Shown: in pieces, positions 1-64,000 of the stretch
Layout of the letters: the number at the start of each line of letters is the position of its first letter
Numbering within the stretch: position 1 is the stretch's first letter
Source of the DNA: Sphaerolaimus hirsutus
Taxonomy: Eukaryota; Nematoda; Chromadorea; Monhysterida; Sphaerolaimidae
NCBI GenBank assembly: GCA_964036195.1
Contig: OZ038452.1
Location: 20,595,785 to 20,659,784 of the forward strand
DNA length: 64,000 nucleotides
Direction: 5' to 3'
Position numbers and translations under genes: made by a program
The notes under the pieces: generated by a model
What the model was told of the DNA's origin: nothing
The model's database searches: none
The model's input: only the letters and a program-made list of their open reading frames with translations

Positions 1-1095
1 CGGCAAGCTCGGCCAGTCCGTCAGGCGGCTAGCCAAACACACCACCAATTTAGCACACACACTCGGTTCGTTTGCAAGTTGAGCTACGTTTGAAGTGCTT
101 TTCGTCACTGCTCATTCATAAATCTTCTGTTTGTGTAGTAAACTGTCATTCATACGCTGAGTAAAATTACTTAATGTGGAAAATTCTGCCTCAAATTTCC
201 TTGTGAAAGTGAAAGCAATCCTTCTTATATTAAGGAATGTATATTTGTACATGACATATTACAAACACTATAGGTATTTGTTTCCTCATTGCAAGTTTTA
301 TAAATGAACATATTTACATACCTATTGTAGAATTTAGGTTTATTTCTTAGCGGGTTCATTTGAGCGCATACAAAACTTCGAGTATTTTTGCACCTGTCGA
401 AAAACGAACAAATCATATATAATATATATATTATATCATAATAATCATTATCCATCTGTTGTGCTGATCAATATTGTTCAGCGAGGAACATTTCCACATT
501 TTCACCACCAATTTGCTACCTATCTGCGACCGACTTGTTCGCTATTCTATTTGTTTAGGTGTTTTTCTTGTCACTTTCACTTTTTAACATTCTGGGTCCA
601 TAGCCTCCGAAACGAATGTTTTAGTTTAAATGGCCGCAGCCGACAAGAAGTGAATTCTTCCCCATGAGTTGCTTACTTGTGTAGGGCGTGAACCTGTTGA
701 ATGCACAAGAAAGGTGCATGATTTATGTGCAGAAACATTATTGCAGACTGAGCTCTGAAGAGGTGCAACAGCGAATGCCCTGAAAAAAGATTCTCCCACA
801 CCCATTTTACTCATTACATATACTTTACTAGCATTTAGCTTCATTTATCCTTTAGCTTCACTTAGCTTCACTATTTAGCTTATTATGAGTATGTATAAAA
901 TGCACATTTGCTACTGGGCCTTTTCAAGATGGTTCAGATTCTGATAAGCCGGACAAACTGCTGTTGTTGTTTTTTTGCGAAATAAGCTTGTTAATGGCAT
1001 ACTATCTATCAGCAACGTAAATTTTGTATTTGCTGTGTAGTAGTCGATAGAACTTATGTTAATAGAAATTTCCGTTAATTCCATAAGTCAATTGT
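1..1095. other. Intergenic AT-rich stretch, no gene recognised
   Basis: Short AT-rich frames only. I see no splice-bounded exon, no conserved motif and no clear inverted-repeat element. Confidence 0.5.
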
Positions 1096-1280
1096 GCTCA
1101 CTGTAAAATGTCACAAAAAAATTTGTCTGATATCAAGAAAGATGTAAAATGTAAAGATGTAACATATAAAATGAAATATGTAAAATGTTACTGGGACTAT
1201 CATCACATTTTACATGACATTTGACATTTTTGTGTGACTTTTTAAATTTTACATGAAATTTTACAGGGTGCGGAACTGAA
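1096..1280. mobile_element. INT-1 inverted-repeat element, intergenic copy
   Basis: The left arm begins CACTGTAAAATGTCAC and the right arm ends TTTTACAGGGTGCGGAACTG. The two arms are complementary, with repeated CATTTTACATGACATTTGAC-type words between them. This is the same family as the element that forms an intron at 50924-51251. Borders are approximate and I could not read a target duplication. Confidence 0.55.
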
Positions 1281-1664
1281 CCCACACCATATTTACATGG
1301 AACGAACTTTGTTGAGACAGGAAAGTTTGTTTTGTTGATGAACGATTGATAGCAGGTTGTGGTCAGTAACTAAGGAGCAATATGGACGCCAGCCTAAACT
1401 AGTGGAAGGAAACTGCCTTTAGGTAAATATTTTTGGTGTAAGTGTAAGTCGTTGTAAGTTAGGTTATCTTCAAATCACGATTTAAATGATCACAATTATA
1501 TGTTTATTGAATTCATTAGACAGGTATATTCATGATTCAGCGATGAAATGTATCAGACGATGATCACTTTAGTAAAACCTGTGCATAATTTGGCAACTGT
1601 ATTCCATAGCTTTTGTATGCTTTAAAAAAATGATAAAACATATCCATTTTATCGCATTTTTCTG

Positions 1665-1670
1665 TTTATT
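1665..1670 (-). promoter_or_regulatory. Poly(A) signal of the acidic/GRG-repeat gene
   Basis: AATAAA on the minus strand, about 95 bases past the stop codon at 1766. Suitable as the cleavage signal for the gene ending there. Confidence 0.45.
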
Positions 1671-1794
1671 GCAGTTTCTAGGTATCCTTAATATTCTTAA
1701 ACTTGAATCACATCCCTATAAATTGATGAGGAACTATGATTTCCAATCACTAGGCCCTTCAATTCTCAGCCCCTACCCCTACCAAGGCCGCGAC

Positions 1795-2008
1795 CTGTGA
1801 CTAGTTCCGCAAATCGAGAAGTGAGAAGTAAAATGGCAAATGCGAAGTGAAACGAGAAGTGAGATTTGAATTGAGGAGGAAATTGGCAAAAGCGGAGGGA
1901 GATTACTTACTATTATTATTATTTTTTCTTCGCTTTTGCCAATTTTCTTGCCATTTCACTTAGCTTTTGCCATTCTACTTGTCACTTCTCAATTTGCGGA
2001 ACTGGCAC
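1795..2008 (-). mobile_element. INT-2 element forming intron 4 of the acidic gene (introner)
   Basis: The whole 214-base intron is one inverted-repeat element. On the plus strand it starts CTAGTTCCGCAAATCGAGAA and ends with the near-complement TTCTCAATTTGCGGAACTGG; the arms match over about 40 bases. Sense-strand flanks are AACCAGGT at the donor and TCACAGGT at the acceptor, a diverged 8-base duplication, so the AG|GT at each edge is supplied by the target. Splicing between the two AG|GT sites keeps the GRG frame (phase 1 to phase 1). Confidence 0.65.
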
Positions 2009-2537
2009 CTGGTTTCGATGCGCCCTGCCCTTTAGCGAGGCCACGCCCACGGCCTGGTCCGGATGGTTTCTGTTGAGATCCCTCATCTGATCCACTGGAA
2101 GAGGATTCGTTTTGGCCTTCTGTCTCTACTGGTTCTGTGATCGCCGCATCTGTGACTGCAGCCGTAGAATTACTGATCTCGTCTGGGCTGTCAGTTACAC
2201 TTGCTGTTTGGGTTTCATCGTTTTGTGCCTGCGGTCCGAACTTTCTTTTCTGTCCAAATCCGAATCCGAATCCGAAGTGTTCTTTGAAAGCCTTCTCCTT
2301 GTCAAAAGCCTCTGGAAAAGGGATATAGGTAGTCATTTGAAAAGCGGGTACCGTGGTAAAGGTATAGGTAGTATTTATAATCTCTCTTGCTTATTAAAGT
2401 CCTAACAAAATAACATTTCAACATTTTCTTCGGCAATTCGCCAAAATCCATGTGACCTGCGTCGTTTGCTTTCAAATTTTTTCTTCTAACCTTCTGATTC
2501 GCTGGCCCCATTTCGTCCCTGACTCCCAGATTTGGAC

Positions 2538-2753
2538 CAGAGCTGTTAAAAGTACAGAAATATCTTCAAATAAAATGTAAACGTAAAGTATTTACCGTAG
2601 AGCCTATATGAAATACGTTTTCTGTACTCAAGTACTTTAAAAAAGTACGCGTAAAGGTGAGTACAGGTCTTTCAGAGGAAACGTAAACATATCTACGCAG
2701 TACTCGAGTATACGTATTTTTCGAGTAAGCGTAAATGCGTTATAACAGCTGTG
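2538..2753. mobile_element. hAT-A MITE inserted in coding exon 3
   Basis: Termini CAGAGCTGTTAAAAG and its complement, flanked by the perfect 8-base direct repeat ATTTGGAC (2530-2537 and 2754-2761). The body is the TACGTATTT/GTAAACGTAAA sequence shared with the other hAT-A copies. It adds an in-frame TAA three codons into the element on the minus strand. Confidence 0.85.
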
Positions 2754-2867
2754 ATTTGGACTTGTCCTGTCCTCTACCCAGGCCACGTCCTGGTTTCGAC
2801 TTGTCCTGTCCTCTACCCAGGCCACGTCCTGGTTTCGACTTGTCCTGTCCTTTAGCGAGGCCACGGC

Positions 2868-3046
2868 CTGGGGCCAGTTCCGGAAGCGGATAAGTGAAAG
2901 AGCAGACGGCAAAAGCTAAATGAAATGGCAAGTCAGGTTAAAAAACAAATGTGTCATTTCACTTATCATTTTCCTTTTGCCAATTTACTTGCCATTTCAC
3001 TTTTTTGCCATTTGCGCTTTCACTTCTCCACTCGCGGAACGGGCAC
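2868..3046 (-). mobile_element. INT-2 element forming intron 2 of the acidic gene (introner)
   Basis: A 179-base intron whose two ends (GCCAGTTCCGGAAGCGGATA and the complement of GCCCGTTCCGCGAGTGGAGA) are the termini of the same family as 1795-2008. Sense-strand edges are AACCAGGT and CCCCAGGC, sharing CCAGG. Donor CCAG|GTGCCC and acceptor CCCCAG|GCC join in phase. Confidence 0.6.
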
Positions 3047-3512
3047 CTGGTTTCGATTTGCCGGATTTTGATTTCTCATCTGATCCACTGGAGGAAGTTT
3101 CGTTTTGGCCTTCCGTCCCTTCTGGTGTTTCAATTGTCGCAGTTACGGCATCTGAGACTTCAGCCGTGGAATCTGCCGCCGGGGCTTCTGTGATCTCTGC
3201 AGCGGCAGTGGTGATTTCTTCTGGGGCTTCTGTGATCTCTGCAGCGGCAGTAGTGATCTGGTCTGCAGCCTCTGTGATTTCTACAGCCAAAGTAGTAATC
3301 TCTTCCGGGGCATCTGTTACCACAGGTTCTGGCGCTTTTGGTTCCACGCTCTTGAATGTTCCGTATGGTTGTTGACCTGTGTTTGTGAAATTTTTTTTTT
3401 TGTAAAAGGTTACTTTGGCCATGCACAGTAGGAGACTGTTTAAATTTGACAAACATATAAATCTATTTTGAACATATTTTAGTTCACCAGATGGATCACT
3501 TTTGGCTGCCAT

Positions 3513-4634
3513 CAACAGTAGTTGACATACTCCTCATTCTGGTGAACTCAAATGTCTTCAAAACAGATTTAACAGAAAAGTTTTTTAAATTTTATTTGTT
3601 TTTGGTGCACCGCGATTGATACCTGTTGGTGTGAAATACAATTCACGCTATTCACCTTGAACAGACACTATACTCGCAATGAGAAAGAGCAGCGCAGATT
3701 GTTTGCAGTCCATTTTCATGTTTGACTTCACAGGAATATGCAAATGATGAGATTTGGATTTTCTTTTATACTCTGACAGTATGGCTTAGAACGATTTCCC
3801 TGCGAACAGACACGCTGTTAATATGTCTTTATTACGTTTTTGACAGATTTTCCCTTGAACATGTGCTTTCTGTGTGGGCAGATACTGTATATACGATATT
3901 TGACCCCCCCCCCTTGAATAGGTCTGTCCAGTTAGGCGATTGGAGAAAATCTTGTCTATATTTATAATCTGTGCATACGTATCCCCAAATAAAAAGCCCA
4001 GAGTAATTACCCAGAGAAATATTTGAGGGCTTATGGTAATTTATGCCATTTGAAAATGCACAGCCACATCTTCAGACATCATTTCATTCACGTTTATTAT
4101 AAATTATGAATTTTAATTTGTATACAATTTCAGCTGAACACTGGTTGCACAAGCTGACGCTCAGGTTCCATCATTTAGGTTTCTTCTGGAAAAACAGTGA
4201 CGTAAAAACAGTTAATATCGTAGTTATTTCAAACAACTTTAAATATGAAAATGATTTTCTGGGTAATTTGATAAAAAATTCAATTTTTCGATATTTACCG
4301 GAAGTTTTTCCACCACCACCTGACCATCTTTCACCGTTGCCCTTCATCTGTTTGCCTTAGAAAAAATTACAGGATGTCTATTTTACCCTCAAATATTCAC
4401 GACGATATTTTTTGTTGTAAATCCCCGCCCTTCACAATGCTCACGGCATTTTTTGCCTGGTTCAGTGAATGTGAACCGGTGAATCTAAACGGCAATGTGA
4501 ACGGGTGCAGTAGCAATTGGATAAACAATCACGGTTGCCATTTTGGGATGTCGGAATGGTTTACTGCCTCATTACCGTGGAATTTGGTGCAGGAAATCGG
4601 GCCGCAATTTAAGTGTACCATTTGGGATGCGGTG
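3513..4634. other. Intergenic, no gene recognised
   Basis: A cysteine-containing open frame (4374-4646, plus) has no splice context and no recognisable motif, so I do not annotate it. The rest is AT-rich single-copy-looking DNA. Confidence 0.4.
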
Positions 4635-5115
4635 CATAGTTGTTAAAACGTATTTATGTTTACTCGATAAGTACGTATACTTGAGTACTGCGTAAAAACG
4701 TTTACGTTTCCTCCCGAAAAAATACCGGTACTCAGTTACTCGCGTACTTTTTGAAAGTACGCGAGTGCAGAAAATGTCATTCTGAAAAAAATTTGGATGC
4801 ATAAAAAGCAAAAACCACTCAAACGAATTGGAACAGCCACAAAAATTGGCAGCGGAAATTATTTAAGTTACGATGGGTAGCGAAAGCGACGACCATCGCT
4901 TTCACTTTTGCTCATTTTTACGTCTTCCTAAGTACAAAATCAAAAAATATCCTTACCTTTACGTTTTCCCTGAGTAAAATTACCGGTATTTACGTTTACT
5001 CACCTTTTACGCAAAATATTTTACTTTACGTTTTCTGTACTTAGGTGTCAGTAAAAATTAAAGACTTTACGTTTACGTTTACTTTGAAAAAAGTTCAGTA
5101 CTTTTAACAACTCTG
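4635..5115. mobile_element. hAT-A MITE with perfect 8-bp target duplication
   Basis: Starts CATAGTTGTTAAAACG and ends CTTTTAACAACTCTG. Flanked by ATGCGGTG at 4627-4634 and 5116-5123. The body consists of TTTACGTTTACTC and GTAAACGTAAAG words in opposite orientation. The central 200 bases lack the repeat words. Confidence 0.85.
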
Positions 5116-5123
5116 ATGCGGTG

Positions 5124-5938
5124 CACTGCGCGACGCTCGTCACGTGTCCATTTCGCGGCCGAAAATCTAATCAATTTTTTATCCGTGTCCAACTTCGTTC
5201 TGTTCGGTGTATTATTTTTTCATTCGTTTGTTTCAAATCACTGGACAGGTTACTTTTTTATTTACGAAAAAATCTGTTGTTTAATTCATATGCGACTGAA
5301 AGTACGGAGTGACCGCTTTCTGAACATCAGTAAACGATAAAAAAAACATTGCTAAATATGAATTTATTTATATGTATTTATAGCTGGTTAAGTATACGTG
5401 TATTTATTTTGGACTAAATATTTCGGACGTATCTTCTTAGAGCACGAATTTTTTCCCAAGTATTCCAGTTCTGGAATTGGACATGCACCCTGCGAGGGAA
5501 AAATGCCCATCTGTTTAAGCTAATGATTGAAATTGGCGGTTGTGTTTGTTGTACTCAATGCACCGCTGCCCATTTGCCGGCGGTGCACTGGGAAGTACGC
5601 AATGAGCGCACCGTTTTCGTTACCGGTCGGGCTCGCGACTGTGAGCCGCCTTCGTGCTGCGCTACTAGCAGCCATTTGACTATTTTTGTGGATCGAGCGG
5701 CTGTGCACCTTGGCAGTGCATGTTGTGCACTTGTGCACACTTCGGTCGCAGCTAACGCACAATACTGTATTACTCAGAATACTGTATTACTGTTGCACCG
5801 TAGTTATTTGCGTTCACTATCCGGAAACGGCCGCCACATTCACGCAAAATTGAATTATTCCCGCTTTAGAACCATTCCCCCTCAACCCAGTAGAACAGTC
5901 GCTTTCAAAGCGCGCAACCCTCACAAACGCACTATTCG
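5124..5938. other. Region upstream of the plus-strand coiled-coil gene
   Basis: A 253-codon frame (5523-6284) spans this area and the next exon, but its composition (CTQCTAAH, then long Arg runs) looks non-coding. The real frame of the following exon differs. A promoter or 5' UTR could lie here; no motif is clear. Confidence 0.3.
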
Positions 5939-8900
5939 ATGGTGTTGGTGTTGCACGCGTGGTGGCCGTTCGCCAGCGGCACGGGCGGCGACGACGCGCG
6001 GCCGGACTCGCGCCCCACTGCGAGCACGTCGCACTCGTCGCAGCTGCAGCGGCACGTCGACGGACTCACCCCGTCCACGTCGTTCGTGGTCGACAGGAAC
6101 GACAACATCATCGCGGCCGCGTTTTTTGTGCTTAAGAATAAATTCGGTCCGTGTGCGCAGGGCGATGCGTACATATTTGAATATACCTATATATCGTTAT
6201 CCCCACGGGCCAAATTCAATTGACTCGGCAGGACTGTTGGTTATATACTCCGCGGACAGTAGTGTACATCCGCACTTCAAATAATTCTTACACAACAACG
6301 CGCCAACGCGATGTTATGTACGCACTGTGATAAAAAATATATTTCTTTTTCATTTTTTTGGAACAATTTTTTTTTTCCTGATGTCGATGATAGCGTGCGG
6401 GAGGGAAAACTTTTGGATGGCAGGAGAAAGTAGGCACGGATCAAAGTTATCGTGAATAGTGCACTGCCCAACAAATAGACCGTGTCAATTGAATTTGCCA
6501 TCCACAGGTCTTTACAACCCTAATTTTCCCAATTTCATTTATCAATGTTATATACTTGTTCTTCATGCGGTCCTTTGCAGATGAGCCTGAGGAATATTCA
6601 TGCGCTCGCAGCTCCTTCCGCATTAACCCCTAAAAATTTTTCAAATTTCCCCTACTCGAAAAATGTAAACCCAAAAAGCGCTTCAAATTCGCATACTTGT
6701 TAAAAGTACTGAACTTTTTTTACAGTAAACATAAACGTAATTTATCGTTATTTGACTCACACATGAGTACAGAAAACGTAAAGTATTTTTTTAACTTTTA
6801 CACAGCGTAAATCGTGAGTAAAATACTTTTTCCAGAGATAACGTAAAAATTAGTATTTTTTTCCAGGGAAAACGTAAAAAATGAGTATTTTTCTCACAGA
6901 AAATGTAAAAGTGAGCATTTTTCTCACAAAAATAACGTAAAAATTGGTGTGTGTTTTTAATTTTTACCCTGAAATAAATACATCAGAGATGTGTTTTTCT
7001 CTCCTGATAAGTATTTCTTAGGAAAATGTCCTGTTTGTCACTTTCTGTCTGACAAAATGACATTTTCTGTCCCCTTAAAATACGTTTTCTGTACTCGCGT
7101 ACTTTCAAAAAGTACGCGAGTATGTGAGTACTGGTACTTTTTTCGGGAGGAAACGTAAACGTAATTACGCAGTACGCGAGTATACGTATTTATCGAGGTA
7201 ACGTAAATACGTTTTAACAACTATGCAAATTCGACACCATCCAAAACAAAGCGCACTTCGCGCAGACCCGGGCCGCGAGGCGGCGCTCAACTCGGTCACG
7301 CGGCAGTTCAAGTGCCGCAACCGGCTGTCGGGCTCGTACCGCAAGCTCAAGGTGGCCATGATCGCCATGCAGGACGGCTACGTGGCCAGCAAGGAGCAGC
7401 GCAACGCGTTGACCAGGTACAGACTGCTCAAGAGGCTCATCAGAGACGTGAGTACTATACCGTATTTGCTTGAATAATCCCCTTCGGAGTTATTTTTTCG
7501 TCAGTCTTTTGTGAGGGGGAACTATTCCGGGGGGGGGGGAATTACGCAAGGGAGGAATTATTTTGTCAAAATCTTCAAGCATGCGTCTATTATCAACTCA
7601 TACATCTATTATCAACTCAACCCTCGATTAACACAATAAAATGTGTTGTTGTTCAAATTGTGCGCAACAAATTGATTTTATACCTTGAGGGGGTAATTAT
7701 TCGAGAGGGTTTTTTTTCCTCAATCGCCTCACAGGGGAACTATTCGAGAGGGGGGTTATTTTTTCCTCAATCGCCTCACAGGGGAACTATTCGAGAGGGG
7801 AATTATTCGAGCAAATACGGTTGCTTGCCCGTAATTGCATCGGTGCTGGGCACTGGAGTTGACCATTCAGTGTATTGCGATCGATTTTGTCACGCCAGCG
7901 CAGGTGATCGTGTATGAACGAGAATACTGGTCAATCATTGACATTCCCAAGCAGGATGTAAGGGAGTCGCAGGCGGATTATGTTAACAGGTTTGCACCTT
8001 TGAACTTTTCCCTGTTCCGACCGATCCGTTAAAAAGTACCTGCACAACCAACCAGGCTCCAGTCTCGCACACTGTAAAGTGTTAAGTAATGTGTCATGAA
8101 AATGTCATACAAATTTGTCAATTGTCATGCAAAATGTCGAAAGTTCAGCAATACAATCTTTCTTTATTTTTAAAAGTTGAATTAAATTAAATTTTGCATG
8201 ACATTTGACACTTGACTTTAGACTTAACGGGGTGTGGGATGCATCCAGAATGTATTTACCGTATTTCCTCGCAATACCCCCCGGGGGGTGATTGTTTCAT
8301 AGTGGTCCCGAGAGGGGGGGGTTATTTCGAGGGGGGGGTTATTATTTCACAAGAAAATTTTTGAAAACAAGTACGAAATTGTCGTCTGAAACGTACGCAG
8401 ACGTCGAAAAATGCAACAAAAACCGCCATTTATAATGTTCTGTAGACTAATATTAGTATGTAGATGGTAAATATGTACACTGTTCTAACGTGACACCGAC
8501 ATTGTTTTAACGTGTGTTCTGCAGTACACTGAACACAAACTACAGTTATTGTCATGTACGTTCCCTTTACACTCAATTTGGGGGGGGGGTATTTCGAGGG
8601 GGGGTGATTGTTTCATAGTGGTCTCGAGAGGGGGGGGGGGTCAAACGAGGGGGGGGGGGGTATTTCAAGGGGGGGGGGGGTATTTCGAGGAAATACGGTA
8701 TAACCGAAAACACAAATGTTTACTTTCCGAAAACACAAATTAGTGATTAAATTTCTACTCCTAATCAACTTACAATCCATTTGTATTAAATAAAATAGTT
8801 ATTGACGACCGATTTTTTCATTCTTTCAATCTGACCCTTGCGCTTTTATTTTATAAAAAAACACTCGAACATGACTGCAAGCAATTCGAAGACCTTAGAT

Positions 8901-9734
8901 ACCTAATTCCAATTCACTCAGTTATATTTACGTCAATCTAAATACACACCCAACCCAACCCATTCACAGAGTTCTAAATCATTTAGAGGAACGTATCAAA
9001 TTGGGACCAATTGGAGGTCCCTCAACAGGTGGAGGGCAGCAAAAGCCGAGCGGCATAAGAGGTTTCCTGTCTGCGCAAAGCAACGAGTTGGCCGATGCAG
9101 CGAAGGAGGCTAATTACATTGAGAGCCTGAAAGGTGGGTACCTAATGGAACACTTTTTTTACAAAATAGTGTTGGAATCACTTTGGTAAATGTAGGAATG
9201 ATGGGAAAAACACTAGGACATGTTTACCGTATTTCTGTAATTTGTATTGTATTTCTGTAACTGTGTGAATTGGTGTTCAAACGGGATCATTATCTCAACT
9301 ATTTTTCTCTCCAGAATTCTGCTCCCGAAAATTTGAAATGCCAATCCAGATCCCGATTCCCAAAACTGAAAAAACAAATCCCTATCCTGAAAAGTCAATC
9401 CAGTTTGAAACCTAATTGGTGTATTTACCTGGTACCTTTTCAATCATTCAAAATGAACAATGCATAAAATTATCAACATTGATCCGTCTTACTCTTGACT
9501 CAGGCAAATCTACAGACGACCTGCGGCGTGAACAAGAACGCCTCACTGGTGATATATTTGTGCTATGTAAAAAATATTTGGGTTTGCGTCAGGTCGTGCT
9601 TAGGTTAAAAACCTCGTACGACAGTACAAAAAACTACCCGTTTTTTCCCTCGGCACAAGATGCTTAAGGATATGATCAAAGACGCGGTGAGAAACCCGGC
9701 ATTTACGGAGATTGCACACGAGCAGGACACATGA
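5939..9734 (+). CDS. Coiled-coil protein, family not firmly recognised; frameshift in last exon
   Basis: Plus-strand exons: about 5939-6150 (least certain; donor TTCG|GTCCGT), 7266-7447 (donor GAC|GTGAGT), 7904-7989, 8970-9133 and 9504-9734. Phases 1, 0, 2, 1 agree at every junction. The protein has two similar helical segments, each a Leu/Tyr/Lys-rich helix ending in YRLLKRLIRDV (7266 exon) or HKMLKDMIKDAV (last exon). They are separated by helices (EREYWSIIDIPKQD, VLNHLEERI) and a Gly/Ser linker. The paired 'RY.LLK.LI' pattern recalls FAM13 C-terminal repeats, but I am not sure. In the last exon a run of six T (9641-9646) puts the conserved-looking end out of frame. As assembled it stops at 9667; with one T fewer it would run to the TGA at 9732-9734. 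This could be a sequencing homopolymer error or a real disruption. The 5' end may be incomplete. Confidence 0.6.
6692..7225. mobile_element. hAT-A MITE with perfect 8-bp target duplication
   Basis: Starts CATACTTGTTAAAAGTACTG and ends GTTTTAACAACTATG. CAAATTCG occurs on both sides (6684-6691, 7226-7233). It lies inside an intron, about 40 bases before the 7266 acceptor. Confidence 0.85.
7459..7821. mobile_element. TA-1 inverted-repeat element in intron
   Basis: Starts CCGTATTTGCTTGAATAATC and ends with the complement ATTATTCGAGCAAATACGG. Contains G-tracts (GGGGGGGGG near 7530) and repeated GGGGAACTATTCGAGAGGGG words. Other copies show TA at both edges. Confidence 0.7.
8050..8245. mobile_element. 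INT-1 element in intron
   Basis: Left arm CCAGTCTCGCACACTGTAAAG and right arm GGGGTGTGGGATGCATCCAG are inverted, with CATGACATTTGACAC words inside. Here it sits within a longer intron rather than forming it. Confidence 0.5.
8259..8698. mobile_element. TA-1 inverted-repeat element in intron
   Basis: Starts CCGTATTTCCTCGCAATACC and ends TATTTCGAGGAAATACGG, with TA at each edge. Several G runs of 9-12 bases. The centre (8400-8570) matches, in the same or opposite orientation, the centres of copies at 51435 and 54908. Confidence 0.75.
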
Positions 9735-9798
9735 CCATTTTTATTAAATAGATTTATATATATTTCATATTCGATAGTATTTAAAACTTCACGTATTT

Positions 9799-9804
9799 AA
9801 ATAA
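9799..9804 (+). promoter_or_regulatory. Poly(A) signal of the coiled-coil gene
   Basis: AATAAA, 65 bases past the TGA at 9732-9734. Confidence 0.55.
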
Positions 9805-9886
9805 ATTATAATTCCCAATATTCGTATATTTGATGCCTTTCATATATTTATTTGATGCCAGCTTTCGTCTAGGTAATATTTTTGTA

Positions 9887-10797
9887 CTTAGTCCGACTGA
9901 AAAGTCCCCGGGCAGTGCTCTGCATTCGCGCTAGGGGTAAGCTACGGTAATAAAATTTTGACAGGTTAAGATATCAGGTGTTTTGAGTTTTCACATAAAA
10001 TTTTACCCCTCTAGCTCCACCCACTGCGGAACTGTGGGGGTTACAATTTCGGTCATTTTGTACTGATGTACACATGGTGCTCTAGCCCAATGCTGCTTTA
10101 AGTTGTTATTATGAAACTTTGGCTAGTGTAAGCCACCAGTGTTGGCAATGTGCTGATAGTATTCAACACTTTCATCATTGCTATTAAGGTAAAATTAATA
10201 TGCAGATCAGGGTGATGTGCAAGTCCATATTGTCATTCCTGTCACTACTCTCACTACCAAATTCATCATTCTGCCTCTCCTTCTCAAAATAGCCCCCCCC
10301 CTTGGAGTCTATGCACCTCTGCCACCTGACTACCACTTCCTCCATGATCCTCCATGAGCTTCTGCTTTACTGCACATTTCAAAACAACATTAAAATCACT
10401 GCAATACAACATGATCTCAGATGATCACCAAAAACATCGATCACATCCATCCACCACGTTCCTTGCACATCAACCTGATCTGCATATTAATTTTACCTTA
10501 ATAGCAATGATTTAAATGAAAGTGTTGAATACTATCAGCACATTGACAACACTGGTGGCTTACACTAGCCAAAGTTTCATGATCACAACGTACAGCAGCA
10601 TTGGGCTAGAGCACCATGTGTACATCAGTACAAAATGACTGAAATTGTAATCCCCACAGTTCCGCATTGGGTGGAGCTAGAGGGGTAAAATTTTAGGCGA
10701 AAACTCAAAACACCTGATATCTTAACCTGTCAAAATTTTATGACCGTAGCTTACCCCTAGCGCGAATGGTGAGCATTGCCCGGGGAGCCGGACTAAG
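9887..10797. mobile_element. Fold-back element derived from a mariner transposon
   Basis: Two inverted arms of about 335 bases (9887-10222 and 10463-10797) begin and end CTTAGTCCGACT / AGCCGGACTAAG, with TA on both sides. The arms are well matched apart from scattered changes. The terminal word with GAAAAGTCCCCGGGC resembles mariner-type inverted repeats. The 240-base spacer carries a transposase-like remnant (see 10210-10365). Confidence 0.75.
10210..10365 (-). pseudogene. Remnant C-terminus of a mariner-type transposase
   Basis: The minus strand encodes about 50 residues including EEVVVRWQRCIDSKGGYFEK, then an acidic stretch and a stop. The RWQ.CI....G.YFEK pattern is typical of the last residues of mariner-family transposases. 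Upstream frames are closed, so only the tail remains. Confidence 0.55.
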
Positions 10798-10828
10798 TAC
10801 ATGCAGCTTGATGTGCGATGCTTATCTA

Positions 10829-11401
10829 CAGGGGTCTCCAACGGGAGGGCGGTGCCCCAAATCGTCCACCTATCTATGTATCCCAGGTGCCGCTCAGCTA
10901 TCCATCACAGAGCAATTATTTTGGCTACTATAAACTGACCCCCCTCACCCTTGCTCAACTATTTATCTACCTATCTGGAGCAAATTTTAAGTGATCCTTC
11001 CGAAATTTTCATTCAAAGCGCTATGCATCTTGAGGCCAATTTGAACCTTCGAAATCACTTTTTTTGGTTTTATAAATGGTTGCTATACCAATTTGTAGCC
11101 TCTTTTTTAGCAATTTCTAGCCACCCAATATAATTTACTCAACTTATTTTGGATTTTTGCCATATCCCTAAATATTTCTGGGGAGGGTGTAAAAGTCACC
11201 CGGCAGGTAACATTTGTCTGGTAAACATTTTTCTAATTTAGGTAGTCACTTTTTCTCTTCTGCCTTTTTCACCTTGAAAAAGCCAACATATTAAATCTCC
11301 CCCCCCAATAACGTTTTTCTTCCATCTCTTTTATCTATCCTTGGAGGAGCGATTTACCATCTACCGAACCACCGTGAGCGCCAAAATGCTGGAGACCCCT
11401 G
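10829..11401. mobile_element. hAT-D element
   Basis: Starts CAGGGGTCTCCAACGGGAGG and ends ATGCTGGAGACCCCTG. Contains repeated CTATCTATCTGG words and C-rich tracts. No clear target duplication at this copy; other copies have perfect 8-base ones. Confidence 0.7.
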
Positions 11402-11467
11402 CAGCATACTAAATATCATTATTGTGTGCTTGAAAATAAACATCTCGACAGATAACTTGTCACATTA

Positions 11468-11473
11468 TTTATT
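11468..11473 (-). promoter_or_regulatory. Poly(A) signal for the IQ-ending transcript
   Basis: AATAAA on the minus strand, about 110 bases past the stop at 11580. Confidence 0.5.
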
Positions 11474-11579
11474 TACTCAAATAGTTGCCTCTGTTGAATA
11501 ATTTCCCAGGAGTGATCTGGACAAAAAATCTCGATAGAAAAACAGACGGTTAAAACTTTGGCCACCGAATTGGGAAGAA

Positions 11580-14500
11580 TCAAGCCCTAGTGCTGCGGGA
11601 GTGTGTAGAACTGCGCTCACTGCGGCGACTTTTGCTCGCTCCTGACTTGCTGGAGCGCGTCGATGCTGCGTATGATAGAGAGATTGGGTTTGAGTACGCG
11701 GGCATAATTGTTTTAGTTGACTGATTATGTGTTTATAACTAGTGATGTAAAAGCGCCATGGCGTTGGGCAATATTTTGTCGTGTAACCAAGTAAGTACAA
11801 GTGCGCCTGGTGCTTGTCGCTGGCTTCAAAGCAAAATGTGAGAGGCATTAACGCTTCCAACTTCAAACCATCTATTCATGATAAAATACAGAAATTCCAA
11901 TGGGAAATAAAAAAATTAGGACTGTGATGGCCAATTTGTTGACTTAACAGTTGTGAGCACTAATCAATCACTCATGGACATCCAGACTCCCTGGACATCT
12001 ATGCACATGAACACTCAGTGGCGTATTCACCTCTCGCACATGCCAGGTATAATTATGTACACATGCATCGGCACCCTTTGAACTGTTTACTATTACAGTG
12101 CGTAAAGTGTATTTACTATTAATGCGGATTAGGCAAGAGTTTGCCAGATGCAGTGACAGAGTATGCGCGCATTCGTTTAATATTCACCCAAATTTACCAC
12201 TAATATTTACCTCAATCTCACATGAGGATGGCCAGCCAGCTCACCTGGTTTCTCACCATACTTCCTCTGAGAAAACGTCTTGTAGTTGCGTTGGATAACT
12301 TTGGCCGCATCGTTCTGCCGCCGCAGTTCCTTGCGCGTCCGGAAGCCGCGATAGCCCGCTTGGATCTTTGTCGCCGCAGCCTCGCGTCGAGAGTCTGCGC
12401 AAAACGAATTGTTTTAGCCGAGCGTTTCCACTGCGTTGCCAATGCTAGTGGCTACCTATGTTAGATACATAGGGAAACGCAGCTCTCCGACAACTCGCTG
12501 CCAGTTTGCTTGGCAAACATGAAAATTAATGACAACTCGCTGACATTTTGCAAGTGGCATCTTCCAGCTGGCTGAAAACCAGTTCGGCACATGATATTAA
12601 TGTGTGCAGCTTGCTGAAAACTCACTGCGAATTGTGCAGCCGCTTTTAAAACACCGTGCCAGCTGGCTGAAATGCCAAATGCCGACAACTCTCTGCCAAA
12701 TATAAACACAGCATTGTCAGCTACTTGTTGGGAGCGTGTTGTTGGAGATATGCGTTTCCCCGTGTTAAAAAGGTTAATTGAGGAAAGACACTATGTTGAG
12801 CACACCTTGACGAGTCCCGGCAGCTCCCATATTTGATTCAAAGGCTTTACGTAATTTCTTAAGAGAAGAAAAAACACTGGAGCCAAACAGAAGCACAACA
12901 CAAAAACTAATTTTTTTATGAAAATCAAACCAGCGAACGAAAGTTTTTTTTCTCCAACAAAGCGAAGTGATAAGGAACGTAATATGCATCATCGCGAAAA
13001 ATGCGTATAAAACATAAATACATGCGTCAAAACGCATAGACAACACAAAAAGCTCGAACGAAGGGCCACCTTTCACTGGTCGTCGCAAACTGCGTCCAAA
13101 ATATTCTGCAAAACCTCAGTCACATCAGAAAACAGTGAAAACATAGTTTCTTTGTCACGCCAAGATTCTATCTCACCCTCAGTGTCAACAGCAGGTGCTT
13201 CACTCGGCTGCGATTCACTGGCTTGCGCGTCCGTTTCAACTGCCGCTGCGGCATTTCCGTCAATTTCCGCCACTGATTCAACCTGAGCCTGTGGCTCTGC
13301 TGCCGACTGCACAGGTGCACCAGTTTCAGCCGTTTCATCAACAGAAGCGAGCGGCTGGTTATCAGCAGGTGCAATATCAGCGTGATTGGCAACGACAATG
13401 TCCTCCTGTCCGCCGTCGCTGGGAATCGACGCCAGGCTGTCCTCCATGTCGATGTCCATGTCCACGTCGACGACCGCGTGCGAATGTCGTGATTTCGCTG
13501 TTTTGTGGAGGTCTTGTCTTTATGTATTCAAATGCGTGTTATGCTGATAAAATAGTGAAAGAAAATGAGAAGGCAAAAGAAAATCGAACGTGTGAAGCAA
13601 AAAAGGAACTTAAAGTAAATACTTAAAAACGGTGAGGCAGACGAACCGCACCTATATACGGAACACCCTCACCCCCCCCCCAAAAAAAAAAGAAGAAGAA
13701 ACATTTCAGCTATCTATCCCTCCGGAATAGTGATTTGCTAGCCATCGAAACCCCGGAGGGTCAAAATTCAAGATACCCCTGCATACGCACCGGAATCATT
13801 GGTGCCCTGCGTCCTGGTCCTCCTCCTAGACTTGTTGGTGGTGACGGTGTCCCTGCTGGCGCTCGTGTAGCCGGTGGCCGTGCGGTCGGTGCCGCGCGTG
13901 CTGCCCGTATACCTGCGGTCGCGGCGGTCGCGCGTCGGCACGCGCGAATGGTTGCTCCCGTCGCTGTCGTTGTCGGTCATGTCCACGTCGATCTGAATTA
14001 GATAATGATTGTGTTCTTGTGGTTGGCTTAGCCACGTTTCAGGTGCGATTAACCCCTAGGAAGTAAATACCCCTGGACAACTGTGCTCAGTGGGCAGTAA
14101 TCACCCCTGGACAACTGCTGTAAACGTGCACGCAGGGTCGTTCCATGTAAATATTATACTTTACATTTTACCACGCATTTTACATTTACGCTAGACAAAT
14201 TTTGGCTTGCATTTTGCAGTATACACGGTGCTTAGCTAAATAGTACACGGTACAGATGCTTTCTACATCATCATTAGAAAGTGCAGTTTTAATGAGATCA
14301 CTACTTTGCCGCATTCCACCGCGTTTCTCACTGGCGCCACGCCGAATACCATGTTCCATCGCAACACACCGTTCTGGACACACTATCGCCAGTGTCGGGT
14401 CTGCTCTGCTGGCGTTTGCTGCTGCCGCCTTTGGATGTGTTCCCACCGGTGTAGCGGGAAGACATCCTCGAGGCAGGCGCACTGCTCTCCAAGTCCACGT

Positions 14501-17500
14501 CACTTTCTTCCTGATCACGACGGCCGGTGGACTCGCGCTCGCTGTGGGTGTGCCGGCTGCGCGGCGGGGTGACGCGATTGAATCAATGGAAATTACTGTA
14601 CATACAATTTTATTTACTAAAGTTCAATAAAATAAATAAGATTTCTGCGCATATGTATAGGATAATGGCATCCGTTTTGACATTACAAAGCCAGACAAAT
14701 TTTGGCACACTTCAACGGGGATGAATCCACAACAGCATCATGCATAATGGTTATCGATATATCATCCACTTTATCTTCACAATGACATTTTCACCATTGT
14801 CATTGGCATTTCACCTCCAATCCAAGTGCCACAATTTCAACCCAACCAACCCCCGGCTACTGGCGTCAGTAGTCTCAGTGGGCGCCAGACGACTGTGTCT
14901 GTGTCGCCTGGCGCGTGTCTGGTCGCTGCTGGCCGTCGTGTCAGTTGCTGCCGCCGCGCGGCGCCGTCGGTCGCTGCTGCGGTCGTAGCCAGAGTCGGTG
15001 GTCGACTGCTCCGTGGCCGCCGTGCGATGGGATCGATCTGGGTTTAGGTGTTTGTGGTGTCGGTGGCTTTGTGTCTTTATAGCTTTATATCCTAGCACAA
15101 GTCCCCTCTCGAAAAACTCGAAAAATTTAATCACTCCATTTGTGCAGTAAATTAATCATACTTTTAGTGAAAATCTGACGAAAAGATAACTTCCCCTCGA
15201 ATAAGTCCCCCTCAAAAATCTGGCGAAAAAATTAAGCACCGTGGGACTTATTCGAGGATATACGGTAGTTGACAGCTGCAAACCAGCTTCACCTGGCTCA
15301 CCTCGATGGTAAGAGTGTGATCTGCGGTTGGTCGCCGGTTTAGAATCATCGATATCGACATCATCGGGTTGTACGCTGCGGCCGTGTCGACGTCGAGCGG
15401 CGTCCCTGAGCGAGGAGACTATGCAAACAGATGGCTTGGCCTGTTGTTTTTTCTGGACGCCCCCCATTTATTTCATGTATCTGGAATGGTGCACTGTCCT
15501 ATCTAATGCTCTGATGCGCTTCACATCTGACGGTACGCTATAAAATGTAACCCATTCGGGATGTAGACAGCGGATCAGGCGGTTCAAAGGTTTTGACCCT
15601 CGCGGCGGCATCATAGATAAAGTCGGCGGACGTATCACCCTACAAAAATTCGTATGAACCACTCCACCAGAGTGTCATGACGTGAATAAATACCGTATCC
15701 AACCTACTGGAATTTTGTCAGCAGAAAACAAAGATAAAATCGAAAACGATAAAGTAGGGGAGATCAGGTCACATATTGGAACTTGGCCCACGTCCAGATT
15801 ATAGGTTGCGTATCATGCGAACAAGAATAGAAGCGCTTAAAATCGCTTAAATTTCCTTCATTTTGCTAATTTTCAACTTCATAATCGTTTAATTTCATTT
15901 AAAGACATGGTTATATCCCTTTTTAAAGATATTTTAAACCTTTTTTCATAGAGATTTCGAAATTTTGGCCGGCTGCCAAGTTCCCGTATGAGGTCTTTTC
16001 TTTTTCCAGTAGGAGAATATGATAAAATCGCTGAAGAGTGAATAAAAACGACATGGTAAAAACGTATTTACACGTTTAAAACCTTAATTTGGGTAGACAT
16101 ATTCCATTTTTGAATAGTCGATTTTTATTCAGCGTGAAATAAGAGGGCATTTTATGTGAAAACATCTACATGAAATAATTTACGCTGTCTTTGGCTCAGT
16201 GCCAAAATTTTAGTTCATATATGGCATGGCGTGTGTGCACGGTTTTTCATCGGACATTTGAGTGACAGAGAATTAACAGCAATCAATCTGTCAAGTTTAT
16301 TGTGATGCCAAAACCTGTGTGGAATTAAAGCGATTAACTTGATGGGTTTATCTCAAATCAAAAAGATGAACCTGACAAACTTCTTGTGAGTCAATTTCAC
16401 ATAATGAACAATCTGAATGTGCAAATCATTGTAGTTGCGCATTCCTTGAAAGTTGTCAAGAAATGCTGACACTGAGCCAAAAAATGTGCTTTGGTAAATG
16501 TTTTCACATCATGAACTTGGACCAGGGGTCTCCAAAGGGGGCCCCACCCCCAAATCCACCAACTATCTATTTATGATGAGGCCACTCAGCTATCTATCTA
16601 TCTATCATGAAGCAAAACTTTTGGCTATCTATCCCTCAAATCTATCCATCTATGTGGAGCAAATTTTGAGAAACTTAATCCTGATTTTCACCCAGAATCA
16701 AATTTTTGCTCCATATTGCCAATTTTCACCTTCAAAATCACAATTTTATACTTTATTTTAGCAATTTTGCCATGTTGTGCATTCTACACCCTGAAAAATC
16801 CTATATATGGCCCCTGTGAGCCCCCCACCCCCTTTGCCAAAAGAATTTTCAGATATATCCTTCTGGAGGAGCGATTTGCTATCTATCCAGCCCCCACAAG
16901 GGTCAAAATCTTGGAGACCCCTGACTTGGACTGAACAAACTCAACTGTGAAATGAATGGAATCCATCCATTCAAATCTGAATTTGTAACCTAAATGATCA
17001 TTCAATACCTGGAAAAACATCAACTCAAATTTATTAGCTGTGTTATTTATTTATTTCAACCATTGTTGTTATATTAAAAAAAACATTCGGACATCGTGTC
17101 TGTTTTTAAAAAAACAACGTTTTTTACAGAACATGTTTAAAAAACGTTTAAAAAACATCGGCAACCCTATTCTGGGATAGATATATATATTTATCTGAGC
17201 GGCCTCCGGGAAAGATAGATACAGGGGTCTCGAATGAGGGGGTGGGGGGGGGGGGGTTACCCCCCCCCCAAACCGACCAGCTACATCTAGCTATCCCAGA
17301 GGCAAATTTTTTGGCTACTACCCCCTAACCCACCCCCCAAATCGCTCAGCTATCTACCTATCTGGAGCGATTTTTGAGAAACTATACCCCAAGTTTCACT
17401 CAAAATCGCTATTTTTCATACCTTTTTATAGATTTTCACCTCCAAAATACTAATTTTTGTTCCTATTTACCTATTTTCAGCTGTTTTTAGTACTATATTC

Positions 17501-20500
17501 TCTTGTATACCCATTTTACACCTACTTTTAGCGATTTTTCTCCCTTTTGTTCCTTCTACACCCTGAAATAGCCTAAATTTTGAACTGCCACAACTCCCCC
17601 CCCCCAATTTTTTCCCAGCTATCTATCTATCCCGAAGGCCGCTCACCTATCTATCCAACCACTCGGAGGGTCAAAATTCAAGATACCCCTGGATAGATAG
17701 CTGGTGTTTTGGGGGGTAACCCCTCACCCCCCTACTAAACCCCAGACATACATTGATCCCCATGAATCATACCCCCCCTCCCCCAAGAACCCTTGTGGGG
17801 TTTTTCTATACATATAGCAAATCGCTCCTCTAGATAGCTGAATTTTTTTTTTTGGGGGGGGGGGTGTTGCAGGGGTTCAATATATAAGCTTTTTCAATGT
17901 GTAGGTGGAAAATGAAGAAACAGTTGTAAAGATAGGTTAAACTAACCAAAAATACATTAAATGTAGCTAAAATATCTATAATAAATACACATTTAGCCAG
18001 TAATCGCGATCTTGAAGGTTAAAACTGGTAAAAAGCTGTTAAGTTTACCTAGTTGTTTTAGTGAAATGTGGTGCGAAATCAGTGGTAGACATTCCATCGT
18101 GATGCAGTCTGATTTGGGGTGTAAACACCCCCCCCCCATTGCAGACCACTGCTCATGGATGTTTGAAAATAAATTCCTGTGGTCTGCGATTAGGGTTCAA
18201 ACGGGATTGACTTTTTGGGATCAGGATCGGGATTGGGATTTGCAACATAAAGGATCGGGATTGGGATTTGAAACATAAAGGAACAGGATTGGGATTTGAT
18301 ATTTCGGGATTGATATTGATATTGGATTGACATTTCGGGATCAGGCATTCGGGATCGGGACCACTACCTAAATCCCGAAATTCTTCGGGGGTTTGGGATC
18401 AGGATCCCGTTTGAACCCTGTGATGGGTATAAGCAGATTCTATGAAAAAGTTCCTTTTCGCATGATGGACTTTTTATGTGTATACTTGGCGGACCGCAAA
18501 GTATGTGCAGAATCCTACCATAATTAATGAATAAAATATTCTGATAAAGTTTGTAATTGGGGCCGCGCACACTGAAACTAAACATACGCACGTTTTTGAC
18601 AAATGACAAACTAAATGCTGAACGAAAAAAAAACTTGCCAAACCAAAATTGCCCGGACGCTTGAAAATTAGGCAGTTGTCAATTCAGCATGCGAGGACGT
18701 CCGCACACTTTTTTCATGCCAAAACATTCTGCAAAATCCGATGAAATCTCAAATGCTGAAATGTGAACAGCGAGCCTGTGATCAAGCGTTTGCAATACAC
18801 ATAAATATTCAGATTCAGCTATCCTCCTTATCATTGAAAATTCTGAAGTATGTCGCTTTCGACATACTTCAGGGTTTAAAACTAAAAACAACCTCATCTG
18901 AAATCGTACGGACGTTTTCAAAATTCAATATGGTGGCCTTTAAAATGTTGAACTAAAACCGTACATACAAACAGATATTTTTTAGTTCAGATTCGGCAGA
19001 TGAAAACATGTGTATGCCGAAACGAAACGTTCAGTTTCAGTGTGCGCGGCCCCATTAATTAGGTATTCCATAGTAAACAACAAAACATTATGATGGAAAA
19101 ACTGTATAATTTTTAATTCATTATTCAGATGGGTTATGGTAGGTTTCCATACTAAATATGCTGTCCGCCGAGTATGAATTCTGATTTTAAAAAAAAACGT
19201 TATCAATGTATTCTACCATTATTCTTCCCTAAAATGTGAACAAATGTAAGCGTATTTCGGTCAAATTTGCACTTAATCAATTTTTTATGGACTTGGTGCA
19301 TATGCACCTGTGGAATGAAACTGTTAGATCGTTGCAGCACAACTCAAGTGGACATTCAAAGTCCAATCAAGTTCTTTGGCACAATGCCAAATAATCAACC
19401 CACAGAAAAAGCAACTGTAAAAAGAACTGTTTCTCAACTTACCTTTTACTTCGTTTCTTTTTTGTATAGACACAACAGAAATTTCTGCAATAAAGAGTTA
19501 TTGGAGTCCTTGAAAAGCGAAAATGGAACAGGAAAAAAACCGCTGTTCTATTCAACGCGTTTTTAGGACATATGATGTTCAACCCAAATGCTCTTTAGTG
19601 AACAATCATCAAAAATCGTTTTAGACATTAGGAAGATTAAAGTAAGATAGGTATAATCATATCATTTATGCCGGCGGCGTCGATATCCAACCAAATTTAG
19701 ATGATGGCAATTGTGTGTAGAAGAATCCTTCTTTTATTTTTATTTTTTATTTTTGCAAGAAAATATACACTCGTTGCAATGAACGGGTGTAACTTTCTCG
19801 TTATCTCCGTGTAGGCAAAAAATCTGTCACATTAATTTAAAGCGTTACATTGTAATTTTGGCGCGTGGCGACTCGAAAAAAACTACATGGGTGGATTACT
19901 TGTGTCAATGTCATGGCTATATGATCAGTGTCATGCATTCACGCTTCAAAATCAAACGAAATAAACGATCAGTACGTAACTCTCCGATTTTGTAGGGTGA
20001 AATGTCTGCCGACTTTAGCAAATGTCTCCTCCGGATGGATAGATAGCTGAAAATTACTCTAGGGGCTCGATGTGACAAAATATATATGATACATGGCTAA
20101 ATTGACAAAATGGAGCGAAATTTAGTGATTTTGGGACCGGGGTGAAGGTTGGGGGGAAAACGCCCAAAGTTGCTCCACTTAGATAGTAGTGAGATTTGGG
20201 GGTGGGGCTCAGGGGATAGTAAATACCTCATTATAGATAGATAGCTGAGCAGCCTTCCCCATGAGACCCGCGCAACGGGTCTACATGCCAAGCGGTTTAC
20301 ATGCCAAGCGGTTTACATACCAAGCGAGCCTACGCCGCTAAAACAACAGTCCAACCTGCGCGGTGAGCGCTCTTTCCTGCCAGGGGCCTCATCCAAATCG
20401 TGGTCACTCTCTTCCTCTTCCAACTTCTTTTCTATAGATCGCTGGTGGCCACGGCGTCGACGATGGTGCCCATTCTTATCCTCGCTGTGTTTTCCGGGGT

Positions 20501-22266
20501 TCGGCATTTATGATTTATTCACACAAAAACAGTGAAATCCTATCTCAGTTCTAGGGCGCGCCAGAAGCTGAAACTTGGGGAAGATATTGGCGCAACCCCC
20601 CTCTACTTTGCATGAATTGGGGGGTCCGCGGCAACCCCTTACAGGGTGTGTCGCCGCTCAGCTATCTATCTATCCTGGGGCAAATTTTTTGCCTACTACC
20701 CCCTTAGCCCGCCCCCAAATCGCTCAGCTACCTACCTATCTGGAGCAATTTTTGAGAAATCATGTCCCAATTTTCGCTCAAAATCATTAATTTTCATACC
20801 ATTTTATAGTTTTACCAATTTTCATACCATACCTTCAAAATCGCGGCTTTCGCCTAAATACATGTTTAAATACCTATTTTTAGCGATTTTTTCCCCTTTT
20901 TGCCATCTATGCACTGAAAAAGCCTCTATATTTTGCCCCCGCGAGCCCCCACCCCCCAAATTTTTTTCAGCTATCTATCCCTCCGGAGGAGCAATGTGCT
21001 ATCTATCCAGCCCCCGCGAGGGCCAAAATCTTGGAGACCCCTGGATTAGCGACAAATACTTCGACTCAAAATATATTAAAAAATATAATAAAACCAAAAT
21101 AGAGAATTATACAAATTTTCTATAGCTATACCTAGTCAGTGGCAACACACCTTTCATTAGTATCTTCAGCTTTAGCTGGCCGTCTAGGTGATGGACTTTT
21201 GTTGTGTGAACGCCGGTGTCTGCGGCGATGTTCACCACCGCCGTCAGCATCCTGTGAAGGGCTGCAGGTTTAATAAAAAAGCACCATGGCGCGACATTCA
21301 ATTAGGCTGACATTTTTCGGCGTTAATTTGAATCTAAAATTTTGAACTGCACTCGGGATGACCGAAACATCACTTTCTATGAATTATCCTTCTCTTCTAA
21401 GCTCATTTGAACATGCTTGCTTGTCTGAATTTCATCAATACGTACCGAGACTTTGTATGTTGGTATTTGGCTTTGAAAAATTTCATACATAAACTGCCAT
21501 ATTAGTTGTGGTTCAAATTGGCCAGTAAGCATCGGGCTAGAAAAATGTCGCCCCACAATGAACTGTAAATAGTGAACGAACGTTGTGTCGCGGCGACGGG
21601 CCGTTAGTTTGAATCGCACCGCCGAAACTGGCATTCAACTTGCCCAGATCGACGCCGGCGACCCTTTTCTTCGGCTTGTCCGTGCACACGTAACTGTAGA
21701 AGTTAGAAGTGAGAGAATAAACATGAGGAAAATGAAAGAGCTCGATCACAAAATTATCAGAGCCAAGGGCCACCGCCAAGGACGTATCCAGGACGTAGCT
21801 GCACCCCCCCCCCTTTCCCGGGCGAGACCTAAAAGTTCCCTGAAAATACGTCTTTTGCGCGGCGCCTATGAATGGCACGATTCCGCTACTGTGTAGGTAA
21901 AATTTTAGAGTGGGGACTGAACCCGTTCGCCAGACTCTGTAAACAAACAACATGCCCCGACCTGAATATAGCGACAAAAACCAAGTATTTTAGGTATAAC
22001 AAAACAATCAGAAGAACCAACGCATTCATATGCTCCAACTGCTCCACATCGGCTATCTTGTGGATGCCCTTGGCAGTCCTCAAATCCCTCACCCCGTAGG
22101 CCAATTCTGGCATCTTGCCATTCAAATCGTCCATCAGCGAGTCAACTGTGCGGTATCTGCGCTTGTTCACCGGCACTTTGACGGGAACTCGATCGCCGCC
22201 CGCGCCCGATGGGAAAAAGTACGCCACTTTGGTGGTACGGGGACGCGTCGCGTCGCCGTCGGCCAT
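11580..22266 (-). CDS. Doublecortin-domain protein with SR/acidic tail and alternative IQ-motif end
   Basis: Minus-strand exons: 22022-22266, 21582-21693, 21151-21251, 20356-20484, 15302-15405, 14861-15037 (3' edge uncertain), 14382-14556, 13791-13992. Then either 13073-13497 (own stop) or 12257-12394 plus 11580-11665. Starts MADGDATRPRTTKVAYFFPS; residues about 12-100 form one doublecortin domain (KVAYFFPSG, VNKRRYRTVDSLMDDLN, ending YVCTDKPKKRVAGV). Doublecortin domains bind microtubules. The tail is built exon by exon from a repeated unit: an acidic DVDL/DHDLDE/DVDMTD core with Arg/Ser/His-rich flanks. Exon 12257-12394 encodes two IQ motifs (ATKIQAGYRGFRTRK, AKVIQRNYKTFSQRK), known calmodulin-binding sequences, followed by a 27-residue SR-rich end. 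Phases agree at most joins; the 14861/14556 join needs a donor about 20 bases further (14840s). No kinase, WD repeats or second doublecortin domain. Likely a microtubule or ciliary protein; that is inference. Confidence 0.8.
12257..12394 (-). CDS. IQ-motif exon of the doublecortin gene
   Basis: 138 bases between acceptor GCGCAG|AC and donor TATG|GTGAG. It enters and leaves in phase 1. The join from exon 13791-13992 (phase 1) gives an aspartate; the join to 11665 gives an alanine. Exon 13073-13497 also enters in phase 1 from the same donor, so the two are alternative choices. It could instead belong to a separate gene whose upstream exons I do not see. Confidence 0.7.
12468..12762. mobile_element. 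Inverted-repeat MITE in doublecortin-gene intron
   Basis: Left end AGGGAAACGCAGCTCTCCGA and right end TGGAGATATGCGTTTCCCC are inverted, with internal GACAACTCGCTGCC repeats. Family not seen elsewhere in the window. Confidence 0.5.
13073..13497 (-). CDS. Alternative last exon of the doublecortin gene (acidic form)
   Basis: Acceptor AACAG|CGAAATC in phase 1, then 141 codons to the stop at 13073. The product continues the repeated DVDMDIDMED core, followed by an Ala/Glu-rich low-complexity stretch, then a compact end (FSLFSDVTEVLQNILDAV) that looks like an amphipathic helix. Using this exon excludes the IQ exons downstream. Confidence 0.7.
15665..16520. other. Intron DNA, nothing recognised
   Basis: AT-rich, inside the large intron of the doublecortin gene (15406-20355). 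No exon and no clear inverted-repeat element. Confidence 0.4.
16523..16923. mobile_element. hAT-D element with perfect 8-bp target duplication
   Basis: Starts CAGGGGTCTCCAAAGGGGGC and ends ATCTTGGAGACCCCTG. ACTTGGAC occurs on both sides (16515-16522, 16924-16931). Carries CTATCTATCTATC tandem words next to the left end. Confidence 0.85.
17222..17691. mobile_element. hAT-D element with perfect 8-bp target duplication
   Basis: Starts CAGGGGTCTCGAATGAGGGG and ends TCAAGATACCCCTG. GATAGATA on both sides (17214-17221, 17692-17699). A further degenerate copy in inverted orientation follows (17700-17880). Confidence 0.85.
18191..18420. mobile_element. hAT-B element with GGGATCAGGATC body
   Basis: Starts TAGGGTTCAAACGGGATTGA and ends GATCCCGTTTGAACCCTG. 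The body is degenerate GATCGGGATTGG repeats. Target duplication not clear. Confidence 0.65.
18481..19174. mobile_element. TA-2 element carrying a nested M-1 element
   Basis: Outer ends TATACTTGGCGGACCGCA and CTGTCCGCCGAGTA, related to the TA-2 copies at 35595 and 56082. An M-1 element occupies 18559-19053. Confidence 0.6.
18559..19053. mobile_element. M-1 inverted-repeat element nested in TA-2
   Basis: Starts GGGGCCGCGCACACTGAAAC and ends with the exact complement GTTTCAGTGTGCGCGGCCCC. Long arms continue with GCATACGCACGTTTTTGAC-type words. ATT on both sides suggests a 3-base duplication. Confidence 0.7.
19180..20000. other. Intron DNA, nothing recognised
   Basis: AT-rich; a 99-codon frame at 19267-19566 has no splice context and no motif. 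Confidence 0.35.
20570..21042. mobile_element. hAT-D element, left end degraded
   Basis: The right end CTTGGAGACCCCTG and the CAGCTATCTATCTATCC body match the other hAT-D copies. The left terminus is changed. A degraded inverted copy lies at about 20000-20280. Confidence 0.6.
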
Positions 22267-22432
22267 TTTTTTTGGGGGGGGGGGGGTGATTTTGACTAGA
22301 TATTAATCTCGATGGAAGATTGATCGTCGACTGAGAATGGGAAAGAACTGTGAAGGAAAATATTGAAATCGGTGGCTAGTTGAAAATTGAAATTGAAATT
22401 GGCTATTGAAAAGTTATTTTCACACGGCTATG

Positions 22433-23607
22433 TAGGGTTCAAACGGGATCCCGATCCCGGATCCAGTGAAATTCCGGGATTTAGCAGTCCCGATCCCTAT
22501 CTAGGGTTGGAAAAAAAACGTTTTTTTTTTAACTCGATGTTTTTTTTTAAAAAAAAACGTTTTTTTTTTAAAAAAAACGTTTTTTTTTAATAAAAAACGT
22601 TTTTTTTAAAAGCTCCCAGATATAACCTTGTGTCAACATATATAGGTATATCAGACAGTGGCAATACTCTGTGATGTCATATATGACTATAGTATGTCTG
22701 TGGAGCCATGGGATAGCATTATAAGTGGTGATTTGTGTCAAAAATATCCATTTTTCGTCGACATATTGTTCGTATATCGCCTTATAGTCGAATGTTCGTG
22801 ACTTCAGGTAAAGTTTGGCACGGAATAGTGATCAAACAAGGTTATTAAACGAGGTTGTCACTTCGGGAGTGAATTTACACACTGTGGAGGTACATGGAAG
22901 TACATTACCTCAATATTATATACTACAGCAACATATGACGGCTTATTAACCCATGGTAGCATATATAAATGGATACTTTGATACTAAAAATGTCACAAAA
23001 CCAATGAAAACAACCACCAATGTCAATTTGTGTGTGAAATTGCGTGCTTGCGCGCAAAAATTTTGCAAAATACCTAGTGCTTAGTACTAAAAATTTTAAT
23101 CGATGTTTTTTTTTAAAAAAACACATTTCGGACGTCATGTTTTTTTTTAAAAAAAAACGTTTTTTTTTAATAAAAAACGTTTAAAAAAAAACATCGGCCA
23201 ACCCTATCCCTATCCCGAAAATTTTCAAATCCCGATCCCGAAAAACTCCCAAGTCCGGGATCCCGATCCCGGAAAAGTTAGTGGAAATAATAAAAAGTGA
23301 AAAAAATGACATTTTTGCATGCAAAAATGTTAACACAAACCCGCAGCGTCCATTTTATGCCAATTTTCTGGCATCCAACAGTGTTTTGAGACCTTTATGA
23401 ACAACTGTGAATGCCAGAACATTGGCCAAAATCTCTATCCCAAGACCCCAATCCCGATCCCGAAAAATGCCAATCCCGATACAGATCCCATGACCGCAAT
23501 CACGGCCAATCCCGATCCCGTGACCCAATCCCGGCCAATCCCGATCCCGAAATCACAAAAACCAATCCCGATCCCGATCCCGAAAAGTCAATCTCGTTTG
23601 AACCCTA
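22433..23607. mobile_element. hAT-B element, (CCCGAT)n body, perfect 8-bp duplication
   Basis: Starts TAGGGTTCAAACGGGATCCC and ends TCTCGTTTGAACCCTA. CGGCTATG on both sides (22425-22432, 23608-23615). Arms are degenerate CCCGATCCCGA repeats. A hAT-C element is nested at 22502-23206. Confidence 0.9.
22502..23206. mobile_element. hAT-C element nested in hAT-B, perfect 8-bp duplication
   Basis: Starts TAGGGTTGGAAAAAAAACG and ends ATCGGCCAACCCTA. TCCCTATC on both sides (22494-22501, 23207-23214). Arms are A/T runs broken by AACG. Confidence 0.9.
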
Positions 23608-23818
23608 CGGCTATGACAAAAATTTTGTGACGACAAACATCATCGAGATCAAGGCGTCCGACGCAAAAAAACTTCAATTTTCGGACAAAAAGAAGGTTGA
23701 AAGCCCGGAATTTTTGTCGTCACACAAAACTTTCTCATGACCGTGCGAACGCTGCCTAAACAAAGTTAATCAAGCAGAGAAACAAAGAACACTGGCGCCC
23801 CAGTGGCCCAATACATAG

Positions 23819-23950
23819 TTGCGGCCAAGTTGGAGGCGGCAACGGCGGCGGGCGGCGCGCGCAGCACACAGAGCCCCGCCGTGCCGCGTTGCCATAGAGC
23901 TGGGCTTTTGCTGCCCGCAAAGCAACACAAACGGCCGGCGCGGCAGGCAG
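23819..23950 (+). CDS. Possible isolated exon, Ala/Arg-rich
   Basis: A 132-base GC-rich block in AT-rich surroundings, bounded by ACATAG| and a good donor CAG|GTATAT, open in one plus frame (KLEAATAAGGARSTQSP). No partner exon found and no family recognised. The minus strand is also open, so strand is uncertain. Confidence 0.3.
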
Positions 23951-24025
23951 GTATATGTGGCGAATGCCAGTTCAAAAGGCATGTTCACCAGGACAGAACC
24001 GGCTGAATATTGGAGGTGGTAGAAC

Positions 24026-24400
24026 ACAGTATTTCTTAGAATTATCCCTCCTCAAAATACCCCAAGGTCTGAGCGACCTGGGGAAAAAACTCTCGAAATA
24101 CCCCCCGTCTTGAATGATGTACACCATGTATGCAATGCTCCTGATGTATAAATTGCTGCCAATTTGCAGCTACTGTATATACCACTTTGTGTAGAAATAG
24201 ACATATATATGTCCAAATATACGTTTTGTCACATTTATCACAGTTTTGGGCATGTAAAAGCCTATCCTTTACTGTGATACTTCTCAAAAAATTTCTGACG
24301 GAATAATAATCCCTCTTGATAAGCCCCCTCGAATTAACCCCCCTCAAAATTTGTTGGCGAAATAATCAACCCCCTGGGTGCAATTTCGAGGAAATACGGT
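24026..24400. mobile_element. TA-1 element, left end degraded
   Basis: Right end ATTTCGAGGAAATACGG followed by TA; internal CTCGAAATACCCCC and CCCCCTCAAAATTT words match the family. Confidence 0.55.
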
Positions 24401-25150
24401 AGTATGCATGTAAATGGTTCGGTGGTTAAGCCAACTCCTAGCGATGAAACGTAACATTCGAGGCATTGTTGCAGCATGGAAATTTAAAATTTTATACGTA
24501 AACGTGAGGGAGTATGCCAGCACCACAAAGCCCAATCATATGCCATGGATGCATTTATATATTTACCCCGATCGCTTCCCACGCAAAAATGGGTCCAGCC
24601 TCCGGGCAATAAATATTTATGAAACATAAATATAAACGCAAAGATGAGTAATGTGGCCGGTTTCACGTTGCCTAGAAACAAAAAGCTAATGTAAAGTGAT
24701 CATGTGGTGTTATGATTTATGTTAACGAACTCATTCGCCATGATGCAGCTACTAAGTGCTGACCATAATTTGTGGGGATAACCGATAAGTATAAAACATT
24801 TAAACATATTTAGAATGTTTATCCTTTTTGGCTGAAATCAATAGATGAAAGCCTATTAAAAAAACTGGATGATTTGAAAGCACAGAATGGCAGAGAAGGA
24901 AGCAATTAGACCATAGCTCGTTGCCACATTTCTAGAAGAGTAAACAATTTTGCTTTGCGACCAGCTGGTCATAAAGCCATAAGCAGGGCACAGTAGACAT
25001 CAAAACATGCCTCGCGACTCGGTCATAATGACTTACAGTACACGGTGTTTCGTGATTTCAAGCGACAAAGTCATTCATAAGTCGCACAGACACACTCGGT
25101 GGGGCCTTCCTCTGGGGGAGGTGGGGTTGGGGAAGATGTGGGGGTGAGGG
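24400..25150. other. Intergenic, no gene recognised
   Basis: AT-rich, no splice-bounded exon seen. Confidence 0.35.
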
Positions 25151-25611
25151 CATAGTTGTTAAAACTTGTATACTTTAAAACAGTCTCGATTACACAGTAA
25201 ATGTGCTTTAATTTCCACGGATAAAAGTTCATGTACTCGCTTTTACGTATACTTTTTGGAAGTAATCAAGTACAGAAAACGTATTCTGATCGGTGTTTAC
25301 CTATATAAATTTTTTCAAGGCATGGAAGGGGGAAGTATGCTAAAATAGTTGAAATTGACAAAAAATAGGTATCTGACAAAGGCGAATTTGAAGTAGTGAT
25401 TGGGCAAAAAAATAAGTAGTGATTTTGTTTGAAAATTGGGGCAGAATTTCCCAAAAAGTACTTACTTTTTCATAGAAAAAAATATTTTACTCACGTTTAC
25501 TCATGAGTAAAAGAATAAAAAATAGTTTACACTTTCTGTACTCGGGGTGGGTAAAAATAAATACTTTCCGTTTGTATACATTGAAAAAGTTCTGTACTTT
25601 TTACAAGTGTG
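25151..25611. mobile_element. hAT-A MITE
   Basis: Starts CATAGTTGTTAAAACTTG and ends TTTTTACAAGTGTG. Flanks GGTGAGGG and ACTGAGGG agree at 6 of 8 positions. Confidence 0.7.
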
Positions 25612-25872
25612 ACTGAGGGAGGCTATTTACCTCAGAGGTTACCCCAGAGCTCATTTTAATTATCCGCCCCATTCGAACGGATAATTTTCCAATGTGCACC
25701 GACCCGCGCAAAAAAAAACCCGGCAGGCTTTTTGATTCTCAGAAGTGCGAAGGAATGTGAGACGCCATGGAGACTGCCTATTATCGCAGCGAAACCTAAG
25801 ATACCTAATTTATGACCGCGCGGCGGCCGGACCAGGTAGACAGTGCAGCTTGAGAAATAGCCAAAGCATGGT

Positions 25873-26100
25873 GCCTACGCACACTAGTTTGCACTGTAAC
25901 TTCGGTGAAAACTGAAATGGCCACATGTCGCCATCCAGTGTATTTACAATGATTGTATGCTATATGTGTTTTAGTTTTCAAATTTTCAAATGTAAACTTT
26001 CATTAATTGCAATAAAAATTAAATTCACTCATTCAACCCGAATTCGAATAAAGTTTCAGTTTTCCCAAAGTCACGGTGCAAACTAGTGTGCGCGGCGCCA
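25873..26100. mobile_element. M-1-related inverted-repeat element
   Basis: Starts GCCTACGCACACTAGTTTGC and ends GCAAACTAGTGTGCGCGGCGC. The tips match M-1 (GCGCACACT) with a different body. Confidence 0.55.
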
Positions 26101-26613
26101 TGGGAACGCTCGCTAGCGCACAGGCAAGATAAGCGGCGCCCGCGTCGGTTGACTTGGCGCGCCGAGTTTTCTCTGACAATAAAAGATTGTGCAGGCCCGC
26201 AGGAAATTCATGCGTCAAAAGTAATGACACGAACCGTAAAAATGCAACCGTTTTGCAAGTAAAAGCGGAAAGCCGCGGTGGGCCCTGTATATTGCTTTCG
26301 TAAATAGTTTCATTTGTGAATGATTTCGTGAATGACTGTGGTAATCGATAAAGCATAATGCATAGGATATGTTAGGTAACCCGTGCAACGAATGTGCCGA
26401 AGCAGATAAAAACTTGCGACACAAATATAATGCAGCGCGAAAATGAACAATATTTTAGGACAGGAGCACAATCGCACCACGAAAGCGTCACAGCCAAAAA
26501 CATCAAACAACGCCAGACACAACGACATCCTTTCTAACCGCATCATCAACTTTTTTCGCTGTCGACCCAGTAGAATCCAAATAAAACCGACATTTTCCGG
26601 CCGTGCGAGTAAC

Positions 26614-26800
26614 CTGCGGCGGGGCCGCATTCAGCTGCACGCTTTCGTAGCGCAGCAGATTCCTGTGCACGGAGGGCCGGCGCGTCTGCCAGAACAGGGC
26701 CGCGTCGCTGCCGCCCATGCCGGTGGCTGTGGCGGCGCGCGGCCGCGACGCCGATCCCGTCGCGCCGACGTCCACTGCTGCGAGTGGGTGGGCCTATGAG
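26614..26800 (-). CDS. Probable exon of an unrecognised gene
   Basis: GC-rich minus-strand block with acceptor CATAG|GCCC or CGCAG|CAG and strong donor CCGCAG|GTTACT. The frame encodes an Ala/Gly-rich start, then LFWQTRRPSVHRNLLRYESV. No family recognised. It may join the basic exon at about 28,000 on the same strand. Confidence 0.4.
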
Positions 26801-26954
26801 TAGCTGGGTTAAGTTGGGAGGCGTGCAGTTTGTCTCACACGAAATTTGTAAGTGATAAGAATCGTAACGAAGAAAATTGTTGTCGTTTTCCCACCATTGC
26901 TTATCGTTTTTCATGGTTTCGGCATCACCTATCGTTTTTTCGTATTGGTGCAGG

Positions 26955-27740
26955 TAGGGTTCAAACGATATATCGTATCGAATATCGAATATCGGATATC
27001 GACCATTTTTTCATATCGAATATCGAATATCGATATCGAAAATTTTGAAAAAATATCGAATATCGAATATCGATATCGAAAATTTTGAAAAAATATCGAA
27101 TATCGACCATTTTTTCGATATATCGAACCTGTATTGTGTCCCCAAATTTACTTTTCATTTTCATTTTGAGATGTTTATGGTTGATCTGATGTGCTTATAG
27201 TATTGTATTTGATGAGTAAAAGTACAGTATTTATTGTGTCATTGTTGTTGGAGTTCTATATTTGATGCCAGAAAACGCTGATATACTTTTTTTTGCAACA
27301 TGCCCTTAAGCAATTAGGTTATAAGGATGAACTGTAATATCTACCAATTGTTATCTGTCTGATACACTTTGATTCATCATGTTTTTCTTCTATTTTCTAC
27401 CATTGAGTGATGTAAAGCTTGTTAAAATCACTTGTACCATTCACATTTCAGTAAAAAGATGATTGAACATGTGTGCAACCACATGAAAATACAATATTCC
27501 ACTTGAAAAATGCCTTGCTATACCAAAAGCATATCGCAATATCAAATATCGAAAATATCGAAATATCGAATATCGACCATTTTTCAATATCGAATATCGA
27601 TATCGAGGTTCCATATCGTATCGATATCGAATATCGAGTTTCAGAAAAAAATATCGAATATCAAATATCGATATCGAAAATTTTGAAAAAATATCGAATA
27701 TCGAATATCGATATCGAAAAGTCATATCGTTTGAACCCTA
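26955..27740. mobile_element. hAT-B element with (ATATCG)n body, perfect 8-bp duplication
   Basis: Starts TAGGGTTCAAACGATATATC and ends TATCGTTTGAACCCTA. GGTGCAGG on both sides (26947-26954, 27741-27748). The termini are those of the (CCCGAT)n copies, but both arms are made of ATATCGAATATCG repeats around a unique 400-base centre. Confidence 0.9.
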
Positions 27741-27929
27741 GGTGCAGGGCACACAGCAAAATTTAGTCCGTGATAGGATTTGTGATGGATAGCGGAACCA
27801 AAAATCCACTCAACAGTAGCCAAGTCTAGAAATAAAAAGCAATCGAAAACATTCGGACGTGAAAAGAAAATTTTCAGCGTGTGCCGAGAACTCCACCCGA
27901 AAAAAAAACAATGTAAAATACACGGATCA

Positions 27930-28136
27930 CTGACCACATTCCTTCCACGGCCCCCTTTTGGAGACGGAATTGGAATACATCATGTTGAGCGGCGTGAGCG
28001 GCTTGAAGCGGCCTCGGATCCGCTGCACGATCGACTTGCGTTTGCGGCGGTCCTTGTTCGTGTCGTACTTGATGCTGAGGCCGCGCAGGCGGCGAGACGA
28101 CTGCCGCCGGCGGCGCCGCAGCGCCGCCGTGCACCG
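27930..28136 (-). CDS. Probable exon, highly basic
   Basis: Minus-strand GC-rich block after acceptor CCACCAG|CGG. It encodes RRRRRQSSRRLRGLSIKYDT, then NKDRRKRKSIVQRIRGRFKP and a hydrophobic/Ser end. The Arg/Lys clusters suggest nucleic-acid binding or a nuclear signal; no family is recognised. The donor is uncertain (GTCTCC, GTGGAA or GTGATC). Confidence 0.45.
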
Positions 28137-28416
28137 CTGGTGGCAAGCGAGCAGCAGCGCCGCACCTGCGTCGTGCTCAAGGGTGAAGTATGGGCCAACA
28201 CACGCTAGTTGACATCGCAAATTCGTGTCAACTACATCCGTGTCAATGTCAACTAAAAGGCACAACTTTTTAAGCATCACACTTCACAGAAACAATGATA
28301 TGTAAAATTAATTATGCTCTATCAGGAAAGTTCAAATCACAGAGTTCACTAAAAATTTAGTTGACATCCAGCGTGCGTGGCGCGTAAGCAACGAAACTGG
28401 TCGACAGTCACTAAAA

Positions 28417-28530
28417 ATGGACGTGCCGAAAGAGAAGGCAGCCGCAGCCGATAACAGGCCAATCCACCAGCCGTCCGCAGCTTCGTCGAACATTGGATTT
28501 CAAAGCCAACCAAGCGGCGACGATCGATGA
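28417..28530 (+). CDS. Short open frame, 37 aa, uncertain
   Basis: ATG to TGA on the plus strand encoding MDVPKEKAAAADNRP and a Gln/Ser-rich end. Composition is protein-like and GC-rich compared with the surroundings, but there is no partner exon or known family. It starts about 280 bases from the basic minus-strand exon. Confidence 0.25.
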   Translation: MDVPKEKAAAADNRPIHQPSAASSNIGFQSQPSGDDR

Positions 28531-28632
28531 GTGTTATTTCGAAATGTTTTATCTCTCTTCCATTTTTGAATCACATTAACATTTTTGGATACACAGCAGT
28601 AAATTCAAATAGTTAACTGTAACATCAATCTA

Positions 28633-28970
28633 CCGTATTTGCTTGAATAATCCCCCTGGGGGATTATTATTTCGTCAGACTTTTTTGAGAGGGGGATTAT
28701 TCAAGGGGGGGGGGGATTATTCAAGGGGAGGAATTATTATTTCGTCAGAATTCTCAAGCATGTTTCCATCAACTCATTCGACAAAACATGCCTTATTTAC
28801 ACAATAACATGCCATTCTTGGCCAAATTAGAAATAAATACTTTATCGTATGCCTTGAGGAGGGGGGGGGGGATTATTCGAGGGGGGAATTTTTTTTTCCA
28901 CACTCATCTTACAGGGGGGATTATCCGAGGGGGGTATTATTCAAGGGGGGAATTATTCAAGCAAATACGG
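28633..28970. mobile_element. TA-1 inverted-repeat element
   Basis: Starts CCGTATTTGCTTGAATAATC and ends TATTCAAGCAAATACGG, TA on both sides. G runs of 9-12 bases inside each arm. Confidence 0.75.
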
Positions 28971-28999
28971 TAATTGAACTGATTGTGATCAGGGTTGGC

Positions 29000-29800
29000 A
29001 AAATCTCAGAGAGAGAAATGAAAATAAAATGGAAAATGTCAAAATAAAGTACACTAATTGTAAATATAAAAATACATATTTTAGTAAAATGGTATAAAAA
29101 TTCATATTTTTTTGTAAAAATGTATAAAAATTCCTATACATTTTGTAAAATTGTATAAAAAATTAACTGTATGGATGAAATTTTTTCTCACTTCCCTAAA
29201 CTTTCTACTTGTCTACTTGTTTAACACCTATGGCAGCTACAGCAGATACACGTTGTAATTCTGAGGAAAAACAACACCCCTTGAATAACTAGGTACTCTA
29301 AAAAAACTCTGTAGAAAAATAACTCTCCTGGGGCCAGTCCCTCAAATGGACAAGTTTTGGCTTGTTGCAAAGATTTTTGCCGTTTCAGGATCGTCTCCCA
29401 TTGGATCGTCCTGGTTTGTGAGGTTTCAGCTAAGGTATAAAAGCTGTAATTACAGCTCGATGTAATTCAAGATCAAAATATTACAGCGAAATTGATGACA
29501 TAACAGTGGACGATTACAAATATCCCCAACTTTGTTTGCAACTGATTTTACATAGAAATTTTATTGAAAAATCGAAAACCCCGGAAACGGTGGACCGTGC
29601 ATGTTGTGTTTTCGACATTATTTAGAGAAAGATAAGTAATGAATCCACTCTTACATAGTCAATTAAAAGGTAAAATTATAGAACTGAAAAAAATCCAGCT
29701 TATTTACCCCGGCTGAATCCACACTGATCGTCCAGGACGCTACAATGCGAGACAGAACGGAACACACCAATACTTTACTCTTGACTTTTCACTTTATTTG
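29000..29800. other. Intergenic, no gene recognised
   Basis: AT-rich. No exon seen. Confidence 0.35.
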
Positions 29801-29812
29801 ATGACTCTTGAT

Positions 29813-30007
29813 TTTGCCACTTGCGGAACCAGCACCAGGGGGCAGTGCCAAAGTGTCATTTATATGTCCAAATCTGGTTTGCATATCCAAATCTTATGTT
29901 CAACATTTGAATACAAAAACTTAAGATTTAGATACACAAACTTTAGATTTGGATACACAACTGACACATTGGGAGTGCCTCTGGTACTGGTTCCGCAAGT
30001 GGCAATG
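29813..30007. mobile_element. Inverted-repeat element with INT-like tips
   Basis: TTGCCACTTGCGGAACCAGC at the left and its complement GGTTCCGCAAGTGGCAA at the right. Just inside the left end is CACCAGGGGGCAGTGCC, which matches the target and tip of INT-1. Possibly one element in another. Confidence 0.5.
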
Positions 30008-30053
30008 TCAGGCAAGAGCAAAGTAAAGTAAAAAGTCAAGAGTACTTCTCAAC

Positions 30054-30566
30054 CATAGTTGTTAAAACGTATTTACTTTTACTCGATAAATATGTATACT
30101 CGAGTACAGAGTAAATACGTTTACGTTTCCTCCGAAAAAAGTTCTGGTACTCGCTTTTACGTATACTTTTTGAAAGTACTCGAGTACAGAAAACGTATTT
30201 TAGATCGTCTTTTATATAGGTTTTTATAGGCATATAAGGGAAAAAAGGGAGAAAATGAGATACAAATACGGGAAACTAGTCGAAAATGGGTAATGAACCA
30301 AAAATATAGTCACAAATTGCGTAAAATGGGCAAAAAGTCATGAAAATGACTGATTTTGAGCGACATTTAGCAAAAATTTTGGCGACATTTCTCAAAAGTA
30401 CTCACGTTTACGTTTTATGCGGGGAAAAGTACATTTACTCACGTTTACTCATGAGTAAAAGTAAAAAAATTTACTTTACGTTTTCTGTACTCAAGGGGTG
30501 AGTAGAAAATAAATACTTTACGTTTACGTATACTTTGAAAAAAGTTCGGTACTTTTAACAACTCTG
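30054..30566. mobile_element. hAT-A MITE
   Basis: Starts CATAGTTGTTAAAACG, ends CTTTTAACAACTCTG. Flanks TTCTCAAC and TTGTCAAC agree at 7 of 8. Confidence 0.8.
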
Positions 30567-31080
30567 TTGTCAACTTGCAGGACTGGCCCCTGGGCTCTTC
30601 TCTGGGGATACACAGTAACGTATTTCTCCGTGTAAACCGCCCCCCCCCCCGTGCACAACGCCTGGGGCATTAAACAGCTTTATAGCGCCCCCAGGGCTTG
30701 GTTTCAAAAACGTCAGTCAAGGATTGACAGTTTTTATAACATTTTAGATAACTTTTGACACTCTGACAAGTAACACAACACACTGTTGTATACACATGTA
30801 ATTTTTTACATCATGCCAGCCTTGTACATTTCACATACCGCAATTCTGCAGCTGCATTTGCAGCAGCTCCGTTGCAACGTTCATCGGCTCGTTAGCAAGC
30901 TTTGAATAGGGATCGGAACCAGTTGACATTCGGTGTATTTGTCAACTAGTGTGTGTTGTGATAAACTCGAATGTGTTAAAAGCAGGTTCATAAGTTTTGG
31001 TTGCTATTTATGTGCTTATCAAGACTGGGATAAACACTGGTACATATCATAACAAAAGACTAGTTGAAAAGCACCCCACA

Positions 31081-31270
31081 GGGGTGTGGGCCGTTCCCAG
31101 CAGCAGTGCAGCGCTGGGCCAACCCGCGGCAGGGCACAGCGAGCTGTGGCTCCACGCCTTGGTCCCAAAAATCGACTAATCTCAGTGCAACCAATAGGTT
31201 GCATATCAGAGATTAAGCTGATAAGAACAGATACTACACTTTGATCTTAGCCAAAAGGCCGAGAAGCGAT
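31081..31270 (-). ncRNA. U2 spliceosomal RNA
   Basis: The minus strand begins ATCGCTTCTCGGCCTTTTGG and continues with the conserved GATCAAAGTGTAGTATCTG, which holds the GTAGTA branch-point recognition sequence. It is followed by CTTATCAGCTTAATCTCTGA and the Sm-binding site GATTTTTGG. The 3' half has the expected stem-loops (GGCCCAGCGCTGCACTGCTG) and ends near GGAACGGCCCACACCCC. Length of about 190 bases is normal for U2. U2 pairs with the intron branch point in the major spliceosome. The 'AAAG' in the branch-point loop region is the form seen in Drosophila and nematodes rather than vertebrates. Looks intact, so likely a gene rather than a pseudogene; the promoter element was not identified. 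Confidence 0.93.
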
Positions 31271-31705
31271 ACTGGGGGGCGTTTTGGGATGGTACGGAAT
31301 GTTTCGTGAAACGTAAACTTTGCGGGTTCAGCACGGTTTCGTAATGACTGCGAAAATACACGGTGGCGCACATTTGCGACACAAAAATCGATGATATTCA
31401 TCACGTGAATATGCGAAGCGGAACCCCGACCTGCGAAGCGGAACCCCGACCCCGACCGACAACTCTGTTATGGACGGTCAATATTTGCTGTCAGATTTTA
31501 TTACCATGTCATTTTAAATTTAATTTTAATTTCAAATTTTGAATGATAAGAGTCTGCTGAGAAATGGTAAAATATCCAGCTTAAAAGTGACAATTCCTGT
31601 TCAGCGACAGTGACTTGGAACATTTCAACAATATTTACAGGCCGCCGAAGTTACTTTTCTTATTTTATACATACAAATTTTCATGGGAACTATGCAAAGC
31701 ACACC

Positions 31706-32144
31706 TAGGGTTCAAACGGGATCCCGATCTCGATCCCGGATCCCGTGAAATTCCGGGATTTAGCAGTCCCGATCCCGATCCCGAAACTTTTCAAATCCCG
31801 ATCCCGAGAAACTCCAAAGTCCGGCATCCCGATCCCGGAAAAATTAATGGTAATTATCAAACGTGAAAAACGACGTTTTTGCATGCAAAAATGTGAACGC
31901 AAACTCCCACCGTTCATTTTATGCCACGTTTCTGGCATCCAACAGTGTTTTTAGACCTTTATGAACAACTGTGGATGCCAAAACATTGGCCAAAATCTCT
32001 ATCCCAAGACCCCAATCCCGATCCCGAAAAAATGCCAATCCCGATCCCGATCCCGTGACCCCAATCCCGGCCAATCCCGATCCCGATCCCGAAATCTCAA
32101 AAAACCAATCCCGATCCCGAAAAGTCAATCCCGTTTGAACCCTA
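31706..32144. mobile_element. hAT-B element, (CCCGAT)n body, perfect 8-bp duplication
   Basis: Starts TAGGGTTCAAACGGGATCCC, ends AATCCCGTTTGAACCCTA. AGCACACC on both sides (31698-31705, 32145-32152). Confidence 0.9.
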
Positions 32145-32299
32145 AGCACACCCCGATAGTTGACAAGATAATACCAACATAAATATTATCAGAAAATTAT
32201 CAGAAAACAAGTCACGAGATCACCAAAGTCATTATTCACACTAAATCGACAAACATCATGAAGAAATATCATACACAAATAGAATTTACAAATGTCCAC

Positions 32300-32760
32300 A
32301 TAGGGATGATAGAAACGTTTTTTCAACGACCCCGTTTTCAAAGTCCCCAAATATGGTTTTGAGTCAACATTTTATTTACGGGTAAATATGTCAGACAAGT
32401 GGCAGTACTTTGCGGTGTTATATATAGCCATAGAATGGCTGCGGAGCCATCATTATAAATGGCTATTGCTGTAAAAAATATCCATTTTTATGTCTACTAG
32501 CTATTATATACTAGACTAACATATCACGGCTTTTTAATACACAATAGCATAAACAAATGAAAGCTTTTACACGCAAAAGGCTCAAACCAATGAAAACAAC
32601 CACCAATGGTATAATGTGTATGCGAAATTTCGTGCTTGCGTGCAAAAATACCTAGGGCATAAGTACTAAAAAATTCTGAGGTTTTAAAAAACGGTTTCGA
32701 TGCTTACGTGAAAAACGTTTTTAAAAAAACATTTGAAAACGCAGGCTTTACCCAGTCCAA
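32300..32760. mobile_element. Probable hAT-C copy, degraded tips
   Basis: AAACGTTTTTTC at the left and AAAAACGTTTTTAAAAAAACA at the right. Centre shares AACCAATGAAAACAACCACC with the copies at 22502 and 42640. Confidence 0.45.
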
Positions 32761-32824
32761 GCATTACGAAATGAAAATTACACTACCCGATGAATTTGGT
32801 GTATTTCACACTTTTTAATTTCTT

Positions 32825-35012
32825 TTAAACAACGGCACTCGATGCGCAAGGCTCATCATCATCATCCACATCAGCTTCATCTTCATGTGTCGCGTTCGAC
32901 TGCAATCAAAAGGAATTATTTTTTAAATAAAGTGCAGCTTTTGTAAAAAGTGAGGGGTGGTTATAAGAACCGTTGGGGGTGATTCCTCTTTGTTTTATTC
33001 ATCGGCAGTGGGATTGACCGCTCGGACAACAATGCGGTTTCGAGCATACTTAACCGCACATGGGATAGAAAAACAGTCCACACCATTTTTCCTACAAAAA
33101 TATAGTGCCGCACGAAAAGTCACCTTGATCGGCAGAAACAGCTTGAACTCTGCCGGTAATTCGTCCTCCGCGTACGGCCGATCGGCAAAATAAACGCGCC
33201 GCAGACGACAGTTTGCATGGATCTGAACAATGATGGGTGAGCGGCAACCAGGGATTTTTGAGCGAGTGGGGGGCTGCATGTTTACGGAGCATGGCGAACG
33301 GGGGGGGGGGGGTTCACCCCATCCCCTAAAATGTTTGCCTCAATGGAAACGAAATAGCGCCATCGCGCTGACGACATTCCTGGGCGCCACGCCATGGCGC
33401 CATTGGCGTTGGCGCCAAATATAGCTAGGTAATATGTATGTAAATATTGGTACCAAATGTGGCATTTTTACCAAGTTTTTCTGGTTTCACCCGGGAACGG
33501 GGGGGGGGGGGCTGCAGCCACTCGCTCCCACCTGGATACGGCCCTGGAGGCAATCGATGCAACACAGAACATTTCCATCGCCGCAATCTGACCTGCACTC
33601 TGAGCGTCTGCACGTAGTTGGTCCCGTAGGCGCGCTTGCAGAAGTCGGCCAGGCAAAACTGCACCTGGTTCCATTTGTCGTCCAGCCGCAGCGGCATGGT
33701 GCAGATGAACGGCTTGACGCGCGTGGACGATTGGAAGTTGGACGCTCGGAAGCGACGTTTCACGCCCTTGTCGTCGAGGATCTATGGAGAAAAAAATTAA
33801 TTATTGGTGATAAAATAAATGAGGCGTCTAATTCTAAAAGTCGACAAGTCCACAAAATGCGATTTTGAGTAAATCGCATTTCAAGCTTCAAACCCAATTC
33901 CAGGCCCTAGGTGCGTGTCCAATTTGGCTCTCTCATGCTTTCCATTAAGTTCCATATGTTGACAATAAAGTGTCAAATTTTCAGCCCCTAATCTCAACCT
34001 ATATGTGAAAAATGGGGTGTCCATAAAATTCCATTCGGTGAGAGCAAAACTGTTTTGGGGAGGGAAATGGACTTGTCGCCTTCTTGCACGCGAGAACATT
34101 TTTGTTCCCGCCCGCGTTGGTCCTGCCTTATGGGAAATTTATGCACTTGTCGACTTGTCGATTTTCCCCAAAAAATGTCAAATTTGGCACTATGCCATAT
34201 GGGCATGTGAGGTCAACAAATTTATGGAAAATGATAAAAATGTGCGGAAGTAGCCCCAGATGACGTTTCCGGGCCGAACTCGACATTTTCATATCTGGAC
34301 TTGTCGACTTTTAGAATTGGACGCCTCAAATACAGGTAGATAAAATAGCAATGTTGGTTTTTGTCTTTCGGTTGCATTAATCGCTGGGTAACAAGTGATT
34401 TATCGTGGGTCCAGAAAATGGACATCGCATTGATTTGCTTTTCAGTGCCTCCCATAAACAAAAAGACAAATGAAACACCATATTCCGTGTTTTGCGCATA
34501 ACAAGTAATGCAAAACAGCATGGCGCGGCCCACTACGAAAACAGCTCCATGGTGCTCGACTACACGACCTTACAAATGCTCACGACTTGGCGCCCGAGAC
34601 TCAAACTTACCTGGACTTCAAACGTGAAATATTTCTTCATGTTCTTCACAATGAGCACCAGATAAGGCAATTTGATGCCAAGCGTATGGCGCGCGCCGGC
34701 CGGGCACGTTATGTAGGTGGTGCTGCGAAATTCAGTCAGTGAGCGATGAACGTCAAAATATAGCATGCAAACAATGACACACCTGACATTCGCGCCGGCT
34801 AGTTCAATCACCAGGGACTGGATATCGCCATCAGTTATCCGCTTAATGTGGCCGTTGCGAACCTACGAACGGGCAAGAAAACTCAGAAAAACAGTCCACC
34901 AAGCTCTCGAATGTAACTTCTTTCACACCTTTTTGTCCCAGATTTGCAACGGCTTGCTGCCGATGCTGTACAGGATGGACAGCAGCCCGCTTTGGAACGT
35001 GTTCGCAAACAT
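32825..35012 (-). CDS. CFAP20: Cilia- and flagella-associated protein 20 (CFAP20 / Bug22)
   Basis: Six minus-strand exons: 34929-35012, 34783-34862, 34611-34722, 33593-33781, 33124-33222, 32825-32899. Lengths total 639 bases, 212 residues plus stop, with all phases matching. It is nearly colinear with the animal CFAP20 family from the first residue ([20 protein letters not shown]) through [37 protein letters not shown] and [14 protein letters not shown] to [18 protein letters not shown]20 lies in the ciliary axoneme and affects tubulin modification and ciliary beat; it also has nuclear roles. Known family members end a few residues after the LPxK/Q motif. Here the last exon adds 24 residues, mainly acidic ([15 protein letters not shown]). 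Start chosen as the ATG matching the family N-terminus. Intron 4 holds poly-G repeats. Confidence 0.96.
33295..33425. repeat. Poly-G / GGCGTTGGCGCC repeat in CFAP20 intron
   Basis: A run of 12 G followed by TTCACCCC and ending ATTGGCGTTGGCGCCAAATA. A related copy lies at about 59070-59190 (poly-G, then GGCGTTGGCGCCAAGAT). Confidence 0.5.
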
Positions 35013-35430
35013 GATGTTATTCGAGCGAGAATTCAACGAGGTCTCAAACAGCCAAGAATGGGTCAGAACGGCGATGCTGGCGAAGCCGTTGCCATGGTAA
35101 CAAGTTTGACTGAGGCCTATTTAGCTGCGACCTACATTTTCTTAATCATCAACATCTCATTAAAATCGGTATTATTTATCACATTTATAAGCTTGCAGTA
35201 GTGTTAAACTTCACACATTCAAGAGATAAACAAGTAGCGAACAATTTTGATAAAATTCATTGGGTCGCTTCACTAAATATTCGTCTACATAAGTATGTAT
35301 TTATGACGTCACTTTATAATGTGTCATAAATTCAGCGAGAAAAACGCCTACAATTGCAACGCGTGAACAAAAAAAAATCATTAATCTGCACTTAATCACA
35401 AAATCTTGCCTATAGTCCTGCATAAAATGA

Positions 35431-36585
35431 TCAATTGAAGAAGGTAGCGACTTCTGGAGGTTTGTGATCGATGCCGATCATCTCGCCCTTGGTCTTGCCG
35501 TGCCACCACAAGTACACGATGGCGAAGGCCAGTGCCAAATTGCTCAAACGGCCCTTGTGGGTTTTTTGGCCTGCGGCATCGAATTGAAATTTGGTATACT
35601 CGGCGGACGCGTCCTAAATTATTTATATCTTGGTGGATAACGCGCGGGTACGATACTTATGTATGCCATTTCACAAAGGCGGAGTCGCGTACAAGCGAAG
35701 AATGTTTTTTTCCTGAAATGGTTTTTCTTTTTTCTGGAACAATTTTTGTTTTATTAACAATGACGTCATGGTGGAGTATTTCCTTCAGAAAAATGCATAG
35801 CGTGCGGTCCGCCGAGTATACACTTTAACTTGAGCAAGGATGTCAAGAAGCCTAGGATAAAAACAAGAAACAATCATGTTTTTGAAAACTGCTATTACTG
35901 TGAGTTATGAGCTGATCATAATGATCATTGAATATTTAGACCCTCAATTAACTATTCGACAGCAACAACCACAAAACGCACCCTTATCTGGGTCCTCAAT
36001 GTGATTGAAGTAGAGCCAGTTCCACTGGGAAGGCGGCACGGGGCGCCACACCTTATTTTCTGGAGGCAGCGGGTTGTAGGCGGGGTCGAGCGCCTCCCAG
36101 CCAACCTCGGGCGAGTTGGGCATCTTCGTGTGGTCGATGTGCTGGATCACGCCACCTGCGGGGAAGGTTGTTGGATATACACACATGCTTTACGGCGCTA
36201 CTGTATTTCTTCTAATAGTGTAATAGACATACCTCTAATAGAACGGCAGGTAGAAATTTGTTGTGTGCCAAAACACAAAAATAATGAAAGGAAAGAACGT
36301 TCTAAGCATCCCAATAGATAAAAAATGTCAAATTTATTCTCTGATGATAATAAAATATTGCTCGAGATTCATCAAGAATAAGGCTATGTTCAAATGTGTG
36401 AAAAAACAGAACGACAGAGCGGCACCTCCAATAGAACGACATAAAAAAACGACAAACAGCGCTCTCATATTAGAAGAAATCGGTAACTGGATGATGCGCT
36501 CACCAGCAGCTGGTGCCTTCGGTGCGGTCATAATTTTCTGACCGACTGCACGGGCCGCAGCCACTGCGCGCTGAGCTGCTGCCAT
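35431..36585 (-). CDS. Small single-pass, probably mitochondrial membrane protein (131 aa)
   Basis: Three minus-strand exons: 36504-36585, 35982-36155, 35431-35570, totalling 396 bases with matching phase-1 joins. The N-terminus (MAAAQRAVAAARAVGQKIM) is Ala/Arg-rich with no acidic residue, typical of a mitochondrial presequence. A Pro/Trp-rich middle follows (PENKVWRPVPPSQWNWLYF), then one hydrophobic helix (LSNLALAFAIVYLWWHG) and a short charged tail. Size and design resemble accessory subunits of the respiratory chain, but I cannot assign one. A TA-2 element sits in intron 2. Same strand and close to CFAP20 (418 bases) and the next gene (441 bases). Confidence 0.75.
35595..35822. mobile_element. 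TA-2 element in intron
   Basis: Starts TATACTCGGCGGACGCGTCC and ends GCGGTCCGCCGAGTATA. Closely related to the copy at 56082-56344. Confidence 0.7.
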
Positions 36586-37026
36586 GCTGCGAGTCTGTAG
36601 AACTTCAACAGTGTGAAAAAGTAAAAAGTTACAATTCACAGTACACAGTGATAAGTATGACAGGCGGTAGTTACGCCGCCATTGACAGAGAAACATGTCA
36701 TTCACATACAGAGCTAAATAAATAAATAGGTATTTTATTTGAATGTAAATATCATCAAATTCAGCAGTATCATTTATTTATTTTCGAAGTGCATCACAAA
36801 AGAAAGTCAGCTTGGACAACAGAACTACTAATAGTAGGAAACGTAAATACTTCTGATTAAAAATCATCTGAGCAAAACCACCGCCGGTTGACAGCACACT
36901 GTAAATTCCACATCTAATCTGAGACCTGCGGAAAAAATACAAACAATTGCAACTTCGCCACAAAATCCACCAGGGATGGGTAACAAGAACCAGGGCAACC
37001 TAAACTGGTTTGGCACCGAGCCAACA

Positions 37027-37779
37027 TCAATGCTTTCCCTTCCCTTCGACCACCTCGAGCCTCTCCCTGAGCTTGCGCGCTTCCCTCTGTGCGCGGCGCT
37101 GCATTTTCTCATCGTACGCTTTCTGTCTGGAGTTCATGACCATGCGCACCACGCCGTAGGTTAGCAGCGCCAGCGCCGTACACGTGACCCCCGTGCGGCC
37201 TGCGGTCCAGGGGGCAATCAGATAAAGCTATTTTAATGTTGTATATGTGATGAATATTTAGCCCACACAGTGATTTTAACATCCAATGCGATTTATCAGA
37301 GCCCACACACTTAACGATCATTCAATAGAAACATGACACTGCTACAAATACTAGAACATCTTGATTTTATAATTGATAAAAGGCATATTAATTTGGTAGT
37401 TTTGGAGAATAATTTAGAAGGTAAGAATTGTAATTTTAGCTTTATTTATTAGTGCGGGAGTGCTTAAATAAAAACACAGCTTTTCAACCGATATTGTAAC
37501 AAAATCACATTTTGTGTGTTGCTGTATGTCACACCGATGATATATGCTAACTTGGGATAGCTTTACAAAGAATCGATTATACAGGCTACAACAAATGTTT
37601 TTCTACTTTTATTATACACATCCCATTATACAAAATGTCCCCAAAAATGCAGCACCTTTCATTGTGTAGGTGTTGTACCATTTGAAGCCAGGAAAGTCCT
37701 TGTGGAAGTATTTTCGCCATCCTAGTTTCTGCACGTGTTTCGGAACGACCAGTTCCTGCTCCCAAGATCCATGTCCCAT
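37027..37779 (-). CDS. Small single-pass membrane protein (98 aa), probably mitochondrial
   Basis: Two minus-strand exons: 37656-37779 and 37027-37199, joined in phase 1 (297 bases in all). Protein: MGHGSWEQELVVPKHVQKLG, a Trp/Phe/Lys-rich segment (FHKDFPGFKWYNTYTMKGR), one membrane helix (TALALLTYGVVRMVM), then a basic helix (RRAQREARKLRERLE). No cleavable signal is evident. The plan (short soluble part, one helix, charged coiled tail) fits small inner-membrane subunits; no family assigned. Divergent from Tim17, whose start lies 676 bases away. Confidence 0.7.
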
Positions 37780-38454
37780 GTTGTAAACTGTGGCCTTATC
37801 GAGAAGCAGTCTTCCTGTTTATTGATGATAAGGCCAACACGTTTCGGCCTATAAAACCTGATACGTGAAAATTTTACTTTTTATTTATTTTTTCTCGTTT
37901 CGGAAATATTTGGATACAATGATAATATTTTTTACAAATGAGTGTGTCCGTATGCTACTTCCTCGCAGCATAAAAACGATTACAAACAAGTCCCCCATGT
38001 GTGCAACAACGTTTTAATTGAATGCTGGTAAATCTAATGCGAAAATCATTAGGGAAACTTTATGCATTTATTGTGAATCCTTGGCAAAGATCCAACTCTA
38101 TCGCTGTCGATAAGCTGAAAGAGACCCCGTATGGAAACTATAGACAGCCGGCCAAAATTTTGTAATCCGGATAAATATAAATAAATTTGGCAAAAAATAG
38201 GTACCCATAAAACCTGTATATTGGCGAAAATAGCGATCATGAATGTTAAAGCTGACAAAATTGAACACATTTGAGCGAGTTTCAGCAAAATTTGAGCTTT
38301 CAGTCTCGTTCGTATAACACGTCACATGTAACTTGGACGTACGCCAAGTTATTATACGTGACCCGATTCGATAAGACTTCGATAAAAGAAAAGTTTCATC
38401 AGAGTATTGTTATTGTTGTTTATTTTCTGTTGCGTTGAACACTTGGCGTTCGAA

Positions 38455-40979
38455 ATGGACGAATACAGTAGAGAACCATGGTGAGTGATCGTCATTAACG
38501 TTATTTTTTATTGGGTCTACTTCTGTAATTTTCTGCCTTGCATCCGATGCGGGGTGCCTTGCTATGGCACTTTGCCAAGCACGTGATAAAAGTGAATCGC
38601 GTGGATGACACCGAATTTTAACAAAGTTAGGGCTCTGTACACTGCATTTCATAAATTTTTCCTCAGCCCGATGCGTATTTTCGATGATATGGGCGGCGCT
38701 TTTTCGATGGGCGCAATCGGAGGCGCCATTTTCCATTCAATATCGGGTTACAGGAATGCGGCTGCCGGGCAAAGAATGCGCGGTGTCATGCAGGTGCGTT
38801 CATTTTTATGTAGGGCAATGGCAGCCGCGGGTGGTCGGGCTGTATGGGAGAGTGCGCTGGATGCCACGCCGAGATCAATAGACGAAAGTATTTGTAATTC
38901 ATTTTCACGTAAATTATGTACCACTGATCATGCTGTCCTGTGGCAAAGTATTGGTAGTTATTTTTGACACAATCTGCACCAGTGTAAATATCTGCGGAAC
39001 GTCATTGATGATTACACTCATTTATTTTCTAGTATATATATGCCAAATCCGCTGTAGATGTCACACTTTGGAATAAAGCTCTCCTCTTGCAGTAAGTTAC
39101 AAGAGAATATACGATACGTGAATGACTGCAGAACGTGCGTCTGCGGGCGCCGATCACGGGCGGCCAGTTCGCCGCGTGGGGCGGCATGTTCAGCGCGATC
39201 GACTGCTCGCTCGTGTGGGCCAGACAGAAGGAGGACCACTGGAACGCGATCATGGCCGGCGGAATGACGGGCGCGCTGCTCACCGTCCGCTCCGGCCCCA
39301 CCACCATGCTCGTGTCCGGCTGCGTGGGCGCCGTGCTGCTCGGCCTGATCGAGGGCGTCGGCGTGCTCATGACCAGGGTCACCGCGTCACAGTTTGATCC
39401 GAGTCGGTACTGGTTTTCTCTTTTGTTATTTTTGTCTATTACAAGCAATTTCGGTACTTTATCGATGACCCGGATTTTGTTTAGCAATGTACAGTGTGAG
39501 TCAATTCTGTAAATCATTTTCATTTTTGTTTGAATCCCTATGCATAAATATGTATTTATTTCTCGGCACTGTGCCGAGTAAGTATCAGGGGTCTCGAATG
39601 GGGGGGGTTGGGGGGGTTACCCCCCCCCCAAAACCGCCCAGCTATCTATCTATCCCGGAGGCCGCTCAGCTATCTATCTATCCCGGGGGCAAAATTTTGG
39701 GCTACTACCCCCTGAACCCCCCCCCCCCCAAATCGCCCAGCTTTCTACCTATCTGGAGCGATTTTTCAGAAACTATACCCCAATTTTCACTTAAAATCGC
39801 TATTTTTCATACCTATATATAGATTTTCACCTCCAAAATCACTAGTTCATGCATCTAACTGCCTATTTTCAGCTATAATGGCGCTACGCACACTGAAGCC
39901 GAAATATTCGGCATACACACGTTTTCATCTGCCGAATCCGAATTGAAAAATTGCCGTTCGGACGTTTTAAATTCGGCATTTTAGGGGCTGCCATATTGAA
40001 TTTTGAAAACGTGCGCACGATATTCGGACGAATTCGGACGAATTTGAGCGTTATCAGCATTCAACATTTCATCTGATTTTGCCGAATGGTTTCAGCATGA
40101 AAAAGTGTACGCATCTTTTGCAAAGCTGAAATACATGCTGAATTGACAAACCGCCTAATTTTCAAGAGTACGGACGATTTGAGTTCAGCAAGTTTTTTTC
40201 TATTCAGCATTTAATTCAGCATTTGTCAAAAACGTGCGTATGCCGAATATTTCGGCTTCAGTGTGCGTAGCGCCTTTAAGTACTATATGCTCTTGTATAC
40301 CCATTTTGAGCTATTTTACACCTATTTTTAGCGATTTTTCTCCCTTTTCTTCCATCTATGCCCGAAAAAGCCTATATATCGAACCACCACAACCCCCCCC
40401 AAACCCCCCCCCCAACCCCCCTCCCCCCAGAAAATTTTTCAGCTATCTATCCCTCCGGAGGAGCGATTTGCTATCTATCCAACCACTCGGAGAGTCAAAA
40501 TTCAAGATACCCCTGGTAAGTATCTAACAGTAACTTCCCGAGTTTGTATACTGAGCCTTCATGACGGTTATCTATCTGGGGGCAGTCCCAGACCCTGTGT
40601 CAAAACTCATGCAAATGTACGTTAAACCATTTTACCAGGCATTTTACATGACATTTGACACTGCATCACATATGACATTTTACAGGGCCTTTGACATGGT
40701 CTGGGACTGGCACCAGGGGTCTGCAATGTCCCCCGCGATGGTCAAAATCCTGAATACTCCTTATCTTTCTGCCAAATTCAGGATCGTGATTCCGTCTGAA
40801 CACCGTGTCCATGCATCACATTTACTTTCCTTGTCGCAGCGGCCGTGCAAGGCTTGGAAGACCCGAGCGCGCTGCCAGCCAAACAGCCATCAACATCATC
40901 TGGAGGGGGCGGAGCTTTCGGTGCGACCGAATCGACGCCATTCGGTTTAGGCGGCACTCCTAACGTCAACTTGCACTGA
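38455..40979 (+). CDS. TIMM17: Mitochondrial import inner membrane translocase subunit Tim17
   Basis: Four plus-strand exons: 38455-38480, 38667-38793, 39132-39402, 40840-40979, totalling 564 bases (187 aa plus stop), all in phase. The protein starts MDEYSREPC, then FDDMGGAFSMGAIGGAIFHS, LRAPITGGQFAAWGGMFSAI, MAGGMTGALLTVRSG and LLGLIEGVGVLM. These are the four glycine-rich membrane segments of the Tim17/22/23 family. Cys9 and Cys76 match the conserved cysteine pair that forms a disulfide in Tim17. Tim17 is a core part of the TIM23 complex, importing presequence proteins into the matrix. The C-terminal tail after LEDPSALPAKQ is Gly/Ser-rich. The exon 3 donor (CCGA|GTCGGT) is weak but is the only one that keeps frame. 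Intron 3 holds nested transposons and an INT-1 copy. Confidence 0.95.
39586..40515. mobile_element. hAT-D element in Tim17 intron 3, perfect 8-bp duplication
   Basis: Starts CAGGGGTCTCGAATGGGGGG and ends TTCAAGATACCCCTG. GTAAGTAT on both sides (39578-39585, 40516-40523). The central M-1 insertion accounts for nearly half its length. Confidence 0.9.
39880..40274. mobile_element. M-1 element nested in the hAT-D element
   Basis: Starts GGCGCTACGCACACTGAAGC and ends with the complement GCTTCAGTGTGCGTAGCGCC approximately. About 120-base arms with GCCGAATATTTCGGC words. Comparing the interrupted and intact hAT-D copies shows the insertion point in CAGCT...TTTAGTACTAT. Confidence 0.75.
40574..40716. 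mobile_element. INT-1 element in Tim17 intron 3
   Basis: Starts GGGGGCAGTCCCAGACCCTG and ends GGTCTGGGACTGGCACCAGG. Internal CATTTTACATGACATTTGAC. Does not reach the splice sites. Confidence 0.65.
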
Positions 40980-41028
40980 TCTGTTGGTTGTGTGTTTCGA
41001 CTTATGTTTGGTGTGAGTTTAATGGTAG

Positions 41029-41262
41029 GGTTCAAAGGGGGTCCCGATCCGGAATCCCGATAATTTGAAAAAGCCAATTCCTATCGGGAAATTTTTTAAA
41101 TCCGGAACAATTTGCCAAATGACTTTTTACAGTGAGAAATGTTAATGGAAACCCTGAATAACCGAACATTGTACAAGATCTCGACACTCTAACCCCAACC
41201 CGAAAAAATTTAATAAAAAAACAATCCCGATACCGAAACATCTATCCCGTTTGGACCCCATT
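41029..41262. mobile_element. hAT-B element, degenerate
   Basis: TAGGGTTCAAAGGGGGTCCC to ATCCCGTTTGGACCCCA. Body partly CCCGATCC. Flanks TTTAATGG and TTGATTGG agree at 6 of 8. Confidence 0.6.
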
Positions 41263-42137
41263 GATTGGTAATTAGTTGTCGCTAGTGTGCCGCTCCTCGT
41301 TTTGCGCTTCGTTGAGGTTGTTTGCCGGTGTTCAACGCTGCTCATTATTTTCCTAGATCTTACACAATTGTTTTTTTCTTCTTTTTAGCTTTATGATGTA
41401 TTTACGATGTGTGGCCATTGTAAAAAAATTTCGTTGAACTTTAAGTCGGTGGATTTGCGCTCAGATTCAATGTTGAGAGGCAACCATCGTGTGTATTTTA
41501 TAGAGATTGAGCCTACAATGTCTAATCTGACGATGATAGTTGTAGTGCAGCGAAAAATGTAAATTGAACTTGAATATAATGTTGAACGTGAAATTTTTAC
41601 ACACTTTGTAAATGATTGCCTAAAGTTGCACTCCTTAATTATTCGTGTCCCACTCGGGGGGGGGGGCTGCAGCCCCCCCCCCGGATACATCCTCGATACG
41701 GCGTAACTTCGAATTTTTACCATCAAAATTTATCGAATAAAGGGATCCACCAATGATGTTTTGAAGAAATCATATAAACATTGAGCAATCGACGAAGATA
41801 GGGATATTTATTTATATTACCTTATTAGCCGAAGATACTTAATAACTATGGCGTGAATTTACTCACGCGATTGATGTCATATCCCTTTATCAGAAACTAT
41901 ACTGGATAGAATCAAAGGAAAAACATGGTCGAAGATAACACATTCTGAATACTAAATCAATGCAATATTTTTGTGCGACAAATTACGTTTTCAGTTGTTA
42001 CAGATGTTTGTGGAAAGGCCTACGATAGTCGAAGGTTTTAAATATAAAAATACTGATAGTATTTCCCAAGACCGCGACATTTGGCAAAAAATACAATTGA
42101 GCATGAACACATACAACCTAATATACGACATTAGAAA

Positions 42138-45100
42138 TCATTTCTTTGCCGGTGCCTTTTTTGCCGACGGTGCGCCTCCCAATGCCTCTGGCTTCTTTGC
42201 TGGTGGCTTTCCTTTAGCATCAGTTGGTGCCCCGCCCAGTGCCTCTGGTGCCTTTTTTTTGGTGTCCGGTGGTGCCCCTCCTAGAGCTTCTGGTGCCTTC
42301 TTTGGTTTGTTCGGCTCGGCTGGCGGCGCGCCAAGTGGCTCTGGTGCTTTTGCTGGTTTCTTAGCCTGTAGTATGTGGTGTTGGGACAATATATCACAGT
42401 GTGTCGTCTGTATTGTATTTTAGCTGTTCAGTAAAAGCATTTGCGATTTCATGAATTATTCCATCCCTACTGAATATGCAACTTTTTGTGCGATTTTTGG
42501 TGTCCGTGTCAAAATGGAACTCCCACTGCGGACGCTATAACTCCAGCTGTGGGGGGCGTAGCACGCTGAAATTTTGTGGTTGAGTAGCCAACAACCCCAC
42601 CTACTATACACCACTGGGTTGGCAAAAATGGGGGGTTTGTCACTAAACTATAAGAAAAGCAATGAAAACTCATGTTAATTTCCATGTGAAATTTCGTGCT
42701 TGCAGAAAAAAGAAACTCAAAATACCAAATAAATAAGTACTTATCGTACTATCGGCTGTTGTTTGAAAAAGAGGTTTCAATGCTTGTGTTTTTAAAATGT
42801 TTGTGAATGGGTAAAAACACCGGCCATCTCTAGTTAAGTTTGTTGTTTTTGCGCTTCAATTTAATGTTCATGGGTTTTTATTGAGCATGGGTTTTTTTTG
42901 AATAACACCAGCTTTTCCGCTTTTATATTTTCTCTGTCTCTGTGCCGTACTGTAGTCTTGTTCAACAATTACCCAATAATTTTATTACCCAAACCAGTTA
43001 ATAGGTTTGGGTAATAAAATATTTTTAGGTGCACTGAAAACCCTGCCTGAAGCCCAGCGTCAAAAATCCAATACCATTTTGAAAATAATTCCCAACCGGA
43101 GCTATTTGGAGCCAATACCTTAACCCGAAGGTTTTGAAATTTCCAAGTCTCGCCTTGCTTGCCTACTAATTACAGTAATTCCGACAGAAATTGTTCACTA
43201 TAATTAAGTTTATCTATATTTACATGAACGAAACATTTTCACTGACTAGGCTGTCAACAAAAACGTTTTTATGGAAAACGAAAACGGAAAAAATTCCACA
43301 TGACGGAAAATGGAAAGGACGGAAAACAGAAACGGTAGAATTTGCTGAGTTCTACTGGAAATGGAAATAATTTGCTGAAATTTTTGCCAGAAATGGAATA
43401 AAAACTTGCAGAAATTAATCCGGAAATGGAAAAAAATTCGCTAAAATTTTCTGGAAACAGAAAAAATTCAAATATTTGAAAACCTACATGCAGTTTGGCT
43501 GAAACAAAACAAAAATAAAGTTGAGCCGGCAAAAGGAAAATGAGGCAGTAATACTTAAAATTGAGCTGGAAAATGAAAAACAGGTGGAAAAAAACCCATA
43601 CAATTTACCGTATTACCTCGAAATACCCCCATGGGGATTTACTATTTCACCAGCAAAATTTGACAGGGAGGGGGTTGATTCGAGGTAATACAGTAGCTGT
43701 AATATGGAAAAAGTGGAGAGAAAAAAACTTAACATTTAGCTGAAAAATGAGCCGGAAAAACAGAAACGGAAATGGTGAAAAAATTAGCAGCCAGAAAACG
43801 GAGACATTAAAAAATTTGCCTGCGGAAATGGAAGACAGAAAGTTTACCCCTAATTGTGACTGTTGATATTGGCTGGATTTTTATTCAGTTTCTGTGTACT
43901 ACAATCTGGGTCCACATTTTTCCTACACTAGTTTTACCTAGGGTGTCAACTTTCCGTTTTCCGCTTTCTGTAGGCAAATTTTTTTCTGTTTTCTGCTTGC
44001 TAAAATTTTTTGTTTCCATTTTTCCAGCTCATTTTCCATTTTCCGGCTAAATTTTCAGTTTTTCTGCCTTTTTTTCCAGTTTTCCGGCTAAATTGTCTGT
44101 TTTTCATTTTTTTTCATTTTCCAGCTAAATTTTCTGTTTTCTGTTTCAGCCAAACTGGTAAACATGCATGCAGGTTCTCAACTATGTAAATTTTTTCTAT
44201 TTCTAGCAAGATCTCTGCAAATTTTGTTTTTCCAGATAAATTTTTGCAAATTTTTTTCCGTTTCCAGCAAAACTTCAACAATATTTTTCTGTTTCCGGCA
44301 TAATTTCAGCAAATTTTTTTCATTTCCGTTTTCTGGTCTTTCATTTTTCCGTTTTCCGCCAAAAAGTTTTTGTTGACACCCTAGTTTTACCTAGACTAGT
44401 TTTGTAGCTATCTACATTTTTATGTCCAGATATATCCTGTTTGAAGACATTCATGAATACCCCCCCCCCTCAAATGTTGCTGGCGAATCAATGAACCCCA
44501 TGGGGGTATTTCTAGGTAATACGGTATGTACACTCCTGGAAAAATGTGTTTAGCCTCCTGATCGGGAACAAAAAAATTCAATGTCTCCCCAGCTGACGTG
44601 CGACCTGCATAGGTATATACATGGGATGAATTCTTGTAGAGTAAGGTGCCTTTATGCAACATGTCGATTTTTAGCTTTCTGGGTGTGTTGCTGCTCATTT
44701 GACAGCCATCCGAAGTCAAATTTCAGGTGGAAAAAAGTGTTTAGCCCTTTTGTGAAAACGTTAAAACAAAGTTAAAAAACATGTTAAAATGATGAAAAAG
44801 ACCTGCACTGTTCAGATTTTTATAACTTATTCACAAATTTGAATTCAAAATTGTTCAAAACAGAAGACTTTCACTGCGATCTCGCACTCGCTGTGATTTT
44901 GACCGAATTTTTCTGAATCATCTGTCATCACTCCACAGATAAATATTGACCACGCATGGTGCATATTTTTGAAATCATGAACAAAACGAAATGTTGGCAC
45001 CATGCCAGCTCATGACTGCACGCATTAAGCTAAATGTAAGAAAAGCAAAAAAAAATTCGCGGAAGGTTAACAGTTAACAAAATATTGATATATACGCAGG

Positions 45101-48100
45101 GGTGGGGCCATATTTCTACTGTGGGGGGTCGACATAATGACCCCCCCCCTATGTATGAGTTTCACCCCTCAGTGACCCATTTTTAATGTTTGGTTTGCCA
45201 TTGAACCAAAAAAATCAAAGGGCTAAACACATTTTTCCAGGAGTGTATGCCCAGTACAAATACCACTTCAACATATTTAGGTAGCTATTTTTATGTAAGC
45301 CCACTGGCCATGGACCCTGCCCGCTTGACATGTAAATATACATATCCAGCGGGTCTGTCAACCAGGTAGAAATGCCATGTCGACCGGGTTTACATGTCAA
45401 GTGGGTTTACATATCAAGGGAGCTTACGTCGTACCGAGTACCGACCTTGTCATCCATTGCTGATTTGGTAGATTGTGCCTTGGGGTCGGGCTTCTTCGCT
45501 TGCGTCGACGTGGCTGCTTTGGCTGGCGCAGTTTTCGTTTTGCTGTCTTTTGGCGCCTGCGACGTTCTTAGACATTTCTATCTGACTTCACTGACATTTG
45601 TATCTATGTAATAAATATAACGAAGTATGTTTGGCACTGGTCCAAACGTTGATAAATACAAGTATGTGGATAGCGTAGCTTTGCACTTGAACATATTACC
45701 CCCCCCCCCTGAAATTCTCCCACACACTTGTTTGATGAAATTCAAAAGCATAACAATGTCCAGTGATGTGGCTGAAAGTGAATACGTTTGCTGGTCTACG
45801 CTACCCATACTTGATCTGACAAGATACTCAATATTCAAGTTGTCGTGTAACGCGTTTTCATTATTTATTTCGAGTGGCGTATTCGCTTTCGGTGACAACA
45901 CAGTGACGTAATACAAAGAGATCAAGTGAATCCGAAGAAGCGTTATCTTTGTTGCAATGAATACCGGCAATTTTGAGTCTTGACCATCACCGAGTACCGT
46001 ATTATAAGTGGTTATAACAGAGTTGTTCAAAGTACTTAACTTTTTTAGAGTAAACGTAAAGTATTCATTTTTACTCACTGCTGAGTACAGAAAACGTAAA
46101 GTAAATTTGAGTTAGTTAAGTGTAAACGTGACTAAAATACTTTTTCTCTGTATAATGTAAAAGTAAGTATTTTTGCGAAATATTGCCAAAATTGTTGCTC
46201 AAAATAAGTAATTTTCATACTTTTTCCCATTTTCACCCTCAAATTAGTTCATCTGCTTTTTGCCTATTTTCAGCTACTCTTGACTATATTGAAGGGTGTG
46301 TCAAGGATTGTTTTCGTGGTTTTATTGGATGCCGGCGGGTGCGTCGAGTACCCGTGCTGACGCGTCACAGACACATAAATATCAAAAATCTGGAAATCAC
46401 CAAAGTGTGCGTAAACACCTAAATCTAACAATATAGTTGACTTAATACAAAATTTTGACCATGTTCCTTATTTTTAACTTTTTTCAATTCTATGCGTCGA
46501 AAAAACCTAGTTGTTAAAACGTATTTACGTTTACTCAAAAAGTATGTATACTCGAGTACTGAGTAAATACGTTTACATATACATATACTTATAGCTGTAC
46601 TCACTTTTATGTATACTTTTTGAAAGTACTCTAGTACAGAATATGTATTTCAAATAGGCTTTTTATAGGCCTTTTCAAGGCATAGATGGGAAAAAGAGGG
46701 AGAAAAGGCGAAAAATAGGGAAAAAATGCTAAAAATAGGCACATAACACATTTTTACTTGTGAATTTGAAGGTCAAAATAGTCAAAAAGGTACGAAAATG
46801 AGTGATTTTGAGTGAAAATTTGGCCAAAATTTTCCAAAAATACTCAAAAATACGTTTTCTGGAGGGAAAAGTATTTTACTCATGTTTACTCATGAGTAAA
46901 AGTAAAAAAATTTACTTTACGTTTTCTGTACTCAGGGGTTGAGTAAAAAATAAATGCTTTACATATACTTTGAAAAAAGTTTGGTACTTTTAACAACTAC
47001 CCGACCCCGAAATAACCCCAACTATAAACGCCTACCCGAAATACGTTTTCGGTACTCGCGTACTTTCAAAAAGTATGCGAGTAAGTGAGTAGTGGTATTA
47101 TTTTGGAGGGAAACGTTAACATATTTACGCAGTACTCTAGTATACATATTTATCGAGTAAACGTAAATACGTTTTAACAACTATGGATTATAAATAACGC
47201 CATGTGGGTGTGTTTACTGTCCTGTAATGACCTGACACCCGCTCACGCGCGCGCTCATTATTTTCCGCAAATAACCCGCCTTGAATAACAGGTTAATAAC
47301 TTGATCTGTGTATTCAAAATTGCCGGTGGATTTATGGAAACTTCTAGAATAATATCGCACTGCTGATGCGGGCGGCGCGGCCTTGGATGGGGGCTTATTA
47401 GCGGTCTTTTCCACTTTGCTTTTTTGCGCCGCGGTGCCAGTTGGGGGCACTTTTTCCGGCTCCGGGTTCGGTAGGTCGGTCGGTGGTGACGGCTGCGCTG
47501 CTTGTGCCGCAGGTTCTTCCTTGGGCTCTGTTGTGTGTGGGATGTGGGCGTTTGTGGGCGGTAAGTTTCAACTCGACGCCTGTTCATTGTGGCAAATTGA
47601 TGTTCACTTTGATTAGCATTTAAAAATGGGTGATTTTGAGAAAATATAATTGCCTAAATTAAGTCGAATTAAATTGATTCAATAAGATCCCAGAAACTTT
47701 CTCAAAAAAGTTATTAAATATTTCTGGAGAAACACAGAGAAAATCCGTAAATCCTCGAATAACCGTCCTTGAATAAGTCCTAGCGGCAGTTATTTTTTCG
47801 TCAGAAAGTTTAGAGAGTGGACTTTCAAGGGGAGTTATTTTTGTCAATATATCCAGGAATTTTTTTTCAATTGATTTGTTCAACATAATATTGCCAATTC
47901 GTTTTTGCCAGTTGTTGAATTGCGCGGAACCCATTAATAACTTTTTTGTGCCATCTAGATAATGGCATTCTTATTTGCGACCTACTACTTTACTGCCTTG
48001 CGGTTATTGCCGAAGTGGTAAAATAGGTTTTTTTAAAACTCGGAGGACATGAAACTCTACAATGTTGTTGGACTTAATTCCTCATACTTACCTATGTCTC

Positions 48101-51100
48101 ACGTTCAAGTTTGAACGGATGATTTTCGCTCAGTTCATGGTCTATATTACTTTTGTGCGACAATGTGATGTGAGAACAAGACGTTTTTGCATTTTCGGCT
48201 CAACGGCAAAGTTTCAAATCGAACCGTGATGTTAGATACATACGCGGAAAAGTGCCAAAACACGTATGTATCCTAAACCCACAAGCGGATAGAGATGTGT
48301 AAACGAAAACCTAATCATTGCGAAACGCGCGAAATGACGCTCGTTTAAACGAAACATGAACTCTTTAAACATTATAAACGTAAGATAAATCAATTGTTAT
48401 TTTATTTCTAGGTCTATCGGGAACATTGAATTAATTTCGTTTCCCTCGTATTGCGAAATAATTTGTGCACAGCTATGTTTGGCAAAGTGCCCATTCAGTT
48501 AACGCTACGGTTGTTACGTATTCTTTTAGAACATTGTATGCCATCATGTCCGCCGAGTTTAAAAAATTCTTTTGTGCTTATCGTTGCACGCTGCATTGCA
48601 TTGCATTCGATGAATTAAACCATGGCTGTTTTGGTCTGTCTGGTCTTATCGAATGTTTTTTACGTGACACGATGCTATTGCGGCATCGATCATGGGGGGT
48701 TATTCGGGGGGGGGGGGAGTTATTTTTTCCTTTCCTTTTCCTTTCCTTTTTCCGTTAGTTTTAACGAGATTTTTTCAATGCTAACTGTAATGTCTTAAAT
48801 ATTTTTCGGTGAGTCACGCTCGAAATTGACTTTTTAAAATTAAAAAACCACTCATGAACTCGCCAAGGGCCATTGAGAAGTCCTTATAGACGGTGCCGAC
48901 TTGCGTGTAGAACAGTGAGGCTGCGCGCGCAAAGTCGCGCACATGGCCCACTAGCTGCCGGCTGAGCTCAGCTCGTGCTGCGGCGATAGCTTCGCGCTGC
49001 ACTTCGCCAGCGGTATCGTCTGCTTCCTGTTCGTCATTTTCCGGCTGCGCTTCCACTTTTTCCGCCACCTCTGAGAAATCGGATTTACATTTACAATACT
49101 CATGTTTTTGTACGTATTTGTCAAAATGTATTACCGTATTATCTCGAATTACCCCCCTTGAATTAACCCCCCCTCAAATTGGGCTGGGGAAATAATCATA
49201 GTTGTTAAAACGTATTTACGTTTACACGATAATTACGGATACTCGAGTACTGCGTAAATACGTTTACGTTTCCTCGCGAAAAATACCGGTACCCACTTAC
49301 TCGCGTACAATTTGAAAGTACGCTAGTACAGAAAACGTATTTTTAGGGGACAGAAAATGTCATTTTGCCAAACAGAAAGTGACAAACATAAGACATTTTC
49401 ATAAGAAATACTTAGCATGAGAGAAAAACACATGTTTTTGGATATCAGAGTCAAAATTCGAAAAATACTGACTTTTTCTGAAAAAAGATCAACTTTTACG
49501 TTTTCTGCGAGAAAAAATACCCATTTTTACGTTTTCTCCAGAAAAAAATCTCGTTTTTACGTTTTATCTGAAAAAAGTATTTTACTTAGGTTTTACGCAG
49601 TGTAAAAGTATTTTTCAAACACTATACGTTTTCTGTACTCGGGGGTGAGTAAAAGAAAAATACTTTACGTTTACGTTTACTTTGAAAAAATTCCAGTACT
49701 TTTAACAACTCTGGAAATAATAACCCCCCCCCCCCTTCGAAATACCCCCCGGAATGATGTTCAACCTTAATGCAATGTACATGATGTATTTAATACTGCT
49801 AATTTGCATTGCAGTTACACATAGACTACCGTATTACCTCGAATTATCCCCCCTCGAATTAACCCCCCCCCCCCACCTGTTTTGGGTTTTGGCAAATGCC
49901 TACTTTTTACTACGATCCTTACGAAAATTTCTGACGAAATAATAAAACCCCCCTCAAATTAACCCCCCTAAAATTTTGCTGGCGAAATAATAAACCCCCA
50001 TGGTGGTATTTCGAGGTAATACGGTAGTTGGTGTAGCTATCTATGTCCAAATATGTCCTGTTTGGACACATTTATTACCTGTTTTGGGTACGCAAATGCC
50101 TACTTTTTACTACGATCCTTACGAAAAGTTCTGAGGCAAAAATAAAAAACCCTCGAATTACCCCCGCTCAAATTTTGCTGGCGAAATAATAAACCCACAG
50201 GTGGGGTATTTCGAGGTAATACGGTAATATCTTTCAGATTTGATATGTTGTCGCAGCATATTGGTTCCGGTGGTCATGGAGATCATTAGTGGATCTCTAT
50301 TTTTTATAGCATTGTAATATTGGTTTAAACTTCGGCAAAGAGGCCGCGGCTTCAATTGCGCCTAGTTTGAAGTGTTTTGGCTTTTCATTTCAAAAGCAAT
50401 CGGCATCGTTGACGAATTGTTGTGCTGACGTATCTACATCAATAATATGAGAATCGGTAAATATTACCACATGGTGCTTGAGATAGGAAACATTGAAGAG
50501 GTGCCAAGATATCTATGACGTGTTGGCTCAGTTGAATGTGGAGTTGAGTATTCAAGTGTCCTCAGTCTATCGTCACATCCTACAATGCCATTTTTATCCA
50601 CGCCCACTGTTCAGTTCACTGGCTGTCACACGTTCATCCATCAAACTATCAGTCACTATCGTGACACGCTCATTCATCAAACTATAATCCTATAATATTC
50701 ACTATCGTGACACGACAGTTCCATTCATCAGTGGCAACGTAAAACACGCCAGGGTCAAACGTCTCCGCTGTTAAATACAGTCTGTCGGCATGACGACGTC
50801 ACCCAATGGGCGGCTGTAAAATTCGCCCCCTCCCCAAAGCAAGCGCGTCTCTCCATAAAACCAACCATTAGCACTGGCGCACTTTTGTGATATTTCTCCG
50901 ACGGCTTTTGCCAGCGCGGCCACCTGCGGCACTACCAGACCCTGTAAAGTGCCCTGTAAAAATGTAAATGTCATGCGATTGACAAAAGTAATGTAAAATG
51001 CCCTGTAAATGGCAAACGTATTATTTTTGCGGATTTTTAACACTTTTCACGACATTCAAAATTTACAGGTTCTTTCACATGACATTTTACATGGCTTTTA

Positions 51101-52381
51101 CCTGAATTTTGACACTTTGCATAACATTTGACATTTCACAGTGTCTTTTACCTGACATTTGCAATTTGCCAGACCATTTTACATTACTTTTCACACTTTG
51201 CATGACATTTGACACTTTCCAGGACAATTCACAGTGTCCGGGAGTGGCCACCTGCTTAGCGTAGTCGTTGTACAGAGCCGTGACTCGCTCCTCAGCGTCG
51301 GCCAAGGCGCACAGGGCCGCCGAGTCGTCCAACGCCTCGGCCGCCGTGGACAGGTAGTCCGGTTGCGCCTGTACACAAGCTGATTTCAGTAGTTAGGTCA
51401 AGCGAGAGATGCATGCTTTCGTGGTTTTTGCATACCGTATTTCCTCGAAATACCCCCACCCCTCAAAATCGACACTATGAAATAATTACCCACCCCCTCG
51501 AAATACCACCCCCCCCCCCCACAATTGAGTGTACAGAGAACGTACATAACAAAACTGCGGTTTGTGATTCGGGCATTGCAAAACACACGTTAAAAACAAT
51601 GAATTGTTACGTTAGAACAATGTTACACACTTATATAAGTCAATAGAGTCTTATATGTATATAGCGGTTATTGTTGCATTTTTCTACGTCTGCGTATTAT
51701 TGTTGCATTTTTCTACGTCTGCGTACGTTACAGACGACAATTTATTACTGGAAGTTCAAAAAAATTCTGGCGAAATAATAAGCCCCCTCTCGAAATACCC
51801 CCCTCGTTAAACCCCCCCCCTCAAAATTCTCACTTTGAAACAATCACCCCCCGGGGGTATTTCGAGGAAGTACGGTACCTAGGTTTGTGCGACGACTTTC
51901 TGTTGAAGTCAGATTCACGTGACCAGCTTTGTGTAGCGCTATGAGATTAGATGAGGCAATTGGCCAAAAACGTATAATATTATACCCATGTTAAGTGTGT
52001 ACTTATTTATATGGATTGTTTCTACCAAATTTGTAAAAATATACTGTATTTTTGGAATACCTGATAGTAGATGTATTAGTTAATGTATAGATAATTTTGA
52101 GTATTTATTCTAAAACATAAAATATTATCAGAATTCTAGGCAAAATGTAAACGTCAGCTTTTTGTCATATCATTATTACTTTTCTCTGGTTTCTGGGTAA
52201 TGGTATTTTCGAAAAACATCAATAAACGGAAACGGAAACATAAGTATACCTACCTAAGTACATTTTACGCAAATACGATCTCACGAACCCTGGGATTCTA
52301 CAAACGGACCTTGAGCTCACTTTGTAGGCGTGACTCGAGCGTCTGCGCCAGCTGCGCTTGTGAACCACTGTCTTCTGCCAT
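42138..52381 (-). CDS. BAR-like coiled-coil protein with Lys/Ala/Pro-rich tail (324 aa)
   Basis: Seven minus-strand exons: 52310-52381, 51252-51368, 50866-50923, 48849-49070, 47361-47527, 45446-45556, 42138-42365. They total 975 bases, and every intron phase agrees (0,0,1,1,0,0). It starts MAEDSGSQAQLAQTLESRLQ. Helical part: DDSAALCALADAEERVTALY, VAALAKAVGEISQKC, then AARAELSRQLVGHVRDFARA and TVYKDFSMALGEFM. The spacing and residues resemble the C-terminal BAR domain of sorting nexins (SNX1/2/7-type), but there is no PX domain and the helical part is short. That assignment is inference. The last three exons encode a tail of Lys/Pro/Ala repeats with the motif KAPEALGGAPP four times. Intron 2 is an INT-1 introner. 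Introns 4-6 hold large hAT-A and TA-1 elements, so the gene spans over 10 kb. Confidence 0.8.
43248..43850. repeat. Degenerate GGAAAACGGAAA repeat, TGTCAACAAAAACG end
   Basis: The left end TAGGCTGTCAACAAAAACG resembles the hAT-E terminus. The body is purine-rich GGAAAATG/GGAAACGG repeats. A TA-1 element (43608-43697) is inserted near the middle. Confidence 0.5.
43939..44383. mobile_element. hAT-E element, (TTTTCCGTTTTC)n body, perfect 8-bp duplication
   Basis: Starts TAGGGTGTCAACTTTCCG and ends AAGTTTTTGTTGACACCCTA. GTTTTACC on both sides (43931-43938, 44384-44391). The body is the pyrimidine strand of the repeat at 43248-43850. Confidence 0.85.
44390..45445. other. Intron DNA of the BAR-like gene
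   Basis: A TA-1 fragment at about 44452-44526 (ends GGTATTTCTAGGTAATACGG). The rest is AT-rich with no exon. Confidence 0.4.
46018..47185. mobile_element. hAT-A composite: one copy nested in another
   Basis: Outer ends CAGAGTTGTTCAAAGTAC and GTTTTAACAACTATG; flanks GGTTATAA and GATTATAA agree at 7 of 8. An inner copy spans about 46509-47000 (AGTTGTTAAAACG to CTTTTAACAACTA). Confidence 0.75.
47600..48848. other. Intron DNA of the BAR-like gene
   Basis: Contains a degraded TA-1 piece (about 47755-47850) and a G12 tract at 48700. No exon. Confidence 0.4.
49135..50224. mobile_element. TA-1 cluster with inserted hAT-A
   Basis: TA-1 ends at 49135 (CCGTATTATCTCGAATTACC), 49828 (CCGTATTACCTCGAATTATC), 50023 and 50224 (TTCGAGGTAATACGG). 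Two or three elements overlap or are nested. The hAT-A copy 49197-49713 is inserted within. Confidence 0.6.
49197..49713. mobile_element. hAT-A MITE with perfect 8-bp duplication, inside TA-1
   Basis: Starts CATAGTTGTTAAAACG, ends CTTTTAACAACTCTG. GAAATAAT on both sides (49189-49196, 49714-49721). Confidence 0.88.
50924..51251 (-). mobile_element. INT-1 element forming intron 2 of the BAR-like gene (introner)
   Basis: The intron is essentially one inverted-repeat element: plus-strand left tip GGCACTACCAGACCCTGTAA, right tip complement CACTCCCGGACACTGTGAA. GCCACCTGC occurs on both sides (50917-50925 and 51248-51256 approximately), a perfect 9-base repeat. On the sense strand this is GCAGGTGGC, so both donor (AAGCAG|GTGGCC) and acceptor (CCGCAG|GTGGCC) come from the duplicated target. 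Removing it restores one continuous exon in phase 0. Confidence 0.85.
51435..51875. mobile_element. TA-1 inverted-repeat element
   Basis: Starts CCGTATTTCCTCGAAATACC and ends TATTTCGAGGAAGTACGG, TA on both sides. Shares a long central sequence, inverted, with 54908-55319. Confidence 0.8.
51876..52309. other. Intron 1 DNA of the BAR-like gene, nothing recognised
   Basis: AT-rich, no exon. Confidence 0.4.
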
Positions 52382-53845
52382 TCTTGTGTCGCTTGTTTAA
52401 ACAATAGTTTTGCAAACAATTATTTTTCAGGCTATAGATTATCTGCGCCGATCAGTTTCTCGTGGTCGTGCGTCAGCTCACCACAAGTTGTTGCCTTTAC
52501 TCACCGCAATCTACGGTACCGTGTGAAACGACCGCTCTTTTCTGCCCCGTGCCGGCGCATGGGCCATAAGGCCCCTGCATTAAGGATGCATGGAGTTCGC
52601 AGCCGGCAGTGCACAGCGCGAGTTAGCGCCGCGGCCACTGCACTGCATCATGCGCGCTCGCCGCCGGCCGCTCCCATGAGCCGCAGAACCAACAACGAAA
52701 GGTGCCATAGTCATGAATGTCTTATCAATGTCCATTTGACCGACCATGCACCGAACCTGGTTTGAACCTGGTTTGAACCAGGTTTCGACTGATGCTGAGA
52801 GTTCTCAGCCACAGTGGTAGCTAATTGTGGACTGCAACGTGTCCATCAATTAACCTAGACCTCTGAGCAGCATTTATAGGACACCAGCATGCCAACGATT
52901 GCGAAATGAATGAAAACCCCAGTGGTCTCGCTACGCTAGGGCGGAGTTTTGCATCCCCTGGATCAGATTTTACGTTATTGTCCTTTATCCACATCCACAT
53001 GCAGACCCCCGGGGGAAATTCCAGGAAATACGGTAGTAACATTTTCTGTACAACATCCATCCCAGTCAGTAGACAATAGTGACTTGTGTATTGAAGCATA
53101 TAAAACATTTTAGCTTTTTTTTGTAATCATTATAATTGCTTAGTAAAGTAATCGCATCATTCTGATTCTGATCATTTGAAATGCTCAACAATCACAATCG
53201 ATAGAGAGTTCATGGAAATATGCAGTGAGGTGCGTCCTCTAAGAATACCGGAGCAATATTTCAGAACATGCAGCCCGGTGCGTTGCAATTCGGTGCTAGC
53301 ACTGGCAGCCGGCCGGTGCCCCATGGTCTGTCTGTTAGCATTAAAAAAAACGACGTATTTTGAGAAAATATAATTAAATATTATCTCAGAAAATCTCTCA
53401 AGAAAAAATATAATTAAACCTCTCGTGTCATTTTAGAAAATATAATTAAATCTCTGAGATATTATTAAAATATAAGAAAATATAATTAAATCTCTTGCAG
53501 TTCAAAAATCTCATAAAATCTCTCAAGTTAAAGTATGATTCAGCCGATATTTCAAGGTGTTTAAACCATTGAGAGTAGATATCAAGCACATTATGTCTTG
53601 TTTAACCTTTTCATTCACAATTTCAAATGATAATCGCATATATTGTCTACTGACAGCACGCTTTGTAATTACTACCATTTTACTATCTGAATAATCAACA
53701 AAAATATGATTTAAGGTACATTTTTCGTCATAACATCACATTCACGTGTGATGATCCCCACATAATTTATCAGATAGGTAACTTTATTCACCAAAATTTG
53801 GTCAGTATATTCATATTTATCCGAAGCATGCAGTCAACTCAATAG
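52382..53845. other. Upstream region of the BAR-like gene; tandem ATATAATTAAATCTC words
   Basis: 52440-52800 is moderately GC-rich with no clear exon and may hold the promoter. A direct repeat (GAACCTGGTTT, twice) lies at 52755-52785. From 53355 to 53520 the word AAAATATAATTAAATCTCT recurs at least four times. A TA-1 tip is at 53025. Confidence 0.4.
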
Positions 53846-54624
53846 CAGAGTTGCGAAAGTGTATTTACACTTACCCAAAATACCTGGGTAAATGGGTATT
53901 TATATTTACACTTACACTTACACTTTCATAAAATACCCATACACTTTTTTTACACTTTCCTGAGCAAAATACCCGGGTACAGAAAGTGTTTTTTTTCAGA
54001 TGGCCCTGTTTTATGCTTTTGAGAAAGCATAAAATAGGGTCATGTACAAAAAATAACTGCACAGTGCACACATGCAGTTATGCATTGAATGTAGAAAATA
54101 CGGCAAATGTACAAACTGGCCTTTGATCTCCAACCTTTGATCAGTACTCATGGTATTCTACAGTTTCATCATACTTTTGTAAAAAGGACAAGATCAATGG
54201 AAATTCACCAGCTGGACACAAAGTCTGGCTTTTGCATTGACATTTGCTGCATGTCCAATCTTGCATTTAAGCAGTGTGTATCGCATTGCTTAATCAGTAA
54301 ATATCAACGCTGAAAAAGTGCCATTATTAGTGAACTTCATACCACTACAGTATTTGCTACAGTCTGAAATGTTTCATAAAAGGCAGTAAAATGTGAAATG
54401 ATGCATAAAAATGACAAATATAATGATCTAAAGGTGAAAACAGTGGTGTATTCTAATGCTCAACAGTGAGAGCTCTTTCTAAAAAACAATTTTACACTTA
54501 CACTTTTTTTTACACTTTCCTAGGTATTGTTAAAATACCTTACACTTTTGGTATCCATACTCAAAATTTGGAAAGTGTATTTACACTTACACTTTCCAAA
54601 AATACCGGTATTTTAACAACTCTG
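53846..54624. mobile_element. hAT-A-related element, (ACACTTACACTT)n arms, perfect 8-bp duplication
   Basis: Starts CAGAGTTGCGAAAGTGTA and ends TATTTTAACAACTCTG. CTCAATAG on both sides (53838-53845, 54625-54632). Arms are CACTTACACTTTC and ACCCGGGTA words. A plain hAT-A fragment follows at 54633-54900. Confidence 0.85.
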
Positions 54625-54907
54625 CTCAATAGTCGTTAAAACATATTTATGTTTACTCAAAAATACATATAGGTAGTTGCACATATAGAGTAGATATACG
54701 TATAGAGTACTACGTAAATACATTTCAAATTCCTCTGAAAAAACCACCAGTACTCTCTTTTATGTATACTTTTTGAAAGTACTTGAGTACAGAAAATGTA
54801 TTTCAGATAGGATTTTTTGGCTCTTTCATGCGATAGAACAGAAAAAGGGAAGAAAAAGAATAAAAATAGCCAAAGATGTGCATATAAGAACATATAGTAG
54901 ATATATT

Positions 54908-55319
54908 GTATTTCCTCGAAATACCCCCCGGGGGGTGATTGTTTCAGAGTGAGAATTTTTAGGTGGGGTTCAACGAGGGGGGTATTTCGAGGGGGCTTAT
55001 TATTTCGCCAGAAATTTTTTTAAATTCCAGTACTAAATTGGCGTCTGTAACGTACACAGACGTAGGAAAATGCAACAATCACCACTATATATAAGAGTCT
55101 ATTGACTTATATAAGTGTGTAACACTGTTCTAACGTAACAATTCATTGTTTTTAACGAGTGTTTTGCATTGCCCGAATCACAAACCACAGTTTTGTCATG
55201 TACCTTCTCTGTACACACAATTTGGGGGGGGGGGGTATTTCGAGGGGGTGGGTAATTATTTCATAGTGTCCATTTTAGGGGGGGGTATTTCGAGACGCGG
55301 GTATTTCGAGGAAATACGG
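54908..55319. mobile_element. TA-1 inverted-repeat element
   Basis: Starts GTATTTCCTCGAAATACCCC and ends TATTTCGAGGAAATACGG. Inverted relative to 51435-51875 with a near-identical 250-base centre. Confidence 0.75.
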
Positions 55320-55389
55320 TAGTTGAAAATAGATGAAAATTGGCAAAAAAGCACATGAACTGGTGAATTTGAAGGTGAAAATGGGCAAA

Positions 55390-55700
55390 TATAGAGAGAT
55401 TTTCTCAATCAGAAGAAAATATAATTAAATCTCTCTGGAAAATCATGTAAAAATATAAATCTCATAAAATCTTATATTTTCAGAGATTTTCTGAGATTTT
55501 TTAAATATAAATCTCCCAGAGATTTTTCAATGCCAGTGCCTGTGCTATTTTTTCAAAATGGCACCAGTGTCGGTTCGGTGCGGTGCCATTTTTTGCCGGT
55601 GCTAAAGGTGCCAGGTGCCATTTTGACGCGATAGCACCGGTGCCGGTGCCGGTGCGGTGGTGTGCCGGTGCGGTGCCATTTTTTCCGGGGTCTCTTCCAT
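55390..55700. repeat. Repeat block: AGATTTTCTGAGATTTT words then GGTGCCGGTGCGG words
   Basis: AT part (55390-55530) pairs with the ATATAATTAAATCTC block at 53355. GC part (55535-55690) is a degenerate GGTGCCATTTT / GGTGCCGGTGCGG repeat also present in part at 53270-53320. The two blocks may be arms of one element. Confidence 0.45.
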
Positions 55701-56081
55701 CACTACTGTTGATTACTTTTCTTGAGCTGGCTGTTTTTCTTCTGATACCCACTTGAAACCTCGAGCGATCCCTTGAATAACTTATTAGACCCGAAAAAGG
55801 CAATACTTAATAGATACCGTATTTCTTCTAATAGAATTGGCATACCTCCAATAGAAGGGCACCTCCAATACAACGGCTGCCTTAGGCATGTTTTTCGGCG
55901 TGACCCCTTTGGGCAGGTAAGTTGTGTGAGTATAATACGACCCCCTCCAAACGTGCGACCTGCAAAGAAGAAACAACAACCAAAAAAAACTATGTAAGAA
56001 AATGATTGCGTAATTCGGCGGACAAGGTGGCGAGTCGAGTATTAAAAGTAGCCAATTTTGTGGCTTTATGGTGTTTATTGC

Positions 56082-56344
56082 TATACTCGGCGGACCGCAA
56101 TGTACGCGCCCAAAATTATTTATGTCTTGGTCGATAACGTGCGAGTTGGATGCTTATGTATGCACTTTCACAAAAAGAAAAATATTTTTAAAAAGAAAAA
56201 GGCGGAGTCGCGTACAAACAGGGAATTTTTTTCCCGCTATGTTTTTTCTTTTTTGGCTGGAATTATTTTTATTTTATAAATCATGACGTCATGATAGAGT
56301 GCTTCGTACAGAAAAATGCATAGCATGCGGTCCGCCGAGTATAC
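56082..56344. mobile_element. TA-2 element
   Basis: Starts TATACTCGGCGGACCGCAAT and ends GCGGTCCGCCGAGTATA. Nearly the same as 35595-35822, including GGCGGAGTCGCGTACAA. Confidence 0.75.
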
Positions 56345-57766
56345 ACAATGTCATGCTCAGACTAGAGTTAGGTGGACAGTTTAGTTGTTGAGTTGATGAA
56401 AAACAAAATGCGACCCCCCTATTAATGCGACCCCTCCAATAGTGTGACCCCCAAAATGGGCTGAAAACAATAATGCGACAGTCGCATTAATAGAGTATTT
56501 ACTGTATAGTATTTACTGTATAGAGTTTATCATTTAGTAAGTTCACCAAACTACTACTAATACAACGGCAACGTCCGGTTAAACGGCTGTCTCCAATAGA
56601 ACGGCAGGTAGAAATTACATTGGAACAGTGCCAAAACACAAAAAATGGATGACGAGAACGCTCAAAGCATTCAAATTGAAATTAAATTTCAAATTTGTGC
56701 TCAGATAGTAAACTATTGTTTAAGTTTCAACAATATATTCAAATGAAAAATTATGAAAAATTTATGAAAAAATAGAATGGCAGCCTCTAATACTGTATTT
56801 ACATTGTGCTTGTGATAATTATATAAATTTATGTGGTGAAAAATCTGTTGGAGGAAGAGAGCAACCACCTTGAAAAATTCCGCAGTTCATGAAAAATTTT
56901 TATGAAGAAGTCCGTCATTGAGAAATAATTGAAAGACATAATTAACGTGTTTACTACATGCTTGCTTACTAATAAACATTACCTAAATTGGTTCATATTT
57001 TCGTTTGATTGAAAATGTAGCGTGCAAACGCAGGTGCTGCTTTAACTAAATATGTAGGTAATAAAATACTTTGCAACCAATTTGAAAAAGTTCCCATAGT
57101 ATTCTTGTTCATGAAGTAAATAAATATTTAGGTGTATATTTACTTATTGACAGCTCTATTGGGTTTTCGGCAAGTCACATTCATTATACAGTTTAACAAT
57201 GTTGAGTACTAAATCACAAAATGTTACACTGTTCAACTGTGTTTAACACTGTTTGCAGGATAGTATTTACATTTTCTGTTTGTGCATACTGATTTAATTG
57301 ACAAACACATAAATAACAGGTTATTTTGCATGCTGAAAAACATATGAAAGTGTAAGTGACAGAACTGTGTGATGGACGTTGTGAACATGTGGGAAATGTT
57401 ACATTTTTGTTCAGTACGCAACAGCCAGGGGTTTAAGGGGGGGGGGGGTTACCTTGGGTTACACCCCCCCCCCGAATCCGCAACCTAAGCTCCAACCACC
57501 ACACCCAAATTTCAAACAAATGTGAATACCTACTAAAGGTTCAGTACACAACTGAAAGCAGTGCTTGAGTTGTCAACTAGTGTGCCAATGAACCTACCTC
57601 TAGTTATGTACGCGGGAGTAGGCGCTTCCTATTTGTATAACGTTCTGAAATTCGTATGAAAATCAGGTATTATAAATATCAGGCATTTTATCGCACATAG
57701 CCATCAGCGGAAAAGAAGTTTCTTTGCAGATAGATATTGGGTTCAAATTCACACAGCAGAGATAGG
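56345..57766. other. Intergenic, no gene recognised
   Basis: Contains TTCTAATAGAACGGCAGGTAG-type repeat pieces (56470-56650, also at 36210 and 55815) and a G12/C10 palindrome at 57438-57474. AT-rich otherwise. Confidence 0.4.
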
Positions 57767-58864
57767 ATGGCTAAGGCGGCTACTAAAATATCAGCGCTAT
57801 GTCTAGCATGGCTATACGGCGTAATCGTGCTCAGCGAGGCCTTTGTCATACCAGAACACAACTTTCAGGTGTTTCTGGCGCAACAGAGAGGTGAGTATGC
57901 CCACCTGGGGGCAGTCCCAAGCCCTGTAAAGTGTAAAGTAAAGTGTCAAATGTAAAGTCAAATGCAAAGTAAAGTGTCAATCAAAACAAAAAAGAAAAGA
58001 TTTTATTACTGAACTTTGCATGACAATTGACAGTTTACTTTGCATTTGACTTTACATTTGACACTTTACTTTACACTTTACAGGGCTTGGGATTGCCACC
58101 AGGGGCAGTCCCAGACCCTGTAAAATGTCAAATGTCATGCAATGTGTCAGAAGTCACGAAAAATGCCCTGCAAAATGGCAACCACGTTGCCATTTTCAGG
58201 GCATTTTACGTGACTTTTAACACTTTGCATGACTTGTGACATTTTACAGGGTCCGGGACTAGCACCTGGGGGCAGTCCCGCAACATGTAATGTGTCAAGT
58301 GGGATGTGAAATGTCAATTAGATTTAAAAAATACTATTTAATGACATTTCGCATCACGTTTGACAAAATGGTATGACATTTTACACTTTACAGAGGTGCG
58401 GGACTGCCTCCTGGGTCAACAGGATACCAGTGGGTGACAATGTCTGCAATTTCACAAAATTCAGTCACTTAGTGGCAGGCTCAATCCTGTCCACGACGCT
58501 AGAACAACGAGCCAATGCCTCATCAATCTATGCCATGCGCAGAAAAATCTCCAAACGGTCGGTTAACGCCAGAAATGCTGGCTCCATTGGGCGCCGACGC
58601 GGCACGGCGCTACATGGCCCTGGTGCGGCGCTACCACCTGCTGCGACACAAAGCCCACCAGGTGCCACCCACTCCCAGACCCTGTAAAATGCACTGTAAA
58701 ACGTCATGTAAATTGTAAAAAGTCATGTAAAATGCTTGGAAAGTGGCAAACCAACACTGCATAACATTTGACAGGGCATTTTACAGGGTCTGTGAGTGCC
58801 CCAGGTCAGAGTGCTCTACGGCAATAAAATGGACAACATGGCAGTGGAATTGACGCCTGTGTGA
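57767..58864 (+). CDS. Small protein with N-terminal signal peptide; family uncertain
   Basis: Plus-strand exons: 57767-57890 (donor AGAG|GTGAGT), 58543-58661, 58805-58864, phases 1 and 0. The protein opens MAKAATKISALCLAWLYGVI then VLSEAF, a typical signal peptide or single anchor. Exon 2 gives LTPEMLAPLGADAARRYMAL then VRRYHLLRHKAHQ. Exon 3 gives VRVLYGNKMDN and stops at 58862-58864; a strong donor (CCTGT|GT GAGT) just before the stop means it may continue instead. The helix A.DAARRYMALVRRYHLL loosely recalls the amphipathic helix of neuropeptide Y/F precursors, and YG is in a plausible place. However, there is no RPRFG/RYG amidation site with a dibasic cleavage, so I do not claim it. The exon 2 acceptor (GCGCAG|AA) was chosen for phase. 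Intron 2 is an INT-1 introner; intron 1 holds three more INT-1 copies. Confidence 0.5.
57896..58415. mobile_element. Three tandem INT-1 elements in intron 1
   Basis: Three inverted-repeat units lie end to end: about 57903-58093, 58102-58254, 58263-58407. At the four borders stand CCACCTGG, CCACCAGG, CACCTGGG and CTCCTGGG. These are copies of one 8-base target, as expected if each element inserted at the same preferred site. Each unit reads CAGTCCCAGACCCTGTAAA to TTTACAGGGTCCGGGACT with internal CATTTGACTTTAC words. Confidence 0.75.
58662..58804 (+). mobile_element. INT-1 element forming intron 2 (introner)
   Basis: The 143-base intron is one element: CCACTCCCAGACCCTGTAAA to TTTACAGGGTCTGTGAGTG. 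Flanks CACCAGGT (donor side) and CCCCAGGT (acceptor side) agree at 7 of 8. Donor CACCAG|GT and acceptor CCCCAG|GT both come from the duplicated target. Joining keeps the frame in phase 0. Confidence 0.8.
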
Positions 58865-59460
58865 GTGATGAATCTGTGATGCCTGTCTGATTTGTGAATA
58901 CATGTAAAGCTGAGCCGTGACATCAAGAGGCAGACGGCTGAATGTTTTTGTAGAAGGATTGTTAATAAAAAACCTATCATGATAGATTGTGGAGGACCAG
59001 CTATTTACATTGATTTTGCGCTGGGACGTACCCGTATTTTTGAGCGGGGTGGATTGTATACGGGCCCAGCGAATGGGGGGGGGGGGCGCCCCACTCCCCT
59101 AATTTTGACCCTGTAGTAACATAATTGAGTAATGGGGCTGGCGCCATTTGTAGGGGCCGCGCCACGGCAGTATTGGCGTTGGCGCCAAGATCTATGTATG
59201 TGCATAAATAGTTATACCTGAATATAAATATGGTACTAGGCACCGTAGTGGGTACATTTGTAATGGTGTGTATACTCCTGAAACATAATATGAATGACGG
59301 GATGGGATGGGGCATGACATTACGCCAAAATTTTTACAAAGTGACCAAAACATCTCTTTACAAAAGTGCTTTGCCTGGCATGTTTCATGTCCGGCCCAGG
59401 AAGGGTTGCCCATCCACCGGGGTACGTCCTTGATTTTGTGTATTCGCGCTGAAGTATCTC
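58865..59460. other. Intergenic, poly-G / GGCGTTGGCGCC repeat copy
   Basis: G10 at 59077 followed by CGCCCCACTCCCC and GGCGTTGGCGCCAAGAT (59180s), related to 33295-33425. No exon. Confidence 0.4.
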
Positions 59461-59469
59461 TTATAATCC

Positions 59470-59650
59470 AGGGGTTACTCCCAGACCTTGTAAAATGCCA
59501 TGTAAACATGGCATGCAAAGCGTCAAAAGTCTTGTAAAATGTCATGAAAAATGTCGAATCACTGACGTGTACACTTTTTTGAAAGAATTTTTCCATTTTT
59601 CATGACTTTTGACACCACATGACAGTTGAAATTTTACAGGGTCAAGGGGG
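59470..59650. mobile_element. INT-1 element, intergenic
   Basis: Starts GGGGTTACTCCCAGACCTTG and ends AATTTTACAGGGTCAAGGGG, with TTGACACCACATGACAG words. Confidence 0.6.
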
Positions 59651-59718
59651 TCACGAGACCACTTTTTCATGCAGTTTAATATTTGGACACGGGAATGGTG
59701 GGCAGTTGTAAGAGCATT

Positions 59719-60402
59719 TGAAGGGTGTGCTTCTAAAAGTACCGATCTACAAAAAATCGATTTTGAGATAATCGCGATTGAAAGTTTGGAGCATGCAATA
59801 CCCATACATGGGTATTGGGTATGGGAATTTTGGGTAAGGGTATTTCGGCCATATTGTTGGGTATCCACATGCATGGGTATAATCATTGATTATACACATA
59901 ACACTAGCTATATAAAATTTAGGGAATTGTATTTTTGTAGTACAGTACATTTTAAAGGAACAAATTGGTAATAGCGTGTAGATCGGTATTTTTTAAAGCA
60001 CAAAATCAGAAAGCTGTAGATCGGTACTTTTACCCATAATAAAAAAGCACAACATGAGTTTTTGCGCAAGCGGACGCCGATCTGACATCGGTACTTTTAG
60101 AAGCACAAAAAATAATGTGCAGATCGGTACATTTCAAAGAACAATTTTGAAAAAAGTGTGTAGATCGGTACTTTTAAAGACACAAAAGCTGAAAAAGCTT
60201 GTAGATCGGTACTTTTAAAATTTCAAAAACTGTAATTTGCGATTTTTTTGCTTTTTTCGACCCCCCATATCTCAAAATTGAATTTCGCACCCCCCACATA
60301 TTATATATATTTTTGAAGCGCATTTTTATGGGGACCCCAAAAATGGTCCTAACTCAAATTTGAAAAATTTGTAGATCGGTACTTTTAGAAGCACACCCTT
60401 CA
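59719..60402. mobile_element. Inverted-repeat element with GTAGATCGGTACTTTT subrepeats
   Basis: Starts GAAGGGTGTGCTTCTAAAAG and ends with the exact complement CTTTTAGAAGCACACCCTTC. Inside, TAGATCGGTACTTTTA or a close variant occurs at least seven times in the right two thirds. No clear target duplication beyond ATTT. Confidence 0.75.
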
Positions 60403-62035
60403 TTTATTCTATGCTTGTAATAGAAATAAACCCAAAGCGCCACACAAAAATAAGATTTAAAATAATTGTAAATGTAATACTTAATTAGCACTCGACTCGA
60501 AGTCATATTTATGTTTCAAAAATGTAAATACTACTGAACAGACTCTGAACACAAGTTGAGATAAATAATGCCGGCTAAACGATTGGTTTCGATAGATAAT
60601 CAATGGTCCCATAAGTGGCGAAAACTGTCGGAAATGTGTCAAACTAAATTCCGAAAACATATGGCGGTGAAGGGCCAACTAAATATTCAGGAGCACATTT
60701 TGAAAATAAAAAACAGAGGTCCAAACTAGGGCACAGAGCCTGGTAGCAGAATGGTTACGCATCCGTTTGCAAACCTGCTTTTAAAATAAGACAAGACCGA
60801 GATATTTAATACATATAAGAATTATTACAATTTAATTCCATGGAGCTGAACCAGAATGGATCAACTACATGATGAACAGGCGAGACTCATCTACTTATAA
60901 GTTGGAAAGGTCAATTTCAATGGATTAAAACAGTTTTAAAAATGAATACAAATCTGTATTCACAGTCTTTTTAGTTTTTTATTTAAATTAAAGGAAATGT
61001 TCAAAAACCACACCTTTCCCATGTTTAAGGTGACATGGATTTTGGATGGATGGATAAATGTTTGGATAAAAATGGATTTGATTTTTTTCGGCAGAAGGCC
61101 ATATGTAAACTTGTTTTTATTGCTTTACAACTGACATTATTAGAAATATGTTACGACAAGAAATAAAATAAATACTATGTCTCGGCTAACTTATCGCCAT
61201 TCATACGCTTATCCATGCTCTATACCCCCGGTGCTCTAAATGGGTAGTTAAAAACAACAACATTAGGTATTTGAAAAAACAGACAGGTCACGCTTAAAAA
61301 CCTTGTTTTTCCCGCCCTATACTACGCATAAAAATTGAATGCAAAAATACGAAGAAAAAAACTTGAAACAAACCTGAGAAACAAATGCTAATTAATTTCA
61401 CCATTGGGAACGTGGACCATTTTACCACATTAAAAACGGTTAGCCCCGGAATTGAATAATATCTCACCAATGAGCGATTTGAAACAGATAACTTTTTACC
61501 CACACCGAAACTGAATATGGTAGAAGAATACATTATGTTACATGCAAAACTTTTTACCAACACCGAAACTAAATATAGTAGAAGAATACATTATGTTACA
61601 TGGAAAATAAATTTAGTTTGAGCCACCCTCAATACGAGAGTGAAAATTGCCTAACTTAACTTGAATTCGGAAATGATCAATGATGAGCTTCAGAAAAACT
61701 CCACGAATCATAATGCACATAAATATATTCTGGATAAATGCTAGCTAGGTCATCCTAATGTACATAAATTAGTCATTTGGCTCACATTCAATGGCTCCAT
61801 CGGCCACAACGCCCTAAAATACAACTAAAAGGCAGCGATTTGAACAATGCACAATTAACGACACTGGACTAAAGATGCAAATTGGGAGTGATGAGACAAA
61901 TCGCGAGACACAAGACACAAACTTCAGATAATAAACCGCTCACACGATCTTATCCCATCCCATCCCATCCCATTTTGCATAGCCAGCCCAGTGCAGCGCA
62001 GTGCAGCACACATCAAAAAAGCACCCATCCATCAT
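60403..62035. other. Intergenic, no gene recognised
   Basis: AT-rich. A direct repeat of about 40 bases (ACCGAAACT...TAGAAGAATACATTATGTTAC) occurs at 61503 and 61562. TCCCATCCCATCCCATCCC at 61952. Confidence 0.4.
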
Positions 62036-62776
62036 CTAGTGCAACACGGCGGCGAGCAGCAAGGCGGCCACCAAGCCGAGCACGCTGACAACGGCGCGCG
62101 CGGCCGGGTTGCACTTGTCGCCGCGGCAGAAGTAACCCATGCCGCCGATGACTTCGTCCTGCGCCCACGGCAGCGGCACCGAGGTTTTGTACGATCGCGC
62201 GTGGTTGTCTGTCGGCACTTGTTTGATCTCGTCCGTCAGAGGCGACCAACAACCTTTGGCGATTAGTTCGTGATCTGGGTGGGGTTGGGGGTGGGGTATT
62301 TATGTGGTTCAGTGGACGCGATGGCATTGGAGTGATGTTCTGTTGTAAATTGTGTGTATTCCATGTAAAATTGTTGTTGTTGTGGTCTCGAACTTTTGAT
62401 GAAAAATGGTATAACTGAGAAGTCGACAAAAATTGACTTTTTTTGGCAGAAATCATTGTTTGTTAATGTTTCTCGTGGCTCCATGGCCATAATATATCTA
62501 TAGCAAATATCACCAATAATTACTGTGACGTTTTAGCTGCATATTAATCGACTCATAAATATATTTGAGAAGTCTTGGAGAAAAACGTTTTATTTTTAAA
62601 AAAACGGAGCACTTAAAAAGTCTTTTTCCATCCCTAGCATAATAGCGTCCAAACAACATACCATCATCGACCATTTTGAAGCAAGCGGTATCACAGCAAG
62701 TCTGTCCATGGATGCAGTTATCATAGTCGCGTCCGAGGCAGTTGTAGCACGAGTATTCGCCCCCCTTGCACTCGAT
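62036..62776 (-). CDS. Ly6/three-finger domain GPI-anchored surface protein, C-terminal exons
   Basis: Two minus-strand exons: 62662-62776 and 62036-62274, joined in phase 1. The first gives IECKGGEYSCYNCLGRDYDN then CIHGQTCCDTACFK. The second gives KGCWSPL, a middle part with GMGYFCRGDKCNPAARA, and a hydrophobic end (VLGLVAALLLAAVLH). The cysteine pattern with CYNC near the start, CC..ACFK in the middle and the closing C..D.CN is that of the Ly6/uPAR three-finger fold. The hydrophobic tail without further residues is a GPI-attachment signal. Such proteins sit on the outer cell surface as receptors, channel modulators or septate-junction factors in invertebrates. The signal-peptide exon is not seen; it is probably upstream, beyond the repeats or outside the window. 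Confidence 0.85.
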
Positions 62777-62914
62777 CTGGGGCGAAGTTAAGTCGCACAA
62801 AGTTACTCCTGCGAGACGACAGACATGCAGTTACATCCAGGGTCGTTTTTCGACAGGTTTAATATCTGTTCGTTTTAATTTTGAACAAGGGTCGGCGGGT
62901 AACTACACTGTTCT

Positions 62915-63830
62915 TGGGCCACACAAAGAAACTGTCAAAAGTTATGTAAAAATGCCCTGGAAAATGTCATGAAATATGTCAAATGTCCAGAATTTTTTTT
63001 GCATTCTACATGGCATTTTTCATGACTTTAGACACTTTGCATGACTTTTGACATTTTACAGGGCATTTTACATCTGTTATTTTACAGGGTCTGAGATAGT
63101 GTTGGCACTTGATTTTTTTAAACTGATTTTTTTTAATCTGATTTTTTTTTATCAAAGGGAACTGATTTGAAATTAAAAAAATGGAAAGGCTAAATTGCTG
63201 GTGGAGTTGCACTAGGTATTTTGCAATTTTTTTTGCGCGCAAGTGCGCGATTTCTCAGACACATTACCATTGGTGGTGTTTTCATAGGTTTTGGGGCATT
63301 TTTAGTGTAAAAGCTTCCATTTATTCATGTTACCATGTAACAATAAGCTGTGATATGCCAGTGTAGTATATAATATCCAGCCAATATTCTCCAACATACT
63401 TTTAGTGTGTAACATCACTGTCAATGTATTAGCTTTCTCTTACAACTTTATTTGATCACTATTCCATGCTGAATTTCACTTGAAGTCAGGATTGTTCGAC
63501 AAAAAGCGATATAATTACATAATAAGTCGACATAAAATGGATATTTTTGAAAGAAATCTGTGCTTATAATGATATCCCACGACTCCAGTCATAATAATAC
63601 CACAATAGTCATAACAATACATTATGTCTGACACTTAACATACACATATTTTCTTCTATACCCCTATTTTGGACGATTTAAAAAAAACTGATTTTAATTT
63701 TTTTTAATCAAAAAAACTAAAATTGATGTTTTTAAATCGAGGCGTTTAAAAAAATTAATTTTTTTAAATCAAGGCGTTAAAAAAAAGATTTTTTTCCAAC
63801 CCTAGTCTGAGAGTGGCATCAGGTAGTGAT
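62915..63830. mobile_element. INT-1 element interrupted by hAT-C
   Basis: Left arm CACAAAGAAACTGTCAAAAG with CCCTGGAAAATGTCATG; right arm CATTTTACAGGGCATTTTAC and TTTTACAGGGTCTGAGA. It is cut by the hAT-C element at 63097-63804 and ends GTCTGAGAGTGGCATCAGG. Confidence 0.6.
63097..63804. mobile_element. hAT-C element with perfect 8-bp duplication
   Basis: Starts TAGTGTTGGCACTTGATTTT and ends TTTTTTTCCAACCCTA. GTCTGAGA on both sides (63089-63096, 63805-63812). Arms are TTTTTTTAATCTGA and complement. Confidence 0.9.
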
Positions 63831-64000
63831 TCGTTTGGCACACTGCCTTTTGAATTACCGCATTCACTCAGTTTCATATTTTTGGCATTTTTGCTGAACA
63901 GTAGACTCCTTCTAGCGCACTCACTACACAAGTTATAAGAACATCCGAAAGTGTGTCCCTAGCATCCATAACCAACCAAAATATCAAACATGACACCGCA

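Follow-up and report, generated by a model that had tools for sequence, protein, structure and literature searches.

Introners are described as TIR elements that insert into exons and serve as whole introns at unrelated positions; in some families the element carries one splice site and the other derives from the target duplication, as in Chrysochromulina, where the element carries the 5' site (Gozashti et al. 2022, PMC9860276, Fig. 2C). In that account introners are rare in animals, being given for two animal groups, one of them copepods. A second relevant system is NuwaI (PHIS, PIF/Harbinger), for which a 2015 survey (PMC4482050) reports a CWG duplication, tips that usually begin with GGG, and occurrence in animals only. 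Unusual intron ends are also on record. Fewer than 10% of the introns of Fritillaria borealis are reported to obey the GT/AG rule, its U2AF genes are duplicated, and introner transposons with weak splice sites are mentioned as one way in which divergent sites might arise (PMC13326754). Human TG 3' splice sites, as described by Szafranski et al. (2007, PMC2374985), are chosen late and have an AG within 28 nt.

Here we describe an intron of the nematode Sphaerolaimus hirsutus, intron A, which lies in a window of 64,000 nucleotides (the whole stretch of DNA that was analysed) and very probably belongs to a large family of short, apparently non-autonomous DNA transposons that create introns. Introners were reportedly also the subject of a 2025 survey from the group of Gozashti et al. 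The assignment of intron A rests on element anatomy, copy number, the duplicated W, sense bias, and the restoration of frame and domains. Like the introners of PMC9860276, the family appears to provide exonic TIR elements that act as whole introns, with one splice site of their own and the other from the target duplication; it differs from them in its animal host, in the CWG duplication, and in leaving the acceptor base W to the target, which gives AG or TG. Judged from sequence, it would be a new variety of introner family, with a testable claim on non-AG acceptors.

Intron A and other family members in the window

Intron A is the second intron of a minus-strand gene (gene A) and spans 50924..51251 (minus strand, 328 nt), as placed by its boundaries, hairpin and family match. 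It starts with GTGGCC, ends with GCCGCAG, and consists of a whole element followed by CAG as its last 3 nt (50924..50926, minus strand), the downstream copy of the target duplication and the putative acceptor. The upstream CAG copy (51252..51254, minus strand) is the last codon of exon 2, which agrees with the phase 0 assigned in a previous sequence-only reading of this locus. Exon 1 (52310..52381), running from ATG to AAG followed by GTCCGT across the junction, was modelled by eye; exon 2 (51252..51368) and exon 3 (50866..50923) come from the gene model and the codon model, with the 3' end of exon 3 set by eye (all minus strand). On the minus strand, exon 2 ends with ...GCTAAGCAG at 51252 and exon 3 begins with GTGGCCGCG at 50923. 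CAG followed by GT is found at each edge of the intron, and a perfect 10-bp direct repeat, GGCCACCTGC, occupies 50918-50927 and 51246-51255. The intron folds end to end (-123 kcal/mol, z -8.9, with 0 of 100 shuffles as good) and its tips match a repeated family, in line with the earlier claim that it is a single transposon. In a codon model whose training set was 12 other loci, both flanks fell in one sense frame (joint score 10.0 vs -4.9 for the next best frame). With an element reaching from edge to edge and flanks coding in one frame, intron A has the look of an introner-type gain, as had been proposed. The description of the host gene as BAR-like found no support, as gene A gave no significant match in Pfam (best E 0.016, below the cut-off), PDB sequences or the protein search. 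The lack of a recognisable homologue for gene A was counted against the main explanation.

Allowing up to 6 mismatches in 21, the window contained 16 family end matches; five first-order Markov resamplings gave 3, 0, 1, 1 and 0. Four window introns (A, B, C and P) are each filled edge to edge by one family element and have AG at the 3' end. Intron B (58662..58804, plus strand) reads CAG, then GTGCCACCC...GTGCCCCAG, then GTC, with a joint codon score of 10.9 vs 0.8. It belongs to a small gene whose start resembles a signal peptide. The exons of this gene were drawn by eye at 57767-57890, 58543-58661 and 58805-58864 (plus strand), and we took the gene by eye to be NPY/NPF-like, an assumption that Pfam did not support. 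Intron C (1795..2008, minus strand, phase 1 at KPG^RGLGRG) is an element-intron in a repeat-rich gene, and intron P (2868..3046, minus strand) is an element-intron in a tandem paralogue of that gene; the two probably reflect one shared ancient insertion. The codon model did not support introns C and P, where the flanks are repeat-rich. In the tandem-repeat part of gene P the target motif AAACCAGGACGTGGCCTGGGT occurs twice in unsplit form (2776..2835, minus strand, starting at 2835 and 2796), and these two copies served as internal empty-site equivalents for this gene.

Additional members, none assigned a strand, lie outside such positions. Three of them (D1-D3, 57905..58410, right end of D3 by eye) stand head to tail with CCWGG-like junctions in intron 1 of gene B, a fourth (E, 40578..40716) has no exon directly adjoining either edge by eye, and a fifth (F, 59468..59655, right end by eye) is degraded and apparently intergenic. 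Many copies lie outside exons, so the family does not need to be spliced in order to spread, which was counted against the main explanation.

Element ends and target duplication

The terminal-repeat core was present in 7,505 exact copies (3,784 + 3,721) in the 348-Mb host genome, and the reversed control gave 0 + 0. The two ends of the element are unlike, with a 5' tip of GTGCCASTCCCAGACCCTGTAAA and a 3' tip of TTTACAGGGTCTGGGASTGCCCC, and 43 of 88 candidate end pairs had one TGC and one GGG end. Exact TGC-type and GGG-type ends occur in the genome in similar numbers, at 1,912 (1,046 CAG and 866 CTG) and 1,799 (1,083 CAG and 716 CTG), respectively. In viral contigs, the element tip gave 0 matches. 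In the same assembly, COX1 lies on contig C762 and has 14 TGA, a pattern shared by the mitochondrial codes of animals and some others.

The 88 candidate pairs, a few of them off register, were reduced to 57 with readable ends and 53 that could be oriented. W was identical on both sides in 34 of these 53 copies (expected fraction 0.35, P 1.5e-5). The C and G beside W are nearly invariant, so that the signal of duplication comes from W, and columns outside CWG matched only at expectation. These counts fit a predicted target duplication of at most CWG, 3 bp and not 9 bp, within insertion sites that are CCWGG-like. The sequence-only reading had derived both splice sites from a 9-bp duplication. 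The edge repeat itself is present in intron A, one base longer than claimed, while its part outside the CAG core is absent as a family feature; it looked 9 bp long because the tip and the downstream exon both read GTGGCC there. The predicted acceptor is the downstream CWG copy, as had been claimed, and ends in AG when W is A, while the predicted donor GT is part of the element's own tip, GTGCC. This GT tip recurs across the family while the flanks vary, and the element tip also carries TTTACAG 19 nt upstream of the acceptor.

Read inward, the 3' end is GGGGCAGTCCC and the 5' end is GTGCCAGTCCC; the NuwaI TIR begins with GGG. On the basis of the CWG duplication and the GGG tip at one end, the family would match NuwaI, on the PIF/Harbinger side of PHIS, and not hAT; it is unlike NuwaI as described in PMC4482050 in that the present element is short and one tip is GTG rather than GGG. 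The proposal of a hAT-like MITE thus gives way, with no family-wide duplication past CWG and with the traits reported for NuwaI in that survey. A hAT MITE would have a target duplication of 5 to 8 bp. A hAT reading with the terminus at CAG plus 8 bp was dropped, as neither inspection of the window copies by eye nor the 53 oriented copies showed a flush 8-bp duplication. An autonomous NuwaI partner would carry a DDE transposase together with Myb/SANT. The genome contains at least 163 DDE_Tnp_4 matches, counted by domain alone, and no autonomous partner bearing the tips of this family came to light.

Insertions in coding exons

Apart from the window copies and seven query-similar loci (L002-L008), all sampled copies lie in the opening 10.7 Mb of a single contig. 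The codon model scored 19 of 50 copies as coding, compared with 358 of 4,000 random positions and 37 of 241 CCWGG sites, and 18 of the 19 were in gene-sense orientation, a count in which the training loci overlap the tested set. When each locus was excluded from its own training, 17 of 50 reached the score, 16 of them in sense. Pooled with a second sample of 36 copies (40, less one with a poor 3' end and three near-duplicates), 31 of 86 were exon-like and 27 of these were in sense. The remaining four (L061, L075, L079 and L086) were antisense by the codon model, with Pfam favouring sense for L086. A search for antisense exonic insertions gave two unconvincing candidates, L103, where a GDT1 domain stays to one side of the join, and L083, which had no match in Pfam. 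Where each flank scored alone, 15 of 19 pairs lay on one strand, and the frame agreed in 14 of those 15 after removal of the element and one CWG.

Additionally, 27 loci chosen by eye as coding-looking were compared with Pfam. At eight of them, all in sense, a match above the cut-off crossed the exact join; these insertion sites lie in seven genes, where removal of one element and one CWG restores both the frame and the Pfam domains. A ninth locus, L032, has LRR repeats on both sides of the join, and the other 18 of the 27 had no match crossing the join or present on both its sides. With two elements removed, OSCP1 scored 2.4e-40. The gene names OSCP1, cyclin Y, SIRT6-like and Patched-like were provisional; Pfam backs OSCP1 and a cyclin, and not the SIRT6-like, Patched-like or NPY/NPF-like names. 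The unsplit motifs in gene P and the continuity of domain and frame indicate that the insertions most likely hit formerly uninterrupted exons. Many similar introns at unrelated positions, as described for introners, are likewise indicated by the eight sites in seven genes, the LRR locus and the 7,505 cores.

Acceptor bases and alternative explanations

Of the 27 exon-like copies in sense orientation, 11 carry CTG as the downstream copy, which would break the GT-AG rule if these are spliced. Sense CTG copies lie precisely within conserved domains in OSCP1 (1.6e-16), a nucleobase-permease family (Xan_ur_permease, 4.7e-17) and an Srx-like receptor (Srx, 1.2e-6; all Pfam), and therefore GT-TG introns would be needed there if they are spliced. 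OSCP1, on contig C1 (3593.1-3591.6 kb), contains one AG-acceptor and one TG-acceptor element in the same gene, and exact removal would give the joins EQRL^RAQN (AG) and YDL^MTMA (TG). W was A in 60.2% of acceptor sides vs 54.7% of donor sides (P 7e-4), and in the second sample a donor CTG with an acceptor CAG was found in 5 of 20 copies and the reverse in 1 of 20. In GC-rich settings of the first sample, CTG and CAG each accounted for 10 of 25, a count that left out 8 of 51 copies whose 3' end had no CWG close enough. The median identity to the end consensus was 0.86 for CTG (n=13) and 0.87 for CAG copies (n=19), with six loci assigned by homology.

Two alternatives concern the origin of the introns as a whole. 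Old ordinary introns could have been filled later by a transposon that came to lie at their edges, much as D1-D3 sit inside the ordinary intron 1 of gene B. We consider this hardly credible, as introns A, B, C and P are filled edge to edge, the frame is kept in 14 of 15 same-strand pairs once the element and one CWG are removed, gene P retains the same target motif in unsplit form, and 18 of 19 coding-scored copies are in sense. A real intron with both splice sites drawn from a hAT-like target duplication of 9 to 10 bp would account for the 10 bp repeated without a mismatch at either edge of copy A, but is very improbable given that other copies have no long repeats, agreement in the columns past CWG stays at expectation in the 53 oriented copies, and the GT tip recurs while flanks vary.

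The remaining alternatives concern the removal of the element. The CTG copies in coding exons may be unspliced, as recent harmful insertions or in dead gene copies, leaving only CAG copies as introns. The account of human TG sites as alternatives beside AG and never alone (PMC2374985), the enrichment of AG on the acceptor side and the 5 vs 1 of 20 asymmetry all point this way; against it stand the equal CTG and CAG counts in GC-rich settings, the like divergence from the end consensus, and the sense copies in the intact OSCP1, Xan_ur_permease and Srx domains, and we regard it as a real but lesser possibility. Splicing of CTG copies at element-internal GT-AG sites, with a remnant left in the mRNA, is suggested by tips containing CCCT before GTAAAA and TTTACAG before GG. 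This is unlikely, as within 60 nt of either end of the consensus the main pairs shift the frame; a donor at +44 or +56 is needed to preserve it, and 63 to 87 nt would then stay in the mRNA. The OSCP1 domain fits exact removal. Removal without the classical spliceosome, either guided by the hairpin as in the nonconventional introns of euglenids or at the DNA level as in the eliminated sequences of ciliates, would agree with the strong terminal hairpin, a seemingly dispensable AG, and the variable borders and end-joining structure described for euglenid introns (PMC4770533). Such removal should ignore orientation, yet 18 of 19 exon-like copies lie in sense and have GT as their 5' edge; DNA-level excision of CTG copies was rated low because of this bias, and the whole proposal seems highly improbable.

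We return to the introner explanation, in which the element would enter a CCWGG-like site and duplicate CWG. A change of GGGG to GTGC at one tip may have given the element a direction, such that on landing in a coding exon in gene sense its first two bases would act as the donor after the upstream CWG and the duplicated CWG as the acceptor. The hairpin would bring the two ends together, and removal of the element by the spliceosome would give back exactly the coding sequence that stood there before. Poor pairing of the donor GTGCC with U1 after +3 counts against this explanation. For CTG copies, TTTACAG 19 nt upstream could supply the first-step AG and the exposed TG the second-step acceptor. 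We tentatively propose, at a little less than even confidence, that one family seeded a large intron class with a CWG acceptor, of which a large share end in TG with GT-TG splicing as the main form; the first step would use the AG that the terminal repeat holds 19 nt upstream, the hairpin would expose WG for the second, AG would be a preference and no requirement, and whether a new intron obeys GT-AG would depend on the target duplication alone. As at the human sites of PMC2374985, an AG is nearby, but there TG is an alternative beside AG, whereas here it would be the main site. As in Fritillaria borealis (PMC13326754), the host is an animal with unusual intron ends, accepted by the U2 spliceosome there and predicted from sequence here; unlike in that species, GT is kept and the acceptor alone varies.

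These elements touch two old questions, namely the origin of new introns and why nearly all introns end in AG. If the main explanation is true, an insertion would be a ready-made intron, and an animal genome, together with a DNA transposon of the CWG type (NuwaI-like), would join the known sources of introns. The family also provides paired natural tests, with the same kind of element and tip placed in conserved genes with an AG or a TG acceptor, even once each in OSCP1. Should splicing of the TG copies prove real, the AG rule would be a preference tightened afterwards by selection, as the rise in A from the donor to the acceptor side suggests.

Intron A and the other element-introns of the window

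The second intron of gene A (ATG at 52381, minus strand), referred to as intron A, lies at 51251-50924 on the minus strand and begins with GTGGCC and ends with GCCGCAG. The sequence-only reading had described it as a single transposon forming a phase 0 intron, and both points were borne out. A folding computation showed that intron A is one inverted-repeat element that folds on itself end to end, and a codon model, trained on 12 loci elsewhere in this genome that are unrelated to gene A and also applied to the flanks of the introns described below, placed both flanks in one shared sense frame with a phase 0 junction. The label "BAR-like" for gene A was not upheld, as protein, PDB-sequence and Pfam searches returned no recognisable homologue.

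The anatomy of intron A is repeated in three more introns within the 64 kb, and this apparent use of the element as a whole intron fits the earlier term "introner". These are intron B (58662-58804, plus strand) in a small gene, intron C (2008-1795, minus strand), and intron P (3046-2868, minus strand) in a tandem paralogue of gene C. The codon model backed A and B and gave no backing for C and P, whose protein is repetitive. The gene P product contains repeats of the KSKPGRGLGRGQD type; exact splicing would turn the interrupted repeat into KSKPG^RGLAKGQD. The matching DNA is unsplit in the next two repeats (at 2835 and 2796), which by sequence are internal counterparts of an empty site. The upstream flanks of introns C and P look similar by eye, so the two probably go back to a single old insertion. 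The two tandem paralogous genes occupy 1795-3533 (minus strand) and carry TEGQNESSSSGSDE- and KPGRGLGRG-type stretches, with an element-intron at the same motif.

Several other features were observed in the window. The small gene harboring intron B (57767-58864, plus strand) resembles an NPY/NPF precursor by eye and is without a Pfam match. At 57905-58410, three family members lie head to tail with a CCWGG-like motif at every junction, a pattern that would arise if every newcomer had used the target site of its predecessor. Another member (62890-63830) appears by eye to carry an AT-rich insertion between TCTGAGA-like repeats, which breaks it close to the right end. A large inverted repeat at 9905-10786, with 271-nt arms that are 95% complementary and 340 nt apart, is perhaps another transposon. 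The sole Rfam match at gathering score was a complete U2 spliceosomal RNA gene at 31081-31270 (minus strand, 155 bits).

Family size, element ends and target duplication

The 19-base core CASTCCCRGACCCTGTAAA had 3,784 + 3,721 exact matches in the 348-Mb assembly, and the reversed core, used as a control, had none. Copies were sampled from seven query-similar loci (L002-L008), the window, and stretches around the listed core matches, which were the first 100 and all on contig C1; apart from L002-L008 and the window, all samples come from C1, within its first 10.7 Mb. The 88 candidate end pairs, of which a few are off register, show two types of end, reading inward GTGC-CASTCCC and GGGG-CASTCCC, and 43 pairs have one end of each type. 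Genome-wide there were 1,912 exact GTGC-type ends preceded by CWG (W, A or T) and 1,799 exact GGGG-type ends. The two end types and their agreeing counts therefore give the element a direction.

CWG adjoins both element ends. In 53 oriented copies, C and G were nearly invariant and W was identical on both sides in 34 (expected 0.35), and outer columns matched at expectation only, so the target duplication is at most 3 bp, which fits CWG. The earlier proposal that a long duplication made both splice sites consequently stands for the acceptor, from the duplicated CAG, and falls for the donor, which comes from the element. In CAG copies, the upstream exon would end in CAG, followed by GTGCC... 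of the element, with the second CAG serving as acceptor. At intron A, CAG|GTGGCC is present at both edges within a 10-bp repeat composed of G, CAG and GTGGCC. The GTGGCC part seemingly happens to be shared by chance between element tip and downstream exon; a duplication longer than CWG is possible for this copy alone.

Insertion into exons and restored protein domains

A coding score spanning 75 bases on each side was used, with values of at least 5 taken as exon-like. In the first sample, 19 of the 50 non-redundant copies that could be oriented reached this score, compared with 358 of 4,000 random positions (Fisher, P 3e-8) and 37 of 241 CCWGG sites in 10-kb loci (P 6e-4). The GTGC tip lay at the 5' edge relative to the coding strand (gene-sense) in 18 of these 19 copies (P 8e-5). 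Some codon-model training loci were also among the tested loci in the count of 19 of 50, and leave-one-out training gave 17 of 50, 16 of them sense. A second sample of 40 copies picked by exact 5' tip (20 CTG and 20 CAG; 36 kept) gave 14 exon-like copies, 11 sense and 3 antisense. Pooled, 31 of 86 copies were exon-like, 27 sense and 4 antisense, and for one of the latter (L086) Pfam contradicts the antisense call. Where both flanks scored alone, 15 of 19 pairs lay on one strand, and exact removal kept the frame in 14 of these 15. Phase 0 was found in 21 of the 27 sense cases.

The Pfam scan covered peptides of 27 loci that had been selected by eye. A domain above cut-off spanned the join at eight loci, given here with donor-side/acceptor-side copies: TSP_1 (L005), Cation_ATPase_C (L104) and Oscp1 (L057) with CAG/CAG; CHGN (L069) and Cyclin_N (L085) with CTG/CAG; and Oscp1 (L056), Xan_ur_permease (L086) and 7TM_GPCR_Srx (L082) with CTG/CTG. 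LRRs lay at both sides of the join in L032, and 18 of the 27 loci had no match spanning or straddling it. L056 and L057 belong to one gene on C1, in which a CAG element and a CTG element are separated by about 0.8 kb; with both taken out, Pfam gave 2.4e-40 over Oscp1 profile positions 1-89. The presence of domains like CHGN and Srx, and of a COX1 containing 14 TGA, is consistent with an animal genome.

Putative CTG acceptors and relation to known systems

Exon-like settings held CTG about as often as CAG (10 each among 25 GC-rich cases), and the downstream copy was CTG in 11 of 27 sense exon-like cases. Divergence from the end consensus was alike, with medians of 0.86 (n=13) for CTG versus 0.87 (n=19) for CAG. 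As CTG copies are frequent, their exact removal restores conserved domains, and the main internal GT-AG pairs of the consensus ends shift the frame, these copies would be either GT-TG introns spliced in Sphaerolaimus hirsutus or insertions left as unspliced damage. A study of TG acceptors in human reported them only near an AG, at most 28 nt away, and put forward a model where AG is required early and TG is picked later (PMC2374985). In the consensus element, TTTACAG stands 19 nt ahead of WG, and in the folded L056 copy the AG of this motif lies inside the stem, with the final seven bases, CCCCCUG, outside. This arrangement is compatible with a model for CTG copies in which the AG of TTTACAG would act in the first step and WG as the second-step acceptor. 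A occupied W in 54.7% of donor-side versus 60.2% of acceptor-side copies (P 7e-4); AG remains favored at the acceptor.

The family had been called hAT-like. The CWG duplication, together with the GGG tip seen at one of the two end types, points instead to NuwaI, a group within the PHIS (PIF/Harbinger) superfamily that is reported from animals only (PMC4482050). At least 163 DDE_Tnp_4 matches were found in the genome (150 of 306 candidates scored). Many of the matches listed, such as G000:C15:4528842-4529474, cover 147 profile positions in about 633 nt and contain four TGA, so that the transposase gene may hold an insert some 190 nt long; introner copies have a median length of 189 nt. A limited literature search for introner with Harbinger returned a single fungal paper and brought no PIF/Harbinger introner to light. 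A 2022 survey (PMC9860276) reports introners in two animal groups only. Of the types it describes, the closest are those that bring their own donor but borrow the acceptor, as the present family would; by its anatomy this is an introner family.
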